Positions 1 to 64,000 of a stretch of DNA of 64,000 nucleotides are shown here, one piece after another (the first letter of the stretch is position 1; each line of letters starts with the position of its first letter). The stretch lies in contig NZ_CP047941.1 in the NCBI RefSeq assembly GCF_014279815.1, forward strand, positions 2,480,001-2,544,000, written 5' to 3'. The position numbers and the translations under genes were made by a program. This stretch comes from Synechococcus sp. NOUM97013 (GTDB taxonomy: Bacteria; Cyanobacteriota; Cyanobacteriia; PCC-6307; Cyanobiaceae). The notes beneath the pieces were generated by a model, which was given only the letters and a program-made list of their open reading frames with translations, ran no database searches and had not been told where the DNA came from.

Positions 1-44
1 TCAGGCCATGGAACGGGGACCTGGGCTTGCTTCGTTGAACAACC

Positions 45-212
45 ATGAGCACACTCCTCTATCGCGGACACACCTACAGCCCTAATCACTGCGCCGCACA
101 AAAGCCGGTGATTCAGCTGACGTACCGCCGCAATGTGTATCAGTCACGGCAGACATCTCCTCAAAGGATTCCCGTGGAGTTGATTTATCGCGGTGTTCAG
201 TACACACGCTGA
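45..212 (+). CDS. DUF4278 family small protein
   Basis: This is a 55-residue protein built of short repeats of the form L-x-YRG-x-x-Y: LLYRGHTY near residue 4, LTYRRNVY near 25 and LIYRGVQYTR at the C-terminus. That pattern is the hallmark of the cyanobacterial DUF4278 family, whose function is unknown. There is no signal peptide or membrane segment. The ATG is the only sensible start. The next plus-strand gene begins about 80 bases downstream. The family assignment rests on the repeat motif alone. Confidence 0.75.
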   Translation: MSTLLYRGHTYSPNHCAAQKPVIQLTYRRNVYQSRQTSPQRIPVELIYRGVQYTR

Positions 213-293
213 GCAATTCGCAACTCGGTATCAAGAAAAACAACTGAGGCCAGGCTCTAAAGGGGTTAATAGATCCAGCGATGCATAAGTTGC

Positions 294-512
294 GTGGATC
301 TAATCGCACAACCCCACGACTCTGATCTGGTGCTGCTGCAACCAGCGAGCATCCACGGAGTGTTCTGGCTTCAGTGCCACTTTCCTCAAAGTGAATGGGA
401 CGCTCTGCTCTCAGGGCAGGCCGTGTTTGAAGTGAGCTGCATGAAGCAATTGGCTCAAGATGCCCGACTGGCAGGCGTCAGCCTGGATTGGGCAACTTCT
501 GTAGCTTCCTGA
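294..512 (+). CDS. hypothetical protein, 72 aa
   Basis: A short GTG-started frame ends four bases before the convergent DUF1028 gene. The product is soluble and acidic, with no recognisable domain. Codon usage resembles its neighbours, and the frame fills the space between two genes without overlap, which favours a real gene. No function can be proposed. An in-frame GTG is the only start near the 5' end, and no convincing ribosome-binding site is visible. Confidence 0.45.
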   Translation: MDLIAQPHDSDLVLLQPASIHGVFWLQCHFPQSEWDALLSGQAVFEVSCMKQLAQDARLAGVSLDWATSVAS

Positions 513-515
513 GGC

Positions 516-1193
516 CTATCCAGCCATCAAACGGTTCAAGCGTGGCAGCTCGGTGAACGAATCACGCCACTCTTGAACCCAAAGCTCTTGGCTGCGTTCG
601 TACACACGCATCAATTCTTCGACAGCAGCATCACGAAAGTCGACGCGTAAATCCAAAAGTGGAAAGGCGGCTTCACCACTGACCTGAACCGCAGCCGATG
701 TGGATGTTTCAGAACGATGGTCACCGCCTGCGGCTTCACCTGCCTGTAGAGCCAACATCAATCGCCTACCCAATTTCCATGTCGGGTCGCTGTTGAGAAA
801 TCCCTCCTCGATGGCTGCAAGCACCTCTTCTCCGACCAGGTAATTCCCTGCCACCGAAAGATTTAAGTGATGGCGGTGGCCAGCCCAGCCACCACAGGAT
901 TGACCAGTCCAACAGGCTGTCCGACCTGCGGAATCAATGAGATGAAACTGACGCTGATCGCGGTGGGGATCATCGGCAAGCAGGCTGCTGAGCACCCCAT
1001 CGGCATCGGCACTTTGTTCGAGCCGTTCCAGACCACAGATCCCGAGATAGGGATTGGTGTGTGCCTGCGTGGCCACAGCACCGACACCAGAACGAATGTG
1101 AGGAACAGTGGATCCAACTGCTAAGTGACAGGTCGCCACGGCTACTCCAAAACGGCCGTTGCTTGGATCTCGGGCAACGATCGAAAAGGTCAT
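516..1193 (-). CDS. DUF1028 family protein (Ntn-hydrolase-like)
   Basis: A 225-residue protein beginning MTFSIVARDPSNGRFGVA, the conserved N-terminus of DUF1028, a family predicted to have an Ntn-hydrolase fold. Later family features include the glycine/valine-rich block with VGAVATQA and the LNLSVAGNYLVG segment. The ATG overlaps the stop of the upstream M20 hydrolase gene (ATGA), so the two are probably translationally coupled; an in-frame upstream start would lie inside that gene and is rejected. It is the last gene of the carbamoyl/ureido cluster. By context it may cleave an amide or ureido bond, but its substrate is unknown. Confidence 0.8.
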   Translation of the reverse strand: MTFSIVARDPSNGRFGVAVATCHLAVGSTVPHIRSGVGAVATQAHTNPYLGICGLERLEQSADADGVLSSLLADDPHRDQRQFHLIDSAGRTACWTGQSCGGWAGHRHHLNLSVAGNYLVGEEVLAAIEEGFLNSDPTWKLGRRLMLALQAGEAAGGDHRSETSTSAAVQVSGEAAFPLLDLRVDFRDAAVEELMRVYERSQELWVQEWRDSFTELPRLNRLMAG

Positions 1194-2515
1194 GTCAGCG
1201 CACAATCGAGCCGCTGAATGGTTTCCAGCAAGACGGCCGTGCCATCCACACACTGGCGGTCACTGGTGAATTCAGCCGCTGAATGGCTGAGACCATCTCG
1301 ACTGGGAACAAAAATCATGCCCATCGGCCAGCGACGGCCAATCTCTTGGGCATCGTGGCTGGCGCGACTCGGAAGGCCGCTCCAGTTCAAGCCGAGATCC
1401 GTCGCCACGGACGCGATCGTTGACATCACCATGGCAGAAGCAGGAGTCGGCTCCACCTGGAACTGGGGCTCCAAGCGAATCGGGCATCCCGTCGCTGTGG
1501 AGATCCGTTCCAGCTCATCCTCCAGGCTGGAGACCAATTGATCCAGCACAGCTGGGCTGAGATCCCTAATGTCCACCGTCATCGAAACGGAACCGGGCAC
1601 CACGTTGGCGGCATTGGGCCAAACCTCCAGTCGACCCACCGTCGCCACAGGATCTCCTGGATGCTGTTGGGCGATGGACTCCACCGCGAGCACAACTCTG
1701 GACGCTGCAGCCAAGGCGTCCTTGCGCAAGGTCATCGGCGTCGTGCCGGCATGGTTGGGCTGACCCTCCACCTGAATGGAGAAACGCCGCTGACCAACGA
1801 TGCCCTCAACAACACCAATGGCGTCACCACGATGCTCCAGAACAGCCCCCTGCTCGACGTGCAACTCCAGAAAAGCAGCAACCGCATGATCCGGGCGACA
1901 GGCAGACGCCAATGCAGGCCAGTGCCCACCAATACGCTTCAGATTGACGTCAATCGGCTCACCATTGCTGGTGGCATAGGCCGTCGGCTCCGCAGACGCC
2001 GTTCCAGCCATGCCCTTGCAGCCAACCATCGTCGACTCTTCGTCGGCAAATGCGACCACCTCAAAGGAATGGCGTAACTGAAGGCCTGCATCCTTAAGGG
2101 CTCGTGCAACCTCAAGACCGGCCAACACCCCCAGCACCCCATCAAAGCGACCGCCGGTTGGCACCGTGTCCAAATGGGAGCCCGTCATCAGCACGGGCAA
2201 CGCAGGATCCTGCCCTTCCAAGCGACCGATCAAATTGCCAGCGGTATCAACGCGAACCTGCATGCCGGACTCTTTCATCCAGGCCGCTAACTGATCACGA
2301 CCCTGCACATCGGTCTCACTGAAACCGCGCCGACAAACACTGCCATCCGCTTGCAGGCCGATGGAGGCCATCTGATCGAGCGTTTGAAGCAGACGACCAC
2401 GGTTGGGAATCACCGCTGTTTTCCGAACCGCCGCCTCCACTGGAGTGACTTGTGGACGATTGGAAAGCAGTTGTGGCAACGATCGTGACCTTCGGTTCAA
2501 ACCAAAGGTCAGCAT
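1190..2515 (-). CDS. M20 family Zn hydrolase (allantoate amidohydrolase / N-carbamoyl-L-amino acid hydrolase type)
   Basis: Metal-site motifs of the AllC / beta-ureidopropionase / N-carbamoyl amino acid hydrolase branch are all present: GSHLDTVPTGGRFDG (His and bridging Asp), ADEES (Glu pair), LELHVEQG (His), and the C-terminal SHDAQEI then MIFVPSRDGLSHSAAE (last His). These enzymes hydrolyse ureido groups of N-carbamoyl amino acids or allantoate with release of ammonia. The length, about 441 residues, is normal. I chose the ATG at 2515 over a TTG five codons upstream. It sits in a row with a carbamoyltransferase-like gene and an asparagine synthetase-like gene, which fits an N-carbamoyl intermediate. 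The exact substrate is not readable from sequence. Confidence 0.85.
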   Translation of the reverse strand: MLTFGLNRRSRSLPQLLSNRPQVTPVEAAVRKTAVIPNRGRLLQTLDQMASIGLQADGSVCRRGFSETDVQGRDQLAAWMKESGMQVRVDTAGNLIGRLEGQDPALPVLMTGSHLDTVPTGGRFDGVLGVLAGLEVARALKDAGLQLRHSFEVVAFADEESTMVGCKGMAGTASAEPTAYATSNGEPIDVNLKRIGGHWPALASACRPDHAVAAFLELHVEQGAVLEHRGDAIGVVEGIVGQRRFSIQVEGQPNHAGTTPMTLRKDALAAASRVVLAVESIAQQHPGDPVATVGRLEVWPNAANVVPGSVSMTVDIRDLSPAVLDQLVSSLEDELERISTATGCPIRLEPQFQVEPTPASAMVMSTIASVATDLGLNWSGLPSRASHDAQEIGRRWPMGMIFVPSRDGLSHSAAEFTSDRQCVDGTAVLLETIQRLDCALT

Positions 2516-2574
2516 CGCCCGAGTTTCCAAAACCTCCTGTCGTCAATGCAACGGTTTAACGCTGATCAAAGAAT

Positions 2575-4599
2575 TCAAACGGGCATCAACACGCGCCAGC
2601 CCAACCGCTCCGCTTCCTCACGGGCCTGAGCAGGGACATCAGCAGCCACGAACATGCGATGCAACATCTGCACCCCCAGCAGATGGTTGATCACAGCATC
2701 CATCTGAACACGTTCAGAATCCGTGGTCTGCGGGTCGTCATGGCGATCAAAGAGAGCCCGCACACCCTCTTTACTCAAGAGTCCAGCGGCATCAATCGCT
2801 TCATCACTGAGATAGTCGTCCGCCAGCTGTTTCATCTGCGCCCACTTCTCCGGCTCGGTGTGGGCGGGTGGCGCCATGAAGGCAAACTTCTCACGCTTGT
2901 AGAGCACCTCTGGAAGCAGCCCAGCCATCGCTTCCCGCAACACGTATTTCTCTGTTTTGCCTTTGATCCGCAATTCCGGTGGAACCTGCACCGCTGCGGC
3001 GGCGAGATGGTGATCCAGGAATGCCGGACGGGCCTCCATGGAATTGGCCATGTCGACCCGGTCGCCACCCCAGGTGAGGATCTGGCCCTCCAGCATGGTC
3101 TTGATCCAGACGTACTGGGCCTTGTCCAAAGCGTGGCGACCCTCCAGCTGATCGGGGTCAAGCTGTGCGGCAATCGCCTGGCCAGGCGAGTAGCCCTCAA
3201 GCGCCTGGCGGCGAGGCTCCGCCAGCAATGCCGGAACGAGCGGAGCACAGGCAAGCCAGGGTTGCAGGCAACTCGGAGTGAAACCCACCACGGCCTCCAG
3301 AGCAGGATCATCCACTTGATCGGCTGCCAACATCGCTCCCTGCACCAGAGCATTCGACTGCTGCAACAGCAACTCCCAATTGCTGCGTTCCTCCTGCGGA
3401 AGATCATCAAGACCGTGCAGAAACATGTCGCGGCGAAACGCGGGGTAGCCGCCGAACAACTCGTCGGAGCCTTCACCCGTCATCACCACCTTGTAGTCCA
3501 CGTTGTTGACGTGGCGACTCATCAGAAATTTGGCCACCGCCAGGGTGTTGTAGATCGTGCGCTCCGTATGCCAGATCGTGCGCTCCATGAATCCATAGAG
3601 CTCTCGCCCTGACAGGCGCATCACATCCTGTTCCGCTCCCGTGGCTTCCGCCATTTCCTGGGCGATCGGTGATTCGTCATATCGGGCATCATCAAAACCG
3701 ATGGTGAAGGCCCGCACCGGGGACTGACTCACCGCAGAGGCCAGACCAAGGATCGAGCAACTGTCGATCCCTCCGGACAGGTAGCAACCCACCGGCACGT
3801 CAGCGACCATGCGCAGTTCCACCGCTTCCAACAGCGCTGCGCGAACGGCCGCCACGTGATCCGCTTCGCTCAGGCTTTGATCGCGCTCATCTTTGCGCGG
3901 GAAATTCAGATCCCAGTACGACCACTCGGACACCTCGAGCTGACCTTGGGCACGCTGCACCTTCAGCACATGCCCCGGCTTCACCTGATGAACCCCTGCA
4001 AACGCGGTGGTGCCAGGCACCATCGTCTGCATCAGCTGATGGAACAATCCTTCTGAGGTGAAACGCCGCTCCACCGCAGGATGGGCAAACAACACCTTGA
4101 GCTCCGAACCGAACACCAGTCCCTCGGAGGTCATCGCCCAGTACTGGGGCTTGATCCCGAAACGATCCCGCACCAGATACAGACAATCCTCTTCGCGATC
4201 AAATAACGCGAAGGCGAACTCCCCGCGTAACAAGGGCAGGGTCGCGTTCAAGCCTTGACGCTGATACAGCCGCAACAGAATCTCGGAATCGCTCTTGCTG
4301 CTGAAGCGAACTCCCTGAGCGGTGAGATCGGCGCGAATGCGCTGGAAGTCATAGAACTCACCGTTGTGGGCCATCAACACCTCACCGTCATCGGTGAGAA
4401 AGGGCTGCCGCGCCCTTGACTCGTTCAGATCAATGATCGACAGACGGGCATGGCAGAAGCCAACCCCGGCCTGATCGAGACACTCCACCCCGAATCCATC
4501 CGGCCCGCGATGGGACTGGATCGCTGCCATGTTGACCAGCAGCTGCCGATCGACCGTCTGGTCACGATCAGCGTTGAACACACCTCCGATGCCGCACAT
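2575..4599 (-). CDS. asnB: asparagine synthetase (glutamine-hydrolysing) family, AsnB-like
   Basis: A 674-residue class II glutamine amidotransferase. Cys2 (MCGIGG), SHRGPDG near 29-35 and NGE at 79-81 form the glutaminase site. The synthetase domain has the ATP pyrophosphatase loop LSGGIDS at 274-280. Family members transfer ammonia from glutamine to an adenylated carboxylate, classically aspartate. Both active sites look intact, so it should be a working amidotransferase. It lies nine bases downstream of the carbamoyltransferase-like gene, so it may amidate a product of this cluster rather than serve general asparagine supply. The homology is certain; asparagine as product is only the default reading. 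Confidence 0.85.
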   Translation of the reverse strand: MCGIGGVFNADRDQTVDRQLLVNMAAIQSHRGPDGFGVECLDQAGVGFCHARLSIIDLNESRARQPFLTDDGEVLMAHNGEFYDFQRIRADLTAQGVRFSSKSDSEILLRLYQRQGLNATLPLLRGEFAFALFDREEDCLYLVRDRFGIKPQYWAMTSEGLVFGSELKVLFAHPAVERRFTSEGLFHQLMQTMVPGTTAFAGVHQVKPGHVLKVQRAQGQLEVSEWSYWDLNFPRKDERDQSLSEADHVAAVRAALLEAVELRMVADVPVGCYLSGGIDSCSILGLASAVSQSPVRAFTIGFDDARYDESPIAQEMAEATGAEQDVMRLSGRELYGFMERTIWHTERTIYNTLAVAKFLMSRHVNNVDYKVVMTGEGSDELFGGYPAFRRDMFLHGLDDLPQEERSNWELLLQQSNALVQGAMLAADQVDDPALEAVVGFTPSCLQPWLACAPLVPALLAEPRRQALEGYSPGQAIAAQLDPDQLEGRHALDKAQYVWIKTMLEGQILTWGGDRVDMANSMEARPAFLDHHLAAAAVQVPPELRIKGKTEKYVLREAMAGLLPEVLYKREKFAFMAPPAHTEPEKWAQMKQLADDYLSDEAIDAAGLLSKEGVRALFDRHDDPQTTDSERVQMDAVINHLLGVQMLHRMFVAADVPAQAREEAERLGWRVLMPV

Positions 4600-4608
4600 A
4601 AGCCTGAT

Positions 4609-5724
4609 TCAGACGACGTCCATGACCCGGTCAGCCCGGTCCACCATGCAGGTGAGCAGAGCCATGCGCAGAAACACCGCTCCCCGTGCCTGGCTGAAAT
4701 ACCAGTTCTGAGGTGTTTCATCCATGCAGGTGCTCAGTTCGGCTCCGCGGGCCAGCGGATGCAGAACGATCGAGCCATCTTTGTAGGGCAGATCCTTGGT
4801 CAACCGAAACTGCGACCCATGCACCTCGAAACTGTCGCCCACCCAGGCAATGGCATTGATGTAGGTGACATCCAGGTGGGGCAATTCCGTGCGTAAGTCC
4901 GCGCTGCAACGCAGCTTGAGACCGGCCTCCTGGAGCTCCTCAAACTGGCCGGCATCAAACAACGTGTCTTCAGGATCCGCATCAGCGGAATGAATCACCA
5001 CAACCTCCTCAACGATCTGAGGGAACTTGGCCAGGATCCTGAGCAGCGAACGCACCGTGCGCATCCTGGACGGCACACCGATCACGCCGATCCTGATCCT
5101 CTGGTCCGCAGCAACGACGAGCTGGGCCAGGCTCGGACGCCACTTGAAAATCGTGAATAGATCCGCCATTGCCTGCGTGGGGTGCTCATCCAGGCCATTC
5201 CCGGCATTGATGATCGGAATGCGCAGGGTTTGCGACATGGCATAAACCGCGCCGGGATCGCTGTCCCGCAGCACCACGCAGTCGCCGTAGTTGTTGAACA
5301 TGTGCGCCACATCCTCGAGCGATTCGCCTTTGGCAATCCCCGTGGTGGAGCGGTCTGTGATGTTGATGGAGCTGCCACCAAGCCGATGCCAGGCACTGTC
5401 GAATGACAAGCGCGTGCGCGTGCTGGGCTCGTAGAAGGCGTTGATCAGAATCTTGCCCTGCAGCGGCATGTTGTGGGTGATGTAGCGCTCGGGATTGCTC
5501 TCGTACTTCGCCGCCAGCCGAAACAACTGCAGCAGCGTTTGCGGACGAAACGACTGGATCGAAACCACGTGCTGATCCACCAGATCGAGCAGCGGTTCCG
5601 CCTCCTCCTCAATGCAGGTCAGCAGCGACTGAGGCTGCGTACGGCCATAGACATCTGGGCCGAGAGGGTCGAACCGCATGGGCGCCTCCTCAACCTCCAG
5701 AGCAACTTGTTTGGTATTCAACAT
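4609..5724 (-). CDS. aspartate/ornithine carbamoyltransferase superfamily protein, atypical PyrB-like
   Basis: A 371-residue transcarbamoylase fold. Carbamoyl-phosphate residues are kept: STRTR at 101-105, the 80s-loop lysine in IAKGES near 132, Arg153, HPTQ at 181-184. The RTVRSL segment near 222-227 matches the region of E. coli PyrB Arg167. In the second domain, the place of the PyrB TRVQ motif (Arg229 and Gln231, which bind aspartate) reads INAIAW at 289-294, and HPLP has become HPLARGAEL. The enzyme therefore probably carbamoylates something other than aspartate. The ATG at 5724 has a GGGAG five bases upstream; a TTG further up is less likely. It heads the downstream half of the cluster. 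Confidence 0.82.
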   Translation of the reverse strand: MLNTKQVALEVEEAPMRFDPLGPDVYGRTQPQSLLTCIEEEAEPLLDLVDQHVVSIQSFRPQTLLQLFRLAAKYESNPERYITHNMPLQGKILINAFYEPSTRTRLSFDSAWHRLGGSSINITDRSTTGIAKGESLEDVAHMFNNYGDCVVLRDSDPGAVYAMSQTLRIPIINAGNGLDEHPTQAMADLFTIFKWRPSLAQLVVAADQRIRIGVIGVPSRMRTVRSLLRILAKFPQIVEEVVVIHSADADPEDTLFDAGQFEELQEAGLKLRCSADLRTELPHLDVTYINAIAWVGDSFEVHGSQFRLTKDLPYKDGSIVLHPLARGAELSTCMDETPQNWYFSQARGAVFLRMALLTCMVDRADRVMDVV

Positions 5725-5790
5725 CGAGGCTCCCGGGCGCAATCCCGATCAAACGGAACGTGAGCAGCGCCATCCATGTGACTTAAATCA

Positions 5791-5808
5791 CCCTCTAGCA
5801 ACAGAGGG
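5791..5808. repeat. inverted repeat CCCTCT-N6-AGAGGG
   Basis: A perfect 6-bp inverted repeat with a six-base spacer lies in the 143-base gap between the 47-residue membrane protein gene and the carbamoyltransferase-like gene. It is not followed by a T-run on the minus strand, so it is not a standard terminator. It could be an operator or a leader hairpin. Function is inferred from position only. Confidence 0.45.
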
Positions 5809-5835
5809 CAGCGAAGCCAGCAAATCCAGGAGATC

Positions 5836-5853
5836 TTTGGAACTGATTCCAAA
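5836..5853. repeat. inverted repeat TTTGGAA-N4-TTCCAAA
   Basis: A perfect 7-bp inverted repeat with a four-base spacer lies just downstream of the 47-residue membrane protein stop codon, and about 110 bases upstream of the carbamoyltransferase-like start. It lacks a T-run. Together with the second inverted repeat 30 bases away it makes this gap the most likely control point inside the cluster. Confidence 0.45.
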
Positions 5854-5867
5854 TTCAGTCGCAACCA

Positions 5868-6011
5868 CTACCAAACTCGGCCATTGCGCCACTCCACAAA
5901 CCAGATCAGCAGCAACACCACCACCGACAGCGACAGCGCCAGCTGACTGCCCAGCAGCACCAACTCAAACCCCTTAAGGCCGAGTACCACCGCAAACAAG
6001 GAAGTGATCAT
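5868..6011 (-). CDS. small membrane protein coupled to the symporter, 47 aa
   Basis: The ATG overlaps the stop of the symporter gene (ATGA), so it is very likely co-translated with it. The 47-residue product is strongly hydrophobic: LFAVVLGL near the N-terminus, then one long segment (LVLLG...VVVLLLIWFV, about residues 17-39) and a charged tail EWRNGRVW. No family was recognised. Its size, hydrophobicity and coupling suggest a small accessory subunit of the transporter. It is too short for many gene callers. Confidence 0.65.
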   Translation of the reverse strand: MITSLFAVVLGLKGFELVLLGSQLALSLSVVVLLLIWFVEWRNGRVW

Positions 6012-7435
6012 GCGTCCTCCTTCAAGAGTGCGAAATCAAACCGTTCCGGCCAAAAGCGGCTGCCCACCAGCATCACCAGCGCAGAAATGGCTGCTGAAAA
6101 CACCGCAGCGCAGTAGGGCGCAATCAACACGTAAGCGGCCAGGCCCACCAGGCTTCCACTGAGCATCGCCAGGATGGCTGCTCCACGGCTGGCGGAGCGC
6201 CAGTACAAACCGCAAGCCACCGGCCAAACGGTTGACGCCACCAGAGCACCGGTGAAGAACAGCACCGATGCCAGCGAATCCAGCCGCGGCCAGGACAGCG
6301 CCAGGGTGACGACGGCCAATCCCACCACCATCAGCCGCGCCGCTTGCTTGAGCTGCAGATCACTGGCCTGGGGCCGCAACAGCCGGAAATACACATCTTC
6401 CGCCAACAGATCGGCGGTGGATGCCAGCAACGAATCCAAGGTGGAGGTGAGCGAGGCAAACACCACCACAAACACCAGGGCCGCGCCGCCCGCCCCGAGC
6501 AGATCAGCTGCCATCACGGGGAACACCATGTTCACCTGCTCGAGGGGCAACGCACGGGCCAGAGCCACCAGGCCGATGGAGCCCGTCACCATCGGCACAC
6601 TCATCCAGGCGATGCCCCCCAACACGAACGAGGTCATCACCACCGAGCGCCGACTGGCGAAGACCCGGGACCACCAGATGTTGTTGTGAAACACCTCTCC
6701 CATCGAAAAAAGGGCGGAATTCCAGGCGATCAACAAACCCGCCGGCAGCAGCAGATCAAGCCGATCGGGATGCCGATTCACCAGGGCGGCATGCACATCC
6801 GGCATCGGGAACTGGCGAAACGCCAGAACAGCCACCACCGCCAGCAACACCATGATCAACAAGGACTGAATGAAGTCCGTGCCGATCACCGCACGCATGC
6901 CGCCATACAAGGTGTAAAGGGTCGCGACGCCGATCACGACCACCATGCCGACGTGGTAATCGAAGCCTGAAAGCGCTTGCAGCAACAGGCCCGCACCCAT
7001 CGCCTGGGTCATCAGAAAACCCAGGGTGTAGATGGCCGTGATCACCATGAACACCCACCAGGCCAACCGGCCGTAGCGCAGGCGAATGAAGTCGCCGCTG
7101 GTGCGCCCGTTGGGCATCAACTGCTTGATCCGCGAGGCCAGGGGAGCGAACAGGATCAAGCCCAACCCGGCTAGGGCATAGCTGAACATCCCCCAGAGCC
7201 CGGTCTTGTAGCCAAACTCCGGAGCCAGCAAGGTGGTGTTGCCGGTCACCCAAGAGGCCATCAACGTGGCCGTGCTCAAGGCCAGGCCGATGTTGCGGCC
7301 AGCCAGCATGTACTCATCGGCATCACCCTTGCCCCGTCGCCCCCAGGCCACACCCAGGGCGACCCAAAGCACAGAGAACAGAACCACCAGAGCCCAAGCG
7401 ATGCCAGGGGCTAAGAACGGAGTGCTTCCAGCCAT
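6008..7435 (-). CDS. sodium:solute symporter (SSS family)
   Basis: A 475-residue inner-membrane protein with about 13 hydrophobic helices. Hallmarks of the SSS family are GRNIGLALSTATLMASWVTG near residues 46-65 (unwound first core helix) and the glycine-rich YTLYGGMRAVIGTDFIQ segment around 176-192. The family uses the Na+ gradient to import amino acids, urea, sugars, vitamins or carboxylates; the substrate is not evident here. It overlaps small membrane-protein genes on both sides by one and four bases, and shares strand with the carbamoyl/ureido enzymes. It probably imports the substrate of that pathway. Confidence 0.85.
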   Translation of the reverse strand: MAGSTPFLAPGIAWALVVLFSVLWVALGVAWGRRGKGDADEYMLAGRNIGLALSTATLMASWVTGNTTLLAPEFGYKTGLWGMFSYALAGLGLILFAPLASRIKQLMPNGRTSGDFIRLRYGRLAWWVFMVITAIYTLGFLMTQAMGAGLLLQALSGFDYHVGMVVVIGVATLYTLYGGMRAVIGTDFIQSLLIMVLLAVVAVLAFRQFPMPDVHAALVNRHPDRLDLLLPAGLLIAWNSALFSMGEVFHNNIWWSRVFASRRSVVMTSFVLGGIAWMSVPMVTGSIGLVALARALPLEQVNMVFPVMAADLLGAGGAALVFVVVFASLTSTLDSLLASTADLLAEDVYFRLLRPQASDLQLKQAARLMVVGLAVVTLALSWPRLDSLASVLFFTGALVASTVWPVACGLYWRSASRGAAILAMLSGSLVGLAAYVLIAPYCAAVFSAAISALVMLVGSRFWPERFDFALLKEDA

Positions 7436-7551
7436 CAGTCAGCCCCCCGATCACGCCAATGCAGGTGGCCGCGCACAATCATCACCACAGTCGACACTGT
7501 GACCAGTGCGCCAAGGGCGAAGATCAATCGCGCCCAGAGCAGTTCATTCAA
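7435..7551 (-). CDS. possible small membrane protein upstream of symporter, 38 aa
   Basis: An open frame ends in TGATG, sharing one base with the symporter start codon. The only start in the short open stretch is a TTG. It would encode about 38 residues with one hydrophobic helix (LIFAL...VVMIV) and a basic/acidic tail RGHLHWRDRGAD. No Shine-Dalgarno sequence is visible. The tight overlap and single-helix character mirror the small gene on the other side of the symporter. The reality of this gene is less certain than that of the downstream one. Confidence 0.4.
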   Translation of the reverse strand: MNELLWARLIFALGALVTVSTVVMIVRGHLHWRDRGAD

Positions 7552-7729
7552 GACGAGAGAGGGTGTTGGCTTCGCTGATCAGATAAGCAAACACCGCATG
7601 CGAGGCCGAGGACTTCTGGCGATTCCAGTGCTCGGGACTACGCAAAACGCCAAGCCATAACGCATTCCCAAGCCAAATTGCGGAATGTGTAGCAACCACA
7701 ACCCGTGAGGGGGCAGGCGGAGGTCTTGG

Positions 7730-9229
7730 ATGCCGGTCCACCAAGGTTTCGGGATGTTCACCGACTACAAACCCTCGGTCGGCTACGACGAATATTTTTG
7801 CAGCAGCACGGCATCGCCCAGGGCAGACCTAGCGCCTCTGCTCTCATCTCTCGGCCAAATGGGGTTGCAGGAACTGAACCGCAACCATGCTTCCGCGAGC
7901 CACCTGCTGCGTCGATTGGGCGCCACCTTCCGGCTGAATGATTCCGGACTAAGCGGCAGTGAACGCATCCTTCCCTTCGATCCACTGCCGCGGTTGATCA
8001 GCCGCGGTCAGTGGCAGCGCCTAGAGCAAGGCCTGCTGCAGCGACTGGAAGCGATTGACTGCTTTCTGGCCGATATCTACGGGCCCCAGCAGATCCTCAA
8101 CGACAAGGTGATTCCCAGGGAGGACGTGGAAAGCTCCTCGGGATGGCGACCACAACTGCAGGGGATCCACCTGCCGCTGAACCGTTGGTGCCACATCTCC
8201 GGACTGGATCTGATCCGTGATGGGGAAGGCACCTGGCGCGTCTTGGAAGACAACCTGCGCTGTCCCTCCGGCGTGGCCTACTTCCTAGAGAACCGGCGGG
8301 TGATGAAACGGTTGTTCCCCAGTTTGTTTGCGGGACGCACCGTTCAACCGATTGACGACTATCCCTCCCATCTGCTGCGCACGCTTCAGGATCTGGCGCC
8401 CTGGAGTGATGCCCCACGGGTCGTGATCCTGACGCCCGGGGTGTTCAACAGCGCTTACTTCGAACACAGCTATCTGGCGCAACAGATGGGCATTCCCCTT
8501 GTGGAAGGTCGGGATCTGATCTGTGAAGACGGGCGCACCTGGATGCACAGCACCAATGGACGAACCCCGGTGGATGTGATCTACCGGCGCATCGACGATG
8601 ACTTCCTCGATCCGACCGTCTTCCGCAGCGACTCGATGCTGGGCGTTCCGGGCCTCATTGACGTGCTTCGTCAGGGACGGGTCGCCATTGCCAACGCGCC
8701 TGGCACCGGCATCGCCGACGACAAGCTGATCTACGCCCACGTGCCGACGATGATCCGCTACTACCTCGGTGAAGAACCGATCATCGAAAACGTTCCCACC
8801 TACCTCTGTGCCCGGCCCGACGACCGCGCCTACGTGCTGGAGAACCTCGAGCGACTGGTGGTGAAATCGGTGGCAGAAGCCGGTGGCTACGGAATGCTCA
8901 TCGGACCTCAGGCCAGCCGATCGGAACTGGCCGACTTCGACACGAAGATCCGTGCGAATCCGCGCAACTTCATCGCCCAGCCAACCCTTCAGCTTTCCAC
9001 CGTTCCCGCCCTCAGCGACGGGGAGCTTTACCCCTGTCATGTGGACCTGAGGCCCTACGTGCTCCGAGGCAAAAGCAGCTGGGTCAGCCCCGGTGGCCTG
9101 ACCCGTGTCGCCCTCAAACGCGGCTCACTAGTGGTGAATTCCTCGCAGGGCGGGGGCTGCAAGGACACCTGGATCGTCGATGAACAACAGGTGACTGCAA
9201 CGCCACAGATGGAGGCCGTGCCGTGCTGA
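7730..9229 (+). CDS. circularly permuted ATP-grasp protein (DUF404/DUF407 type)
   Basis: A 499-residue protein of the circularly permuted ATP-grasp family. Recognisable parts are YDEYF near the N-terminus, LPFDPLPRLIS around 81-91, the WRVLEDNLRCPSGVAYFLENR stretch near 168-188 (metal and ATP contacts), and VVKSVAEAGGYGML near 382-395. ATP-grasp enzymes make amide or peptide bonds through acyl phosphates. GGAGG lies about seven bases before the chosen ATG. Its stop overlaps the alpha-E gene, and a transglutaminase-like gene follows. This trio is widespread in bacteria and is thought to make or process a small peptide, but no product is known. Confidence 0.85.
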   Translation: MPVHQGFGMFTDYKPSVGYDEYFCSSTASPRADLAPLLSSLGQMGLQELNRNHASASHLLRRLGATFRLNDSGLSGSERILPFDPLPRLISRGQWQRLEQGLLQRLEAIDCFLADIYGPQQILNDKVIPREDVESSSGWRPQLQGIHLPLNRWCHISGLDLIRDGEGTWRVLEDNLRCPSGVAYFLENRRVMKRLFPSLFAGRTVQPIDDYPSHLLRTLQDLAPWSDAPRVVILTPGVFNSAYFEHSYLAQQMGIPLVEGRDLICEDGRTWMHSTNGRTPVDVIYRRIDDDFLDPTVFRSDSMLGVPGLIDVLRQGRVAIANAPGTGIADDKLIYAHVPTMIRYYLGEEPIIENVPTYLCARPDDRAYVLENLERLVVKSVAEAGGYGMLIGPQASRSELADFDTKIRANPRNFIAQPTLQLSTVPALSDGELYPCHVDLRPYVLRGKSSWVSPGGLTRVALKRGSLVVNSSQGGGCKDTWIVDEQQVTATPQMEAVPC

Positions 9230-10218
9230 GCCGGGTCGCCGACTCCCTCTACTGGATCAACCGCTATCTCGAACGGGCCGAAAACATCTCCCGCTTCCTG
9301 GAGGTGAGTGAAGCGATGGCCCTGGATTGCCCGCCAGGCAGCGCTGAACCATGGCTGCCACTGGTGGATGCAACCGGTGACCGCCGCAGCTTCGATCAGG
9401 CCTATCCAGCCGGGACACCACGCGATGTGAGCCGCTTCCTGCTGCTGGATCGCGAGAACCCCAACAGCATCGTGAGCTGCATCGGCATGGCGCGTGAAAA
9501 CGCCCGACAGATCCGGGACGTGATCACATCAGAGATGTGGGAACAGATCAATGATCTGCACTGGAGCCTCCAGGACGGGGAGGCGATCTGGCAGGAACAC
9601 ACACAGGAGCAACTGCGCATCATCCGACGCGGGTGTCAGATCTTTTACGGCATCACCGACACCACACTCAGCCGTGACCTGAGCTGGCTGTTCAGCCAGC
9701 TGGGCCGGCTGATCGAACGGGCAGACAAAACCTCACGCATCCTGGATGTGAAGTACTACCTGTTGCTTCCCACGCCGGAAGAGGTGGGCGGAGTGCTCGA
9801 TGAACTGCAATGGATCACCCTGCTGCGAACGGCCGGTGCTTACCAGATGTATCGGCAGAGCATTCAGCAGGCAATCAACCCTGTATCCGTCGCAGGGTTT
9901 CTCTTGCTCGATCCGATCTTTCCACGCTCCGTGCGTTACTGCCTTCAGGGGATTAATGACACGCTGCAGCAGATCCAGACCCAGCCCGTTCAGGGAGCGC
10001 CCGATGACCTCGACTGCCTACGCGGTCAGCTGCTGGCCCGATGGAGCTACGTGCGCATCGACAACCTGATTGAGGGCGGTCTACATGAAGCGATCGACGG
10101 ACTGCAACAAGATCTCAATCGTCTGCACCAACTGATTCAGAGCCGCTATTTCACCAGCACCGAGCTGCATTCCACCCCTACCGAAGTTCTATGCGCGCCC
10201 GGATCCTTCACCGCCTGA
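9223..10218 (+). CDS. alpha-E domain-containing protein (DUF403)
   Basis: A 331-residue all-helical protein starting MLSRVADSLYWINRYLERAENISRFLE, the typical N-terminus of the alpha-E domain. Conserved blocks such as ARENARQIRDVITSEMWEQIN near 91-111 and LIERADKTSRILDVKYY near 165-181 are present. It starts at a GTG that overlaps the end of the ATP-grasp gene by seven bases. Alpha-E proteins occur almost always beside this ATP-grasp and a transglutaminase-like protease. The biochemical role is unknown. Confidence 0.85.
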   Translation: MLSRVADSLYWINRYLERAENISRFLEVSEAMALDCPPGSAEPWLPLVDATGDRRSFDQAYPAGTPRDVSRFLLLDRENPNSIVSCIGMARENARQIRDVITSEMWEQINDLHWSLQDGEAIWQEHTQEQLRIIRRGCQIFYGITDTTLSRDLSWLFSQLGRLIERADKTSRILDVKYYLLLPTPEEVGGVLDELQWITLLRTAGAYQMYRQSIQQAINPVSVAGFLLLDPIFPRSVRYCLQGINDTLQQIQTQPVQGAPDDLDCLRGQLLARWSYVRIDNLIEGGLHEAIDGLQQDLNRLHQLIQSRYFTSTELHSTPTEVLCAPGSFTA

Positions 10219-11084
10219 CCTATCAATACGCGGCAGCGGTGAGCCTTGGCGAACACCGCCTCTGCCTCAAACCGCGGGCCCAGGGCTTTCAGACCCTGAT
10301 CGAGCATCAGCTCACCGTGACACCTGAACCCCATCAACGTCGGGAACTGCTGGCCGCCAGTGGCGATGAAATTCAACGGCTGATCTTTCTCGGCCACACC
10401 GATCAGCTCCGCTTTGAAGCCTGCAGCCTGGTGGAAACGCGCCCTGCACCGGCACTAGAAGCCTGCTTCAACGGGCTGGAACCTCCTTTGCCTTACCCGC
10501 GCGGCCAACTGAATGTTGACCTTCAAGGAGCACTGGATAGCTGGCTGCCGAATGGTCAGCACGAACCTTCGGTGATCGACCTCACCCAGGAAGCGCTGAT
10601 GGGAAGCAACCAACAGACGCTGGCGTTTCTCAAACAGCTCATGGATTTGATTCAGGAGCGTGTCAAATACACCCAACGCCATGTCGGCCCCGCCTGGCCG
10701 GCGGGCCGAACCCTGCGAGAACGGATTGGATCCTGCCGCGACCTGGCCATGCTGATGGTGGCCTGTTGTCGGGTGGTGGGTCTGCCGGCCCGCTTCGTCA
10801 GCGGTTATCAGCTGCTGGAACCGGCACCCGATCAGTACGACCTGCACGCCTGGGCTGAGATCTACCTCCCGGGCGCCGGATGGCGGGGCTTTGACCCCAG
10901 CGCGGGCGGTGAAGTCACACCGCGCTACGTGGTTCTGGCCACATCATCCAAACCCGAACTCACGGCGGCCGTAAGCGGCAGTTTTAGTGGACCACCCGGG
11001 ACAGCCAGTGAGCTCAGTTGGTCGATCAGCGTGGAGGAGAGCATGGTCAGCGACTGTTCTCCAGCCGTTGTTCATGCCGCCTGA
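10191..11084 (+). CDS. transglutaminase-like protease family protein
   Basis: A 297-residue protein with the N-terminal bacterial transglutaminase-like region (RILHRLTYQYAAAVSLGEHRLCLKPR). The papain-like core follows: GSCRDLAMLMVACCRVVGLPARFVSGY around 181-207 carries the catalytic Cys, and LHAWAEIYLPGAGWRGFDPS around 222-241 carries the His and Asp. It overlaps the alpha-E gene by 28 bases. In this operon type it is proposed to cleave or cross-link the peptide made by the ATP-grasp enzyme. Its 3' end overlaps the convergent cupin gene by 13 bases. Confidence 0.85.
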   Translation: MRARILHRLTYQYAAAVSLGEHRLCLKPRAQGFQTLIEHQLTVTPEPHQRRELLAASGDEIQRLIFLGHTDQLRFEACSLVETRPAPALEACFNGLEPPLPYPRGQLNVDLQGALDSWLPNGQHEPSVIDLTQEALMGSNQQTLAFLKQLMDLIQERVKYTQRHVGPAWPAGRTLRERIGSCRDLAMLMVACCRVVGLPARFVSGYQLLEPAPDQYDLHAWAEIYLPGAGWRGFDPSAGGEVTPRYVVLATSSKPELTAAVSGSFSGPPGTASELSWSISVEESMVSDCSPAVVHAA

Positions 11085-11563
11085 AGCAACGGTTCCACAC
11101 CATGAAGCCGCGGCTTCATGGCCGTGCTGACCGTGGCGGCCATCAGCGCAGGGATGCGGGCACTGTTGTAAACGCGGAACTCATGCAGCAAGGAAACACC
11201 TGATTCGCGCACCGCTTGATTGAGAACCACCGATCCATCGGGATCCGAAATCGAACGATGGAACGTGCCCGGTGGAATGCGCAGGATGTCTCCGCCACTT
11301 TCCAATCTCACGATGTGAAAGGGCTGTTCCCAGGCCAGGTTGACCAGATAAAACGTGCGGCCACCACTGGCTGCGAGGAGATTGTCCTCTTGGTGGGGAT
11401 GCAGGTAAAACTGCCAAGCACCAGAATCAGAATCATCCGGAGGACTGACAGCCGGACCGGAATGAATCACAAGGTCACGGGCATTCGACGTGTCCACCGT
11501 GACGTCGAAAAACCGAACCGATGGCGTGTCGCGAAAGCGCTCGTAGGGCAACAGTTCGAACAT
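11072..11563 (-). CDS. cupin-fold protein
   Basis: A 163-residue beta-rich protein. The pattern WQFYLHPHQEDNLLAASGGRTFYLVNL then GDILRIPPGTFHRSISDPDGSVVLNQ matches the two conserved cupin motifs, with possible metal ligands His in HPHQED and His in TFHRS. The start is the ATG directly after an in-frame GTG. It is convergent with the transglutaminase gene and lies downstream of the moaA fragment. It may be an enzyme or a sensor; the substrate is unknown. Confidence 0.6.
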   Translation of the reverse strand: MFELLPYERFRDTPSVRFFDVTVDTSNARDLVIHSGPAVSPPDDSDSGAWQFYLHPHQEDNLLAASGGRTFYLVNLAWEQPFHIVRLESGGDILRIPPGTFHRSISDPDGSVVLNQAVRESGVSLLHEFRVYNSARIPALMAATVSTAMKPRLHGVEPLLQAA

Positions 11564-11645
11564 CACCGATGGGCCGAAGCACGACCCGAACTCTCACCCG
11601 TTTGTACCGAGCTTTTCGCGTAGAAACGGTGACATCGACGACGGT

Positions 11646-11998
11646 TCAGCCGCCCAGATAGGCCATTTCTGCTCGAGGGACAGGATCAGCCTTGCAATGC
11701 CGCTCCTCGCTGTAGCGATCAGATCGTCGCTGCCAGAGAGCACGGATGACCTGCTCCAACTCCTGATCGGAGCCCATCGCTGGGTTCAGATCGGTTCCCT
11801 GTGAAGCAAACAGGCAAGTGAAGGCTTGACCATCGGCCGTGATGCGCAGACGGTTGCAATCGCCGCAGAACGGCTCACTGATGGAGGCGGCCACGCCCAA
11901 ACCACTCACATCGTCGTGATAACGCCAACGGCGAGCGGTGCCTCCACCGTTCCGACCCAGTGGACTGAGGGGCCACCGCTCAGCAAGGCGCAGCACCA
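11646..11998 (-). pseudogene. moaA 3'-end fragment (duplicate)
   Basis: This stretch encodes a near copy of the last ~116 residues of the intact MoaA (RLAERWPLSPLGRN to the C-terminal YLGG), including the second Fe-S Cys set FCGDCNRLR and TCLF. About 25 of ~353 bases differ from the intact copy. Upstream of the repeat the reading frame runs into unrelated sequence, and the radical SAM half with its CxxxCxxC is missing. It cannot make a working MoaA. A spurious in-frame extension to about 12056 exists. It marks the far edge of an inserted or duplicated segment. Confidence 0.85.
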
Positions 11999-12982
11999 AT
12001 CCATAGTCAAATCGATCTACAAACGCTGACACGCAACTCGAGACCGCCAAATTCATGACTAGAAACTTCTAATAAGCTAATTCAATATCAATTATTATCC
12101 CAATGCTTACAATAGAGCAGCAACTTTTGGAAAGTGCTTATTCAAGCCAGACACAAAAACTTCGCGATATCTACCCATTGACATGGATATATGGCTCAAG
12201 AATATTTACCTCAGATTCCACTTCAAATTTCACTTCAAATTCCTCAGCCCAGTCCCCACAAGTACAACGCTCCCTAATCCCCAACCACACAAGAGACAAT
12301 GATGTAACGCAGCAATCGATAGCCCAAGACGTAACATTCACTTATACGCCCGAAGAATTTTTTCCAGGTTTCCCAAGGCCAGGTACCATGGAATTTGGGG
12401 AAGCCATTGTAAGCGTCGGATTAGACGAAAGCGGTAAAGTACTTTCATTCATCTGCCCTCAAGCCGAGCAAAATTTTACACAGAACCTTGCTATTGGCTT
12501 AGTCGAACTTTCTGGAAAAGTAGAGGCTGAAATAGGCCAGATCGGTGGCAGCATTGATCCCATAACTGGTATTGGGACCGTTTATCTTGATGATGTGCAA
12601 TTGTTGTTTTGGGGTGAAATCACAATCGATCCACTGTTGGGTCTGACTACCAATTTTTATCTCGACAAAGACGAAGCCGCATTCATTCCACTCACCAATC
12701 TACAGGGAGGCAGTGAACTGGTAGTGGATAGCTCAGGTGCTCCCAATGACAATACATTCGCAAGACTCGAAATTTCGGCATTACAAGGCGTCAATCGAGG
12801 AGTTCAAGACGGCTTTTTACAGGAACTAATTATTGAAGGCATTAACCTTGAATTGCCCGGATTCGCAATCAAGGGGACCGGCCTTGAATGGACCGTCAAT
12901 CTGCAAGATCCCCAACCTATCTCTGGTGAGGCCTACGCGGAACAAGCTAACGACTTACACATGGGACATTGATTCAATTAAT
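11999..12982. other. AT-rich inserted segment between two moaA 3' ends
   Basis: About 980 bases of conspicuously AT-rich sequence lie between the direct repeats formed by the moaA fragment and the true moaA 3' end. It holds one plus-strand orphan gene and short noncoding flanks, and breaks the otherwise high-GC composition. No integrase, transposase or terminal inverted repeat is visible. The arrangement resembles a remnant of an element that entered at the 3' end of moaA and brought or duplicated that end. Confidence 0.6.
12103..12972 (+). CDS. orphan hypothetical protein, 289 aa, AT-rich
   Basis: No family was recognised. Residues 30-75 are a low-complexity Ser/Asn/Thr/Gln-rich stretch. 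The rest (about 80-280) is rich in alternating hydrophobic residues and Gly, suggesting a beta-sheet domain, for example VELSGKVEAEIGQIGG and GIGTVYLDDVQLLFWGEI. No clear signal peptide, membrane helix or cysteine motif is seen. Codon usage is AT-rich and unlike all its neighbours, a sign of transfer. It lies entirely within the segment bounded by the moaA repeats. The first ATG was used; no good ribosome-binding site is visible. Confidence 0.6.
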   Translation: MLTIEQQLLESAYSSQTQKLRDIYPLTWIYGSRIFTSDSTSNFTSNSSAQSPQVQRSLIPNHTRDNDVTQQSIAQDVTFTYTPEEFFPGFPRPGTMEFGEAIVSVGLDESGKVLSFICPQAEQNFTQNLAIGLVELSGKVEAEIGQIGGSIDPITGIGTVYLDDVQLLFWGEITIDPLLGLTTNFYLDKDEAAFIPLTNLQGGSELVVDSSGAPNDNTFARLEISALQGVNRGVQDGFLQELIIEGINLELPGFAIKGTGLEWTVNLQDPQPISGEAYAEQANDLHMGH

Positions 12983-13335
12983 TCAACCGCCCAGATAGGC
13001 CATTTCTGCTCGAGGGACAGGATCAGCCTTGCAATGCCGCTCCTCGCTGTAGCGATCAGATCGTCGCTGCCAGAGAGCACGGATGGCCTGCTCCAACTCC
13101 TGATCGGAGCCCATCGCTGGGTTCAGATCGGTTCCTTGGGCAGCGAACAAACACGTAAAGGCCTGACCATCGGCCGTGATGCGCAGACGGTTGCAATCGC
13201 CGCAGAACGGCTCACTGATGGAGGCGACTACACCGACATCACTCACATCATCGTGATAGCGCCAACGCCGAGCCGTTCCTCCATCGTTGCGACCCAGTGG
13301 ACTGAGGGGCCACCGCTCAGCAAGGCGCTGCACCA
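12983..13335. repeat. direct repeat: moaA 3' end, intact copy
   Basis: This is the partner of the repeat at 11646-11998, in the same orientation. By direct comparison the first ~150 bases (gene 3' end) differ at only two positions, while the remaining ~200 bases differ at roughly 23. Similarity stops abruptly after 13335. Confidence 0.85.
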
Positions 13336-14032
13336 TTAGCTCGGCCGGCAGCACTTGATCCATCCGCCAGCCATTGCGATTACCCACATCCATGTATTCG
13401 ATCAGGCGCAGTTCCATCTGCTGGCTGCGCGCCAGCTCCGCCAGAGGAATCAACTGATCGTCGTTCACACCGCGTTGAATCACCGCGTTGAGCTTGAGGG
13501 CACCCGCAGCAGGGTTGAACCCAGCGTCTCGTGCAGCGACCAGACCAGCCAGCACCTGCTGCACCAATCCTTCACCGGCGATCCGTCCGCCACGCAGCCC
13601 AGCCATCCTTGCCGCGACAGCGCCATCGACCGCATCCAGACTCACGGTGATGCGATCCAGGCCTGTCTTCTTCAAGGCCTTGGCGCGCTGCTCCGACAAC
13701 AACACACCATTGGTGGTGAGTGCCACGTCACGCAGACCAGCCAGAGGGTCACCAGGGGTGCGCCTGCCATCAGCCACTCCTGCCAACAACGGCATCAGCC
13801 GATCACTGAGCAGAGGTTCGCCACCAGTGAGGCGAAGGGTGTGCACACCAAGGCGCGCCGCAACGCGAATCAAACGCAGCTGCTGCTCCAGCGTCAGCAT
13901 GACCGGAGGATCAACAGAATCCGGACAGCAATAGGGACACGCCAGATTGCAACGGGCGGTCAACGAGAGCCTCAGCACCCCCAGGGGCCTGGTGTGTTGA
14001 TCAAGCGTCAACGCTGGAGAGGCGCAAGTCAT
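12983..14032 (-). CDS. moaA: GTP 3',8-cyclase MoaA
   Basis: A 349-residue radical SAM enzyme for the first step of molybdenum cofactor synthesis, converting GTP to 3',8-cyclo-dihydro-GTP. The N-terminal SAM cluster is C28-x3-C32-x2-C35, followed by LRLTGGEPLL. The C-terminal cluster is FCGDC (C277, C280) plus C294 in TCLF. The protein ends in the Gly-Gly tail needed for catalysis. Its start overlaps the mobA stop by four bases. Its 3' 353 bases are duplicated downstream, yet the gene itself looks complete. It supplies cofactor for NarB. Confidence 0.93.
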   Translation of the reverse strand: MTCASPALTLDQHTRPLGVLRLSLTARCNLACPYCCPDSVDPPVMLTLEQQLRLIRVAARLGVHTLRLTGGEPLLSDRLMPLLAGVADGRRTPGDPLAGLRDVALTTNGVLLSEQRAKALKKTGLDRITVSLDAVDGAVAARMAGLRGGRIAGEGLVQQVLAGLVAARDAGFNPAAGALKLNAVIQRGVNDDQLIPLAELARSQQMELRLIEYMDVGNRNGWRMDQVLPAELMVQRLAERWPLSPLGRNDGGTARRWRYHDDVSDVGVVASISEPFCGDCNRLRITADGQAFTCLFAAQGTDLNPAMGSDQELEQAIRALWQRRSDRYSEERHCKADPVPRAEMAYLGG

Positions 14033-14616
14033 CCAACCAACGCTGCCAGATCGGCTGGATGATTCACATTGCTGAGCTGCTGTGCAGGCAGTTGCAGAGT
14101 GTCGTGATCAATCCGCTGAAGCCAGCCAAACCATCGCGCCTGACCATCACGGAGTTCAGCATCCAGCCCCGCACGATTGCTGGCACTGCATGGATAAATC
14201 CCCAACAAGGGCTGAAGGCGTTGACCGTCATCGGCCACCAGCGCTCGCGATTCATCCCGACGCCACACATCCAGCAGCGCTTGCAACGCATCCACCTGCA
14301 GCGCAGGCATGTCCACCGGCAAAGTCAGCAGAGCCTGGGTCTCATCAGCAGTCAAGAGGCAACTGAATGCACGCAGAGGCCCGGACGGACTCCATGGTTC
14401 GGCCTGCACCGTGACCCCGGGCCAACCGGACAGACAGCGTCGATGGGTGGCATGCGCGCTCATCACACACACTTCAAGCCCCAGTGAGCGCAATAGCCGA
14501 ACCTGCCGCTCCAACCAGGTGAATCCGTCCGCAGTGGTGATCAGCGCTTTGTCGGTGCCCATCCGACGACTGGCACCACCGGCAAAGACCACCGCTCTGA
14601 GCGATCGCGAGCCCAC
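14029..14616 (-). CDS. mobA: molybdenum cofactor guanylyltransferase MobA
   Basis: A 195-residue nucleotidyltransferase starting with the signature LRAVVFAGGASRRMGTDKAL (GTP-binding GGxSxRMGxDK). LPVDMPAL near 98-105 carries the metal-binding Asp. It attaches GMP to molybdopterin, giving the bis-MGD form used by nitrate reductase NarB. It is the first gene of a mobA-moaA pair (ATGA overlap). It is divergent from nrtP across a 250-base region containing a perfect NtcA box, so it is probably under nitrogen control. Confidence 0.9.
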   Translation of the reverse strand: MGSRSLRAVVFAGGASRRMGTDKALITTADGFTWLERQVRLLRSLGLEVCVMSAHATHRRCLSGWPGVTVQAEPWSPSGPLRAFSCLLTADETQALLTLPVDMPALQVDALQALLDVWRRDESRALVADDGQRLQPLLGIYPCSASNRAGLDAELRDGQARWFGWLQRIDHDTLQLPAQQLSNVNHPADLAALVG

Positions 14617-14660
14617 AACGAACCTCAGAACGTCAATTAATTAAAGAACGTGCTGTGCAA

Positions 14661-14674
14661 GTAACAACAGCTAC
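14661..14674. promoter_or_regulatory. NtcA-type box GTA-N8-TAC
   Basis: GTAACAACAGCTAC is a perfect GTA-N8-TAC palindromic core, lying in the mobA/nrtP divergent region about 190 bases upstream of nrtP. NtcA is the cyanobacterial nitrogen regulator and activates nitrate assimilation genes through such sites. No ideal TAN3T -10 element sits at the usual 22-base spacing, so the site is supported by sequence and gene context only. Confidence 0.6.
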
Positions 14675-14866
14675 GAATTGACGTGTTGCAGCCCTGAACT
14701 TTCAGCGTCAAGCCACCCGAGCCGATGATTTTGGTAGCGAAGACAACGAATCCTCTGCACCCCGAATGGTGCAATTATTCGGCGGTCTGCATGAGCGCCG
14801 CATCTTGAAATCCTGGGCGCCTTCGTTTCGACGCCGGGGTTTGACTCTCCATCCCAAACAAACCCC

Positions 14867-16420
14867 ATGCTTGGCGAACTCTGGTCGTTCCAGGGGAGAT
14901 ACCGAACACTTCATCTCACCTGGATCGCCTTCTTCCTGACCTTCGTGGTCTGGTTCAATTTGGCTCCTCTGGCTTCCACCGTGAAAGCCGACCTTGACCT
15001 GACAGTGGGTCAGATCCGCACGGTGGCCATCTGCAACGTGGCCCTCACCATTCCCGCTCGTGTGCTGATCGGCATGCTGCTGGACAAATTCGGACCCCGG
15101 ATCACCTATTCCTCGATCCTGGTGTTCTCCGCCTTTCCCTGTCTGCTGTTTGCTGCCGCTCAGGATTTCAACCAACTGGTGGTGGCACGTCTGCTCCTCT
15201 CCATCGTTGGTGCTGGCTTCGTGATCGGCATCCGCATGGTGGCTGAGTGGTTCCCGCCCAAGGAGATCGGCTTAGCTGAAGGCATCTACGGCGGCTGGGG
15301 CAACTTCGGCTCTGCCTTCTCTGCCCTCACCATGGTGGCCATCGCTGGCTTCCTGTCTTTCTCCGGCGGTTTTGAACTGCCCACCGGCGCAGTTCTCAAC
15401 TGGCGCGGTGCCATCGCCCTGAGCGGCATCATCTCTGCCATCTACGGCGTCTTCTACTTCTTCAGCGTCACCGACACCCCTCCTGGGAAGGTTTACCAGC
15501 GCCCTGAGAGAACAGCTGGTCTGGAAGTCACCTCCATGCGTGACTTCTGGGGACTGCTGGGAATGAATGTTCCTTTCGCAGCCATCCTCGCCGTGCTGTG
15601 CTGGCGCCTGCAAAAGGTCGGCTTCCTTACCCCTGCCACCTATCCACTGGCTCTCGGTGCCGTTGCGGTCTGGTTCATCTTCCAGACCTGGGGAATCATC
15701 CGCACCAACCGCGAATTAATCCTCGGCAACAAGGTCTATCCCAAGGAAGACCGCTATGAATTCCGGCAGGTGGCCATTCTTGAGCTCACCTACATCGTGA
15801 ATTTCGGCTCCGAGCTTGCTGTGGTGTCGATGCTTCCCACCTTCTTCGAAACCACCTTCGATCTGCCGAAGGCCACCGCAGGCATTCTCGCCTCCTGCTT
15901 CGCGTTCGTGAATCTGGTGGCGCGTCCTGCCGGCGGCCTGATCTCTGACAAGGTCGGTAGCCGCAAAAACACCATGGCCTTCCTCACCGCTGGCCTTGGC
16001 ATCGGTTACCTGGTGATGAGCATGATCAAACCCGGCACGTTCTCCGGCCCGTCTGGAATCTTCGTGGCTGTGGTAATCACCATGCTCGCCTCCTTCTTCG
16101 TGCAATCCGGGGAGGGTGCAACCTTCGCTCTGGTGCCTCTGGTGAAGCGCCGCGTCACCGGACAGGTGGCAGGCCTGGTGGGTGCCTACGGCAACGTTGG
16201 TGCCGTGACTTACCTCACCATCTTCAGCTTGCTGCCCATGTGGATGGGTGGTGGTGCCGAGCCCGATCCGACGGTGATCGCCAACTCCAACAGCCGCTTC
16301 TTCCAGATTCTTGGAATTGCTGGTCTGATCGTGGCCTTCTTCTGCTACTTCTTCCTCAAGGAACCCAAAGGGTCCTTTGCGGATCTGCATGAAGGCGAAA
16401 CGGAAGAAGCACTCGCCTGA
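14867..16420 (+). CDS. nrtP: nitrate/nitrite permease NrtP (NapA), MFS
   Basis: A 517-residue, twelve-helix major facilitator protein of the nitrate/nitrite porter family. The nitrate-signature-like region is seen in AGLGIGYLVMS and GFVIGIRMVAEWFPPKEIGLAEGIYGGWGNFGSA (about 124-157). The MFS motif A equivalent is GMLLDKFGPR near 67-76. Marine cyanobacteria use this permease instead of the NrtABCD transporter. It is followed by a strong terminator and then narB. A perfect NtcA box lies upstream. Substrates nitrate and nitrite are inferred from family and context. Confidence 0.92.
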   Translation: MLGELWSFQGRYRTLHLTWIAFFLTFVVWFNLAPLASTVKADLDLTVGQIRTVAICNVALTIPARVLIGMLLDKFGPRITYSSILVFSAFPCLLFAAAQDFNQLVVARLLLSIVGAGFVIGIRMVAEWFPPKEIGLAEGIYGGWGNFGSAFSALTMVAIAGFLSFSGGFELPTGAVLNWRGAIALSGIISAIYGVFYFFSVTDTPPGKVYQRPERTAGLEVTSMRDFWGLLGMNVPFAAILAVLCWRLQKVGFLTPATYPLALGAVAVWFIFQTWGIIRTNRELILGNKVYPKEDRYEFRQVAILELTYIVNFGSELAVVSMLPTFFETTFDLPKATAGILASCFAFVNLVARPAGGLISDKVGSRKNTMAFLTAGLGIGYLVMSMIKPGTFSGPSGIFVAVVITMLASFFVQSGEGATFALVPLVKRRVTGQVAGLVGAYGNVGAVTYLTIFSLLPMWMGGGAEPDPTVIANSNSRFFQILGIAGLIVAFFCYFFLKEPKGSFADLHEGETEEALA

Positions 16421-16472
16421 AGATAAAAATCCACTTCTGATCGGAGTTTGCAGCTCGACTGCCATCCGAATG

Positions 16473-16498
16473 CCCGGGGGGACTTCCCCCGGGTTTTT
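16473..16498 (+). terminator. intrinsic terminator after nrtP
   Basis: A perfect 8-bp stem CCCGGGGG / CCCCCGGG with the five-base loop GACTT is followed directly by TTTTT. It sits 50 bases after the nrtP stop and 20 bases before narB, so narB may rely on read-through or its own promoter. Confidence 0.88.
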
Positions 16499-16518
16499 GA
16501 TTCTCTGCCTCTCAGGAT

Positions 16519-18747
16519 GTGACTGATTCCAGAGCCAATCCCACAAGCCAATGTCCTTACTGCGGCGTGGGCTGCGGCCTGGAACTGCTGCCTCCAGGCG
16601 AAGCAGGCAAATCCGTGAAGCGGGATGCCGACGGCAATCCCATGTGGGCAGCACGGGGAGATCGCCAACACCCATCCAGTCTTGGACAGGTCTGCATCAA
16701 AGGCGCCACGGTGGGTGAAACCCTGGCCCGCGGACGCCTGAGCCAACCGCTTTACCGCCCCACACTCAACGACGACTTTCAACCCATCAGCTGGGACAGC
16801 GCCTTTGACCTACTGACCGGACGCATCCGCAGCACGCTGGCCGGCAAAGGCCCCAATGCCATTGCCATGTATGGGTCAGGGCAATTTCACACCGAGGATT
16901 ACTACCTGGCTCAGAAACTCCTGAAAGGAGCGCTGGGAACCAACAACTTCGATGCCAACTCGCGGCTGTGCATGAGCTCCGCAGTGGCCGGATACACACG
17001 AAGCCTGGGATCCGATGGTCCTCCTTGCTGCTACGAAGATCTGGACCATTGCTCCGTGGCCTTCCTGATTGGCACCAACACGGCCGAGTGCCATCCCGTG
17101 CTGTTCCAGCGACTGCTGAAGCGCAAGAAACGCGACCCGAAAGGGCTCACCATCGTGGTGGTGGATCCGCGCACGACCGACACCGCCAAGATCGCTGACC
17201 ACCATCTGGCGATCGCTCCAGGCACGGACCTCGCACTCCTCCACGGCCTGGCACGACTGGTCATCCAGGACAACGGCTTCGATAGCGATTTCATCGATGC
17301 AGCCACCGAAGGCTTCGCGTCGTACACCCAGACCATCAATGCCTGGACCCCCGGCAAAACCGCCAAGTTCTGTGGGATCACGGAACAGGATCTGCGCGCC
17401 GTCGGCCGACTCTGGAGTCGCAAAGAAGGCGTCCTCAGTCTCTGGTCGATGGGGGTCAATCAACGCCGGGAAGGAACGGCCGTGGTCAGTGGGCTGATCA
17501 ACCTGCACCTGCTCACTGGAGAAATCGGCAAGCCAGGTGCCGGGCCCTTCTCACTCACCGGTCAACCCAATGCCATGGGCGGCCGTGAAGCCGGAGGGCT
17601 GGCTCATTTGCTTCCTGGATACAGGCTGGTGACCAACCCGGAGCACAGGGCAGAGGTGGAGCAAGCCTGGGGGTTCGCCAAGAACTCCATTGCTGCAACA
17701 CCAGGACTGAGTGCCTGGCAGCAGGTGGAGGCCATGGAACAGGGCAAGCTCGATCTGTGGTGGGTGGCAGCCACCAATCCCCTGGTGAGCATGCCCGACC
17801 TGGAAAGAGTGAAGAACGCCATGCAGCGCTGTCCGCTCGTGGTCGTCAGTGAGGCGTACGCCGATACGGAAACTTCCCACTACGCCCATCTGCTGCTGCC
17901 CGCAGCGCAGTGGAGCGAAAAGGCGGGTGCCATGACCAATTCAGAGCGACGGGTCACCTACTGCCCGTCGTTTCGGCCACTCCACGGCGAAAGCCGTCCT
18001 GATTGGGAGGTGTTCGCTGAACTTGGACGTCGACTGGGATTCACCGAGCAGTTCTCATATAAATCCTCAGCGGAGGTCTACGCGGAATTCACAACGCTCA
18101 CCGAAGGCCGCGTCTGTGATGTCTCCGGCCTCAGCCATGGCTTGCTTCAGGCCCATGGGTCGCAGCAATGGCCTTTCCCCAAGGGACATGAGCCAACCCG
18201 CATCTCCAAGCGTCTTTACGTCGGCAAACGATTCCCGACAGCCAGTGGTCGTGCACGTTTCCAGTCAGAAGCACCGCTCGGCCTTGCCGAGCCACCCTGT
18301 GATGTCTATCCGCTCGTCCTAACAGTGGGCCGTTATCTCGGCCAGTGGCACACCATGACTCGCACCGGCATGGTGCAACGACTCAACGACATGCATCCGG
18401 AACCACGCCTGGAGATGCATCCTGAGGATGCCAAGGCCTACGGCCTCGACGACAACGGACTGGCCGCGATCACATCCCGGCGCGGCACCCTGACCGCCCG
18501 CGTGACGTTGACGGATCGCATTCGCCGCGGCTCGGTGTTTCTGCCGATGCACTGGGGTTTCACCCAAGCCGAAGCCTGTGAAGCCAACACCCTGATGCAT
18601 GAGCAGTCCTGCCCAATCTCCAAACAGCCGGAACTCAAAGCCTCAGCCGTTGTGGTGGCCCCGGCCGTGTCGGTCATGAAACCCGCTGAGCAGCAGACCG
18701 GACGGCTGGAAAGCCTGCGCCGACTGCTCATCCCAGCACTTCGCTGA
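16519..18747 (+). CDS. narB: ferredoxin-nitrate reductase NarB
   Basis: A 742-residue molybdoenzyme reducing nitrate to nitrite with electrons from ferredoxin. The N-terminal [4Fe-4S] site is C12PYC15GVGC19 plus C59 in QVCIKGA. The bis-MGD domains follow (MYGSGQFHTEDYY, ANSRLCMSSAV with the likely Mo-ligand Cys, and VVDPRTT). The C-terminal molydopterin-dinucleotide-binding domain begins near 590. The only in-frame start at the correct place is GTG, with AGGA close before it. It lies within the nitrogen island with its cofactor genes, and its end overlaps convergent narM by 20 bases. Confidence 0.94.
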   Translation: MTDSRANPTSQCPYCGVGCGLELLPPGEAGKSVKRDADGNPMWAARGDRQHPSSLGQVCIKGATVGETLARGRLSQPLYRPTLNDDFQPISWDSAFDLLTGRIRSTLAGKGPNAIAMYGSGQFHTEDYYLAQKLLKGALGTNNFDANSRLCMSSAVAGYTRSLGSDGPPCCYEDLDHCSVAFLIGTNTAECHPVLFQRLLKRKKRDPKGLTIVVVDPRTTDTAKIADHHLAIAPGTDLALLHGLARLVIQDNGFDSDFIDAATEGFASYTQTINAWTPGKTAKFCGITEQDLRAVGRLWSRKEGVLSLWSMGVNQRREGTAVVSGLINLHLLTGEIGKPGAGPFSLTGQPNAMGGREAGGLAHLLPGYRLVTNPEHRAEVEQAWGFAKNSIAATPGLSAWQQVEAMEQGKLDLWWVAATNPLVSMPDLERVKNAMQRCPLVVVSEAYADTETSHYAHLLLPAAQWSEKAGAMTNSERRVTYCPSFRPLHGESRPDWEVFAELGRRLGFTEQFSYKSSAEVYAEFTTLTEGRVCDVSGLSHGLLQAHGSQQWPFPKGHEPTRISKRLYVGKRFPTASGRARFQSEAPLGLAEPPCDVYPLVLTVGRYLGQWHTMTRTGMVQRLNDMHPEPRLEMHPEDAKAYGLDDNGLAAITSRRGTLTARVTLTDRIRRGSVFLPMHWGFTQAEACEANTLMHEQSCPISKQPELKASAVVVAPAVSVMKPAEQQTGRLESLRRLLIPALR

Positions 18748-19195
18748 AGGCCGCCTCGAGATTGTGGTGATCGTGCCCTGACCTGGCCAGCTTGCAGAGG
18801 GCAAAGCGATCGAGCTCACGCATACCCTGCCAGGCCTGCGGTGTGAGCTGAACACCACGCGAGCGCGCTGCGTCCAGGAGCTGATCCGGCAGACGATCCG
18901 GTTGCTGCCAGGGCTCATCCACCGCTGGCGGCAGATCTTTCACCACACCATCCGCCATGGTCACGGTGCTGAGCTGCAAATGCTCTCGCATTTGCTGCAG
19001 GTGTTCGCGTGAATCTCCCCAATCCACCAACTGCTGACGCTGCGCCTGGGTCATCGCCAGCCAATGACTCAATTTGAGCTTCACACCAGCCAAATCCAGC
19101 TTGCGGCGGACGCACAGTGGAATGCATCGCCAAGATCCGACGAAATCCTGCTCAAAGGCAAAACAATGCCGCGCCTGATCCAGCTGCGAATGCAT
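18728..19195 (-). CDS. narM: nitrate reductase-associated protein NarM
   Basis: A roughly 155-residue protein containing FAFEQDFVGSWRCIPLCVRRKLD and GVKLKLSHW, the signature of the cyanobacterial nitrate-reductase-associated family; NarM is required for NarB activity in Synechococcus. The C-terminal half is helical, with LARSGHDHHNLEAAFSEV. I chose the ATG at 19195 because homology begins immediately after it; a longer in-frame version with an N-terminal extension is possible. It is transcribed opposite to narB and overlaps its 3' end. Confidence 0.85.
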   Translation of the reverse strand: MHSQLDQARHCFAFEQDFVGSWRCIPLCVRRKLDLAGVKLKLSHWLAMTQAQRQQLVDWGDSREHLQQMREHLQLSTVTMADGVVKDLPPAVDEPWQQPDRLPDQLLDAARSRGVQLTPQAWQGMRELDRFALCKLARSGHDHHNLEAAFSEVLG

Positions 19196-19301
19196 TGGTA
19201 GCCAAAGCGACGATTTTTCTATCTCTAGCTGGAAACGGTGACAACAACGACTATCAATTGCAGCCAAAACAAAGAGTCTTGTCTCAACTTTGGACGCGTC
19301 A

Positions 19302-19466
19302 ATGCGCTTCGCTCTGAGCCTGGGATTGCTGCTTGGATCCGCTCACGGATGGCTGGCTTCAGAGGGGTTGGCAACCGGTCTGCTTGTTCTCAATCACGAA
19401 GCCAACGGGTCAAATCTGCAACATTTCAGTGCTTTTGGTAGCAACGAGTACATTCTGTATCCATAG
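19302..19466 (+). CDS. possible small exported protein, 54 aa
   Basis: An ATG frame of 54 residues begins with a basic residue and the hydrophobic stretch FALSLGLLLGSAHGWLA, which resembles a signal peptide with cleavage after AHG or WLA. The mature part would be about 35 residues ending in NEYILYP. It fills the gap between narM and the next plus-strand gene, and its stop touches an in-frame GTG of that gene (TAGTG). A perfect GTA-N8-TAC motif lies inside its 3' end. No family is recognised. Confidence 0.42.
   Translation: MRFALSLGLLLGSAHGWLASEGLATGLLVLNHEANGSNLQHFSAFGSNEYILYP
19438..19451. promoter_or_regulatory. candidate NtcA box GTA-N8-TAC
   Basis: GTAGCAACGAGTAC matches the NtcA core exactly and lies about 40 bases upstream of the 71-residue membrane protein gene that precedes moaC and moeA. 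It is inside the small exported-protein frame, so it may be chance. No clear -10 at standard spacing follows. Confidence 0.35.
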
Positions 19467-19489
19467 TGAATGTCTCCGACATTCGTTCA

Positions 19490-19705
19490 ATGGCCTTCAG
19501 CACCACCACCAGCCAGGTCCAGCGCAGCCCCCTGACCGTTGCAGCAGGCTTCGTTGGCGCCTTCATCGTGGCCTCCCTCGCTGTGCAGATGGTGCTGAGC
19601 CAGAAGGCAGCCAACGCTCCATCCACCGCTGCAACAGCAACCACACAGGTGGAACCGGTGGTGACCTCCCAAGCCGCCATGTGGTCAGTGCTCGGCGAGC
19701 GCTGA
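19490..19705 (+). CDS. small membrane-anchored hypothetical protein, 71 aa
   Basis: The product has one hydrophobic helix (LTVAAGFVGAFIVASLAVQMVL, about residues 13-34), followed by an Ala/Thr-rich tail of about 35 residues. It sits between narM and moaC on the strand of moaC. I prefer the ATG start (MAFSTTTS) over an upstream GTG that abuts the preceding small gene. No family was recognised. It may be part of the moaC-moeA transcript. Confidence 0.55.
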   Translation: MAFSTTTSQVQRSPLTVAAGFVGAFIVASLAVQMVLSQKAANAPSTAATATTQVEPVVTSQAAMWSVLGER

Positions 19706-19738
19706 TCAACACTGGAGCGGTCAACAACCCGTTCACGC

Positions 19739-20215
19739 ATGGCTGACGAGCTCTCGCACCTCACCGATCAAGGTGAGGTGCACATGGTGGAGGTTGGCGA
19801 TCGCGCGATCACCAAACGGGAAGCGACGGCCGCCGGAACACTGGTGATGCAGCCCTCCACGCTGGAGCTTGTGCTGCGTGGAGACACCCCAAAAGGAGAC
19901 CTGCTGGCGGTCGCACGCATCGCGGCCATCCAAGGGGCGAAGCGCACGTCCGAGCTGATTCCCCTCTGTCACCCGCTGCCGATCAGCGGCATGGACATCA
20001 GCATCGAGCCCGATCCCTCCCTGCCAGGACTCAAAGTGCAGGCGAGCTGCCGCACCACAGGTCAGACCGGGGTCGAGATGGAAGCGATCACGGCGGTCTC
20101 CATCGGTCTGGTCACGCTCTACGACATGTTGAAATCCGTGGAGCCAGGCATGACGATCAACGGCATCCAGCTGCTGCACAAGGACGGAGGTCGCCATGGC
20201 AGCTGGAGCTGCTGA
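19739..20215 (+). CDS. moaC: cyclic pyranopterin monophosphate synthase MoaC
   Basis: A 158-residue protein with the MoaC hallmarks: [14 protein letters not shown] near 16-29, [17 protein letters not shown] near 66-82, and [22 protein letters not shown] near 110-131. It converts the MoaA product to cyclic pyranopterin monophosphate. Its end overlaps moeA by 20 bases, with the moeA ribosome-binding GGAGG inside moaC, so the two are coupled. Confidence 0.95.
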
Positions 20216-21449
20216 GCCCTACGGCCGTGAAGGTCTCCCCCTCGAGGAAGCCCGGAGACGTGTCTTGGCAGCCATCACGCCGCTAAATCAAAGCGTCACC
20301 GTGCCACTCAACGAGGCCTTGGGTCGTGTGAGCGCTGAAGCGGTGATTGCCACCGTTCCAGTGCCTGGGTTCCGCGCATCAATCATGGACGGTTATGCCC
20401 TGGGGCAAGACCGTCAACCGACCGTGGGCGATCGCTGGATGCTGAAGGGACGCGCTTCTGCGGGACAGCCTTTCAACGAGAAGCTCTCAGCCGGTGAGTG
20501 CATCCGAATTCTCACGGGAGCACCCCTTCCGGAGGGCGCTGGCTGGGTCCTTCCTCAGGAACTCATCGCGGTCGACAGCAACCAGATCCAATTAAGCCAG
20601 GAAGCCTCTGACCGGCCCTGGATCCGCGCGGCAGATGAAGAATGTCGGCCCGGTGATCCACTTCTGGCCGCCGGCCAGCGGCTAGGACCTGCAGACCTGG
20701 CCCGGCTCGCCAGCTGCGGCGTAGCCGAGCTGACCGTGCAGCAAAAACCACGCATTGGCCTATTGATCAGTGGCGATGAACTGGTGCCACCTGGGGCCCC
20801 GAGACCGCCCGGCACCATCTGGGAAAGCAATGGCACACTGCTGGAGACAATGCTCCAGGCCCTCGGACACCAGGTGCATCAGTGCTGTGTGGTGGCCGAT
20901 CAACCTGATGCCTTACGCGTGACCCTTGGTGAGCTTGCCGATTGCTGCGATGTGGTGGTCAGCACCGGAGGCGTCTCGGCGGGGGACAGCGACTGGATTC
21001 GTCCGCTCGTCGCTGAACTGGGCGCGGTGGACTTCTGGAAACTGTTCCTGCGGCCTGGCCGCCCCTTTGCCTTTGGTGCCCTGCATGATGGCGTGCCCTT
21101 CTTCGGCCTACCGGGCAATCCCGTGGCCGCCGCAGTGACGGGATTGCAACTGCTCTGGCCGGCACTTCAGGTGCTGGAAGGCCAAAGCGAACCAGAACGC
21201 TTCCCCCGGATCCAGGTGGAGCTGGCGGATCCGCTGACGCGACGTCCCGGCCGGCCGGAACTCGCGCGCGCGCGACTGGAAACCAGCAGTGACGGAGCTC
21301 TGATGGCACGCGTGGATGGTTCACAGGCGTCATCGCGCATCGGCTCCCTGCAGGAAGCCGATCTGCTTTTGGAACTGCCGGCAGATGCGGGTGATCTCAA
21401 GCCCGGCGAACGGGTCTGGGCCCAGCTGATCCGCAGTCGCCTGTTTTAA
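20196..21449 (+). CDS. moeA: molybdopterin molybdenumtransferase MoeA
   Basis: A 417-residue protein. Domains are an N-terminal MoeA region with [16 protein letters not shown] near 52-67, the central MoCF-binding domain with [12 protein letters not shown] near 252-263 and GLPGNPVAA near 303-311, and a C-terminal beta-barrel. It inserts molybdate into adenylylated molybdopterin. GGAGG stands five bases before the ATG. It is overlapped by moaC and convergent with the lipocalin-like gene nine bases away. Confidence 0.93.
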
Positions 21450-21458
21450 ATCGCCTCC

Positions 21459-22280
21459 TCAGCTGAGGGGAACTGGTTGAAAGCTGGAGCGGTCCCATTG
21501 CAGGAGCCGTCCATCAGCATCAAAACAAATGCTGACCTGCTGGAACCGATCAGCGGCAAGCCGTGCACCGATCTCCAACGTGCATGCTGAATCGGGCAAC
21601 CGTTCAGGCGCCGAAAACACCAAACCGTCCGGCATCACTGCACTGCAGTCATGACGCAGCAGCTGATCCGGTTCAAACACCACAGACCGTGGATCACTGG
21701 CTCGTGCCATCACCCCTGGCTGTGGCCGAAGCGATTCGGCCTGGCCCGGCCAACCCCGCAAGGGTTCAAGCAACGCCTCGGGTGTCCCGCACGTGGGACG
21801 CTCAGGTTCGAGATCTGCAGCATCGCGACAGCGAAAGGCCACCGCTCCCACGGCCTGCAACCACCAGGCGCCATCACGCGGCTCCCAGAGCAGCACCAAC
21901 ATCGAACGGGAGCGGCCTTGGAAGAGATTGATCTCATGGCCGAAGCGACCGCGCGCCGCATCAAGCCGCAGGCTGGATTGGCCGCCAGCACCCTCAAATT
22001 GCCAGCATCCGCCGCCAGCGTTGTAACTCTGCCGGTTGATGGCATAGGTGGCTTGCCCTCCCGGAGTGAAGGCCAGGCCTGAACCATCCCAAACACCATG
22101 GTCTGCATCACTGAAGCGGATGACGTAGGTGGTGGGATCAATCACCCGTTGCGGCGTGGTCAGATCCAACCGATCCGAGCCATCACGCCCAAACCAGGTG
22201 CCGGGTCCCTGCCAACAGCCGGCGAAATTGATTCGATTCAACACCCACTGATCGGTCATCGAAGTCACCGTGAAAGCCAT
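21459..22280 (-). CDS. lipocalin-like protein (DUF3598-like)
   Basis: A 273-residue beta-rich protein. The N-terminal WVLNRINFAGCWQGPGTWF and repeated strands with VLLWEPRDGAWWLQAV resemble the cyanobacterial DUF3598/CpcS-type lipocalin barrels, which are often two tandem calycin domains. No metal or catalytic motif is clear. The start is the ATG preceded by an in-frame TTG; a second ATG eight codons in (MTDQW) is also possible. It is divergent from the epimerase gene. Function is unknown; family assignment is tentative. Confidence 0.5.
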   Translation of the reverse strand: MAFTVTSMTDQWVLNRINFAGCWQGPGTWFGRDGSDRLDLTTPQRVIDPTTYVIRFSDADHGVWDGSGLAFTPGGQATYAINRQSYNAGGGCWQFEGAGGQSSLRLDAARGRFGHEINLFQGRSRSMLVLLWEPRDGAWWLQAVGAVAFRCRDAADLEPERPTCGTPEALLEPLRGWPGQAESLRPQPGVMARASDPRSVVFEPDQLLRHDCSAVMPDGLVFSAPERLPDSACTLEIGARLAADRFQQVSICFDADGRLLQWDRSSFQPVPLS

Positions 22281-22318
22281 CAAACGTCTTTAAGGTCGTC
22301 AAACTGTTCGCGCCAGTG

Positions 22319-23182
22319 ATGGGACTCACGATCATTGGTTGTGGCTATGTGGGTCAGGCCTTGGCGAGAAGGCTGCAGCCGCAACGACCGCAGCTGGGCT
22401 TGACCCTGACCACGACACGGCAGGAGCGTCAGGGCGCACTGAGGCCCTTGGCTGATGAGGTCATGGTCTGCGATGCCACGGATCCAGAGCAACTGCTGAA
22501 GAGCCTTCAAAACAGTCGCACCGCAGTGTTCTGCCTTGGTCCAAAAGGGAATCAACAGGTGGATGAAGAGGGCTACAGGCACACCTTCGTCGACAGCTTC
22601 CACTGCCTGAGGTTGCTGTTGCCACAACTGCCGCAACTGCGTCAGATCCTCTACACGAGCAGCTGCTCGGTCTATGGCGATGCCAACGGCGATTGGGTGG
22701 ATGAGACCACACCTGCCAGCCCAGGCCCCGGCCATGGCTCCGTGCTCCTAGAGAGCGAGCAGCTGTTGGGCGCCATCAACGACAGGACGGTTTGCATCCT
22801 GCGCTTGGGGGCCCTGCATGGACCAGGCCGTGATCTCGACGAGCGCCTCAAAGGTTTGGCCGGCCAAGCACGACAGGGGGAAGGCAACACCTTCACCAAC
22901 TGGGTGCATGTAGACGATGCCGCTGGTGCCCTGGAGGCTGCTGTCGATGGGCATTGGAGCGGTGTGGTGAATGTGGTCAATGACCAGCCCATCCGGGTGC
23001 GGGACCTCGTGGAACAAAGCCTGGCGCATCAAGGGCTCGCGACGGTGCAATGGATGGGAGGTCTGGAACCGCAGTCCGATGGAAGGCGCATCCGCAACCA
23101 GCGGTTAAAGCAATTGGGCTATCGATTGCTGCACCCCAACGTGGATCAGAGTGGTGTGTTCTCCGCCAACCAGGTGCCCTGA
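22319..23182 (+). CDS. NAD(P)-dependent epimerase/dehydratase-like SDR protein
   Basis: A 287-residue protein of the extended SDR class. The N-terminal dinucleotide loop is IIGCGYVGQAL; YTSSCSVYGD near 118-127 and LRLGALHGPGRD near 161-172 follow. The usual YxxxK catalytic pair is not clear: the expected region reads SVLLESEQLL, so it may be an atypical SDR acting as a sensor or reductase. The ATG follows an in-frame GTG. It overlaps convergent moaE by 37 bases. The substrate is unknown. Confidence 0.7.
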   Translation: MGLTIIGCGYVGQALARRLQPQRPQLGLTLTTTRQERQGALRPLADEVMVCDATDPEQLLKSLQNSRTAVFCLGPKGNQQVDEEGYRHTFVDSFHCLRLLLPQLPQLRQILYTSSCSVYGDANGDWVDETTPASPGPGHGSVLLESEQLLGAINDRTVCILRLGALHGPGRDLDERLKGLAGQARQGEGNTFTNWVHVDDAAGALEAAVDGHWSGVVNVVNDQPIRVRDLVEQSLAHQGLATVQWMGGLEPQSDGRRIRNQRLKQLGYRLLHPNVDQSGVFSANQVP

Positions 23183-23574
23183 TCGCTGCACCACTCCCTC
23201 TTCCAGAACGGCGCCCGATGCTTGAGCTCCTCCAATAGCTCCGCTGAACAGCGCTGGGCGGCCCCCCGCCGATCCGCCTCGACAGCCACCAGCACGATCG
23301 GCTCACCCGGACGCAACAGCCCAACCCGATGCAGAACCAGCATCGCTCCTGCCCCGTGCTGCTGCTGCAGTCGCTCTGCCATGGCTGTGATCTGGCGCTC
23401 ACACAATCCGGGATAGTGCTCCAACTCCAATGCCTGAAGCACCCGACCATCGATTGCGATCGGTCGCACGCGGCCGACAAACACCGCCACCGCTGCAGGA
23501 TCGCCGCCCCAACGCATCAGCTCCAGCCAAGGGTCGAAGGATGTCGAACGAATTTCAACCTGGATGCCATTCAT
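23146..23574 (-). CDS. moaE: molybdopterin synthase large subunit MoaE
   Basis: A 142-residue protein. AVAVFVGRVRP near 29-39, LELEHYPGLCERQI near 49-62, the HRVGLLRPGEPIVLVAVEADRRGAA core (about 82-106), and KHRAPFWKRE near 118-127 with the catalytic Lys are typical MoaE. With MoaD it adds the dithiolene sulfurs of molybdopterin. The start lies three bases after the moaD stop. Confidence 0.94.
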   Translation of the reverse strand: MNGIQVEIRSTSFDPWLELMRWGGDPAAVAVFVGRVRPIAIDGRVLQALELEHYPGLCERQITAMAERLQQQHGAGAMLVLHRVGLLRPGEPIVLVAVEADRRGAAQRCSAELLEELKHRAPFWKREWCSDQGTWLAENTPL

Positions 23575-23577
23575 CCC

Positions 23578-23805
23578 TCAACCTCCCGTGAAGGGAGGCA
23601 GAAAAGCCAGCTCATCACCGGCATGCAGGGGCTGATCCAGCTCCACCAACTGCTGGTTGACGGCAACACTGATGCCCTGCAACGAGCCGAGATCCAACTG
23701 GTGCCAGACCTCACGGGCTGTGACCGCCTCTGATGACAGCGGCAGTGAGCGCTCGGCCCAACCCGCCCTTTCGCGCAGAGAAGCGAAAAGCAACACGTGC
23801 AGCAC
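23578..23805 (-). CDS. moaD: molybdopterin synthase sulfur-carrier subunit MoaD
   Basis: A ubiquitin-fold protein of about 75 residues: LLFASLRERAGW at the N-terminus, ISVAVNQQLV in the middle and the C-terminal DELAFLPPFTGG. The terminal Gly-Gly is thiocarboxylated. Starts are GTG codons; the one giving MLHVLLFASL is chosen, with another GTG one codon upstream. A long upstream extension of the frame is antisense to moaB and is rejected. It is coupled to moaE. Confidence 0.88.
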   Translation of the reverse strand: MLHVLLFASLRERAGWAERSLPLSSEAVTAREVWHQLDLGSLQGISVAVNQQLVELDQPLHAGDELAFLPPFTGG

Positions 23806-23859
23806 CACGGCCGTTGCAGCTGAAGAGGTTCTAGCGTCCAAGCTCGCCGCCGCCGTTCC

Positions 23860-24357
23860 GTGGGCCTCGCGATTGCCTTGCTCACCATTTCCGACACACG
23901 CACCCTCGATGAGGACAGCAGCGGCGATCAGCTGCAGCGCAGCATCGAAGACGCTGGCCATCAACTCCATCAGCGTGCCCTCTGTGCGGATGATCGCTAT
24001 CAAATCAGGGCGGAATTGAGCCGCTGGATCGCGGACCCAACCGTTGACGTGGTGATCACCAGCGGCGGGACCGGCCTGACCGGCCGGGATGGCACACCGG
24101 AAGCGGTTGCACCGCTGCTGGACAAAACCATCGACGGCTTCGGAGAGCTGTTCCGCGTGATCTCGTTTGACAGCATCGGCACCAGCACCCTGCAAAGCCG
24201 CTGTCTGGCAGGCGTTGCCAATGGCACCTTTGTGTTTGTGCTGCCTGGCTCCCTGGATGCCGTCACCACGGCCTGGCAACGGTTGATCCGAGCACAGCTC
24301 AATCCCGAAACCCGACCCTGCAACCTGGCGCAACTACGGGCACGACTCAAGGAGTGA
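23860..24357 (+). CDS. moaB: molybdenum cofactor biosynthesis protein MoaB
   Basis: A 165-residue MoaB/MogA-type protein. It begins LAIALLTISDTRTLDEDSSG. TSGGTGLTGRDGTPEA near 67-82 is the MPT-binding SGGTG loop, and LPGSLDAV near 127-134 is the second. It adenylylates molybdopterin before MoeA acts, or fills the MogA role. The start is a GTG, divergent from moaD about 50 bases away. Confidence 0.9.
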   Translation: MGLAIALLTISDTRTLDEDSSGDQLQRSIEDAGHQLHQRALCADDRYQIRAELSRWIADPTVDVVITSGGTGLTGRDGTPEAVAPLLDKTIDGFGELFRVISFDSIGTSTLQSRCLAGVANGTFVFVLPGSLDAVTTAWQRLIRAQLNPETRPCNLAQLRARLKE

Positions 24358-24365
24358 GGCGCCGA

Positions 24366-25154
24366 TCAAAACGGAATCGGCATGGTGACCGCTGCAGGTG
24401 ACGGCTTGCAAGCTTCAACCTGATGATCAACCACGTCTCCGACCACAACGATGGACGGTGACTTGAACTCCTGCGCTCTGGTCTGATCGGCAACATTCGC
24501 GAGGGTGGCCTTCAGACAACGCTGGCCAGCCACTGTCCCCTGCTGAATCACGGCAACGGGCGTCTCCGGCACGAGCCCACCCGCCATCAGCTCTTCCGCG
24601 ATGCGAGGCAGGTTGTGCAGACCCATGTAGATCACCAGCCCATCGCTGGAAGCAGCGAGGGAACGCCAGTTGACGGAAGGGCGCCGCTTGTCGATCTCCT
24701 CGTGACCGGTCACGAAGGTGACGGAAGAACCCGCACGCCGATGGGTCACCGGGATGCCGGCATAGGCCGGTGCAGCAATTCCTGCGGTCACCCCTGGCAC
24801 TACCTGCACAGGGATCTGTCGTTCCGCCAGATACGCCGCCTCCTCTCCACCTCGGCCAAACAGGAAGGGATCCCCACCCTTCAGCCGAACGACGGTTGCG
24901 TGCTTCTCGGCCATCTCCACCAGCACCGCGTTGGTGCTGGGTTGAGGCACGGAATGATGACCCCGACGTTTCCCCACAAACCGGCGCTCACAGCTCTCCG
25001 GCACCAGGTCCAGCACTTCTTCGGGGACCAGGGAGTCGTACACAAGCGCATCGCAACTGCGCAGCAGACGATGCGCCTTCACGGTGAGCAGTTCAGGATC
25101 CCCGGGGCCTGCTCCCACCAGATAAACAGTTCCGAGTTGTTGAGCGGTGGTCAC
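24366..25154 (-). CDS. cobA: uroporphyrinogen-III C-methyltransferase
   Basis: A 262-residue SAM-dependent methylase. VYLVGAGPGDPELLTVKA near 10-27, VRLKGGDPFLFGRGGEEA near 92-109, VVPGVTAGIAAPAYAGIPVTHR near 118-139, and GLVIYMG near 172-178 are the SUMT signatures. It makes precorrin-2, the precursor of siroheme and cobalamin. Its ATG overlaps the stop of the CbiX-like gene (ATGA). The nearby nirA needs siroheme, which explains the location. Confidence 0.92.
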   Translation of the reverse strand: MTTAQQLGTVYLVGAGPGDPELLTVKAHRLLRSCDALVYDSLVPEEVLDLVPESCERRFVGKRRGHHSVPQPSTNAVLVEMAEKHATVVRLKGGDPFLFGRGGEEAAYLAERQIPVQVVPGVTAGIAAPAYAGIPVTHRRAGSSVTFVTGHEEIDKRRPSVNWRSLAASSDGLVIYMGLHNLPRIAEELMAGGLVPETPVAVIQQGTVAGQRCLKATLANVADQTRAQEFKSPSIVVVGDVVDHQVEACKPSPAAVTMPIPF

Positions 25155-25810
25155 GGCAGAGCGATCAGCAAATCAATCAGGCCCTGACGAATCAGGGAAT
25201 GGTGCAGAAGCGGTTGCAAACCTCCAGCCTCGCTCAGCGACTCCGTCATGCGATTGGGAGCCAAAGCGAGGGGGAATGCCTGGGCTTTGGGGTGATGCAG
25301 GAGGTACTCCGACCACTGGTCGGACGGGAGCAAGGGAACGGACAGTCGCTTGCTCAACTGTTGGAGAAAACGATCAGCAACTCCAGGGCGAAGGGGATGG
25401 TGAAGCAGCACGACTTCAGCAGTCAACAAAGGATCGAGCGCTTCTGACACCAGCGACCACCAACGCGACCAGGCCCCAAGAAACGGAAGGAGTGTGACAT
25501 CCGCACCTTCCGAACGCATGCGCCGCCGAATGGCAGGCACATCATCACGAGCATGCGCCCCTGGCCACAACAGCAACGGCACCAACCAGCTTGACGCGTC
25601 AGGGCACGGCGGCGGAGCATCAGCCGTCAGCACCTCGAGCTGAACCGGAGCTGAACGATGCTGTTGGAGCTCCTGCCTCAGAGCCGTCAGGGCCTCGGGC
25701 ACCACGCCCCCCGAGCGACCATGCACCACCAAACGGATGGCCCGCTCGGATTGCAACTTTCGATTCCGTAGCAATGGCCACGGATCGATGGCCGAACCGA
25801 CTGCTGACAT
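25151..25810 (-). CDS. CbiX-like sirohydrochlorin ferro/cobaltochelatase
   Basis: The chosen ATG gives 219 residues; the open frame continues upstream but there is antisense to another gene. RLVVHGRSGGVVPEALTAL near 27-45 matches the CbiX N-terminal motif (His plus Gly-rich loop), and WLVPLLLWPGAHARDDVPAIRR near 74-95 gives the second His region (P-x3-G-x-H). It is likely to insert iron into sirohydrochlorin for siroheme, using CobA products and supplying NirA. An annotation as cobaltochelatase is also possible. Confidence 0.78.
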   Translation of the reverse strand: MSAVGSAIDPWPLLRNRKLQSERAIRLVVHGRSGGVVPEALTALRQELQQHRSAPVQLEVLTADAPPPCPDASSWLVPLLLWPGAHARDDVPAIRRRMRSEGADVTLLPFLGAWSRWWSLVSEALDPLLTAEVVLLHHPLRPGVADRFLQQLSKRLSVPLLPSDQWSEYLLHHPKAQAFPLALAPNRMTESLSEAGGLQPLLHHSLIRQGLIDLLIALP

Positions 25811-25837
25811 CACACCATCGTCAAGGTTTTTCGTCTC

Positions 25838-26086
25838 ATGTCCCGACGTCAATACTCCGAACGCGCTGCTTTGGAGGGACGCTCCCGCAGAGAGTTCTCC
25901 GATCAAAGCTACCGGTCGAGACGATTTGAAGAACGCGAAAGCTTTGGCAGCAGAGGGCCGAGACGTGCCGACAGAGCTCGTTTTCAGAGCGAGCTTGAGC
26001 GGGATTTCGCGGCGATGAAGCGCGTCTGGCAGATGCTCCGTTACGGAGCCGTTCGCATGCTTGGCGAAGTTGGACGCCAATACTGA
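25838..26086 (+). CDS. arginine-rich hypothetical protein, 82 aa
   Basis: A basic protein whose first ~50 residues are dense in Arg, Ser and Glu (MSRRQYSERAALEGRSRREF), followed by a helix ELERDFAAMKRVWQMLRYGA. It is divergent from the CbiX-like gene with only 27 bases between, and upstream of nirA. No known domain is seen. The composition suggests nucleic-acid or protein binding, but this is inference. No clear ribosome-binding site is visible. Confidence 0.55.
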   Translation: MSRRQYSERAALEGRSRREFSDQSYRSRRFEERESFGSRGPRRADRARFQSELERDFAAMKRVWQMLRYGAVRMLGEVGRQY

Positions 26087-26189
26087 GACCTCGGAAGGCA
26101 GCCTTCTACGGCTCAGCCGGGGACAGCAGATGTAGCCACGGCAACCATTTGCTCCATTCGACAACGGCAGGGACTCAACAGCCAAAACT

Positions 26190-26203
26190 GTTCGAACCAA
26201 TAC
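26190..26203. promoter_or_regulatory. weak NtcA-like site upstream of nirA
   Basis: GTTCGAACCAATAC fits GT-N10-AC (GTT-N8-TAC), one base off the NtcA core, about 135 bases before the nirA ATG. A second degenerate site, GTAGCCACGGCAAC, is at 26132-26145. nirA is a known NtcA target in cyanobacteria, but no perfect box was found here. Confidence 0.3.
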
Positions 26204-26337
26204 CGACAGGCGCACCACCGCCCTGTTGACTTCACATCTGAGCGCTCCCTTCATTCTGAGGCGCTGGTTTTAAACAACCAATTTGATTGATCCTCGCAGG
26301 TTTTGAACGATCAATCCGCTCTATTCGTATCAAGATC

Positions 26338-27879
26338 ATGACTCTCAGCTCTCCCTCCAGGCCCTATCTGGATGGCAAGAAGCTCAACAAGATCGAGCAG
26401 AACAAGGCCACCAAAGATGGCTTGCTTGTGGGCAGCGAGATTGAAAAATTTGCAGAACTGGGCTGGGAGCAGGTCGATGAAACAGACCTTCAACTGCGCT
26501 TGAAGTGGTACGGCATGTTTTGGCGCCCGAAGACCCCGGGCAAATTCATGTTGCGGCTAAGAGTTCCGAATGGCGTGCTGTCGGCCGATCAGCTTCGCGT
26601 CGTCGCTTCCATTGTCGAGCGATACGGCGACGAAGGCAGTTGTGACATCACCACACGCCAGAACCTGCAACTGCGAGGCGTGCTTCTCGGAGATCTGCCC
26701 GAGATCCTTCGTCGTCTTGATCAAGCTGGGCTGAGCACCATCCAATCCGGCTTCGACAACCCTCGGAATGTCACCGGCAATCCAATCGCTGGCATTGATC
26801 CTCAGGAGATCGTTGACACCCGTCCTTACACGACAGAGCTTCAGAACTTCCTGACCAACAACTGCAAAGGAAATCCTGAATATTCCAATTTGCCTCGCAA
26901 ATGGAACACTGCGGTCGCAGGAGCCAAGGACAATTTCCTGCTGCATAACGACATCGTCTTCCACCCCGTGGAAAACAACGGCGTGATGGGATTTGGCGTC
27001 TGGATCGGCGGAGTGCTCTCCTCCCAGATGAATGCCTATGCGATCCCGCTGAATGCCTGGGTCAAGCCGGATGAAATCTGCAAGATGACCGACGCCGTGA
27101 TTCGACTCTGGCGAGACAACGGAGAACGGGACAAGCGTCCAAAGGGTCGCTTCCGCCTCTACCTGGATCAGGTGGGTCACGACACATTCCGCGCTCAGGT
27201 TGAAGAGCTGTTCGGCCCCCTCACCCCGGATCCCGGCTCCGTCTTCGACACAACCCCTCGCTCGCACTACGGAATTCATCCGCAAAAGCAGGACGGCCTG
27301 TCATACGCAGGGCTTCATGTCCCTGTCGGACGCCTGAAAGCTCAGGATCTCCAGGATCTGGCCACCGCAAGCCTCAACTACGGCAGCGGCGAAGTGCGAC
27401 TCACTGAAGATCAGAACGTGATTCTGATTGGACTTCCTGCTGAAAAGCTGGAGGGTTTCAAAGCCGATCAGCTGCTCGAGCGCTTCCCGCTCGAGCCTGG
27501 CCACATCGCAGCGGGAACCGTCTCCTGCACAGGAAACACCTATTGCGGATTTGCACTCACCAACACCAAGGATCAAGCCCTCCAGGCCGCACAGGAGCTG
27601 GATCAGGAATTAACGCTCCCTGAAGAGCTGAAAATTCACTGGACCGGATGTCCAAACACCTGTGGACAGGCCTACATGGGTGCCATTGGACTGACTGGAA
27701 CCAAGGCCAAAAACAGCGATGGCGAGATGGGCGAGGGCTACACCATGACCCTCGGGGGATCACAGGGCCCCAATCCAACCATGGGTGAAGTGCACCGCAA
27801 AGCCATTCCGGCGGATGAAATCAAATCTGCCTTGCGCGAAGTGCTGATCGAACGGTTTGGCGCCACACCCCGCGCCTGA
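26338..27879 (+). CDS. nirA: ferredoxin-nitrite reductase NirA
   Basis: A 513-residue siroheme/[4Fe-4S] enzyme reducing nitrite to ammonium with ferredoxin. SCDITTRQNLQLRG near 100-113 is a siroheme-contact region. The cluster cysteines are in SCTGNTYC near 396-403 and WTGCPNTC near 439-446. The ATG at 26338 begins MTLSSPSRPYLDGKKLNK, matching the family start; an upstream in-frame ATT/ATC-rich extension is rejected. It is followed by a tiny gene and the formate/nitrite channel. cobA and the CbiX-like gene just upstream supply siroheme. Confidence 0.95.
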   Translation: MTLSSPSRPYLDGKKLNKIEQNKATKDGLLVGSEIEKFAELGWEQVDETDLQLRLKWYGMFWRPKTPGKFMLRLRVPNGVLSADQLRVVASIVERYGDEGSCDITTRQNLQLRGVLLGDLPEILRRLDQAGLSTIQSGFDNPRNVTGNPIAGIDPQEIVDTRPYTTELQNFLTNNCKGNPEYSNLPRKWNTAVAGAKDNFLLHNDIVFHPVENNGVMGFGVWIGGVLSSQMNAYAIPLNAWVKPDEICKMTDAVIRLWRDNGERDKRPKGRFRLYLDQVGHDTFRAQVEELFGPLTPDPGSVFDTTPRSHYGIHPQKQDGLSYAGLHVPVGRLKAQDLQDLATASLNYGSGEVRLTEDQNVILIGLPAEKLEGFKADQLLERFPLEPGHIAAGTVSCTGNTYCGFALTNTKDQALQAAQELDQELTLPEELKIHWTGCPNTCGQAYMGAIGLTGTKAKNSDGEMGEGYTMTLGGSQGPNPTMGEVHRKAIPADEIKSALREVLIERFGATPRA

Positions 27880-27972
27880 ACGTTCGCAACTCGATCAAAA
27901 CCAACTCAGAGCTGGTGCAGACCTTTTGAGGCCAACTCTGATCGCTCGACGGCACTTGCCCTCCCACCCTTC

Positions 27973-28107
27973 ATGGCAAATAGCAACGACATTTTCTCCC
28001 GTCTGGTCAACTGGTTCACCTCAGCTGGCCAAGACAAACAACCCATCAGCCTCGGAGCAGATCAACAAGATCTGTTTTCCAGGCTGATGAACAAAATCAG
28101 CGGTTGA
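27973..28107 (+). CDS. small hypothetical protein between nirA and the nitrite channel, 44 aa
   Basis: An ATG frame of 44 residues (MANSNDIFSRLVNWFTSAGQ at the N-terminus, ending NKISG). It contains two short amphipathic segments, FSRLVNWF and LFSRLMNKI. It lies 93 bases after nirA and 49 before the channel gene on the same strand. It is similar in style to the 54-residue gene near cynS (LFRSLTSLLNS). No family is known. Confidence 0.5.
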   Translation: MANSNDIFSRLVNWFTSAGQDKQPISLGADQQDLFSRLMNKISG

Positions 28108-28156
28108 ATCGCGTCGAATTCAATCCTCTCCAACCATTCATCCCACTACGAAAACC

Positions 28157-29068
28157 ATGAGTGAGTCGGCCTCACAGATGGACTACGTCCTACCCAACGA
28201 ACTTGTCGACGGCATGATTGCCGCAGGCGGCAAAAAAGCAACCGTCAGCGTCAAGAACCTGCTGCTGCGTGGATTTTATTCCGGCGCCATCCTTGGCCTG
28301 GCTGTGATCCTGGCCCTGACCGTGGGCCTCAAGAGTGGTCAACCCTGGCTGGGTTCCCTGTTGTTCCCATTCGGCTTCGCCAGCATCGTGCTTTTCGGCA
28401 TGGAGCTGGTGACCGGCAACTTCGCCCTGCTGCCCATGGCAACTTGGGCCGGGAAAAGCTCTTGGAAAGCAACCTTCCGCAACTGGGCTTGGGTTTGGTT
28501 CGGTAACTGGATCGGCACCGCTGTGGTCGCCGTGCTGATGGCGATCAGCCTCACCAGCGGCGGCACCGTGGATCCTGCCTCTGCTGCCGATGGCGGTGGC
28601 ATGTGGCAACAGGTTGCGGCCAAGATCATTGGCCTCAACAAAACCAACGTTGTCACCAAGTACCAGGACCTCGAAACCCTCGGGTTTTTCCTGGCCATCC
28701 TGCGCGGCCTGATTGCCAACTGGCTGGTGTGCCTCGGAGTGACCATGGCTCTGGTCAGCAAGAGCGTTCCCGGCAAGATTCTGGCCTGCTGGCTCCCGAT
28801 CACCGCGTTCCAATCGATGGGTATGGAACACATCGTGGTGAACCAGTTCCTGCACACCGCCGGCCCCATCCTGGGATCCGGTGTGAACTTCGGTCAGGTG
28901 ATCTTCTGGAACTGGCTGCCGGTCACCATCGGCAACATCATCGGTGGCATGGTGTTCATTGGCATGCTCTTCTACAGCACCCACCGCACCAAGGTTGAGA
29001 ACGTCTTGCCCTCCGAGCATGACGACAAACTGGAGCGCGAACTGGCCGCTGAACTCGGCGCCCGCTGA
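28157..29068 (+). CDS. formate/nitrite transporter (FNT) family channel
   Basis: A 303-residue membrane protein with six helices of the FNT/FocA family. Signatures are the GFASIVLFGMELVTGNFALLPMA stretch (about 74-96), the NWLVCLGV motif near 193-200 and GMEHIVVNQFLHTAG near 221-235, with the conserved His gate and NQF. In cyanobacteria, a homologue in nitrate clusters mediates nitrite uptake. Placement downstream of nirA supports nitrite as substrate. Confidence 0.9.
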   Translation: MSESASQMDYVLPNELVDGMIAAGGKKATVSVKNLLLRGFYSGAILGLAVILALTVGLKSGQPWLGSLLFPFGFASIVLFGMELVTGNFALLPMATWAGKSSWKATFRNWAWVWFGNWIGTAVVAVLMAISLTSGGTVDPASAADGGGMWQQVAAKIIGLNKTNVVTKYQDLETLGFFLAILRGLIANWLVCLGVTMALVSKSVPGKILACWLPITAFQSMGMEHIVVNQFLHTAGPILGSGVNFGQVIFWNWLPVTIGNIIGGMVFIGMLFYSTHRTKVENVLPSEHDDKLERELAAELGAR

Positions 29069-29077
29069 TCAACTCCT

Positions 29078-29809
29078 GTGTCACAACCTGTGAATGAAGC
29101 CGCTCTATGGGAGCGGCTTTCCCAATCACGTCGGGCTCCTCTGGAGCCCCATTGGCTGGGGGAGGTTTACTCCCCCAGCCTTTCTGTTGATCTGCGCCGA
29201 GCCTTATGCGAAAAGCTTGGAATGCTTGGCGATCAGGGCTGGCCTCAGATTCAGAGCCTGATCGATCAGCATGGAGCGCTACCTGATCTGGTGATGGCAG
29301 CAGGCCTCTGCCACCAGACAGACGCCAGAGACTGGTTGCTGGATCAACTGACCAGCAGTTCCCAACTGGATGACATCAACCTCTGCATTCTTCAGTCCCT
29401 CTCTTGCTGGGGTGCCGATGTGCCTGAAACCGTCGTCAAAGAAAGCCTGCGCCATCCAGGGCAACAGCACCGCCTCGCTGGGTTGCAGTTGCTGAGCTTC
29501 CGAGCTCACAACCTGAGCGATGAAGAACTGCTGAGCTATTGCTCTGAACTGCTCGATGACTTCAGAGACCCTGTCGTTATCGCAGCAATCCGTGTTCTGC
29601 AGCGACGGGATGGCACCAGCATCAGCGAAAGGCTGGCGCAGCTCTGCATCGATGGATCGGATGGGGTCGCTGCAGCAGCGTTTCGAGCCCTCGGCTGCAT
29701 CGCCACCCCCAGCAGCCAGCGATGTTTGTTGGAACTCAGTGAAACACTGAGCGACGACTCCCGACGGCACTTGGCACAACAACAGCTGGAGCAACAATTC
29801 CGTTCCTAA
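29078..29809 (+). CDS. HEAT-repeat-like protein
   Basis: A 243-residue all-helical protein with repeating ~30-residue helix pairs (LRRALCEKLGMLGDQGW, HRLAGLQLLSFRAHNL, DPVVIAAIRVLQRRDG, DGVAAAAFRALGCIA), typical of HEAT/ARM-like repeats. No catalytic motif is present. It starts with GTG ten bases after the nitrite channel gene, so it is probably in the same operon, and it ends at a bidirectional terminator. A scaffolding or regulatory role in nitrite assimilation is inferred only from position. Confidence 0.65.
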   Translation: MSQPVNEAALWERLSQSRRAPLEPHWLGEVYSPSLSVDLRRALCEKLGMLGDQGWPQIQSLIDQHGALPDLVMAAGLCHQTDARDWLLDQLTSSSQLDDINLCILQSLSCWGADVPETVVKESLRHPGQQHRLAGLQLLSFRAHNLSDEELLSYCSELLDDFRDPVVIAAIRVLQRRDGTSISERLAQLCIDGSDGVAAAAFRALGCIATPSSQRCLLELSETLSDDSRRHLAQQQLEQQFRS

Positions 29810-29816
29810 CCATGAA

Positions 29817-29840
29817 AAAGCCCGGCCTTCGCCGGGCTTT
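29817..29840. terminator. bidirectional intrinsic terminator
   Basis: A perfect 10-bp stem AAAGCCCGGC / GCCGGGCTTT has a four-base loop. The A and T ends let it act on both strands. It lies between the convergent HEAT-like gene and cynS. Confidence 0.85.
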
Positions 29841-29892
29841 CTGATTGAGGTTCTTGCTTGAAAGCGTCCAAGCAGAAGAGAGCCTTAAAAAA

Positions 29893-30375
29893 TCACCACT
29901 TTTTGTAGGGGAGGAACTTGCCGCACATCGTGATCTTGACACGATCACCCTTAGGATCTTCAACCTTGTCAACATCAAGAGTGAAATCAATGGCGCTCAT
30001 GATGCCATCGCCGAATTTCTCCTGAATGACATCCTTCAGAGGCATGCCATACACCTGCATGATCTCGTAAAAACGATAGATCAGGGGATCGGTGGGAATC
30101 ACGGGCTCGAGGCTGCCCTTAGTGGGGAATTCCTTTATAGCCGCAGTAATTGCAGGATCCAAAGACAACAAAGAAGCGAGCTTTTCAGCCTCTTCAGCTG
30201 ACGCTGTGGCCTGTCCATAAAAGAGAGACGCAATCCACACTTCATCCAAACCAAGAGCCGCTTCAAGATCAGCAAAACTCATGCCTTTGGCCTTCTTCGC
30301 AGCCATCAGGGAAGCGGTCACTGTGCTCTGCGAGGGTGCTGCCAGCGAAGGGGATGAGGTAGGCGTCAGAGTCAT
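29893..30375 (-). CDS. cynS: cyanate hydratase (cyanase)
   Basis: A 160-residue protein. The helical N-terminal domain includes [24 protein letters not shown]. The catalytic domain has [12 protein letters not shown] near 108-119 (Arg and Glu) and [10 protein letters not shown] near 135-144 (Ser), the three known active-site residues of cyanase. It converts cyanate plus bicarbonate to ammonia and CO2. The first ~15 residues are a Ser/Thr/Pro-rich extension. No cyanate ABC transporter genes are in the window. Confidence 0.94.
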
Positions 30376-30526
30376 GGCGTTTGTTGCCGTTTACTAATAA
30401 ATGCTCTCGCCATTACTGCCTAAGAAAAGCAGCAAGAGGCACAAAACCAGAAACCCATTTCAGACACATTGATCACAACTCAAGCCGTCCAACGCTGCTC
30501 TAATAGGGCCACTTGTTTCCTTAACC

Positions 30527-30691
30527 ATGAGCGATCTGTTTCGGTCTCTCACATCTTTACTGAATAGTCAGCAGCTCGACTCCAGCGGAGCCACAAGTCT
30601 TGTGCTTGAGCGTCTGTATTACGCCGATGGACGGCAAAATCCCCGCCACCCCCGCCACGGCAGCTTTGAGGGGCTGTCCCTGCTGGACTGA
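30527..30691 (+). CDS. small hypothetical protein, 54 aa
   Basis: An ATG frame of 54 residues, starting MSDLFRSLTSLLNSQQLD and ending in a His/Arg/Pro-rich tail (GRQNPRHPRHGSFEGLSLLD). It is divergent from cynS and lies upstream of the TrpD2-like gene. No domain is recognised. Its start resembles the 44-residue protein after nirA. Confidence 0.5.
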   Translation: MSDLFRSLTSLLNSQQLDSSGATSLVLERLYYADGRQNPRHPRHGSFEGLSLLD

Positions 30692-30755
30692 TGCAATCGG
30701 TATCAAGCGCTACCAACAAGGGTGACCGCGCTGCAGAACACTGCTTGTATTAGCG

Positions 30756-31835
30756 GTGTACCCCGTGACGAGCACTGTTCTCAGCGGTCGTGAACGCTTT
30801 AAACAGCACCTGCGCAAGGTGGGTAGCGGAGAACACACCAGCAAGGGATTGAGCCGTGAAGAGGCGGCTGATGCCATGTCCCTCATGCTCGATCAAGAGG
30901 CAACCCCCGCACAGATCGGTGCTTTTCTGATCGCCCATCGCATCCGCCGTCCGGAACCGCAGGAGCTGACCGGAATGCTGGACACCTATCGATCCAGGGG
31001 TCCAGTGGTGCAGAGCTCACCTGGCCAGAGGCCACCCCTGTGCTTCGGCATGCCCTTTGACGGGCGTACACGCACGGCACCGATCTATCCCCTCACCATG
31101 TTGGTGCTCTTGGCTGCTGGCCAACCGGTGGTGCTTCAGGGCGGTGAGCGCATGCCGATCAAATACGGCATCACAGCCATGGACCTTTTCGTTCTGCTGG
31201 ACCTTGATCTGACCGGCCTTTCCCTCAGCCAAGTGCAAGCAGGCTTTGACACCCATGGCTTTGCCCTCATCCACCAGCCGGATCATTTCTCCATCGCAGA
31301 CTCGCTGATCGGATACCGCGAAGACCTCGGCAAACGCCCACCAGTGGCCAGCCTGGAACTTCTCTGGACAGCCCATGAAGGAGCGCATCTGCTGGTCAGC
31401 GGCTTCGTACACCCCCCTACCGAAAGCCGAGCCTGGGAAGCGCTCAGGCTCGCTGGAGAGACCGATGTGCTCACCGTGAAAGGACTGGAAGGAGGAACTG
31501 ATCTACCGATTGGTCGGGCCTGCATCACAGCCCGTGTCCGCCATGGCGAGGCCGAACGGCAGATCCTGCATCCCCGGGATCACGGCTGCCATGACGCCGA
31601 CGTTGAGTGGTCCAACGACCAGAACTGGAAGGACCAAGCCCTGGAAGCCCTGTCGAATCGAGGCCCGCTCAGTGATGCTCTTCGCTGGAATGCCGGGGCC
31701 TATCTGTGGTTTGCCGGTCTCAGTGAAACGCTGGAATCTGGCATCCAGAACGCTGTGGCCATGCTGGAAGGCGGCCAAGCCCTGGCACAACTTGATCAAC
31801 TGCGGGAGTGGCGCAACAACCTCTCCATCCGGTAA
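30756..31835 (+). CDS. anthranilate phosphoribosyltransferase-like protein (TrpD2 type)
   Basis: A 359-residue protein of the glycosyltransferase family 3 fold. The N-terminal helical domain includes LSREEAADAMSLMLDQEATPAQIGAFLIAHRIR near 31-63. The central domain lacks the strict GTGGD motif of true TrpD; the corresponding region reads FGMPFDGRTRTAPIYP. Such paralogues (YbiB/TrpD2) do not make tryptophan and some bind nucleic acid. It begins at a GTG, with another GTG three codons later. Its end overlaps the convergent GNAT gene by 40 bases. The role in a nitrogen neighbourhood is unknown. Confidence 0.72.
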   Translation: MYPVTSTVLSGRERFKQHLRKVGSGEHTSKGLSREEAADAMSLMLDQEATPAQIGAFLIAHRIRRPEPQELTGMLDTYRSRGPVVQSSPGQRPPLCFGMPFDGRTRTAPIYPLTMLVLLAAGQPVVLQGGERMPIKYGITAMDLFVLLDLDLTGLSLSQVQAGFDTHGFALIHQPDHFSIADSLIGYREDLGKRPPVASLELLWTAHEGAHLLVSGFVHPPTESRAWEALRLAGETDVLTVKGLEGGTDLPIGRACITARVRHGEAERQILHPRDHGCHDADVEWSNDQNWKDQALEALSNRGPLSDALRWNAGAYLWFAGLSETLESGIQNAVAMLEGGQALAQLDQLREWRNNLSIR

Positions 31836-32263
31836 CGCTCAAACATCACACCAGCGATGGCGATCGTTTCCGGAGCCACCACGGTCCAACCCCGTCGCTC
31901 CAGCAGTGAGCGACTGCACTGACTGGCCTCCGTGCGCAGACAGGTCACACCTTCGTCAGCCGCGTCCGCTTCAATTCTGTCCAACAGAGCTCCAGCATGA
32001 CCCTGGCGTGCGGCTCGTCCGCGGCAGTACAGCAGTGCGAGACGATCTCGCGGATCGCGGATCGCAAACGCAGCATCGTCTCCACTAATCCAGCCGCATC
32101 CCTCCCGGAGGGTGCGATCGAGCACCCCAGGCAGCCAGGCCAGAGCCGACCATGCCCGCACCTGCTGCTCTGAATAGAGCGCCCTGGTCTGGGTTTCGAT
32201 GGCATCGGCGTAGATCTCCCGCAAAAGGCCTTCGTCAGCTGGAACGATTGGTCGAAGTGCCAT
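31796..32263 (-). CDS. GNAT family N-acetyltransferase
   Basis: A 155-residue protein. ALRPIVPADEGLLREIYADAI at the start and the acetyl-CoA loop CRGRAARQGHAGALLDRIEADA near 81-102 identify a GNAT fold; LRTEASQCSRSLLERRGW near 109-126 is the usual beta5-alpha region. The ATG at 32263 is preferred to a TTG two codons upstream. The acceptor substrate is unknown. Confidence 0.8.
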   Translation of the reverse strand: MALRPIVPADEGLLREIYADAIETQTRALYSEQQVRAWSALAWLPGVLDRTLREGCGWISGDDAAFAIRDPRDRLALLYCRGRAARQGHAGALLDRIEADAADEGVTCLRTEASQCSRSLLERRGWTVVAPETIAIAGVMFERYRMERLLRHSRS

Positions 32264-32284
32264 GGCCAATGTCCCTATGGGAGT

Positions 32285-33562
32285 GTGAGTCTTCTGTGCA
32301 CGCAGGCGGCCTTGCAGCGTCCTCGCATTCCCACTCTGCTCAGCGCGTTTCTCACGCTGCTGAATGACCGCCTTAGCGAGAGCATTTTTCTGCCTCTGCT
32401 GCCTTTCCTGCTGGAAGACTTCAGCAGCAACGGCAGCACCGTAGGTCTGCTCTCAGGCACCTATGCCCTCTCCCAGTTCGCAGTGGCGCCGTTAATTGGC
32501 GCACTGAGTGACCGCTTCGGACGAAAACCCGTTATCAGCCTCTGCGTCTTTGGGTCGGTGATTGGCATGGGTCTATTTGCCACCACCTTGACCGTGCCTT
32601 GGCAACAAGTATGGCCAGAAGCCGCAGCAGCAGGACTGCCACTCGCCATGTTGTTTATGGCGCGAATCATCGATGGGGCAAGCGGAGGCACTGCCGCCAC
32701 AGCCACAGCTGTCTTGGCCGACATCACCACACCAGAAAACCGGGCCAAAGCCTTTGGCCTCATTGGCGTGGCCTTCGGCCTGGGGTTTGTCCTTGGTCCT
32801 GGTCTTGGTGGAGTGCTTGGTGATGTCAACCGCATCCTTCCCGCCTGGGCTGCAACAGCCTTCGCCGTCGCGAACCTGATCGTGGTTCTGGGACTCCTCC
32901 CGGAAACTCATCCGATAACAGCTCGAAAGCAACTGCCCCGTAGACGCGAGCTCAATCCAGTCACCCTCTTGGCACGAGTGTTTGCCAAACCAGAGGTGCG
33001 TCGCCTCTCGATCGCTTTCTTTGGCTTCTTTATGGCCTTCAACGGTTTCACCACCGTTTTAGTGCTGTATCTGCGCAACAGCTTCAACTGGACTGAAGGG
33101 ATGGCTGGAGCTGCATTCGCCCTAGTCGGGGTCATCGCGATGGTGGTCCAGGGGGGCTTAATCGGGCCGCTGGTGCAGCGTTTCGGTGAACTCCGCTTGA
33201 CCCTCGTTGGTCTTGGTCTTCTTACATCCGGATGCCTGTTGGTGCCCTTGGCAACACCTACAAACTCCATTCCAGTGGTGTACACCGCCGTGTCATTGCT
33301 GGCACTAGGCACCGGACTGGTGACCCCCTGCCTACGTGCTTTGGTCTCCCGTCGTCTTGGCAGCGATGGCCAAGGCTCAGCACTGGGTGGTCTGCAAGGT
33401 CTGCAAAGCCTTGGCACATTCCTTGGAGCCTCCGCCGCTGGCTTCAGCTATGACCGAATTGGCGTCACCAGTCCTTTCTGGTTCGGCAGCATGATGTTGG
33501 TCGGAGTTGCCCTTCTGGTGGGTGGCAGCATCCGGAATCGGCCTCAAGCCAACCAGGCCTGA
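32285..33562 (+). CDS. MFS drug/metabolite efflux transporter
   Basis: A 425-residue, twelve-helix protein of the DHA1/TetA-like MFS class. Motif A is GALSDRFGRKPVI near 73-85; motif C-like glycines appear in GLGFVLGPGLGGVLG near 165-179, typical of antiporters. It starts with GTG, divergent from the GNAT gene about 20 bases away. The substrate is unknown; a tetracycline-like name would be only a family echo. Confidence 0.82.
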   Translation: MSLLCTQAALQRPRIPTLLSAFLTLLNDRLSESIFLPLLPFLLEDFSSNGSTVGLLSGTYALSQFAVAPLIGALSDRFGRKPVISLCVFGSVIGMGLFATTLTVPWQQVWPEAAAAGLPLAMLFMARIIDGASGGTAATATAVLADITTPENRAKAFGLIGVAFGLGFVLGPGLGGVLGDVNRILPAWAATAFAVANLIVVLGLLPETHPITARKQLPRRRELNPVTLLARVFAKPEVRRLSIAFFGFFMAFNGFTTVLVLYLRNSFNWTEGMAGAAFALVGVIAMVVQGGLIGPLVQRFGELRLTLVGLGLLTSGCLLVPLATPTNSIPVVYTAVSLLALGTGLVTPCLRALVSRRLGSDGQGSALGGLQGLQSLGTFLGASAAGFSYDRIGVTSPFWFGSMMLVGVALLVGGSIRNRPQANQA

Positions 33563-33641
33563 AGAGCCTCCAGAACACTTGCAGCAACAACGTGATTGCT
33601 AGCTTGCAATCAACAGCCTTCGCACCCGCTTTTCATCTGTG

Positions 33642-35777
33642 ATGGCAGAGCGCTCCCTGGATCCTGATCTCTACATCAATCGGGAGCTCAGCTGGATTGC
33701 CTTCAATGAAAGGGTTCTGATCCAAGCACTGGACGAACGCACCCCACTGCTGGAACAGGCAAAGTTCAGCGCCATCTTCAGCAACAACCTCGATGAGTTC
33801 TTCATGGTGCGAGTCGCATCACTGAAGGCTCAGGTTGAAGCGGGGATCAACAAACGCAGCGAAGACGGACTGACACCGGTCGAACAGCTGCAGGCCATTC
33901 GTGAAAACCTCGCGCCTCTGCTGCGTCGTCAGCAGGAGCACTACCGCACACGACTGAAGCAGCAGCTGCACGACCACGGTGCCCATCTGCTCGACTATGC
34001 ACAGCTCAATCAACGCCAACGACTCTGGGTTGACAACTACTTCCAGACGGCAATCTTTCCTGTGCTCACACCCCTGGCGGTGGATCCGGCACACCCCTTT
34101 CCCTTCGTCAGCAACCTGAGCCTGAATGTGGCGGCGCTGATTCGAGATCCGGAAACCGGCCAGAGCCTGCTGGCCAGGGTGAAAGTGCCGCAAACGATCC
34201 TGCCCCGCTTCGTTGCCATCCCAACGGATCTCGCCGATGCCAAGGACAGGCCGGTCCACACCGCCGTGCCTTTGGAACAGGTTGTGGCCTTCAACCTGGG
34301 TTTGCTGTTCCCCGGCATGAGCATCGAAGGGCATTACTTCTTCCGCGTTACCAGGGATGCCGACCTGGAACTGCGGGACCTAGAAGCCGACGATTTGATG
34401 ATTGCCATCGAACAAGGTCTGCGCAAGCGACGCATGGGTGGTGAAGTCGTGCGCTTGGAAGTCGCCGATGAAATGCCGCACGACATGGTCGACATGCTGC
34501 TGGATGGAATGTCCGTGGAGGAGAACGACCTTTACCGCGTTGATGGACCCCTGGGGCTGGACGATCTCTTTGGGTTGATGGCAATCCCCCTGGCAAAACT
34601 CAAAGACGAATCCCACTCAGGCATGACACCGGCGATTCTTGGCCGGGCCCAGCGGAGCATGCTTGAAGACGGCTCCATCAAGGAAGAAGAGTTTGAAAGC
34701 ATCTTCTCCGTGGTGCGTCGGCGTGACGTACTCCTGCATCACCCCTACGACCTGTTTTCGACCTCTGTCGAGGAGTTCATCAACCAGGCTGCGGACGATC
34801 CTCTGGTGATGGGGATCAAGATGACTCTGTATCGCACCTCGAAGGATTCACCGATCATCGCCGCTTTAATCCGCGCCGCTGAGAACGGCAAACAGGTGAT
34901 GGCCCTGGTCGAGCTGAAGGCACGCTTCGATGAAGACAACAACATTCAGTGGGCAAAGCAGCTGGAAAGCTCAGGTGTGCACGTTGTCTATGGCGTTCTT
35001 GGCCTGAAGACACACACCAAGATCGTGCTGGTCGTACGCAAAGAAAAGGAACGGCTGCGCAGTTACGTGCACATCGGAACCGGCAATTACAACTCAAAAA
35101 CCTCTCGCCTCTACACCGACCTCGGGCTGCTCTCCGCACGTCCAGAGCTTGGTCAGGATCTGGTGGAGCTGTTCAACTACCTCACTGGTTTTTCCAAACA
35201 GCAGGAATTCCGGAAACTGCTTGTCGCACCAGTGTCACTACGCAAGGGCATGGAAAACCTCATCCGACGCGAAATCAAACATGCCCGCAATGGGAATGGC
35301 GGCCACATCAAGGCCAAGATGAATTCTCTGGTGGATCCTCAGATCATTTCGCTTCTCTACGAGGCATCGCAGGCCGGCGTCACCATCGAACTGATCATTC
35401 GTGGCATGTGCTGTCTTTACCCGGGACGCGAAGGTGTCAGCGACAACATCAGCGTGGTCAGCATCATTGGGCGGTTCCTCGAACATTCCCGCATCTTCTG
35501 GTTTGCCAATGGAGGTGAACCGGAGGTGTACATCGGCAGTGCCGATTGGATGCCACGCAACCTCGATCGCCGGGTGGAAGCCGTCACACCCATTGATGAA
35601 CCTGCGCTCAGGGAACAATTAGAACGCTTGTTGCAACTTTACTTAGACGACAACCGAGGCTCTTTCGACATGCAGGGAGACGGCAGCTTCCGCCAGCGCA
35701 ATCCCGAAGATGTTGTGCGTAATTCTCAACTGCATCTAATTGAACACTGGAAAAAGGGACTACAAACCAACGCATGA
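33642..35777 (+). CDS. ppk: polyphosphate kinase Ppk1
   Basis: A 711-residue enzyme making polyphosphate from ATP. The N domain begins [21 protein letters not shown]. Catalytic histidines lie in [18 protein letters not shown] near 451-468 (autophosphorylated His) and [12 protein letters not shown] near 607-618, and the two phospholipase-D-like C domains are complete. An ATG just after an in-frame GTG is used. It is upstream of the sigma factor gene. Confidence 0.94.
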
Positions 35778-35958
35778 GCAACCGCAGCTCTGTATTGATC
35801 GATACAGCCATCGGGCTCGTTTCAACCTCTTTATTTCACATTTGACTCATACGACTTAACCGCCGTTTGCAGATTCGGAAAAACTTTCGATTCATTCAGG
35901 CCAGATTTAGGGACGGGTGCTAAATTTTGCCCAAATCTAATTTCAGGAGGCCAGGGTG

Positions 35959-36978
35959 ATGGGGATCCCTCTGGAATCTGAAGAAGTGACGAAAAAAGTC
36001 TCTTCTCCAGAACCTGTATTGCCGACCACCGGTCGACGAAACAGCGCTGCGCGTTCACGAAACACCACCAGTCGCTCGTCTCGCCAGAGTGGTCGATTGG
36101 CTACTGACTCGATCGGCTACTACCTGAGCAGCATCGGGCGTGTGCCACTGCTCACGGCAGCCGAAGAGATCGAGCTGGCACATCACGTGCAGGCCATGAA
36201 GGAACTGCTCGAAGTTCCTGAGGGTGAACGCACGCCGCGGCAGCGTCACCGCATCCGCATGGGCAAACGTGCGCGCGATCGGATGATGGCTGCCAATCTC
36301 CGCCTGGTGGTCAGCGTGGCGAAGAAATATCAGAACCAAGGTCTCGAACTGCTGGATCTGGTGCAAGAGGGTGCCATTGGTCTTGAGCGTGCGGTCGACA
36401 AATTCGACCCCGCTATGGGCTACAAGTTTTCGACCTATGCCTACTGGTGGATTCGCCAGGGCATGACCAGGGCCATCGACAACAGCGCCCGCACCATTCG
36501 TCTACCGATTCACATCAGTGAAAAGCTGTCGAAGATGCGGCGCATCACGCGTGAGCTGTCGCATCGTTTCGGTCGGCAACCCAATCGTCTGGAGTTGGCG
36601 AGCGCGATGGGAATCGAACCGCGCGACCTCGAGGATCTCATTGCCCAGAGTGCACCCTGCGCCTCACTCGATGCCCATGCACGTGGCGAAGAAGATCGCA
36701 GCACCCTCGGCGAATTGATTCCGGACCCCAACGGGGCAGAGCCGATGGAAGGGATGGATCGGAGCATTCAGAAGGAACACCTCGGAGGCTGGCTCTCGCA
36801 ACTCAATGAGCGGGAACAGAAAATCCTCAAGTTGCGTTTCGGCCTGGATGGAGCGGAGCCACTCACCTTGGCGGAAATTGGTCGTCAGATCAACGTGTCG
36901 CGTGAGAGGGTTCGTCAGCTCGAGGCCAAGGCCATTCTCAAGCTCCGTGTGATGACCAATCACCAGCAGGCAGCCTGA
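35959..36978 (+). CDS. RNA polymerase group 2 sigma factor (RpoD-like)
   Basis: A 339-residue sigma-70 protein. A 40-residue Ser/Arg-rich N-terminus precedes region 1.2 (TDSIGYYLSSIGRVPLLTAAEEIELA). Region 2 has LLDLVQEGAIGLERAVDKFDP and YAYWWIRQGMTRAID (-10 binding), followed by region 3. Region 4.2 ends with LAEIGRQINVSRERVRQLEAKA (-35 helix-turn-helix). The long region 1.1 of the principal sigma is absent, so it is a group 2 factor. AGGAGG lies 14 bases before the chosen ATG, eight before the in-frame GTG just upstream. Confidence 0.9.
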   Translation: MGIPLESEEVTKKVSSPEPVLPTTGRRNSAARSRNTTSRSSRQSGRLATDSIGYYLSSIGRVPLLTAAEEIELAHHVQAMKELLEVPEGERTPRQRHRIRMGKRARDRMMAANLRLVVSVAKKYQNQGLELLDLVQEGAIGLERAVDKFDPAMGYKFSTYAYWWIRQGMTRAIDNSARTIRLPIHISEKLSKMRRITRELSHRFGRQPNRLELASAMGIEPRDLEDLIAQSAPCASLDAHARGEEDRSTLGELIPDPNGAEPMEGMDRSIQKEHLGGWLSQLNEREQKILKLRFGLDGAEPLTLAEIGRQINVSRERVRQLEAKAILKLRVMTNHQQAA

Positions 36979-36982
36979 GCCA

Positions 36983-37627
36983 TTGCTTCTTTCCCTGCTG
37001 ATCATCAGCACCTGGATGCTCCTGGTGCTGTCAACAGCAGTGATCTGCAGGAGACAATGGCCTCAACGCCGAGAACTCAGCCGCAAGATTGTTCACATCG
37101 GCACCGGTCCGGTGATCGCTATGGCCTGGTGGCTTGAGATTCCTGAATCGATCGCTTTAACGGTGGCCACCGCGGTCACCTTGATCACTGCAATCAACCA
37201 CCGCTGGAAACTGCTCCCTGCCGTTGAGGATGTGGATCGCCACAGCTACGGAACTGTGGCGTATGGGCTTGCAATCACAATTCTGCTGGCTTTGTTCTGG
37301 CCTGATCAAGCGATTGCCGCCTGTGCCGGCGTGTTGGTAATGGCCTTCGCCGATGGCCTTGCAGGCTTGATGGGACGGGGCATCAAGTCACCCAGCTGGA
37401 CGTTTTGGCAACAGCACAAATCCGTCGCTGGAACACTGACGATGGCCCTGGTCACGGCCTTGGTGTTAATCGTCCTTGCGCTAGTCAGCCACAGCTCTCT
37501 TCATCCCCTACGCCTGTTTGCAGTCACTGCCCTAGCAGTAGGCCTTGAGCAACTGAGCCGCTGGGGAATCGACAACCTCAGCGTGCCGTTGTCCGTTGGG
37601 TTGTGCTGGTCCTGGATTGTGATCTAA
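36983..37627 (+). CDS. phytol/dolichol kinase-like membrane protein
   Basis: A 214-residue protein with about six membrane helices. RRELSRKIVHIGTGPVIAMAWW near 29-50 and the acidic VMAFADGLAGLMGRGIKS near 118-135 match the VTE5/phytol kinase and CTP-dependent polyprenol kinase family. Phytol kinase recycles phytol from chlorophyll breakdown into tocopherol. The first start is TTG, five bases after the sigma gene; an ATG at 37016 is an alternative. The exact lipid is inferred. Confidence 0.72.
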   Translation: MLLSLLIISTWMLLVLSTAVICRRQWPQRRELSRKIVHIGTGPVIAMAWWLEIPESIALTVATAVTLITAINHRWKLLPAVEDVDRHSYGTVAYGLAITILLALFWPDQAIAACAGVLVMAFADGLAGLMGRGIKSPSWTFWQQHKSVAGTLTMALVTALVLIVLALVSHSSLHPLRLFAVTALAVGLEQLSRWGIDNLSVPLSVGLCWSWIVI

Positions 37628-37944
37628 GCGCGAAGCAGACGCTCCATGTGACGACACCAGTCACCTCTGCTGCCCAATGCAGCCACGAGGGAGTGATCAT
37701 CGGGCAGATCATGCAATCGCGTCTGCCAGAGCTGAATCTGTGCAGCCTGACTCACCCAGAAATGCATCACCTGCCGGTGCAGGGCATCGACATCCCAATG
37801 CTGCTGATGGGCCACACCCTGAGACCAACCCAGCAGATCATCCAGCTGAAGCGGTCGGAACCCTCGCACCCACAAACCGGTGTCACGATCCAACTCATAC
37901 AAACGAAGTGGATCGCCAAAACCAAAAATATGAAGTCCAATCAT
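37624..37944 (-). CDS. hypothetical protein, 106 aa
   Basis: A soluble protein rich in Trp, His and Gln, starting MIGLHIFGFGDPLRLYELD. The ATG has GGAGG about seven bases upstream, which decides it over a TTG 18 codons earlier. It ends within the last four bases of the convergent phytol-kinase-like gene. No domain was recognised. Confidence 0.6.
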   Translation of the reverse strand: MIGLHIFGFGDPLRLYELDRDTGLWVRGFRPLQLDDLLGWSQGVAHQQHWDVDALHRQVMHFWVSQAAQIQLWQTRLHDLPDDHSLVAALGSRGDWCRHMERLLRA

Positions 37945-38048
37945 TGAACCAACCTCCAAGAGGATGTGGCCCAACGTAAACACATCAAACCAAGGCAAAG
38001 TTCAATATGAACAGATCACTTAAAAGGTCTAAAACATCCGACTGAGTT

Positions 38049-39128
38049 TCAAGAAACTGGCACTCCTGTCGATCGAGTGCCAACTTGTTTCACCGCATTG
38101 GCCAGCTCTTCGAGCAAATCAGCCGTTGTTTCAAGGCTGATGCAGGCATCGGTCACGCTTTGGCCGTAAGTCAGTGCAGAACGATCAGCGGAGATCTTCT
38201 GATTCCCCTCAACGAGATGACTTTCCAGCATCACCCCCATCACGTGGGTTGAACCCTGGTCGACCTGGGACGCCACAGCCTTGAGCACCTCACCTTGACG
38301 GCGGTAATCCTTGTTGGAATTGCCATGACTGCAATCCACCATCAGCCGATCGGGCAGACCCGCGCCATCCAGTTCAGCTGCGGCTTCCTGGATCGCCTCG
38401 AGATGATAATTGGTGCCGCGATTGCCGCCCCGGAGCACCAGATGACCATCCGGATTGCCGGTGGTGCTTACGATGGAGGCATGGCCTTCATGATTGATGC
38501 CCAGAAAATGGTGCGGCTTTGAAGCGGCCTGCATCGCATTGATCGCGATGGTGGCGCTTCCATCGGTGCTGTTTTTGTAGCCGATCGGCATTGACAAGCC
38601 TGAGGCCATCTCACGATGAGTCTGGCTTTCGGTGGTTCGAGCACCAATCGCCGTCCAGCTGATCAGATCGGCGATGTATTGAGGCACCACAGGGTCGAGC
38701 AGTTCCGTGGCCGCGGGCATGCCATCCCTGGCCAAATCCAGCAGCAAGGCACGGGCCATGCGCAGGCCGGTGTTGATGTCGTAGGAGCCGTCGAGATGCG
38801 GGTCATTGATCAGCCCTTTCCAACCCACCGTGGTCCGAGGCTTCTCGAAATACACCCGCATCACCACTTCCAGTTCCGCAGCGTGGCGTTCCCTTAAAGG
38901 TGCCAATCTGCGTGCGTAATCGCGGGCAGCATCGACGTCGTGCACCGAGCACGGTCCAACGATCACCAGCAGACGCTGATCCAAACCGCGGAGGATGGCC
39001 TTAATGCGACTTCGCGCAGTGGCAACCGTTTCGGTGGCCTTGGAATCGATGGGCAGATCACGATGCAGCAGTGCTGGAGGCACCAGTGGCCGAGTGTCCA
39101 CCACATGCAGATCGTGAGTGGTGGTCAT
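38049..39128 (-). CDS. aroF: 3-deoxy-7-phosphoheptulonate synthase (class I, AroG/F type)
   Basis: A 359-residue enzyme of the shikimate pathway entry step, joining PEP and erythrose 4-phosphate. LLVIVGPCSVHD near 53-64, RVYFEKPRTTVGWKGLINDP near 90-109, GARTTESQTHREMASGLS near 165-182, GIKNSTDG-like GYKNSTDGS near 186-194 and DCSHGNSNK near 268-276 are class I signatures. The ATG giving MTTTHDLHV is chosen; the frame extends far upstream, but without homology. Confidence 0.93.
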   Translation of the reverse strand: MTTTHDLHVVDTRPLVPPALLHRDLPIDSKATETVATARSRIKAILRGLDQRLLVIVGPCSVHDVDAARDYARRLAPLRERHAAELEVVMRVYFEKPRTTVGWKGLINDPHLDGSYDINTGLRMARALLLDLARDGMPAATELLDPVVPQYIADLISWTAIGARTTESQTHREMASGLSMPIGYKNSTDGSATIAINAMQAASKPHHFLGINHEGHASIVSTTGNPDGHLVLRGGNRGTNYHLEAIQEAAAELDGAGLPDRLMVDCSHGNSNKDYRRQGEVLKAVASQVDQGSTHVMGVMLESHLVEGNQKISADRSALTYGQSVTDACISLETTADLLEELANAVKQVGTRSTGVPVS

Positions 39129-39242
39129 GCCCAAAAACAGGAATTCACTCAGATTACGCAAGCTGCATGCATCTGCTTGACAGCGGTGCGGAACGGTGAC
39201 GCAGGACAATGAAATGCCTTTGACGTTCCTGCACCGAATCCG

Positions 39243-41843
39243 ATGCTGAGCACTTACCGCGAGAACGCCGCCCAACGCCTGGCCCAAGGCATCCCGGCAC
39301 TCCCTCTGAACGCCACCCAGACCCAGGCGCTCACGGAGCTGCTGCAGAACCCTCCCGCAGGAGAAGAGGACGAACTGCTGCATCTGCTCAGCGAACGGAT
39401 TCCGCCTGGCGTGGATGAAGCGGCCTACGTGAAAGCCACCTGGCTCAGCGCCGTAGCCCAGGGTGAAGCCAAGAGCCCGTTGGTCTCTGCCTTGGACGCC
39501 ACCCGACTGCTGGGAACCATGGTCGGCGGTTACAACATGGCCGCACTGATCGAACTGCTTAAGCACGACGACGAAGCGCTGGCCTCCTGCGCGGCGGAAG
39601 GCCTCAGTCGCACCCTGCTGGTGTACGACGCCTACAACGAAGTGATGGAGCTGGCGTCCACCAACCGCTTTGCCAAGCAGGTGGTCGATAGCTGGGCCGC
39701 AGGGGAATGGTTCACGAGCAAACCTGAACTGGCCAGCGAAATCACCGTCACCGTGTTCAAGGTTGACGGGGAAACCAACACGGACGACCTGTCACCAGCC
39801 ACCCACGCCACCACCCGGCCCGACATCCCACTCCATGCCCTGGCCATGCTGGAGACCCGCGATCCCGATGGTCTGAACACCATCAACACGCTCAAGCAGA
39901 AAGGTCATCCCGTGGCCTACGTGGGTGATGTGGTGGGCACTGGCAGCTCCCGCAAGAGCGCCATCAATTCGGTGCTCTGGCACACGGGCAACGCCATTCC
40001 CCACGTGCCCAATAAAAAGGCCGGCGGCGTGATTCTCGGCGGCAAAATTGCGCCGATCTTTTTCAACACAGCGGAAGACTCCGGCGCGCTGCCGATTGAA
40101 TGCGACGTCACCGCCCTCAAAAGCGGCGATGTGATCACCATCCGGCCCCACGCCGGAACGATCGAACGGGCTGCCGGTGAAGCCAATGCCGGCGACATCA
40201 TTGCCCGCTTCGATCTCAAGCCCAGCACCATTAGCGATGAGGTGCGCGCTGGCGGCCGCATCCCTCTGATGATCGGCCGTGCCCTCACCGACAAGGTGCG
40301 CAATCAGCTGGGCCTTCCCGCATCTGACCTATTCATTCGTCCTTCCGCTCCCGCGGACACCGGCAAGGGCTTCACCCTGGCCCAGAAGATGGTCGGCAAG
40401 GCCTGTGGACTACCGGGTGTGCGCCCGGGAACCAGCTGCGAACCGCTGATGACCACCGTCGGGTCCCAGGACACCACCGGGCCGATGACCCGGGACGAGA
40501 TGAAGGAACTCGCCTGCCTGGGCTTCTCCTCCGACCTGGTGATGCAGAGCTTCTGCCACACCGCGGCCTATCCGAAGCCTGTCGACCTGCAAACCCAGAA
40601 GGACCTGCCCGATTTCTTCGCTCAGCGGGGCGGCGTCGCCCTGCGACCCGGTGACGGCATCATCCATAGCTGGCTGAACCGCATGCTCCTGCCTGACACC
40701 GTGGGCACGGGCGGTGACAGCCACACCCGCTTCCCTCTCGGGATCTCCTTCCCGGGTGGCTCTGGGGTGGTGGCCTTCGCCGCCGCCATCGGTGCCATGC
40801 CGCTCGATATGCCCGAGTCGGTGCTGGTGCGCTTCACGGGATCGCTGCAACCGGGCGTCACCCTGCGCGATGTGGTGAATGCCATTCCTTGGGTGGCGAT
40901 TCAGAGAGGCCTGCTCACCGTTGAAAAAGCCAACAAAAAGAACCTGTTCAATGGCCGAATCATGGAGATCGAAGGTCTCCCCGACCTGAAGCTGGAACAG
41001 GCCTTCGAACTCACCGATGCCAGCGCCGAACGGTCCTGCGCCGGCTGCACCATCAAGCTCTCCGAAGACACGGTGGCCGAGTACTTGCGCAGCAATGTGG
41101 CGCTGCTCAAAAACATGATCGCTCGGGGCTACAGCGATGCCCGCACCCTGGCGCGGCGCATCAAGGCCATGGAAGCCTGGCTGGAGAACCCACAGCTGCT
41201 AAGCGCCGACACTGACGCTGAATACGCGGAAGTGCTGGAGATCAACCTCGACGAGCTCAAGGAACCTGTAGTGGCTTGCCCCAACGACCCCGACAACGTG
41301 AAGCTGCTCAGCGAGGTGGCTGGAGACCCGGTGCAGGAGGTGTTCATCGGCTCCTGCATGACCAACATCGGTCACTACCGCGCCGCGGCCAAGGTGCTGG
41401 AAGGCGCCGGCCAGAACACGGCACGCCTCTGGGTCTGCCCTCCAACGCGGATGGACGAGGAGACCCTGAAGGCCGAGGGCTATTACGCCACCTTCGAAGC
41501 CGCAGGCTCCCGCATGGAGATGCCCGGTTGCTCCCTCTGCATGGGCAACCAGGCCCGCGTGGAAGACGACACCACGGTGTTCTCCACCAGCACGCGCAAC
41601 TTCAACAACCGCCTGGGCAAAGGTGCACAGGTGTATCTGGGCAGCGCTGAACTGGCAGCGGTTTGCGCCCAGCTGGGACGCATCCCCACTCCCGATGAAT
41701 ACCGCAGCATTGCGGCCGAGAAGATCGACCCCCTCTCCGATGAGCTGTACCGCTATCTGAACTTCGATCAGATCACCGGTTTCGAGGATGAAGGTCGGGT
41801 TGTGAGTGCGGATGAGGAGGCTCAGATGCTGGCTGGGGCTTGA
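39243..41843 (+). CDS. acnB: aconitate hydratase B
   Basis: An 866-residue AcnB. The N-terminal HEAT-like domain (1-160) is followed by the swivel domain with FKVDGETNTDDLSPA near 177-191 and GDVVGTGSSRKSAIN near 228-242. The Fe-S domains carry GSQDTTGPMTRDE near 407-419, GDSHTRFPLGI near 493-503, and cysteines in SCMTNIGHYR and GCSLCMGNQA in the C-terminal part. It isomerises citrate and isocitrate, and may act on 2-methylisocitrate. Length is normal. Confidence 0.95.
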   Translation: MLSTYRENAAQRLAQGIPALPLNATQTQALTELLQNPPAGEEDELLHLLSERIPPGVDEAAYVKATWLSAVAQGEAKSPLVSALDATRLLGTMVGGYNMAALIELLKHDDEALASCAAEGLSRTLLVYDAYNEVMELASTNRFAKQVVDSWAAGEWFTSKPELASEITVTVFKVDGETNTDDLSPATHATTRPDIPLHALAMLETRDPDGLNTINTLKQKGHPVAYVGDVVGTGSSRKSAINSVLWHTGNAIPHVPNKKAGGVILGGKIAPIFFNTAEDSGALPIECDVTALKSGDVITIRPHAGTIERAAGEANAGDIIARFDLKPSTISDEVRAGGRIPLMIGRALTDKVRNQLGLPASDLFIRPSAPADTGKGFTLAQKMVGKACGLPGVRPGTSCEPLMTTVGSQDTTGPMTRDEMKELACLGFSSDLVMQSFCHTAAYPKPVDLQTQKDLPDFFAQRGGVALRPGDGIIHSWLNRMLLPDTVGTGGDSHTRFPLGISFPGGSGVVAFAAAIGAMPLDMPESVLVRFTGSLQPGVTLRDVVNAIPWVAIQRGLLTVEKANKKNLFNGRIMEIEGLPDLKLEQAFELTDASAERSCAGCTIKLSEDTVAEYLRSNVALLKNMIARGYSDARTLARRIKAMEAWLENPQLLSADTDAEYAEVLEINLDELKEPVVACPNDPDNVKLLSEVAGDPVQEVFIGSCMTNIGHYRAAAKVLEGAGQNTARLWVCPPTRMDEETLKAEGYYATFEAAGSRMEMPGCSLCMGNQARVEDDTTVFSTSTRNFNNRLGKGAQVYLGSAELAAVCAQLGRIPTPDEYRSIAAEKIDPLSDELYRYLNFDQITGFEDEGRVVSADEEAQMLAGA

Positions 41844-41861
41844 TCCCAGACCAGCGACGCC

Positions 41862-43346
41862 ATGGCAGTTCTGAGTGACCTGAAACAACGCCGGCATCAG
41901 CTCGGGTCCAGCCGCAGCATCCGCCGGCTGCTGGAACGCCGCTGGTGGGTGGTGGTGCTGGCACTGATGCTCACCGGCCTGGGTGCAGCCCTGACGGGCG
42001 TGCTGTTCAAGGCCGGCCTCAAACTGCTGGGGGGTTGGCGACTGGAGTTGCTTGCCGAGTACCCCGCCTGGATGGTGCTGCCTTGTCTGGGGGGCTTGGG
42101 CGGACTGGTCTCCGGACTGCTGGTGTCACGGCTTGCACCAGCGGCCGGCGGTTCAGGCATCACCCACATCATGGGATTTCTGAAACATCGGGCTGTGCCG
42201 ATGGGCCTGCAGGTGGGCCTCGTGAAACTGGTGGGAGGCATCGTGGCCATCGGCAGCGGTTTCCCGCTCGGTCCCGAAGGCCCGGCCGTGCAGATGGGTG
42301 GTTCCGTGGCCTGGCAGATGGCCCGCTGGCTGAAGGCACCGGTGGCCTTTCGCCGCGTGATCGTCGCTGCAGGCGGTGGCGCCGGCATTGCAGCGGTGTT
42401 CAGTGCGCCGATCGGAGGGTTTGTGTACGCCGTGGAGGAACTGCTCCACTCCGCCAGGCCTGTGGTGCTGCTGCTGGTGATCGTTACCACCTTCTGGGCT
42501 GATGCCTGGGCCGATGTGCTGGGACTGCTGGGCATCAGCCCCTCCACCGGTGGCCTGGATGCCACCCAGGGGTTCCTGCTGGAACGGGAATACACACCCC
42601 TGGTGAGCTTTCTGCCCATCGATCTGGGCTACCTGATCGGACTTGGCGTGGTGGTGGGGGTGCTGGCGGAGCTCTACTGCCGCTACGTGCTGGCGATGCA
42701 GCGCAAAGGCAATGGCTGGTTCGGTGATCGTCTAGTGCTGCGCATGGTGATCAGTGGATGTGTACTAGGCGGCGTGTATGCATTCCTGCCGGAAGCCTTC
42801 CGCGATCTGGAGGGACTTCAACATCTGATCGGCGCTGGCAAAGCCGACATCCCCATGGCTCTGGGCACATTCATCGTGCTGTTCTTCAGCACTGGGCTTG
42901 CGGCGGCGTCCGGGGCACCAGGCGGCCTGTTCTTTCCGATGCTCACCCTGGGGGGCGCCATCGGCCTGGCCTGCGGCATCTGGGTTGAAGCGCTCACCGG
43001 CCACGTCCCCAGCACCTATGTGTTTGCGGGGATGGGGGCCTTCGTCGCCAGTTGCTCACGCACGCCGATCACGGCCATGTTTCTGGCCTTTGCCCTCACC
43101 AAGGATCTGCTGATTCTCAAACCGATCCTGGTGGCCTGCCTGGCCAGCTTCTTGGTGGCGCGTCTTTTCGATGATCGCTCCATCTACGAACGCCAGCTGG
43201 GCATGGAGCTGCTGGAAGAAGATCACCTGGAAGCCCGCCGGGAGCGCCGAGGCGGCATTCATCACGCCTGGGAAGGATCGATCCGCAGGCGCGCCTTCAC
43301 CGCCCCGCCTCCACCGAACCCCCCCAACCCACCGAACGAATCCTGA
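41862..43346 (+). CDS. ClC family chloride channel/antiporter
   Basis: A 494-residue protein with about 16 membrane segments. The three anion-site motifs are AAGGSGITHI near 93-102, FPLGPEGPAVQMGG near 135-148 (gating Glu present) and GAPGGLFFPMLTLGG near 354-368. The gating Glu suits either a H+/Cl- antiporter or a channel. The C-terminus carries a proline/asparagine-rich tail (PPPPNPPNPPNES). The start lies 18 bases after acnB. Confidence 0.9.
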   Translation: MAVLSDLKQRRHQLGSSRSIRRLLERRWWVVVLALMLTGLGAALTGVLFKAGLKLLGGWRLELLAEYPAWMVLPCLGGLGGLVSGLLVSRLAPAAGGSGITHIMGFLKHRAVPMGLQVGLVKLVGGIVAIGSGFPLGPEGPAVQMGGSVAWQMARWLKAPVAFRRVIVAAGGGAGIAAVFSAPIGGFVYAVEELLHSARPVVLLLVIVTTFWADAWADVLGLLGISPSTGGLDATQGFLLEREYTPLVSFLPIDLGYLIGLGVVVGVLAELYCRYVLAMQRKGNGWFGDRLVLRMVISGCVLGGVYAFLPEAFRDLEGLQHLIGAGKADIPMALGTFIVLFFSTGLAAASGAPGGLFFPMLTLGGAIGLACGIWVEALTGHVPSTYVFAGMGAFVASCSRTPITAMFLAFALTKDLLILKPILVACLASFLVARLFDDRSIYERQLGMELLEEDHLEARRERRGGIHHAWEGSIRRRAFTAPPPPNPPNPPNES

Positions 43347-43375
43347 ACCAGGAAACCCTGCTGTTTGATCCGGCT

Positions 43376-44995
43376 GTGCCGGAACCCGGCGCCCTGCGCA
43401 CGGTGCTGGCTTTTCCCAGCACCTACACCGTCGGCATCACGAGCCTCGGCTACCAGATCGTCTGGGCCACCCTGGCCATGCGCCCTGATCTGGACGTGCG
43501 TCGACTGTTCACTGACGAGGGCGATCCCCAACACCGCCGCTGTGAATTGTTCGGCCTCTCCTTGAGCTGGGAGCTCGATGGACCCGTGCTGCTGGATCTC
43601 CTGGAACAGCAGAGAATTCCCATCTGGAGTGATCAACGATCGGATGATGACCCGATCGTGTTCGGCGGTGGGCCTGTGCTCACCGCCAATCCCGAACCCC
43701 TCGCCCCCTTCTTCGATGTGGTGCTGCTGGGAGACGGCGAAGACCTGCTGCCAGCCTTCATCGATGCTTTGCAAGAGGTCCGAGGCGAACCGCGGGCTGC
43801 GCGTCTGCGTCATCTGGCTCAGGTCCCCGGCATTTATGTGCCCTCGCTCTATGCACCTCGTTACGACAGCGATGGGGAGCTGGTGGGCATCGATCCGATC
43901 GAAGCTGGACTGCCGGCCACCATCAGCAAACAAACCTGGCGTGGCAACAGCCTCAGTCATTCCACAGTGATCACGCCAGAGTCCGCCTGGCCCGACATTC
44001 ACATGGTGGAAGTGGTGCGCAGCTGCCCGGAACTATGCCGGTTCTGCCTGGCGAGTTATCTAACGCTGCCCTTCCGCACGCCCTCGCTCGACGATGGGCT
44101 GATCCCGGCAGTGGAAAAAGGACTTTCAGCGACCCGCAGGTTGGGCTTACTCGGTGCATCCGTCACCCAACATCCCCAGTTCGCTGACCTGCTCACTTGG
44201 CTGGGGCAGGACCGCTTTGACGATGTGCGCGTCAGTGTCAGCTCCGTGCGGGCGGCAACCGTGACACCAGACCTGGCCAGCGGGCTGGCCAAACGAGGCA
44301 GCAAATCCCTGACGATCGCCATCGAAAGCGGCAGCGAACGGATGCGCGAAGTGGTGAACAAGAAATTGAGCAATGAAGAGATCCATGCGGCAGCACGCCA
44401 TGCCAAGCAAGGCGGACTGCGTGCCCTGAAGCTGTACGGCATGGTCGGACTACCGAGCGAACAGGATGACGACGTTGAATCCACCGCGGATCTGCTGCTT
44501 CAGCTCAAAAAGACGACTCCCGGCCTTCGCTTCACCCTGGGGGTCAGCACCTTTGTTCCCAAGGCCCAGACCCCGTTTCAATGGCAGGGCGTCAGACCGG
44601 AAGCGGAGAAACGCCTCAAGCGACTGGCCAAACGGCTGAAACCGAAGGGGATCGATCTGAGGCCAGAAAGCTATGGCTGGAGCGTGATCCAGGCTCTGAT
44701 CTCGCGCAGCGACCGGCGCCTGGCAGCGGTGATCGTTGCGGTGCGCGGGTCACAGGAAAGCCTGGGTGGCTGGAAAAAGGCCTACCGCAGCGCACGATCC
44801 GGAGAGCTGCCTTCAGCCGTCAGCGCCGGAGTTGACCTGCCGCTACCTCCGCCCTGGGACGAAGTGATTCATCACAGCTGGAGCGACTCCACCGTGCTGC
44901 CCTGGGATCACCTCAATGGCCCACTGGGCCGCTCCACACTGCTCAAACATCAGCAGCAAGCGCTGTCGTTGGCTGATCCGAGCGGTCAGGACTGA
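43376..44995 (+). CDS. radical SAM protein with B12-binding-like N-terminal domain
   Basis: A 539-residue protein. Residues 1-160 form a flavodoxin/B12-binding-like region (FPSTYTVGITSLGYQIVW, VFGGGPVLTANPEPL, VLLGDGED). The radical SAM domain begins at VEVVRSCPELCRFCLASY with C217-x3-C221-x2-C224 for the [4Fe-4S] cluster. Later features are TIAIESGSERMREVVNKK near 306-323 and TLGVSTFVPKAQTPFQW near 386-402. The canonical B12 DxHxxG motif is not seen. It resembles uncharacterised YgiQ/TIGR03960-like enzymes. The first available start is GTG 29 bases after the ClC gene. The substrate is unknown. Confidence 0.8.
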   Translation: MPEPGALRTVLAFPSTYTVGITSLGYQIVWATLAMRPDLDVRRLFTDEGDPQHRRCELFGLSLSWELDGPVLLDLLEQQRIPIWSDQRSDDDPIVFGGGPVLTANPEPLAPFFDVVLLGDGEDLLPAFIDALQEVRGEPRAARLRHLAQVPGIYVPSLYAPRYDSDGELVGIDPIEAGLPATISKQTWRGNSLSHSTVITPESAWPDIHMVEVVRSCPELCRFCLASYLTLPFRTPSLDDGLIPAVEKGLSATRRLGLLGASVTQHPQFADLLTWLGQDRFDDVRVSVSSVRAATVTPDLASGLAKRGSKSLTIAIESGSERMREVVNKKLSNEEIHAAARHAKQGGLRALKLYGMVGLPSEQDDDVESTADLLLQLKKTTPGLRFTLGVSTFVPKAQTPFQWQGVRPEAEKRLKRLAKRLKPKGIDLRPESYGWSVIQALISRSDRRLAAVIVAVRGSQESLGGWKKAYRSARSGELPSAVSAGVDLPLPPPWDEVIHHSWSDSTVLPWDHLNGPLGRSTLLKHQQQALSLADPSGQD

Positions 44996-46226
44996 ACGAG
45001 GCACGCAAACCGGCCAGCAAGATCCAGCCAGCGATGTTCAATCGACTGTCAAAGAACGGCAGGTCCGTGCCATGCAACACCAGCAGAATCAGCAGTGCTG
45101 CCCACCAGGCACGATCAAACAACCCTGAAAGGCCACGGCGCAGGCTCACCACCATCAACGCCAGCACCAGGCCCACCACCAGGGTGGCTACAGGCAGACC
45201 ATGGCTAATCGCGAGTTCGAGCGGAAGGTTGTGGGCATGGCCATGCCACTGTCCGGTGCGCAGGGGATAGATGATCGAAAAGGCCGCAGCTCCCCACCCG
45301 AACCAGGGGCGTTCGAGGATCAACTGAAGTCCCACGGTCCATTGACTGATGCGCGTGGAGGCCAGAACGCGCTCGCCGGCGTACTGACTGTCGTTCAAGC
45401 GAGCCCAGAGAGCATCCGGCACCACCTGACGGGCTGGATCCTGAAGAAAGGCCGGCATGCCAGGGAGCACGGAGACGACAACAGGCAGAAGCGCCAAAGC
45501 CAGCAGCGGCACCAACCAGGGCCAACTGGGCGGGCCCAGCACCACTGGAACAGCCAACACAAGCGCACCCCAGCCATTGCGGGATTCAGTGAGCACCAGA
45601 CCCACCACCATGGCAATGGCCAGTACGAGCACCACCAGACGCTGTCGTCGCTGCAGACCTGGCTGAACCAGAGCCGCCAGGGCCAGAGGCCAAACCAGCG
45701 CCAACCAGGCTGAAGCGATGTTGGCGTAATCGAACAGACCCGAGAGTCGTCCTTCCGGCTTCCCACCGGGTTCCACAAACCAGACGATGAGGCCACCCAA
45801 CAATTCCCAGGGGCCTGCCCATCCCCACCAAAGCTGGCCCAAGCCAGTGATCAACACTGGAACGGTGCCGGCCACCAGCCAGAGACTGCAACGACGCCGG
45901 GCAGCCGCGCTGATCACATAAGGCTGAAACCCCCAAAACCCCCAAAAGAAGGGAAGCCAATTCCCCAGACCAACCCAAGCCAGGCCCTGAGCGTCGGCGA
46001 GAAAGCAACCGAACGCCATCAGAACTCCCGCCACGATCAACGGGAGATTCCAGGGATCACGCCAAAAGGCACGCTCCCGCCCGACACTGCCGATCAGCAG
46101 GGCGGGAAACAGAAACAGGGCCCCGAGCAGAGCCGTGGATGGCAGCAGAAACAGCCCCAGCTGGAAACAGCGCCATCCCAGTGGAGATGCGGTCATGGGA
46201 CGACCACGATCAAGCCAGCTCATCAT
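44943..46226 (-). CDS. O-antigen ligase (Wzy_C) family membrane protein
   Basis: A 427-residue protein with about 11-12 membrane helices. SGLFDYANIASAWLALVWPLALAAL near 161-185 and VLTESRNGWGALVLAVPVV near 211-229 match the Wzy_C domain, and a large periplasmic loop (about 255-310) contains RISQWTVGLQLILERPWFGWG. Homologues are polysaccharide ligases/polymerases or IctB-like proteins. The start overlaps the purU stop (ATGA). Its end overlaps the radical SAM gene by 53 bases. Which polysaccharide it acts on is unknown. Confidence 0.78.
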   Translation of the reverse strand: MMSWLDRGRPMTASPLGWRCFQLGLFLLPSTALLGALFLFPALLIGSVGRERAFWRDPWNLPLIVAGVLMAFGCFLADAQGLAWVGLGNWLPFFWGFWGFQPYVISAAARRRCSLWLVAGTVPVLITGLGQLWWGWAGPWELLGGLIVWFVEPGGKPEGRLSGLFDYANIASAWLALVWPLALAALVQPGLQRRQRLVVLVLAIAMVVGLVLTESRNGWGALVLAVPVVLGPPSWPWLVPLLALALLPVVVSVLPGMPAFLQDPARQVVPDALWARLNDSQYAGERVLASTRISQWTVGLQLILERPWFGWGAAAFSIIYPLRTGQWHGHAHNLPLELAISHGLPVATLVVGLVLALMVVSLRRGLSGLFDRAWWAALLILLVLHGTDLPFFDSRLNIAGWILLAGLRASFSPDRSDQPTTALAADV

Positions 46227-47077
46227 GCGAACACGGCTGTACGACCGCGGTAAACCATCACCTGACGTCGCAGGTGAAGGCGGAGGGCACGGGCGAGAGC
46301 GAGACGTTCCGTGTCTCGACCCTTGCGTATCAGATCGCCCACCTCATCACGATGGCTGACATGGGCAATGGTCTGCTCAATGATCGGGCCGTCATCGAGT
46401 TCTTCGGTGACGTAATGGGCTGTGGCACCGATGAGCTTCACCCCGCGTTCCCAGGCCCGGTGATAAGGCTGCGCCCCCTTGAAGGCCGGCAGAAAAGAGT
46501 GATGGATGTTGATCACATCTGGGAAACGCTCCAGAAAGTTGCCACTCAACACCTGCATGTATTTGGCCAGCACAGCCAGCTCCACACGGTGCTCAGCCAA
46601 CAGCTTGAGGATGGTGGCTTCGGATTGCGCCTTGGTCTCACGGGTGACCGGCACGTACTCAAAAGGAACCCCGAAGTCGTTACAGCAGCTTTCCAGATCG
46701 GGATGATTGGCGATGACCAGCGGAACTTGCATCGGCAGCTCGCCGCTGCGCGCTCTCCACAGCAGATCCAGCAAGCAATGGTTCTGTTTGCTTACCAGGA
46801 TGGCCACCCGCGGAAGATCGTCGGAGAAGTGAAGCTGCGCCTCTCCACCCAGGCGTTCAGCCAGGGAATGCACGGCGGGCCCGACGGCCTCCCGCGGCAG
46901 ACCGAACCCCTCCAAACCCCATTCGATCCGGCTAAGAAACAAACCAGCGCCAGCATCCGTGTGATGGTCGGCGTGATGAATGTTGCCCCCGTTTGCAGCC
47001 ACCCATCCAGCGAGCTCACTAACGAGAGCCGGACGATCAGGGCAGATCAGCTGCAGGATGACCGAGACGGAGGACAA
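46223..47077 (-). CDS. purU: formyltetrahydrofolate deformylase
   Basis: A 284-residue protein. The N-terminal ACT-like domain (SVILQLICPDRPALVSELAGWVAANGGNI) is followed by a formyltransferase-type catalytic domain: VNIHHSFLPAFKGAQPYHRAWERGVKLIGATAHYVTEELDDGPII near 213-258, with the catalytic Asn/His/Asp. It splits formyl-THF into formate and THF, which can feed PurT, also in this window. Only a TTG is available at the homology start. Confidence 0.9.
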   Translation of the reverse strand: MSSVSVILQLICPDRPALVSELAGWVAANGGNIHHADHHTDAGAGLFLSRIEWGLEGFGLPREAVGPAVHSLAERLGGEAQLHFSDDLPRVAILVSKQNHCLLDLLWRARSGELPMQVPLVIANHPDLESCCNDFGVPFEYVPVTRETKAQSEATILKLLAEHRVELAVLAKYMQVLSGNFLERFPDVINIHHSFLPAFKGAQPYHRAWERGVKLIGATAHYVTEELDDGPIIEQTIAHVSHRDEVGDLIRKGRDTERLALARALRLHLRRQVMVYRGRTAVFA

Positions 47078-47212
47078 GGTCGGACAGAAATCACAGCCTT
47101 AATTGTGCGCCTGGACGAACCCCCGCCGGCTCTGCAGACCAAGGCCGATCCAGGCTCGGATCTCGACGATTGGACGTCGCGGTTAAAGTCGCGACGCTTC
47201 CTGTGATTTCCA

Positions 47213-47671
47213 ATGCTGAGCGCCCTGCGCCGCCTGGCCGCCTTCTGCCTCTGTCTGGCTCTGTGTTTCGGCCTGGCTGCTTGCGACGGCAGCGCCAAGG
47301 CCAAAACAGCCACTATCAGCCCTGATGACATGGGTGTGATCCGCCGTCAGGCCGAGGGATTCACCGAAGCGAAGGAACGTCTTCCCGAGCTGGCGAAACT
47401 GGTGAACCAGCGGGATTGGACCTTCACCCGCAATCTGATCCACGGCCCGATGCAGGAAGTGGGTCGTGAAATGCTCTACATCAATCAGCGCCTGCTGCCC
47501 CAGGATCGAGCAGCTGCCAACGAGCTGGCCACAGCGCTGAAAGAAGCCCTGGCTGATCTCGATGAAGCAGCACGTCTTCAAGACGGTGCAAGGTTGCAGA
47601 AGGCCTACGTAGCTGTGGCCACCGGCTTCTCAAACTATGAAGTGGTGATCCCCGCGCAGGCCCTGAGCTGA
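47213..47671 (+). CDS. psbQ: photosystem II protein PsbQ (CyanoQ), lipoprotein
   Basis: A 152-residue lipoprotein. The signal peptide ends in the lipobox FGLAAC with Cys24 as lipid site. The remaining ~125 residues form a four-helix bundle with the pattern RDWTFTRNLIHGPMQEVGREM near 66-86, typical of cyanobacterial PsbQ. It sits on the thylakoid lumen side and stabilises the oxygen-evolving complex. It lies upstream of an FAD oxidoreductase, 14 bases away. Confidence 0.88.
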   Translation: MLSALRRLAAFCLCLALCFGLAACDGSAKAKTATISPDDMGVIRRQAEGFTEAKERLPELAKLVNQRDWTFTRNLIHGPMQEVGREMLYINQRLLPQDRAAANELATALKEALADLDEAARLQDGARLQKAYVAVATGFSNYEVVIPAQALS

Positions 47672-47685
47672 CTGCGACCATTGCC

Positions 47686-48771
47686 GTGATCGGTGCCGGT
47701 GTCGTCGGCACCGGCACCGCCTGGCACCTTGCTGAGCAAGGGCATCAGGTTCTGATTGCAGATCCCTCCCTGGCCGACCCGGTCCCCGAGTCGAGCACTG
47801 GTCGTGATCTGAATGGGACGACAGCCTCCTTGGGTGTGCTGATGGGCCATGCTTTCCGCCGATCCAGTGGACGCGCCTGGAGACTCCGGCAGCGCAGCAT
47901 GGCCCTATGGCCGGGCTGGATCAAACGCCTCAATCACCCCGACACACCGCTGCAACTGCAGACACCGCTGATCCAGCTGGTGGGCAGTGCCGACGAAGCC
48001 GCCCGCTTGCGTCAACTGGCGGCATCACGCCCTGAGTCTGGGCTTCAGTTTGTCGAGAACGACCAACTCCCCCGAGCCAAGCCCGATTGGCCGCAGCCGG
48101 GGTATGGGTCGATGCGATCCGAGCACGATGGGCGCGTGGATCCCTTGCAGCTACTGAAAGCTCTCAGGCGAGCACTCAGCAGGGCTGGCGTCGACCAGCT
48201 GCCCATCCGCATCAAGCACCTTGAGCGCCTCAGCGGCGAAAGGCAAGGCTGGCAACTGCACAGCCAGAATGGCCAGGCCCACAAGGTGGAGTCCGTGGTG
48301 ATCTGCACGGCACTGGGCAGCCAAGGGTTGCTGCAGCCCCTGGGTCACGACCGTCCGATGGATGCCGTGCTCGGTCAGGTGCTCGACCTGGCCATCGACC
48401 GCATCCCAGACGACTGGGCCTCGTGGCCTGCGGTGCTCACCTGCGCTGGCATCAACCTGATTCGGCACAGCGGCAATCGCCTGTGGCTGGGAGCAACGCT
48501 GGAACCTGGGGAAACCGTTGATCCATCAGCGATTGAGCGGATGCGCAGCCTCGAGGGCCTGGCACCGGAATGGCTTCAGGATGCCGAACTGATTGGCCAG
48601 TGGCACGGCTTACGCGCACGACCCCGGGAACGGCCGGCACCACTACTGGAAACATTGGAACCTGGCCTTTTACTGGCTTCGGGGCACTACCGCAACGGTG
48701 TTTTGCTCACACCTGCAACAGCAGAATGGGTCGAAGAACAGATCGATAATGCAACGATAACCAGCCCTTAA
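47686..48771 (+). CDS. FAD-dependent oxidoreductase (D-amino acid oxidase family)
   Basis: A 361-residue flavoprotein. MIGAGVVGTGTAWHLAEQGHQVLI is the N-terminal FAD-binding GxGxxG. The substrate domain and C-terminal FAD contact (LLLASGHYRNGVLLTPATA near 327-345) resemble the glycine oxidase ThiO / DadA family. The GTG start is the only clear one. The substrate is probably an amino or imino acid, but not fixed by sequence. Its stop falls within a row of Pho-box-like repeats before pstS. Confidence 0.78.
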   Translation: MIGAGVVGTGTAWHLAEQGHQVLIADPSLADPVPESSTGRDLNGTTASLGVLMGHAFRRSSGRAWRLRQRSMALWPGWIKRLNHPDTPLQLQTPLIQLVGSADEAARLRQLAASRPESGLQFVENDQLPRAKPDWPQPGYGSMRSEHDGRVDPLQLLKALRRALSRAGVDQLPIRIKHLERLSGERQGWQLHSQNGQAHKVESVVICTALGSQGLLQPLGHDRPMDAVLGQVLDLAIDRIPDDWASWPAVLTCAGINLIRHSGNRLWLGATLEPGETVDPSAIERMRSLEGLAPEWLQDAELIGQWHGLRARPRERPAPLLETLEPGLLLASGHYRNGVLLTPATAEWVEEQIDNATITSP

Positions 48772-48807
48772 ATCTCAAGCGAAAGCCGCTGAAATAACGT
48801 TCGAAGT
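48767..48807 (+). promoter_or_regulatory. degenerate Pho-box-like 11-bp repeats before pstS
   Basis: CTTAAATC, AGCGAAAG, CTGAAATA and TTCGAAGT follow each other with three-base spacers, the 11-bp period of cyanobacterial PhoB boxes. Only the first is close to the CTTAACCT-type consensus. The position 40-80 bases before the pstS ATG is right. Low confidence. Confidence 0.3.
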
Positions 48808-48824
48808 GAGCACAAATTGTGCTC
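48808..48824. promoter_or_regulatory. 17-bp perfect palindrome GAGCACAA-A-TTGTGCTC in pstS leader
   Basis: A perfect 8-bp inverted repeat with a single central base lies 22 bases upstream of the pstS ATG. Its symmetry and location suit an operator for a dimeric regulator, either on top of the promoter or in the 5' leader. The protein is unknown. Confidence 0.55.
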
Positions 48825-48846
48825 CAAGGACTTCATACACGAGATC

Positions 48847-49848
48847 ATGCCTCGCTCCTTCAACGCCCGGGCACTATCAGCCGCCGCTTGTCTGACGGCT
48901 GGCCTGACCCTGGCGGCCTGCTCATCCGGCAGTGGTGGTGACGATCAGGTGAAAGGCAACCTGTCAGCAGCAGGCGCGTCCTTCCCTGCAGCCATTTACC
49001 AACGCTGGTTCCAGGATCTGTCATCCCAGGGAGTCAACGTGAACTACCAATCGGTGGGTTCCGGCGCAGGTGTGCGTCAGTTCACTGCAGGAACCGTGGA
49101 TTTCGGCGCTTCCGACAAGCCGATGAAGGCTGAGGCCATCGCCAAGGTGAGCCGCGGTGTGGTGCAGATTCCGATGACCGCTGGTGCCATCGCTGTCGCC
49201 TACAACAACCCCTCCTGCAAGTTGGAGCTCACCCAGGATCAACTGGCTGGCATCTTCCTGGGCAAGATCACCAATTACAGCGAACTCGGCTGCGACGACA
49301 AAAAGATCAACGTCGTGCACCGTTCCGACGGCTCCGGCACCACGTTCAACTTCACCAATCACCTCTCGGCGATCAGCCCCGAGTGGAAAGCAAACGTTGG
49401 TGCTGACAAGTCGGTGAAATGGCCCACCGGCGTCGGTGCCAAAGGCAATGAAGGTGTCTCCGCTCAGCTCAATCAGATTGAAGGCGGACTCGGCTACGTG
49501 GAGCTGGCCTACGTGAAGGGCGACCTTCAGGCAGCAGCTGTGCAGAACGCCTCCGGTGCCAAGGTGATGCCCACCAATGCAACCGCCAGCGAAGCACTGG
49601 GTTCGATCGATCTCGGTCCCGACCTGATCGGCAGCAACCCCAACCCCGAAGGTGGCTACCCGATTGTCACCTTCACCTGGGTGCTTGCTTACGAAACCGG
49701 CAACGGCGACAACACCCCTGTGCTGAAGAAAACCTTCGACTACATGCTCTCCGACGAGGCGCAGTCGAAAGCTCCCGAACTGGGCTATGTCTCCCTTCCG
49801 CCTGAAGTGGTGACCAAGGCCAAGGCTGCTGCTGACTCGATCAACTGA
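48847..49848 (+). CDS. pstS: phosphate ABC transporter substrate-binding protein PstS
   Basis: A 333-residue periplasmic lipoprotein. The signal peptide ends in LAAC with Cys25. The phosphate-binding motifs are SAAGASFPAAIYQRWFQD, VNYQSVGSGAGVRQF, DFGASDKPM and HRSDGSGTTFNFTNHLS. The ATG giving MPRSFNARAL is chosen because it starts the signal peptide. No pstCAB genes follow; a terminator does, so it is a stand-alone binding protein. Expression probably depends on phosphate. Confidence 0.93.
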   Translation: MPRSFNARALSAAACLTAGLTLAACSSGSGGDDQVKGNLSAAGASFPAAIYQRWFQDLSSQGVNVNYQSVGSGAGVRQFTAGTVDFGASDKPMKAEAIAKVSRGVVQIPMTAGAIAVAYNNPSCKLELTQDQLAGIFLGKITNYSELGCDDKKINVVHRSDGSGTTFNFTNHLSAISPEWKANVGADKSVKWPTGVGAKGNEGVSAQLNQIEGGLGYVELAYVKGDLQAAAVQNASGAKVMPTNATASEALGSIDLGPDLIGSNPNPEGGYPIVTFTWVLAYETGNGDNTPVLKKTFDYMLSDEAQSKAPELGYVSLPPEVVTKAKAAADSIN

Positions 49849-49878
49849 GGCCATCAGCGTTCACATCGCTCAGCAAGC

Positions 49879-49904
49879 AAAGGGGGCATTTGCCCCCTTT
49901 TTTT
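49879..49904 (+). terminator. intrinsic terminator after pstS
   Basis: A perfect 10-bp stem AAAGGGGGCA / TGCCCCCTTT with a two-base centre is followed by TTTT. It is 30 bases after the pstS stop. Confidence 0.88.
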
Positions 49905-49941
49905 GTTGGCGATCACTGAATGTCATTGCAACGGCCAACAA

Positions 49942-49971
49942 CAAAAATCCCCACCTGACGAACAGGCGGGG
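49942..49971 (-). terminator. intrinsic terminator after dnaK
   Basis: On the minus strand, CCCCGCCTG-TTCGT-CAGGTGGGG gives a 9-bp stem with one G-U pair, followed by ATTTTTG. It lies about 50 bases past the dnaK stop. Confidence 0.8.
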
Positions 49972-50018
49972 AGGCGAATCATCAACGGCAATCCCTCCAA
50001 AGGGATGTCAACGGTGGA

Positions 50019-51932
50019 TCACTTGGATTCAGTGAATTCAGCGTCGATCACATCATCGCCGGCATCACCGGCAGAACCACCTGCAGCCCCAGCTGCGGCA
50101 TCGGCACCAGGAGCCGCAGCACCCTCAGCGCCGGCCTGCTGGTAAACAGAAGCACCAACGGTGTAAAGCTCCTGCTGCAGTTCTTCCAGCAGTGTCTTCA
50201 TGGCGTCGTAATCCTCCTTCTCGACTGCTTCCTTGAGCTTGGTGCGCTTCTCCTCCACCTTGGCCTTGGCGTCGGCTTCCACCTTGTCGCCCAGCTCCTC
50301 CATCTGCTTTTCAGCCTGATAGACGAGGGTCTCAGCCTGGTTCTTGAGGTCGATTTTCTCGCGCTTCTCCTTGTCAGCGCTGGCGTTGGCCTCGGCGTCC
50401 TTGACCATGGACTCCACTTCGGAATCGCTGAGCGTGGACGCGCCGGTGATCGAGATGGACTGTTCCTTACCGCTGCCCTTGTCCTTGGCGGTGACGCTGA
50501 GGATGCCGTTGGCGTCGATGTCGAAGGTCACCTCGATCTGAGGCACACCCCGGGGGGCCGCAGGAATGCCATCCAGACGGAAGGTTCCAAGGCTCTTGTT
50601 GTCGGACGCCATCTCGCGCTCACCCTGGAGCACGTGGATCTCCACGTTGGTCTGGCCATCGACAGCCGTGGAATAGGTCTCGGATTTCTTAGTGGGAACC
50701 GTGGTGTTGCGGGTGATCATCTTGGTCATCACGCCGCCGAGGGTTTCCACACCCAGGGAGAGAGGCGTGACGTCGAGCAGAAGAATGTCCTTCACCTCAC
50801 CAGCCAGCACACCGCCCTGGATCGCGGCACCCACGGCCACCACCTCGTCGGGGTTCACGGTCTGGTTGGGATCCTTACCAGTGGTGCGCTTCACCAGCTC
50901 GAGCACGGCCGGGATGCGGGTGGAACCACCCACCATCACGATCTCGTCGAGCTCACTGGAGGACAGCTTGGCGTCCTTGAGCGCCTGCTCCACCGGGATC
51001 CGGCAGCGGTCGATCAGGTTGGAGGCCAGCTCCTCGAACTTGGCCCGGGTGAGGGTGAGATCCAGGTGCTTAGGACCCTCGGGCGTGGCCGTGATGAACG
51101 GCAGGTTGATCTCGCTCTGGGTGGCATTGGAGAGCTCGATCTTGGCTTTTTCCGCCGCTTCAGTTAGTCGCTGCAGGGCTTGCTTGTCCTGACGCAGGTC
51201 GATGCCTTCGTTGGACTTGAAGCTGTCAGCCAGGTGATCCACGATCACCTTGTCGAAATCGTCGCCACCAAGGTGGGTGTCGCCGGAGGTGGACAGCACC
51301 TCAAACACGCCGTCACCAACTTCCAGTACAGACACGTCAAAGGTGCCGCCGCCCAGGTCAAAGACGAGGATGCGCTCGTTGCTCTTCTTGTCGAGGCCGT
51401 AGGCCAGAGCCGCAGCGGTGGGCTCGTTGATGATGCGCAGCACTTCGAGGCCGGCAATCTTGCCGGCATCCTTGGTGGCCTGACGCTGGGAGTCGTTGAA
51501 GTAGGCGGGAACAGTGATCACTGCCTGAGTGACAGATTCACCCAGATACTTACCGGCGTCTTCCGCCAGCTTGCGCAGCACCTGAGCGGACACCTCCTCG
51601 GGAGCGAACTGTTTCTCAAGAACAGGACACTTGACCTTCACGTTGGAGCCAGCTTTCTCGACCGTGTAGCTCACCTCTTTCGACTCTTCATTCACCTCGT
51701 CGACACGACGGCCGATGAAGCGTTTGACGGAATAGAAAGTGTTGTCAGGGTTCATCACCGCCTGACGTTTGGCGATCTGGCCCACCAGCTGATCCTGGTT
51801 CTTCGTGTAAGCCACCACCGAGGGGGTGGTGCGGAAGCCCTCGGCATTGGCGATCACGGTGGGCTTGCCGCCCTCCATCACCGACACACAGCTGTTGGTG
51901 GTTCCGAGATCGATGCCGACAACCTTGCCCAT
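50019..51932 (-). CDS. dnaK: molecular chaperone DnaK (Hsp70)
   Basis: A 637-residue Hsp70. Signatures are [17 protein letters not shown] at 5-21, [17 protein letters not shown] near 196-212 and [17 protein letters not shown] near 334-350. The substrate-binding domain has [20 protein letters not shown], and a Gly/Ala-rich tail ends in [12 protein letters not shown]. It is one of several DnaK paralogues expected in cyanobacteria; with its EEVD-like DDVIDAEF tail it is the DnaK2-like housekeeping type by appearance. It is divergent from aroE across 135 bases. Confidence 0.95.
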
Positions 51933-52067
51933 CGGTGCCTCCTGACTCCGCGAATTGACTGATTAGATCCTCTGCATAATCGGCAGTGGGCAGGCCTTCA
52001 GGCGAGGTGTGGTTCCCGAACAGTCCGGCGACACAGCAGGCTGGAACGCAGGATCACAGGCAACGCA

Positions 52068-52961
52068 ATGATCAGCGGAACCACAGGACTGGTCGGTCTG
52101 CTGGGACAGCCGGTGAGCCACTCCCTCTCACCGGTGATGCACAACGCGGCCCTGGAGGCCATGGCGATGGATTGGCGGTACCTCGCCCTGCCATGCGATG
52201 GCGATGCCCTGGAACGCGTGCTCGACGGACTGCGAGCCGTGGGCTGCCACGGACTGAATGTGACCATCCCGCACAAACAGGCGGTGGCATCCCACTGCCA
52301 GGAGCTCAGCCCGTTGGCGAAGCGCCTGGGTGCAGTCAACACACTCACCCCCCTGAGCGACGGTGGCTGGCATGGCCACAACACAGATGCCGAGGGATTC
52401 CTGGCCCCGCTGCTCGATCAAGCCGAAGCCTGGAGTGGCTGCGACGCGATTGTGATGGGCTGTGGTGGCAGCGCTCGTGCCGTTGTCGCCGGTCTTCAGC
52501 AACTGCCGCTGGCAACCATTCATGTGGCCGGCCGTCGGCCAGAGGCCCTTGAACAGTTCCTGGAGGATCTGAAAGAAGAAAGCAGCGGCAGCGTGTCCCT
52601 CCATGGCATCGCTCTCGAAGCTCAACCGCTAACGGCACAGCTGAGCGGAACGAAACTTGTGGTGAACACCACACCGGTGGGCATGCAGGGTCATGGCGAC
52701 AGCAAGGCCATGCCGTTGGGTCCTGACCTCTGGGAGACGTTGGACCCGACCACGACTCTCTACGACCTGATCTACACACCTCGACCGACCCCCTGGCTGC
52801 GGATGGGACAGCAGCGTGGATGCCAGACCATCGATGGCCTGGAAATGCTGGTGCAGCAGGGTGCGGCATCCCTGCGCCGATGGTCCGGACGCCATGACGT
52901 GCCGGTGACCGTGATGCGCGAAGCAGCATTGCAACGCCTTGGAGCGAATCCAGCCGACTGA
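52068..52961 (+). CDS. aroE: shikimate dehydrogenase
   Basis: A 297-residue enzyme reducing 3-dehydroshikimate to shikimate with NADPH. LLGQPVSHSLSPVMHN near 10-25, GLNVTIPHKQ near 63-72 (catalytic Lys), NTLTPLSDGGWHGHNTDAEGF near 90-110, the Rossmann loop MGCGGSARAV near 129-138, and DLIYTPRPTPWL near 233-244 are all present. It is the second shikimate-pathway gene in the window, after DAHP synthase. Confidence 0.94.
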   Translation: MISGTTGLVGLLGQPVSHSLSPVMHNAALEAMAMDWRYLALPCDGDALERVLDGLRAVGCHGLNVTIPHKQAVASHCQELSPLAKRLGAVNTLTPLSDGGWHGHNTDAEGFLAPLLDQAEAWSGCDAIVMGCGGSARAVVAGLQQLPLATIHVAGRRPEALEQFLEDLKEESSGSVSLHGIALEAQPLTAQLSGTKLVVNTTPVGMQGHGDSKAMPLGPDLWETLDPTTTLYDLIYTPRPTPWLRMGQQRGCQTIDGLEMLVQQGAASLRRWSGRHDVPVTVMREAALQRLGANPAD

Positions 52962-53013
52962 CAGCGCCGACTGGATCCACAAGCCCTACGCTCGAGCCAA
53001 GCGCGACCCTGCA

Positions 53014-53478
53014 ATGGCCATACCCGTCTGGCAACGGTTTCTGGGGCTGCTGGTGTATCTGCTGCCTTGGAGTGATGCGATCCCATTCGGCAGCCATCTG
53101 ATGCAGCAATTCCCATGGTTGCAATGGCTGACCCTGCCGGCCCTGCCCCTGGTTCTGTTGGAACGGGGAATCCCGTTCGGCAACCTGCTGGTGTTCTTTC
53201 TGTTGTTCCTGGCGGTGGTGCGCAATCCGAACGTGCCCTACTTCCTGCGCTTCAACACGCTCCAAGCTCTGCTGGTGGACATCATCGTGGTGATCCTGGG
53301 CTACGCATTCGCGATTTTGATCCAGCCACTGGGTGGTGGACTGATGCTTCGAACCCTGTCCAGCACAGTAGTAGTGGGTGTTTTGGCGGTGCTGATCTTC
53401 GCCTGGATCGAATGCATCCGTGGCCGGGAGCCCGATCTACCCGGCTTGAGTCAGGCCGTACGGATGCAGCTCTACTGA
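53014..53478 (+). CDS. Tic20-like membrane protein
   Basis: A 154-residue protein with four membrane helices. LGLLVYLLPWSDAIPFGSHLM, NPNVPYFLRFNTLQALLVDIIVVILG (about 71-96) and the final PDLPGLSQAVRMQLY match the cyanobacterial Tic20/YCF60 family, relatives of the chloroplast protein import channel. The ATG giving MAIPVWQRF is chosen; an upstream in-frame start would overlap aroE. The cyanobacterial role is not defined. Confidence 0.85.
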   Translation: MAIPVWQRFLGLLVYLLPWSDAIPFGSHLMQQFPWLQWLTLPALPLVLLERGIPFGNLLVFFLLFLAVVRNPNVPYFLRFNTLQALLVDIIVVILGYAFAILIQPLGGGLMLRTLSSTVVVGVLAVLIFAWIECIRGREPDLPGLSQAVRMQLY

Positions 53479-53516
53479 GGCTGTCAACCCCAAGGAGATA
53501 GGCTGTTGAATCCGTC

Positions 53517-53532
53517 GCTCACCTGGGTGAGC
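53517..53532 (+). promoter_or_regulatory. leader hairpin before rpsF
   Basis: GCTCAC-CTGG-GTGAGC forms a 6-bp stem with a tetraloop 26 bases before the rpsF ATG. No T-run follows. It could be part of an S6-binding autoregulatory leader, known for rpsF operons in other bacteria, but this is inference. Confidence 0.3.
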
Positions 53533-53558
53533 CTTCAGTCCCTGTCGGATCTGTCTTC

Positions 53559-53927
53559 ATGACCCAACAGCCTTATTACGAGACCATGTACATCCTCCGT
53601 CCGGACATCCCGGAGGAAGAGGTCGAGTCTCATCTCACCAAGTACCGCGACATCCTTGTGGAGGCCGGTGCAGACGTGCTGGACAACCAGATGCGCGGCA
53701 AGCGTCGTTTGGCTTACCCCATCGCCAAGCACAAGGAAGGCATCTACGTGCAGCTAAGCCACAACGGTGACGGCCAGCAGGTCGCCGTTCTGGAAAAGGC
53801 CATGCGTCTCAGTGAAGACGTGATCCGTTATCTCACCGTCAAGCAAGACGGCCCTCTGCCGGCTCCCCGCGTTGTTCCCGGCAGTGAAGCTGCTGCTCAG
53901 CCTGAAACGGCTGAAGCGTCTGCCTGA
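53559..53927 (+). CDS. rpsF: 30S ribosomal protein S6
   Basis: A 122-residue protein. [18 protein letters not shown] at the start and the [18 protein letters not shown] block near 48-65 are S6. The last ~20 residues are an Ala/Glu/Pro-rich tail. rpsR is not adjacent. It is followed by a coiled-coil hypothetical gene. Confidence 0.95.
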
Positions 53928-53970
53928 TCCAGGCATTGTTGAACCGCTGACCGGGCGATACCGTCCGGTC

Positions 53971-54354
53971 ATGCAGTCTCAGACTTCAGGCCATCAGGCA
54001 CCGGAGCCCCGCTGGAACGCTCCGGATGCTGCTTCATCTCCTGATCGTGAAGCCGATCCAGAGGTTGATGCGCTGCGCGCGCGCATCGATGAACTCGAAA
54101 CCATCGTGAATGACTACGAGGTTTTGCTTGAAGCCTTACCGGACCTGTTCGAACGCAAATTTCAACAGCGCCTCGAACCGCTGCTGGAGCGATACCGATT
54201 GCTGGCCCGGGCGCAGCAACTGCTGGGCGAAGCCGACCTTCCCCTGATCGAGCAACCTGAACGCCAGGCAAGCGACAACCGTCTGCCCATGCTTGAACGC
54301 TGGAGACAGACACGCAGCCGTGGTCAGGGACGTTCCACAAGAAACGCCGCCTGA
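53971..54354 (+). CDS. coiled-coil hypothetical protein, 127 aa
   Basis: After a 30-residue polar N-terminus, residues 38-95 form a strongly predicted helix/coiled coil (DALRARIDELETIVNDYEVL, KFQQRLEPLLERYRLLARA). The C-terminus is basic (RQTRSRGQGRSTRNAA). The ATG 43 bases after rpsF is used; the frame overlaps rpsF further upstream. No known family. Convergent with argG. Confidence 0.65.
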   Translation: MQSQTSGHQAPEPRWNAPDAASSPDREADPEVDALRARIDELETIVNDYEVLLEALPDLFERKFQQRLEPLLERYRLLARAQQLLGEADLPLIEQPERQASDNRLPMLERWRQTRSRGQGRSTRNAA

Positions 54355-54389
54355 ACTGGCCAAGAACGGCGACCCGGGCGCGTGAGCCT

Positions 54390-55595
<1,206 letters not shown>

Positions 55596-55622
55596 CAAGC
55601 GGACTCCTGATCTGTATCGGAA

Positions 55623-55820
55623 CTACTCCGATTCTCCACTCCCGCGGGACGCGAGCAGCAACCAACAGCCCATCAGCGCAGCAGGCGTGAACAACAGCAG
55701 CAAAACAGGCCCTGTCGTGACCTCGAGGGGCAGGGGATGCCGATCACCCCACAGGCGCACCAATGCACTGATCACAAGGGCGAAACCCCACACGGAAGCG
55801 AGAAGTGCCGCTTTGTTCAC
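55623..55820 (-). CDS. small membrane protein, 65 aa
   Basis: From a GTG, the product has two hydrophobic helices (ALLASVWGFALVISALV and GPVLLLLFTPAALMGCWLLLA) separated by a short polar loop, and the tail SRGSGESE. It lies between argG and the divergent DUF3134 gene. A longer frame to 55913 would overlap that gene. No family is recognised. Confidence 0.5.
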   Translation of the reverse strand: MNKAALLASVWGFALVISALVRLWGDRHPLPLEVTTGPVLLLLFTPAALMGCWLLLASRGSGESE

Positions 55821-55854
55821 AGGGGATGAAAACTCTGTCTCGTATATTGGTGGA

Positions 55855-56139
55855 TTGGCTCCAGAGATCTTGTCCTCAGCCCTTACGGACTTGAGCGCCC
55901 TCGACGGCGTCAATCCAGCCCTGACCCGTTACGGACGCAAGGATCCGGCTCCGGTTCTGCCCCTGCGCGAGGAGCCTGATCTGCTGAGCTGGCTCGAAAC
56001 CAGCGGCCGTCTTGTGGAAGATGAAGAATCGAACTCACCCGAAGTGAGCACGGTTGAAGAGGAAGAGCTCTCCGCGCTGATGGGCGAGAAAGAGGACTAC
56101 AAGGCTGACGAAGAGAACGAGGAAAACTGGGAAGACTGA
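55855..56139 (+). CDS. DUF3134 family protein
   Basis: The core NPALTRYGRKDPAPVLPLRE then PDLLSWLETSGRLVEDE is the cyanobacterial DUF3134 motif. A very acidic C-terminal tail follows (EEEELSALMGEKEDYKADEENEENWED in part). No ATG is in frame; TTG codons at 55855, 55870 and 55891 are the candidate starts, and the first is used here. Function is unknown. It precedes mraY by 30 bases. Confidence 0.72.
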   Translation: MAPEILSSALTDLSALDGVNPALTRYGRKDPAPVLPLREEPDLLSWLETSGRLVEDEESNSPEVSTVEEEELSALMGEKEDYKADEENEENWED

Positions 56140-56169
56140 TCTAAGGTCCCTGCGATTTGCCGCTGGGAC

Positions 56170-57267
56170 TTGAGCGATTCTGCGGAGCGATTCATCCGTC
56201 CTGATGGCCGCCTCTCCGCTGCTGCACTGATTGCAGCAGTTGGAACGGCGGCTTTTGTTTGTGACGCCAGGGTTCCCAACAGCCTGTTGAGCCTGCCCTT
56301 GCTGGTGGCGATGCTGATCTCCTCGATCATCACCTGGTGGGGCGTCCCCCGGTTACGGACGCTGAAGATGGGCCAGGTGATCCGGACGGAAGGTCCTCAA
56401 GGCCACCAAAGCAAATCGGGCACACCCACCATGGGCGGACTGCTGGTGGTCCCCGTTGGTGTGATCACGGGGTGTCTGATCAGCAGCGAGGGCCGCAGCG
56501 CTGAACAGTTACTGGCCATTGGCCTGGTCACACTGGCCTACATGGTGATTGGCGGTGTGGATGACTGGAGCAGCCTCACCAAGAACACCAACACAGGCCT
56601 GACTCCCAAAGGAAAACTGCTGCTTCAGGCAGCAGCGGCAATGCTGTTCCTTGGTTGGTCAGCACAGCAGGGATGGATCCAGGGCACGGTGGACCTTCAC
56701 AACGGCATCGCGATCCCTTTTGGCTGGCTGATCTGGCCACTGGGTCTTTTCGTGTTTCTGGCAGAAAGCAACGCCACGAACCTCACCGACGGGCTGGATG
56801 GTCTGGCCAGCGGCTGTGGCGCCCTGGTTTTCACCGGTCTGGGGGTGCAACTGATGCTGCGCGGCAATCAAGGTGATCCCGCCATTGCCGGGTTCTGCCT
56901 GGCCATGGCGGGATGCTGGCTGGGCTTTCTCATCCACAACCGCAACCCCGCCAGGGTGTTCATGGGCGACACCGGCTCTCTGGCGATGGGGGCATCGCTC
57001 ACGGCGGTAGCCCTGTTGACGAACAGCCTCTGGGCACTGCTCGTGATGGGAGGCGTATTCCTGGCGGAATCCCTCTCAGTGATCATCCAGGTGTGGGTGT
57101 TCAAAGCCACCAAAGGCGCCGATGGAGTGGGACGACGCGTGTTCCGAATGGCTCCTCTCCATCACCACTTCGAACTGGGTGGAACATCCGAGCAGGTCGT
57201 GGTGCCGATGTTCTGGCTCATCACAGCCGGACTGGTCATGCTGGGCTTGGCGCTACGCCCCATCTGA
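56170..57267 (+). CDS. mraY: phospho-N-acetylmuramoyl-pentapeptide transferase MraY
   Basis: A 365-residue membrane enzyme with about ten helices making lipid I of peptidoglycan. [12 protein letters not shown] near 82-93, the Asp pair GGVDDWSSL near 127-135, [17 protein letters not shown] near 198-214 and [13 protein letters not shown] near 264-276, and [12 protein letters not shown] near 327-338 are catalytic signatures. It starts at a TTG (MSDSAERF). Confidence 0.95.
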
Positions 57268-57278
57268 TCCGAACTCCC

Positions 57279-57527
57279 ATGAGCTACTTCACCTGGAAGG
57301 AAGCCGGTCTGACCGCCGACTGCACCAGCCTGGAGGCGATGGCCGCTCGCTTTGAAGAAGCAGCCAGCTTGATGCGTCGGATGGCCGATCGGGGTTTCGT
57401 GCTGCAGCAGAACAACGGAGATCAGCGCATTACCCATGACGACGCCGAGGAGTTCCAGTCATGGGGATTTGTGAATGAAGAACCTGCGGAACGCCAGCTG
57501 ACCCTGATCCAAAACCTGGATCCCTGA
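57279..57527 (+). CDS. hypothetical protein, 82 aa
   Basis: A soluble, acidic, mostly helical small protein (MSYFTWKEAGLTADC at the N-terminus, LEAMAARFEEAASLMRRMA in the middle). It lies 11 bases after mraY and 11 before the exchanger gene, so it is in the same run. No family was recognised. Confidence 0.6.
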   Translation: MSYFTWKEAGLTADCTSLEAMAARFEEAASLMRRMADRGFVLQQNNGDQRITHDDAEEFQSWGFVNEEPAERQLTLIQNLDP

Positions 57528-57538
57528 GGGGCGCAGCG

Positions 57539-58693
57539 ATGAATCGCACGCTGCGCAACTGCTTCAACCTGCTGAAAGGCAACTACGTCAGCGGCTGGTC
57601 CTTGCTGTTGCTGCCAGCATTGCTGAGCTTGGCCATCGTTCCGTCCAGCACCTCGACGACCACGGCACTGCTGCTGCGCTTCCTCGGGCTTGGTGTCGCG
57701 CTGATTCCCCTGGCCAGAGTGATTTCACAGCTGGTGGATCACCTCAGTGATCACCTCGGTGATCGCTACAGCGGTGTCGTGAGCGTGGGACTGGGCAATC
57801 TTGTGGAGCTGGTGGTGAGCATCACCGCCCTCACCAGTGGCCTCTATGAGTTGGTGGTGATCTCCGTCGCGGGCGCCGTGATCACCAACTGTCTGCTGAT
57901 GCTGGGCATCAGCACCGTGCTAGCAGGACAACGGGAACAGCATGTGACCATCCAGGCCAGCAGCACAGATCTTCAAGCCCGCCAGCTGATGCTCAGTCTG
58001 CTGTTGCTGGCGATCCCCACGATCATCGGCCTTGGAACAGGGACTACACCCCTGGAGGGCAACAACCAGCAGGACAGCTTCGCGCTCTATTCGCTGGCTG
58101 TGGCCGTGATGATCCTTCTCTACTACGTGCTGTCCTTCGTGCTGCAGCTGGGAACCCACCGTTCCTTCTTCAGCGGCAATTCAGTGAAGCAAGCCGATCC
58201 GAACACGAACGGACCATCCACTGAAACGAAAAACACGCACAGCATCACAACCATTCTGATCGCCATGGCCGTGGTGAGCCTTGCAGTGATGGCGATTTCA
58301 GAGCCCCTCGTGCAGACCCTGGAAACACTGGTGTCACACACCCACCTCAGCGAACTGTTCATTGGTCTGATCCTGCTGCCACTGTTCGGATCCACCGCCG
58401 AAGGTGTGATCGCCATCGGTGCTGCCTCACGCGGGCGCATGGACCTGGCGATCACCAGCACGCTGGAATCGAGCGGGCAATTGATGTTGTTCGTGCTGCC
58501 GGTGCTGGTGCTGATCGGCTGGCCACTGGGACGTTTTTTGCACCTGAGCGTTCCGCTCAGCGCACTGGGCTGCACGGGGATCGCCGTGCTGGCCGTGCAC
58601 TGGATCACCGAGAACAACCAACTGGACTGGTACGAGGGCGTACAGCTGATCACGCTGTATGGCGTGATCCTGCTTGGCTGTCTGTTGCTCTAA
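57539..58693 (+). CDS. cation/proton exchanger (CaCA/CAX family)
   Basis: A 384-residue protein of about 11 helices. The two repeated alpha motifs are VVSVGLGNLVELVVSITAL near 80-98 (GNxxE) and LLPLFGSTAEGVIAIGAASRGRMDLAITST near 279-308 (the Glu retained, Asn replaced by Ser). These form the ion site of Ca2+/H+ or Na+/Ca2+ exchangers. Whether Ca2+ or another cation is carried is not decided by sequence. Confidence 0.85.
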   Translation: MNRTLRNCFNLLKGNYVSGWSLLLLPALLSLAIVPSSTSTTTALLLRFLGLGVALIPLARVISQLVDHLSDHLGDRYSGVVSVGLGNLVELVVSITALTSGLYELVVISVAGAVITNCLLMLGISTVLAGQREQHVTIQASSTDLQARQLMLSLLLLAIPTIIGLGTGTTPLEGNNQQDSFALYSLAVAVMILLYYVLSFVLQLGTHRSFFSGNSVKQADPNTNGPSTETKNTHSITTILIAMAVVSLAVMAISEPLVQTLETLVSHTHLSELFIGLILLPLFGSTAEGVIAIGAASRGRMDLAITSTLESSGQLMLFVLPVLVLIGWPLGRFLHLSVPLSALGCTGIAVLAVHWITENNQLDWYEGVQLITLYGVILLGCLLL

Positions 58694-58694
58694 C

Positions 58695-58874
58695 TCAACC
58701 CTTCGTGCGCAACGCTCCGACGATCCAAACCAGCACGAACGCCAGCGAAGAGACACCCAGATAGATCAACACCCACTTCTGAACCGTGGCGATCTCCCAG
58801 CCAAACAACAGACCATCGGCCGCATCCCCCGCCGTTGTGAAGGCAAAGGTGATGAGGCTCTGGAGAGCGGCCAT
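58695..58874 (-). CDS. small membrane protein, 59 aa
   Basis: The product is mostly hydrophobic: LQSLITFAFTTAG, then KWVLIYLGVSSLAFVLVWIVGA, ending RTKG. It is convergent with the exchanger gene (one base apart) and divergent from purT by 44 bases. The frame continues upstream without support. No family was recognised. Confidence 0.55.
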   Translation of the reverse strand: MAALQSLITFAFTTAGDAADGLLFGWEIATVQKWVLIYLGVSSLAFVLVWIVGALRTKG

Positions 58875-58918
58875 CAGGCGAAACGCGAAGATCAGACCAT
58901 GCTGCCGCGAAACAAGCG

Positions 58919-60088
58919 ATGACGACCTTTCCCGCCACGGTGATGCTGCTGGGCAGTGGAGAACTCGGCAAAGAAGTGGCGATCGCAGCCCAGCGCCTGG
59001 GCTGCAGGGTGATCGCCTGTGATCGCTACGACAACGCCCCAGCGATGCAGGTGGCGGACGTGGCGGAAGTGCTGCCGATGACGGAACCGGAGGCTCTCCT
59101 GGAAGTGGTTCGCCGCCACCGTCCAACGGTGGTGATTCCTGAAATCGAAGCCCTGGCCGTGAATGCACTGGCAGAACTGGAGGACGACGGCATCACCGTG
59201 ATCCCGACAGCCCGGGCCACCGCCGTCACAATGAACCGGGACCGCATTCGCGATCTTGCCGCCGGAGAACTCGGGCTGCGCACGGCGCGATTCGCCTACG
59301 CCGCGAGCGCGGAAGAGCTCCATCAAGCGGCGGAACCGCTGGGCTGGCCGGTGGTGGTCAAGCCGGTCATGAGCTCATCCGGAAAAGGACAGAGCGTGGT
59401 GGAACGGGCAGAGGATCTTGATCAAGCCTGGGAAGCCGCCATGGCCAATGCCCGGGGCACATCGGCCCAGGTGATCGTTGAGGAGTTTCTGCGTTTTGAC
59501 TTGGAAATCACTCTGCTGACCATCCGACAGCGGGAGGGCTCCACCCTGTTCTGCCCGCCCATCGGTCATGAGCAGGTCAACGGGGACTACCAGTGCAGCT
59601 GGCAGCCCGCTGCACTGAGTGCACGGCAATTGGAACAAGCCCAAGCCATGGCACGCACCGTCACGGACAACCTCGGTGGGGCCGGACTGTTCGGTGTCGA
59701 ATTCTTCCTGTGCGGTGATGAGGTGATTTTTTCGGAGCTCTCACCCCGTCCCCATGACACCGGGCTGGTCACCCTGATCAGCCAGAACCTCAGTGAATTC
59801 GAGTTGCATCTGAGGGCCGTTCTGGGTCTGCCAATCCCCGCAATCCACTGCACAGAGGCGGCGGCGAGCCGCGTGATCCTGGCTGACTGCCATGGCAGTC
59901 GCGTCAGCTTTGAGGGCTTGGAGGAGGCCTTGAGCCAACCCGACACCAATGTCCTGCTGTTCGGCAAAGCCCAGCCCCGTCCAGGACGGCGCATGGGCGT
60001 TGCCCTGGCCCGCGGCAAAGACCGAACGGAGGCTCAGGCCAAAGCAGACCGCAGTGCTGCAGCGGTCACGCTTCAGATCGAGGACTGA
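58919..60088 (+). CDS. purT: formate-dependent phosphoribosylglycinamide formyltransferase PurT
   Basis: A 389-residue ATP-grasp enzyme. VMLLGSGELGKEVAIAAQRLG at 8-28, GWPVVVKPVMSSSGKGQSVV near 141-160, GLFGVEFFLCGDEVIFSELSPRPHDTGLVTL near 256-286 are PurT signatures. It formylates GAR using formate and ATP. PurU, elsewhere in this window, can supply the formate. Its end overlaps convergent sps by 16 bases. Confidence 0.94.
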   Translation: MTTFPATVMLLGSGELGKEVAIAAQRLGCRVIACDRYDNAPAMQVADVAEVLPMTEPEALLEVVRRHRPTVVIPEIEALAVNALAELEDDGITVIPTARATAVTMNRDRIRDLAAGELGLRTARFAYAASAEELHQAAEPLGWPVVVKPVMSSSGKGQSVVERAEDLDQAWEAAMANARGTSAQVIVEEFLRFDLEITLLTIRQREGSTLFCPPIGHEQVNGDYQCSWQPAALSARQLEQAQAMARTVTDNLGGAGLFGVEFFLCGDEVIFSELSPRPHDTGLVTLISQNLSEFELHLRAVLGLPIPAIHCTEAAASRVILADCHGSRVSFEGLEEALSQPDTNVLLFGKAQPRPGRRMGVALARGKDRTEAQAKADRSAAAVTLQIED

Positions 60089-62286
60089 TCAAGGCGTGAG
60101 CGGGCGCTGAGGAATCGGTAGTGCTGGAGTCCTTCCAGCACGCCGGGTAAGCGCGAGCGATTGGCGAAGTAGACCCGCTGCTGTTGTCGGCAACCGTCCA
60201 GGCACGGGTCATGGTCAGCTGGCACCACTGCCGCCGGGAGACCCTGCACCAATTCCACATCCCCTTGCTGACTGGCTACCACCAGGAACTGCTCGAGCGG
60301 CAACTTCCAGCGCAGTGACAGGAAACGGATCGCCTCGCTGCGGGATGCACGCAGCGGCAGCACATCCAGGAACCAATGACAGCGCAGGTGGGGGCGAGCG
60401 GACTGACCGTGCTGGCGCAGACGCTGGCGAATCAGGGGAAGCACGGAAGGGCCGGGCTGACGCAGGAGATAACTGACCTTGAATTGCCCCTGATTCTCAG
60501 GTTTCTGAAGCTCCATGTGATCGGCCAGATCAGCGAGGATCTGCTCGACCGTCACACGCGACCAATCAACGCCGATCTGGGCTTCCCAGAAACGATCAGC
60601 CACCTGATCCTGGCCGTAATGAATCTGCGTTCCCGCCTGGGTGATCCAGACCTGAGGATCCGGCAGGTGCAGCTCAGCGAAGCGTTGGCGGGCTGCGGCC
60701 AAGCAACGACCGGTGATGATTCCCAGCCCAGTGCGGGCCGCCTGAGCAGCGGGCGCGTTCAGCTGTTGCCGCAGGGTTTGCAGGTCCTCAGCCGCCGGTT
60801 GTTCCAGGCTGCTGTCGAGATCCAGCAGAAGCAATCGTGATCCCAGAGGACTGTGCGAAGAATCCTGCTGAATCAGCTGAGACGTTGCCGTCACGACGTT
60901 GGAACGCTTGAGCCGCTCCTGCATGAGGGCCATGTAGCTGCAGACATGGGCATCCCAGCTGTAGTGGCGACTGACCGCCTCAACACCGTTGTCACTCCAG
61001 CGTCGCCAGCGATTGCGATCAGCTCCCGCTCGCTCGAGGCCGTCCTGAACTGATTCCAGGTCAGTCACATCCACCAGCAGACCGTTGTCACAGCGGCGCA
61101 GAATCTCGCGTGGACCACCGTCATCCGTGGCCACCATCGGCAAACCGGAGGCGGCCGCCTCCAGGAGCGTGAGCCCAAACGGTTCGGTCAGCGCAGGATT
61201 CACAAACAAACCCTGGCGAGCCGCGGCCCAGCGATAGATCGCTGGCACCTGATCACGGCGGTGCTGCTTGGGGTACGCCACCGATCCATAGAGGTCATAG
61301 CGATCAACCAGTTCGAAGATCTGGTGGAACACCTCCCGTTGCTGCCGATCCATTTGACGGGAGTCCTCTCGTGTGCCGAGCACCAGCACCAGGTTGTGCC
61401 GCTCACGCAACAAAGCGGAGCGACCGAAGGCCTCGACCAAGGCAGGAATGTTCTTGCGACGATCGGCCCTGCAGATCGCCAGCAGGGGAGGTCGATCGGG
61501 ATCGCGTAGAAAAGAGCTCAACAACTCGGAGACCTCTGCAGACTCATCGGCACTGCCCAGAGGGTGGAAGCGTCTTGCATCCACACCGGGAGGAACCACC
61601 TGGGCACGCTCCGACTTGAAGCGTCCATAGCGGGAATACTGTTCGTCGCGCTCCTGTCGCGTGCTGGTGATCACGAGATCGGCATGGGCCAGCGCCAGTT
61701 CCTCGGCATCAATGCGCCTGCTGATCGAATACGACTGTTCGATCTGCTCGTGATCGCCACCGGCCGCCAGCAATCGGCGCAGTTTCTCGCGACCGAGGGA
61801 ATGCCCCGTAAACACAAGGGGAATCCCAAGCCGACGACTCACCAGTGCACCCACATAGCCAGCATCGGCGTAATGGGCGTGGATCCAATCAGGGCGATTC
61901 TCCGAAACCTGAAGATGACGAACCAACTGATCAGCCAATTCGTCGAGATAGGGCCAGAGCTGTTCTTTGCGTAAATAACGGCGCGGCCCAAAGCTGAAGC
62001 GACGGATCGACGCACCAGGTGCGATGGATTCCTGCGGTTGCGCGTAATCCAGAGACATCCGACGGTCCTGGATTAACCGCGTCACCACCTCAACGTGATC
62101 CACCTCAGCGCGATTGGCGAGGCTGCGCGCAAGCTCGAGAACGTAGAGGGTCTGACCACCGGTGTCCGCGTCTCGGCCAAGTTCCAGATCATGGGATCGA
62201 AACAGGCCATGGAGATGCAGATGCAGCAGCTTCAGTCCCAAAATTCCTCCAACACGCGCAGGAACAGGTCCTGGCGTCCTGTTCAA
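60073..62286 (-). CDS. sps: sucrose-phosphate synthase with C-terminal phosphatase-like domain
   Basis: A 737-residue protein with two domains. Residues ~17-460 are a GT4 glycosyltransferase: HGLFRSHDLELGRDADTGGQT near 26-46, TGHSLGREKLRRL near 160-172, CRADRRKNIPALVEAFG near 272-288, and NPALTEPFGLTLLEAAASGLP near 363-383 (Glu pair). Residues ~483-720 form a HAD/SPP-like domain with D489-L-D491-S-S493. It joins UDP- or ADP-glucose with fructose 6-phosphate, for osmolyte sucrose. The start is a TTG; a second TTG near residue 16 is possible. Confidence 0.9.
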   Translation of the reverse strand: MNRTPGPVPARVGGILGLKLLHLHLHGLFRSHDLELGRDADTGGQTLYVLELARSLANRAEVDHVEVVTRLIQDRRMSLDYAQPQESIAPGASIRRFSFGPRRYLRKEQLWPYLDELADQLVRHLQVSENRPDWIHAHYADAGYVGALVSRRLGIPLVFTGHSLGREKLRRLLAAGGDHEQIEQSYSISRRIDAEELALAHADLVITSTRQERDEQYSRYGRFKSERAQVVPPGVDARRFHPLGSADESAEVSELLSSFLRDPDRPPLLAICRADRRKNIPALVEAFGRSALLRERHNLVLVLGTREDSRQMDRQQREVFHQIFELVDRYDLYGSVAYPKQHRRDQVPAIYRWAAARQGLFVNPALTEPFGLTLLEAAASGLPMVATDDGGPREILRRCDNGLLVDVTDLESVQDGLERAGADRNRWRRWSDNGVEAVSRHYSWDAHVCSYMALMQERLKRSNVVTATSQLIQQDSSHSPLGSRLLLLDLDSSLEQPAAEDLQTLRQQLNAPAAQAARTGLGIITGRCLAAARQRFAELHLPDPQVWITQAGTQIHYGQDQVADRFWEAQIGVDWSRVTVEQILADLADHMELQKPENQGQFKVSYLLRQPGPSVLPLIRQRLRQHGQSARPHLRCHWFLDVLPLRASRSEAIRFLSLRWKLPLEQFLVVASQQGDVELVQGLPAAVVPADHDPCLDGCRQQQRVYFANRSRLPGVLEGLQHYRFLSARSRLDQSSI

Positions 62287-62475
62287 GGATTAGGGGATGC
62301 GGCGATTGGAAACGTAAAAACAATCTGAGAAGTTTTTTTAGGCGTTGTTAGACAAGCCCAAACATTCGGTAATGACTGAACTCTCGCAACTCAGAACCTG
62401 AAAAAATCAGCGGATCCAATATTGAGATTCAGATACAAAATGCTTGATTGACCCCACCAATTGTTGTAACGAATC

Positions 62476-63978
62476 TCATAAATTTGGGGTGACATCGACA
62501 AGCGGCACCCGTTCATTTCCCCAGCCACCGGTGCTGAAACGGAATGAATCAGACAACCCAAATTGTTCGTTGATCCAGGCCAGGATCAATGGGGCAAGAA
62601 CGGGCGCCTCCTCGGCATCACTCGGAGCCCAGAGATTGAAGTGATCGCCACCGGAGGCCAACACGATGCGATGACCGTTGGCCATTGGCTGACCGTTGCG
62701 CAAGGGGACAACCGCCTCCGGGTCCGAAGGCACCACCCAGTCACGGGTGCCACTGACCAGCAGCACCTTGGCGTGCATCGCAGGACCACTCGACGCATCA
62801 AAGAGCAATCGCAGAGGCGGGCTCACCACAACAGCGGTCCGAACCCTGGGATCGGCCAGAGATCCCTGGTCAGCTCCATCCAGCCAGCTGCACTGCAACA
62901 ACCAGCTGAGGTTGCGATCGGGATCGTTGGGATCCTGGCAACGGACAGCGAGCTGTCTGCTGGTGGTTTGCAATCCACTCAACTGAAGGGCGGCTGTGGC
63001 ACCCCACGAGTGGCCAACAACCGCAACGGCATCGGTGTCAACGCTGAACTCCGACAAGAGCTGACCGGCATCCACGGCATCGATCAGCGCGCTGACATCC
63101 ATCGGACGCAGTCGCAGCTCCTCCGACGACGGTGGAGGCTGTTCACCCTGAAGAAGCGCTCGCTGCTGCTCCGCATCACTGCCGGGATGACGGGGTAACA
63201 ACACGGCAAAGCCATGGGCCGCCAACAAATGCGCCCAGCCTTCAAAACTGGCCGGCTCATCCCAGAGGCCGTGGGAAATCACCACCAGACGACCATTGGA
63301 GGATCGCTTGGGGGTGATCACCGTCACCTCCAGAGGCCGGCCGCGATGGGCGACGGCAACGGATCGCTGATCGCGATTCCAACCGGAATCAAAGCCGGCC
63401 ATCACCTCGGCAGAGACCGGTGTGGCTGACGTGGCTTGCTGCACTAATGCCCGGGCATCATCCTGATTGCGGCGCAGGCGATTGGCGTAGAAAGCCAGCA
63501 CCTCCAGGTTGAGCGTGATCTCGTCACCTGGCACATGACGCAGCAAGCCCAGAAGATGAGGCTCATCGTCGCGGTAGGCCGCGGCCAGAGCATCCGCAAG
63601 CATGCGACCACTCGTGTCGGCGGGAATGCCGGTGACCTGCACCAGTTCAGACGCAGCGATCAAGGCCTGCTCGAACAGGGGATGACCAAGCGACTGGTTG
63701 ACGATGTCGCTTGTTTTCTGAGGAAGAGGCGCAGTGAGCAAAGCCTCGATCAGTCGCTGGACAGCACCACTGCCCGCACGATCCAGTTCCCGCAGATCCG
63801 GATTGGAATCAATCAACTCTTGGGCCGTGCGTGACTTGGTGAGGTCGAGACTGAACCGTTCCTCAAACAGCGGCAACGTGAACGTGAGCCGATCAGCCGC
63901 AACGACTGGTTGAGCCAGCACCAACGCCCCCAGAGCAGCCGTCAGTGCAGGGATCCGAAAGTGCTGAACAAACCTCAT
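62476..63978 (-). CDS. exported alpha/beta hydrolase with DUF1400 N-terminal domain
   Basis: A 500-residue protein with a signal peptide (LTAALGALVLAQPVVAA, cleavage after AA near 28). DUF1400 covers about 29-145 (LTFTLPLFEERFSLDL). The hydrolase domain follows: LVVISHGLWDEPASFEGW near 230-247, nucleophile elbow GHSWGATAALQ near 322-332, and a C-terminal SGGDHFNLW with the catalytic His near 458-466. It resembles cyanobacterial predicted dienelactone hydrolase/platelet-activating-factor acetylhydrolase-like enzymes. The substrate is unknown. The 190 bases between it and sps show nothing I could assign. Confidence 0.82.
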   Translation of the reverse strand: MRFVQHFRIPALTAALGALVLAQPVVAADRLTFTLPLFEERFSLDLTKSRTAQELIDSNPDLRELDRAGSGAVQRLIEALLTAPLPQKTSDIVNQSLGHPLFEQALIAASELVQVTGIPADTSGRMLADALAAAYRDDEPHLLGLLRHVPGDEITLNLEVLAFYANRLRRNQDDARALVQQATSATPVSAEVMAGFDSGWNRDQRSVAVAHRGRPLEVTVITPKRSSNGRLVVISHGLWDEPASFEGWAHLLAAHGFAVLLPRHPGSDAEQQRALLQGEQPPPSSEELRLRPMDVSALIDAVDAGQLLSEFSVDTDAVAVVGHSWGATAALQLSGLQTTSRQLAVRCQDPNDPDRNLSWLLQCSWLDGADQGSLADPRVRTAVVVSPPLRLLFDASSGPAMHAKVLLVSGTRDWVVPSDPEAVVPLRNGQPMANGHRIVLASGGDHFNLWAPSDAEEAPVLAPLILAWINEQFGLSDSFRFSTGGWGNERVPLVDVTPNL

Positions 63979-64000
63979 GCCGCGAGAGGGAGAGTCTCCG

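Follow-up and report, generated by a model that had tools for sequence, protein, structure and literature searches.

In the osmolyte N-acetylglutaminylglutamine amide (NAGGN), N-acylation and the action of an AsnB-type amidotransferase mask the charges. In the E. coli ygeW–ygeY cluster, as we take it to be organized, a carbamoyltransferase relative is encoded near an M20 hydrolase and AsnB is absent. The closest known compound to the one considered here is carbamoyl-glutamine-amide (CGA), which, in the portions of the literature available to us, was reported in 1991 and attributed to a single purple bacterium, is called a minor solute in E. marismortui, and is ascribed more loosely to purple sulfur bacteria in a genome survey. 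The available text of a later Raman study gives no CGA signal, the compound being absent from its reference library, and the available portions of PMC5818414 and PMC5231179 contain nothing on CGA. No gene for CGA appears among the literature matches listed, and the genes for this rare, salt-protecting compound seem not to have been identified before.

We analyzed a 64,000-nucleotide stretch of Synechococcus DNA (the window; coordinates are positions within it) containing an operon, shared in part with halophilic purple bacteria, that probably encodes the synthesis, uptake and recycling of CGA, with substrates, product, direction and osmotic role that we infer. Its genes, all on the minus strand, are:

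7435–7551, minus strand, tiny1, 38 aa, single membrane span, TTG start
6008–7435, minus strand, SSS sodium/solute symporter, 475 aa, PF00474
5868–6011, minus strand, tiny2, 47-aa single-span microprotein with C-terminal VW, between SSS and CT
4609–5742, minus strand, carbamoyltransferase (CT), PF02729/PF00185 (OTCace_N + OTCace)
2575–4599, minus strand, AsnB-type glutamine-dependent amidotransferase, PF00733 (Asn_synthase) + GATase
1190–2530, minus strand, M20 hydantoinase/carbamoylase-family hydrolase, Peptidase_M20
516–1193, minus strand, DUF1028 protein, PF06267

An earlier note on this DNA had described seven consecutive minus-strand genes with pairs overlapping by one or four bases. All seven frames are present in the window, and three such overlaps were measured: 1 base for tiny1/SSS and 4 bases (ATGA) for both SSS/tiny2 and M20/DUF1028. 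The CT and AsnB-type genes are separated by 9 bases. The DUF1028 gene starts at an in-frame ATG at 1193 inside the 516–1253 frame, giving a product that begins MTFSI, and the CT start codon is uncertain (TTG 5742, ATG 5724 or ATG 5679). In a Pfam scan of the products other than tiny1, the CT, AsnB-type, M20, DUF1028 and SSS proteins all scored over the cut-off and tiny2 had no match. A sigma-70 promoter scan found 0 sites (shuffles gave a mean of 1.9). The ATP-grasp, alpha-E and transglutaminase genes at 7730–11084 were rejected as part of the operon, being on the opposite strand and present in only 2 of 13 related stretches and six named loci.

In the pathway that we propose, the CT would carbamoylate L-glutamine on its alpha-amino group, with carbamoyl phosphate as donor, and the AsnB-type enzyme would amidate the resulting N-carbamoyl amino acid at its alpha-carboxylate using glutamine and ATP, so that both charges of the amino acid would be masked. 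In recycling, the DUF1028 protein, as a threonine hydrolase, would remove the amide made by the AsnB-type enzyme (an isochorismatase-type cysteine hydrolase would take its place in purple bacteria), and the M20 carbamoylase would remove the carbamoyl group, giving back the amino acid. Recapture of CGA, by uptake or retention, would fall to the SSS symporter together with its microprotein or microproteins. An N-carbamoyl intermediate modified by the amidotransferase, as suggested in the earlier note, remains the simplest reading of a CT, an AsnB-type enzyme and a carbamoylase encoded together, the substrates named here being those we would assign.

Judged from its sequence, the CT is a carbamoyltransferase of a new subfamily, distinct from PyrB. 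All 112 cluster CT rows, a set that includes at least three contigs twice, retain the carbamoyl-phosphate site (STRT, the 80s-loop Lys, and the Arg105-, His134-, Gln137- and Arg167-equivalents). A motif filter gave no row for the divergent CT-like genes L208–L210. The predicted CT model matches ATCases with a TM, by target length, of 0.80–0.90. The positions equivalent to Arg229 and Gln231, which in the E. coli numbering and ligand roles that we assume hold the aspartate side-chain carboxylate, are A/S/T and A/S/V in all 112 rows. The LRLQ Arg and Gln are present in 23 of 24 paralogues, the sole exception being the ArgF-like protein of the host. A phmmer alignment of the CT to Arabidopsis ATCase agrees on the lost aspartate ligands; a three-row alignment places gaps in the Arg229/Gln231 loop. 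The CT scores 187 bits against the PyrB model TIGR00670 (cut-off 237), likewise falls short of the cut-off of every one of the 17 NCBIfam carbamoyltransferase models that it matched, and stands apart from PyrB and ArgF rows in a quick tree.

The host genome contains two further OTCace genes, one PyrB-like and one ArgF-like. Because of these two genes and the loss of the aspartate side-chain ligands, the CT is not the PyrB of the host, and the earlier note's concern that the transferase might prove to be ordinary aspartate carbamoyltransferase is set aside. The paralogues, model scores, residue table and quick tree together rule out both an ordinary PyrB and an ordinary ArgF.

The AsnB-type protein begins MCGIGG, with the N-terminal Cys of a glutaminase domain, and scores 424 bits against TIGR01536 (cut-off 267). 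Its best solved match is the hydroxyamidotransferase 7ylz (154 bits), with the AsnB structure 1ct9 12 bits less (142), and its score against the NAGGN amidotransferase model TIGR03104 is 301 bits (cut-off 570). As scored by script, 111 loci have room for its gene after the CT gene, and in 109 of them it follows directly. A reading already contradicted, and one to which we give almost no credence, is that an ordinary pyrimidine or arginine carbamoyltransferase lies by accident beside an ordinary asparagine synthetase. Both proteins do fall within broad families, and the available part of a Kangiella paper (PMC6000758) names asparagine synthase as a possible asparagine back-up, the tie to the AsnB-type gene not being made. 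Accidental neighbors are, however, at odds with a gene order conserved across two phyla, as well as with the OTCace paralogues, the sub-threshold CT scores and the tree.

Of 101 genomes from the cyanobacterial family, 14 (host included) encode a CT 62–100% identical to that of the window; none was found in the other 87, many of which are incomplete. All seven genes, including both microproteins, are present by tblastn in each of the 13 other CT-bearing genomes. With both observations in hand, the gene set is not due to chance, and the co-occurrence in other cyanobacteria that the earlier note had asked to see is borne out. Across phyla, the kept core is CT–AsnB, joined by SSS in many lineages, and not all seven genes. 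The seven-gene pathway of the earlier note stands as a co-occurring set with a transferase other than PyrB, but not as a unit kept across phyla. This core is common to cyanobacteria and proteobacteria, many of them of marine or halophilic genera: named CT carriers include Synechococcus (the cluster is present in strain RCC307, locus L075), Prochlorococcus, Idiomarina, Aliidiomarina, Kangiella and Kordiimonas, all of which we take to be marine or halophilic in habit. Mirror-tree distances correlate (r 0.67–0.91), a value obtained without control for shared phylogeny and given no weight. Five proteobacterial loci have upstream ORFs of 114–186 aa that match nothing in Pfam and are perhaps not real genes. 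Plasmid spread of the CT and a phage origin of AsnB were also considered and rejected; the 151 plasmid and 13 phage records that match are all under 60% identity.

The M20 protein scores 401 bits against the hydantoinase/carbamoylase model TIGR01879 (cut-off 204). The top NCBIfam model among the 28 it matched is the N-carbamyl-L-glutamate amidohydrolase ErtE (NF058540; 435 bits, under the cut-off of 520), and it is just over the cut-off of the ‘allantoate amidohydrolase’ subfamily PRK09290.1-5 (NF006771; 403 bits, cut-off 399), a model that is also the best for five M20 relatives scanned. For the M20 relative from purple bacteria, the best solved match is 3n5f, an N-carbamoyl-L-amino acid hydrolase.

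Ntn hydrolases have the Ntn fold and, once the initial Met is removed, a nucleophile at the exposed N-terminus. The DUF1028 protein, which matches PF06267 (E 8e-65, 219 bits, cut-off 26), is predicted to be an N-terminal-threonine hydrolase of this kind. In 45 of 46 DUF1028 loci the codon after the start encodes Thr; the motif Thr-(Phe/Tyr)-Ser-Ile follows ATG in 40 of the 46 and GTG in five more, with one unresolved. Structures matched by the predicted model include 2imh at Z 29, taspase-1 at Z 15.6 and, at about Z 12 and a Foldseek TM of only about 0.4, proteasome beta subunits, in many of which the first aligned residues are model residue 2 and chain residue 1; the fold was judged from a second look at 1000 Foldseek chains. 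No published mention of DUF1028 was found in the literature searched.

Together, the two hydrolases have the look of a recycling arm; purple bacteria have an unrelated enzyme in place of its second amidase. DUF1028 is found at 46 of 114 loci, the isochorismatase gene at 20, and both together at none. This arm is not universal, because among 37 named proteobacterial loci M20 is not near the CT in 23, and neither a DUF1028 nor an isochorismatase gene was found near the CT in any (tblastn, one query each). The same counts bear on nitrogen scavenging, in which the symporter would import ureido compounds, the hydrolases and a reversed CT would degrade them, and AsnB would store the nitrogen as asparagine. 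The two hydrolases and importer in the operon fit such a scheme, as do the allantoate subfamily score of M20 and the lack of any full-length Asn_synthase match in the host genome other than the AsnB-type gene. Catabolic carbamoyltransferases, moreover, exist. We nevertheless regard scavenging as improbable: CT–AsnB is the core across phyla, with M20 not near the CT in most of the named proteobacterial loci; AsnB consumes ATP and therefore points to synthesis; and among solved chains the AsnB-type protein is slightly nearer a hydroxyamidotransferase than asparagine synthetases.

The symporter matches PF00474 (E 5e-29) and is under the cut-off for all 8 NCBIfam models matched, including PutP (TIGR02121, 87 of 515 bits) and PanF (TIGR02119, 79 of 328 bits). 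SSS is near the CT in 30 of 30 Synechococcus/Cyanobium-like loci and 37 of 37 named proteobacterial loci; none of 26 Prochlorococcus-like and none of 11 phototrophic purple loci has it there. A tiny1 homologue precedes SSS in all 13 other seven-gene loci (tblastn; cyanobacteria). A hydrophobic short frame with an aromatic last residue, sought by script only at loci with SSS, lies between SSS and CT in 71 of 74 of them, against a mean of 1.5 and a maximum of 7 in 100 block shuffles; a stricter rule gave 69 loci (shuffle 0.3), and locus L121, missed by the script, also has such a frame. We propose that tiny2 is a small partner of the symporter.

Within one purple-bacterial family, the CT is present in 41 of 47 genomes, compared with 25 of 369 Gammaproteobacteria sampled. 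The family is tied to Ectothiorhodospira by genome G753, which encodes the 1HPI HiPIP at 100% identity, a protein whose source is presumably E. vacuolata. All 11 family genomes with photosynthetic reaction centers have a CT. It is beside AsnB in 10 of them, whereas in G790 (locus L252) it has no AsnB within the 19 kb examined; only a shortened CT frame was matched in G754. M20, isochorismatase, CT and AsnB genes occur in a row in 10 of the 11. The association rests on this one family, because four of six phototrophic gammas in the class sample are without a CT. The CT–AsnB genes are present in the genus and family of the CGA producer E. marismortui, a species name that no compared genome carries.

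No feature seen in the CT sequence favors glutamine over other amino acids that have no acidic side chain, and glutamine is the weakest link of the proposal. The same chemistry and role could instead serve another acceptor, so that the product would be some other N-carbamoyl amino-acid amide, perhaps one not yet described, or the enzymes of cyanobacteria and purple bacteria could differ in substrate. Such a reading would suit a CT pocket that lacks side-chain acid ligands, and the minor-solute status of CGA in the available text, but we consider it unlikely given that CGA is a matching known compound in a genus tied to a family with a CT in every phototrophic genome, and that the top model for the M20 of the window, albeit under its cut-off, is an N-carbamoyl-L-glutamate hydrolase.

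We see roughly even chances that CGA is widespread as an osmolyte among marine picocyanobacteria, Prochlorococcus among them, and in Idiomarina, Kangiella and their relatives, made and handled by a glutamine N-carbamoyltransferase, an amidotransferase of new function, a DUF1028 enzyme with the first function for its family, and a sodium symporter paired with a microprotein of its own. Picocyanobacteria are major open-ocean photosynthesizers. If true, the pathway would assign genes to an osmolyte for which none were found in print, add a nitrogen-rich solute to these organisms, predict a component of dissolved organic nitrogen usable by neighboring bacteria with the same transporter, and give testable functions to DUF1028 and to the symporter microprotein family.

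Several described systems share parts of this locus. The CT has the fold and carbamoyl-phosphate site of PyrB but differs in its missing aspartate side-chain ligands, its score under the TIGR00670 cut-off and the separate PyrB-like gene in the genome. The parallel with E. coli ygeW–ygeY drawn in the earlier note is weak: a CT relative presumably lies near an M20 hydrolase there too, but without AsnB, and the window CT reaches 27 bits with TIGR03316, the model for ygeW (cut-off 500), a score on which a YgeW-type cluster was ruled out. The M20 protein belongs with the hydantoinase/carbamoylase family by TIGR01879, and its purple-bacterial relative is closest to 3n5f, but its scores are under the ErtE cut-off and just over that of one allantoate subfamily. 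The DUF1028 protein shares the Pfam family and fold of SPO2555 (2imh), a family to which Pfam gives no function and for which we propose an amidase role. To give CGA itself, glutamine must be carbamoylated once and amidated once, and a gene pair for both steps is found in the genus of the compound, whereas the literature, in the parts available, treats the compound without assigned genes and does not report it from cyanobacteria. As in the NAGGN pathway, N-acylation and an AsnB-type amidotransferase would mask the charges of an osmolyte; here, however, the amidotransferase is under the TIGR03104 cut-off and the N-terminal cap would be a carbamoyl group supplied by an ATCase-like enzyme.

All seven consecutive minus-strand genes that the earlier note had read as a probable carbamoyl/ureido amino-acid pathway with its own transporter are present in the sequence.

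516-7551, minus strand: in order, a 38-residue membrane protein (tiny1), a sodium/solute symporter (SSS), a 47-residue membrane protein (tiny2), a carbamoyltransferase (CT), an AsnB-type amidotransferase, an M20 hydrolase and a DUF1028 protein
7730-11084, plus strand, divergent from the operon: circularly permuted ATP-grasp, alpha-E and transglutaminase genes

The 1- or 4-base overlaps that had been described are borne out for three gene pairs: 1 base for tiny1/SSS, 4 for SSS/tiny2 and 4 for M20/DUF1028, taking the ATG of 1193 as the DUF1028 start. CT and AsnB are separated by 9 bases. The ATP-grasp, alpha-E and transglutaminase genes also adjoin the cluster at the related loci L034 and L035 and at the named loci L047, L048, L050, L055, L056 and L059, with no match beside the cluster in more distant loci.

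The earlier note's alternative, that CT is an ordinary aspartate carbamoyltransferase (ATCase), was tested in the host genome (one contig, 2.55 Mb), which contains two further OTCace genes; CT is distinct from both and is not the housekeeping carbamoyltransferase. It matches 17 NCBIfam models and falls under the cut-off of each, reaching 187 of 237 bits for TIGR00670. We aligned 112 cluster CT rows (the window and 111 of 114 loci, a length filter excluding L088, L099 and L251; at least three contigs are present twice, as L042/L070, L043/L075 and L046/L107) with 24 paralogues. Every one of the 112 cluster rows retains the residues of the carbamoyl-phosphate site, the lysine of the 80s loop and an arginine at the position of Arg167. 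The LRLQ motif, whose Arg and Gln bind the aspartate side-chain carboxylate, has both residues in 23 of the 24 paralogues, the sole exception being the genome's own ArgF-like protein, a very long branch in a quick tree. At this position the cluster CTs have YIN[A/S/T]I[A/S/V], followed by W in 110 of 112. A three-row alignment gaps the loop, yet the window CT segment YINAIAWVGDSFE contains no Arg or Gln either way, and a phmmer alignment to Arabidopsis ATCase agrees with the 112-row alignment here. The predicted CT model (mean pLDDT 79, first 34 residues unreliable) matches ATCases, and a branch with SH-aLRT support of 98 keeps together all 39 cluster rows chosen for the quick tree. Because CT keeps the carbamoyl-phosphate site and the Arg167 equivalent but loses the LRLQ Arg and Gln, its sequence points to a carbamoyltransferase whose acceptor probably keeps its alpha-carboxylate and has no side-chain acid. 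Three proteobacterial genomes carry a more distant group of CT-like genes (L208, L209 and L210; 35-37% identity, 233-247 bits). One of the three has a cluster-type CT as well, and no partner genes were found in the short flanks of these loci.

Among 101 same-family genomes, 14 (own included) have a CT at 62-100% identity, clearly separated from the next-best family matches at ~30%; many of the other 87 are incomplete. Co-occurrence in other cyanobacteria, which the earlier note had proposed as a check, is complete by tblastn at the 13 other CT-bearing loci: over the 11-20 kb compared around each CT, all seven genes are present in 13 of 13, with DUF1028 inverted but still within the cluster in L040, L041, L044 and L045. 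A wider phylum sample has CT at E 1e-60 or better in 11 of 292 genomes. Prochlorococcus-like loci have CT-AsnB in 26 of 26 and also M20 and DUF1028 in 21; no SSS was found beside CT in these loci, several of whose contigs end early. The Prochlorococcus loci L060-L088, mostly from single-cell genomes, keep the synthesis genes and usually the hydrolysis genes, with no symporter found alongside. L060, titled as a Trichodesmium MAG contig, bears a Prochlorococcus-like cluster, and L053, titled as a Gammaproteobacteria MAG contig, a Synechococcus-like one; both contigs are probably misbinned.

The best 80 of 194 CT relatives in a named-genome scan include 37 proteobacterial loci (58-65% identity), from genera such as Kangiella, Idiomarina, Aliidiomarina, Pseudidiomarina, Pleionea, Ketobacter and Kordiimonas, and SSS, CT and AsnB are present in all 37. 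Of the 111 loci whose sequence extends far enough, 109 have AsnB immediately after CT by script; the miss at L099 is an artefact of start choice (its AsnB begins at 11073), and that at L252 is genuine. Likewise by script, 71 of 74 SSS loci have a hydrophobic short frame with an aromatic last residue between the symporter gene and CT; 100 shuffles gave such a frame in 1.5 loci on average and in no more than 7. Within the cluster part of the quick tree, which is unrooted, cyanobacterial rows group beside marine proteobacterial rows, which suggests that CT was transferred between phyla. MarR-type genes adjoin the cluster in L101 (7209-7745; Aliikangiella) and L121 (6019-6567; Kordiimonas) and are possible regulators of it.

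AsnB is the genome's only full-length Asn_synthase match. Compared with solved chains, it scores 12 bits higher with a hydroxyamidotransferase than with asparagine synthetase B. Together, CT and AsnB would carbamoylate and amidate one amino acid, yielding an N-carbamoyl amino-acid amide. Two-step recycling of such a compound would be consistent with finding one or the other of two unrelated hydrolases in the slot next to the M20 carbamoylase. DUF1028 occurs in 46 loci, an isochorismatase-family gene in 20 and both in none (one tblastn query each; divergent copies may be missed), and the latter gene seems to replace the former. DUF1028 is a predicted Ntn hydrolase. In 45 of 46 loci (ATG in 40, GTG in five; the start at L047 is uncertain) its start codon is followed by Thr-(Phe/Tyr)-Ser-Ile, and its model (mean pLDDT 86) matches 2imh (Z 29), taspase-1 (Z 15.6) and proteasome beta subunits (~Z 12) on re-examination of the Foldseek top 1000; Foldseek's own TM-scores to proteasomes are ~0.4. 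Many of these alignments begin by pairing model residue 2 with chain residue 1. The closest models for the isochorismatase-family protein are biuret amidohydrolase and RutB, far under cut-off, and its nearest solved relatives are cysteine hydrolases, including N-carbamoylsarcosine amidohydrolase. For the window M20, the top-scoring model is ErtE, N-carbamyl-L-glutamate amidohydrolase, under cut-off; the window M20 lies just over the cut-off of an 'allantoate amidohydrolase' subfamily model, which is best for the L157 M20 and four other M20 proteins. The model names thus point as readily to allantoate as to carbamoyl-glutamate.

A review describes carbamoyl-glutamine-amide (CGA), with both charged groups masked, as an osmolyte of Ectothiorhodospira marismortui (PMC1224877), and a phototroph genome survey mentions CGA, more loosely for purple sulfur bacteria, in passages giving no genes (PMC7824335). 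Photosynthetic reaction centres occur in six of 369 Gammaproteobacteria sampled, and CT in two of the six. One of these phototrophic CT carriers is genome G700. Among solved structures its HiPIP matches 1hpi best (114 bits vs 44 for the next), and the 1hpi sequence is found in its family at 100% in G753, 97% in G752, 92% in G748 and 82% in G749. 1HPI is the E. vacuolata HiPIP, and the 100% match therefore indicates the genus Ectothiorhodospira. CT is present in 41 of 47 genomes of this family, each at E 4e-123 or better, and in 11 of 11 with reaction centres, compared with 25 of the 369 across the class at 1e-60, where at least three of the sampled genomes are family members and two carriers have only the distant gene (L208, L209; 35-37% identity). 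Since related genomes are not independent, we count the family-wide CT as roughly one piece of evidence (likelihood ratio ~15), not 41, at the genus/family level. Of the 11 phototrophic genomes, 10 have the order M20, isochorismatase, CT, AsnB, and 10 further genomes examined have all four genes, with SSS in seven.

On the gene content and sequences, CGA is the product that we favor, with somewhat better than even confidence. The reading is weakened because the CT sequence does not single out glutamine, and the same carbamoylation and amidation of another amino acid is a considerably less probable alternative. It is weakened further because at L252, from a phototroph of the Ectothiorhodospira family, a lone CT at 8408-9481 is flanked by a lipid A acyltransferase gene on one side and a patatin gene on the other, with no AsnB in the surrounding 19 kb, because G754, one of the ten with the conserved order, has only a shortened CT match, because the M20 model names favor allantoate equally, and because 23 of the 37 named proteobacterial loci have no nearby M20; the finding of no DUF1028 or isochorismatase gene near CT in any of the 37 also counts against CGA. 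In a literature search covering few subscription papers and no bioRxiv preprints, the matches listed included no genes for CGA, and the word DUF1028 was absent. The cluster enzymes all belong to known superfamilies, and osmolytes built on glutamine by N-capping and amidation are an already known kind of compound.
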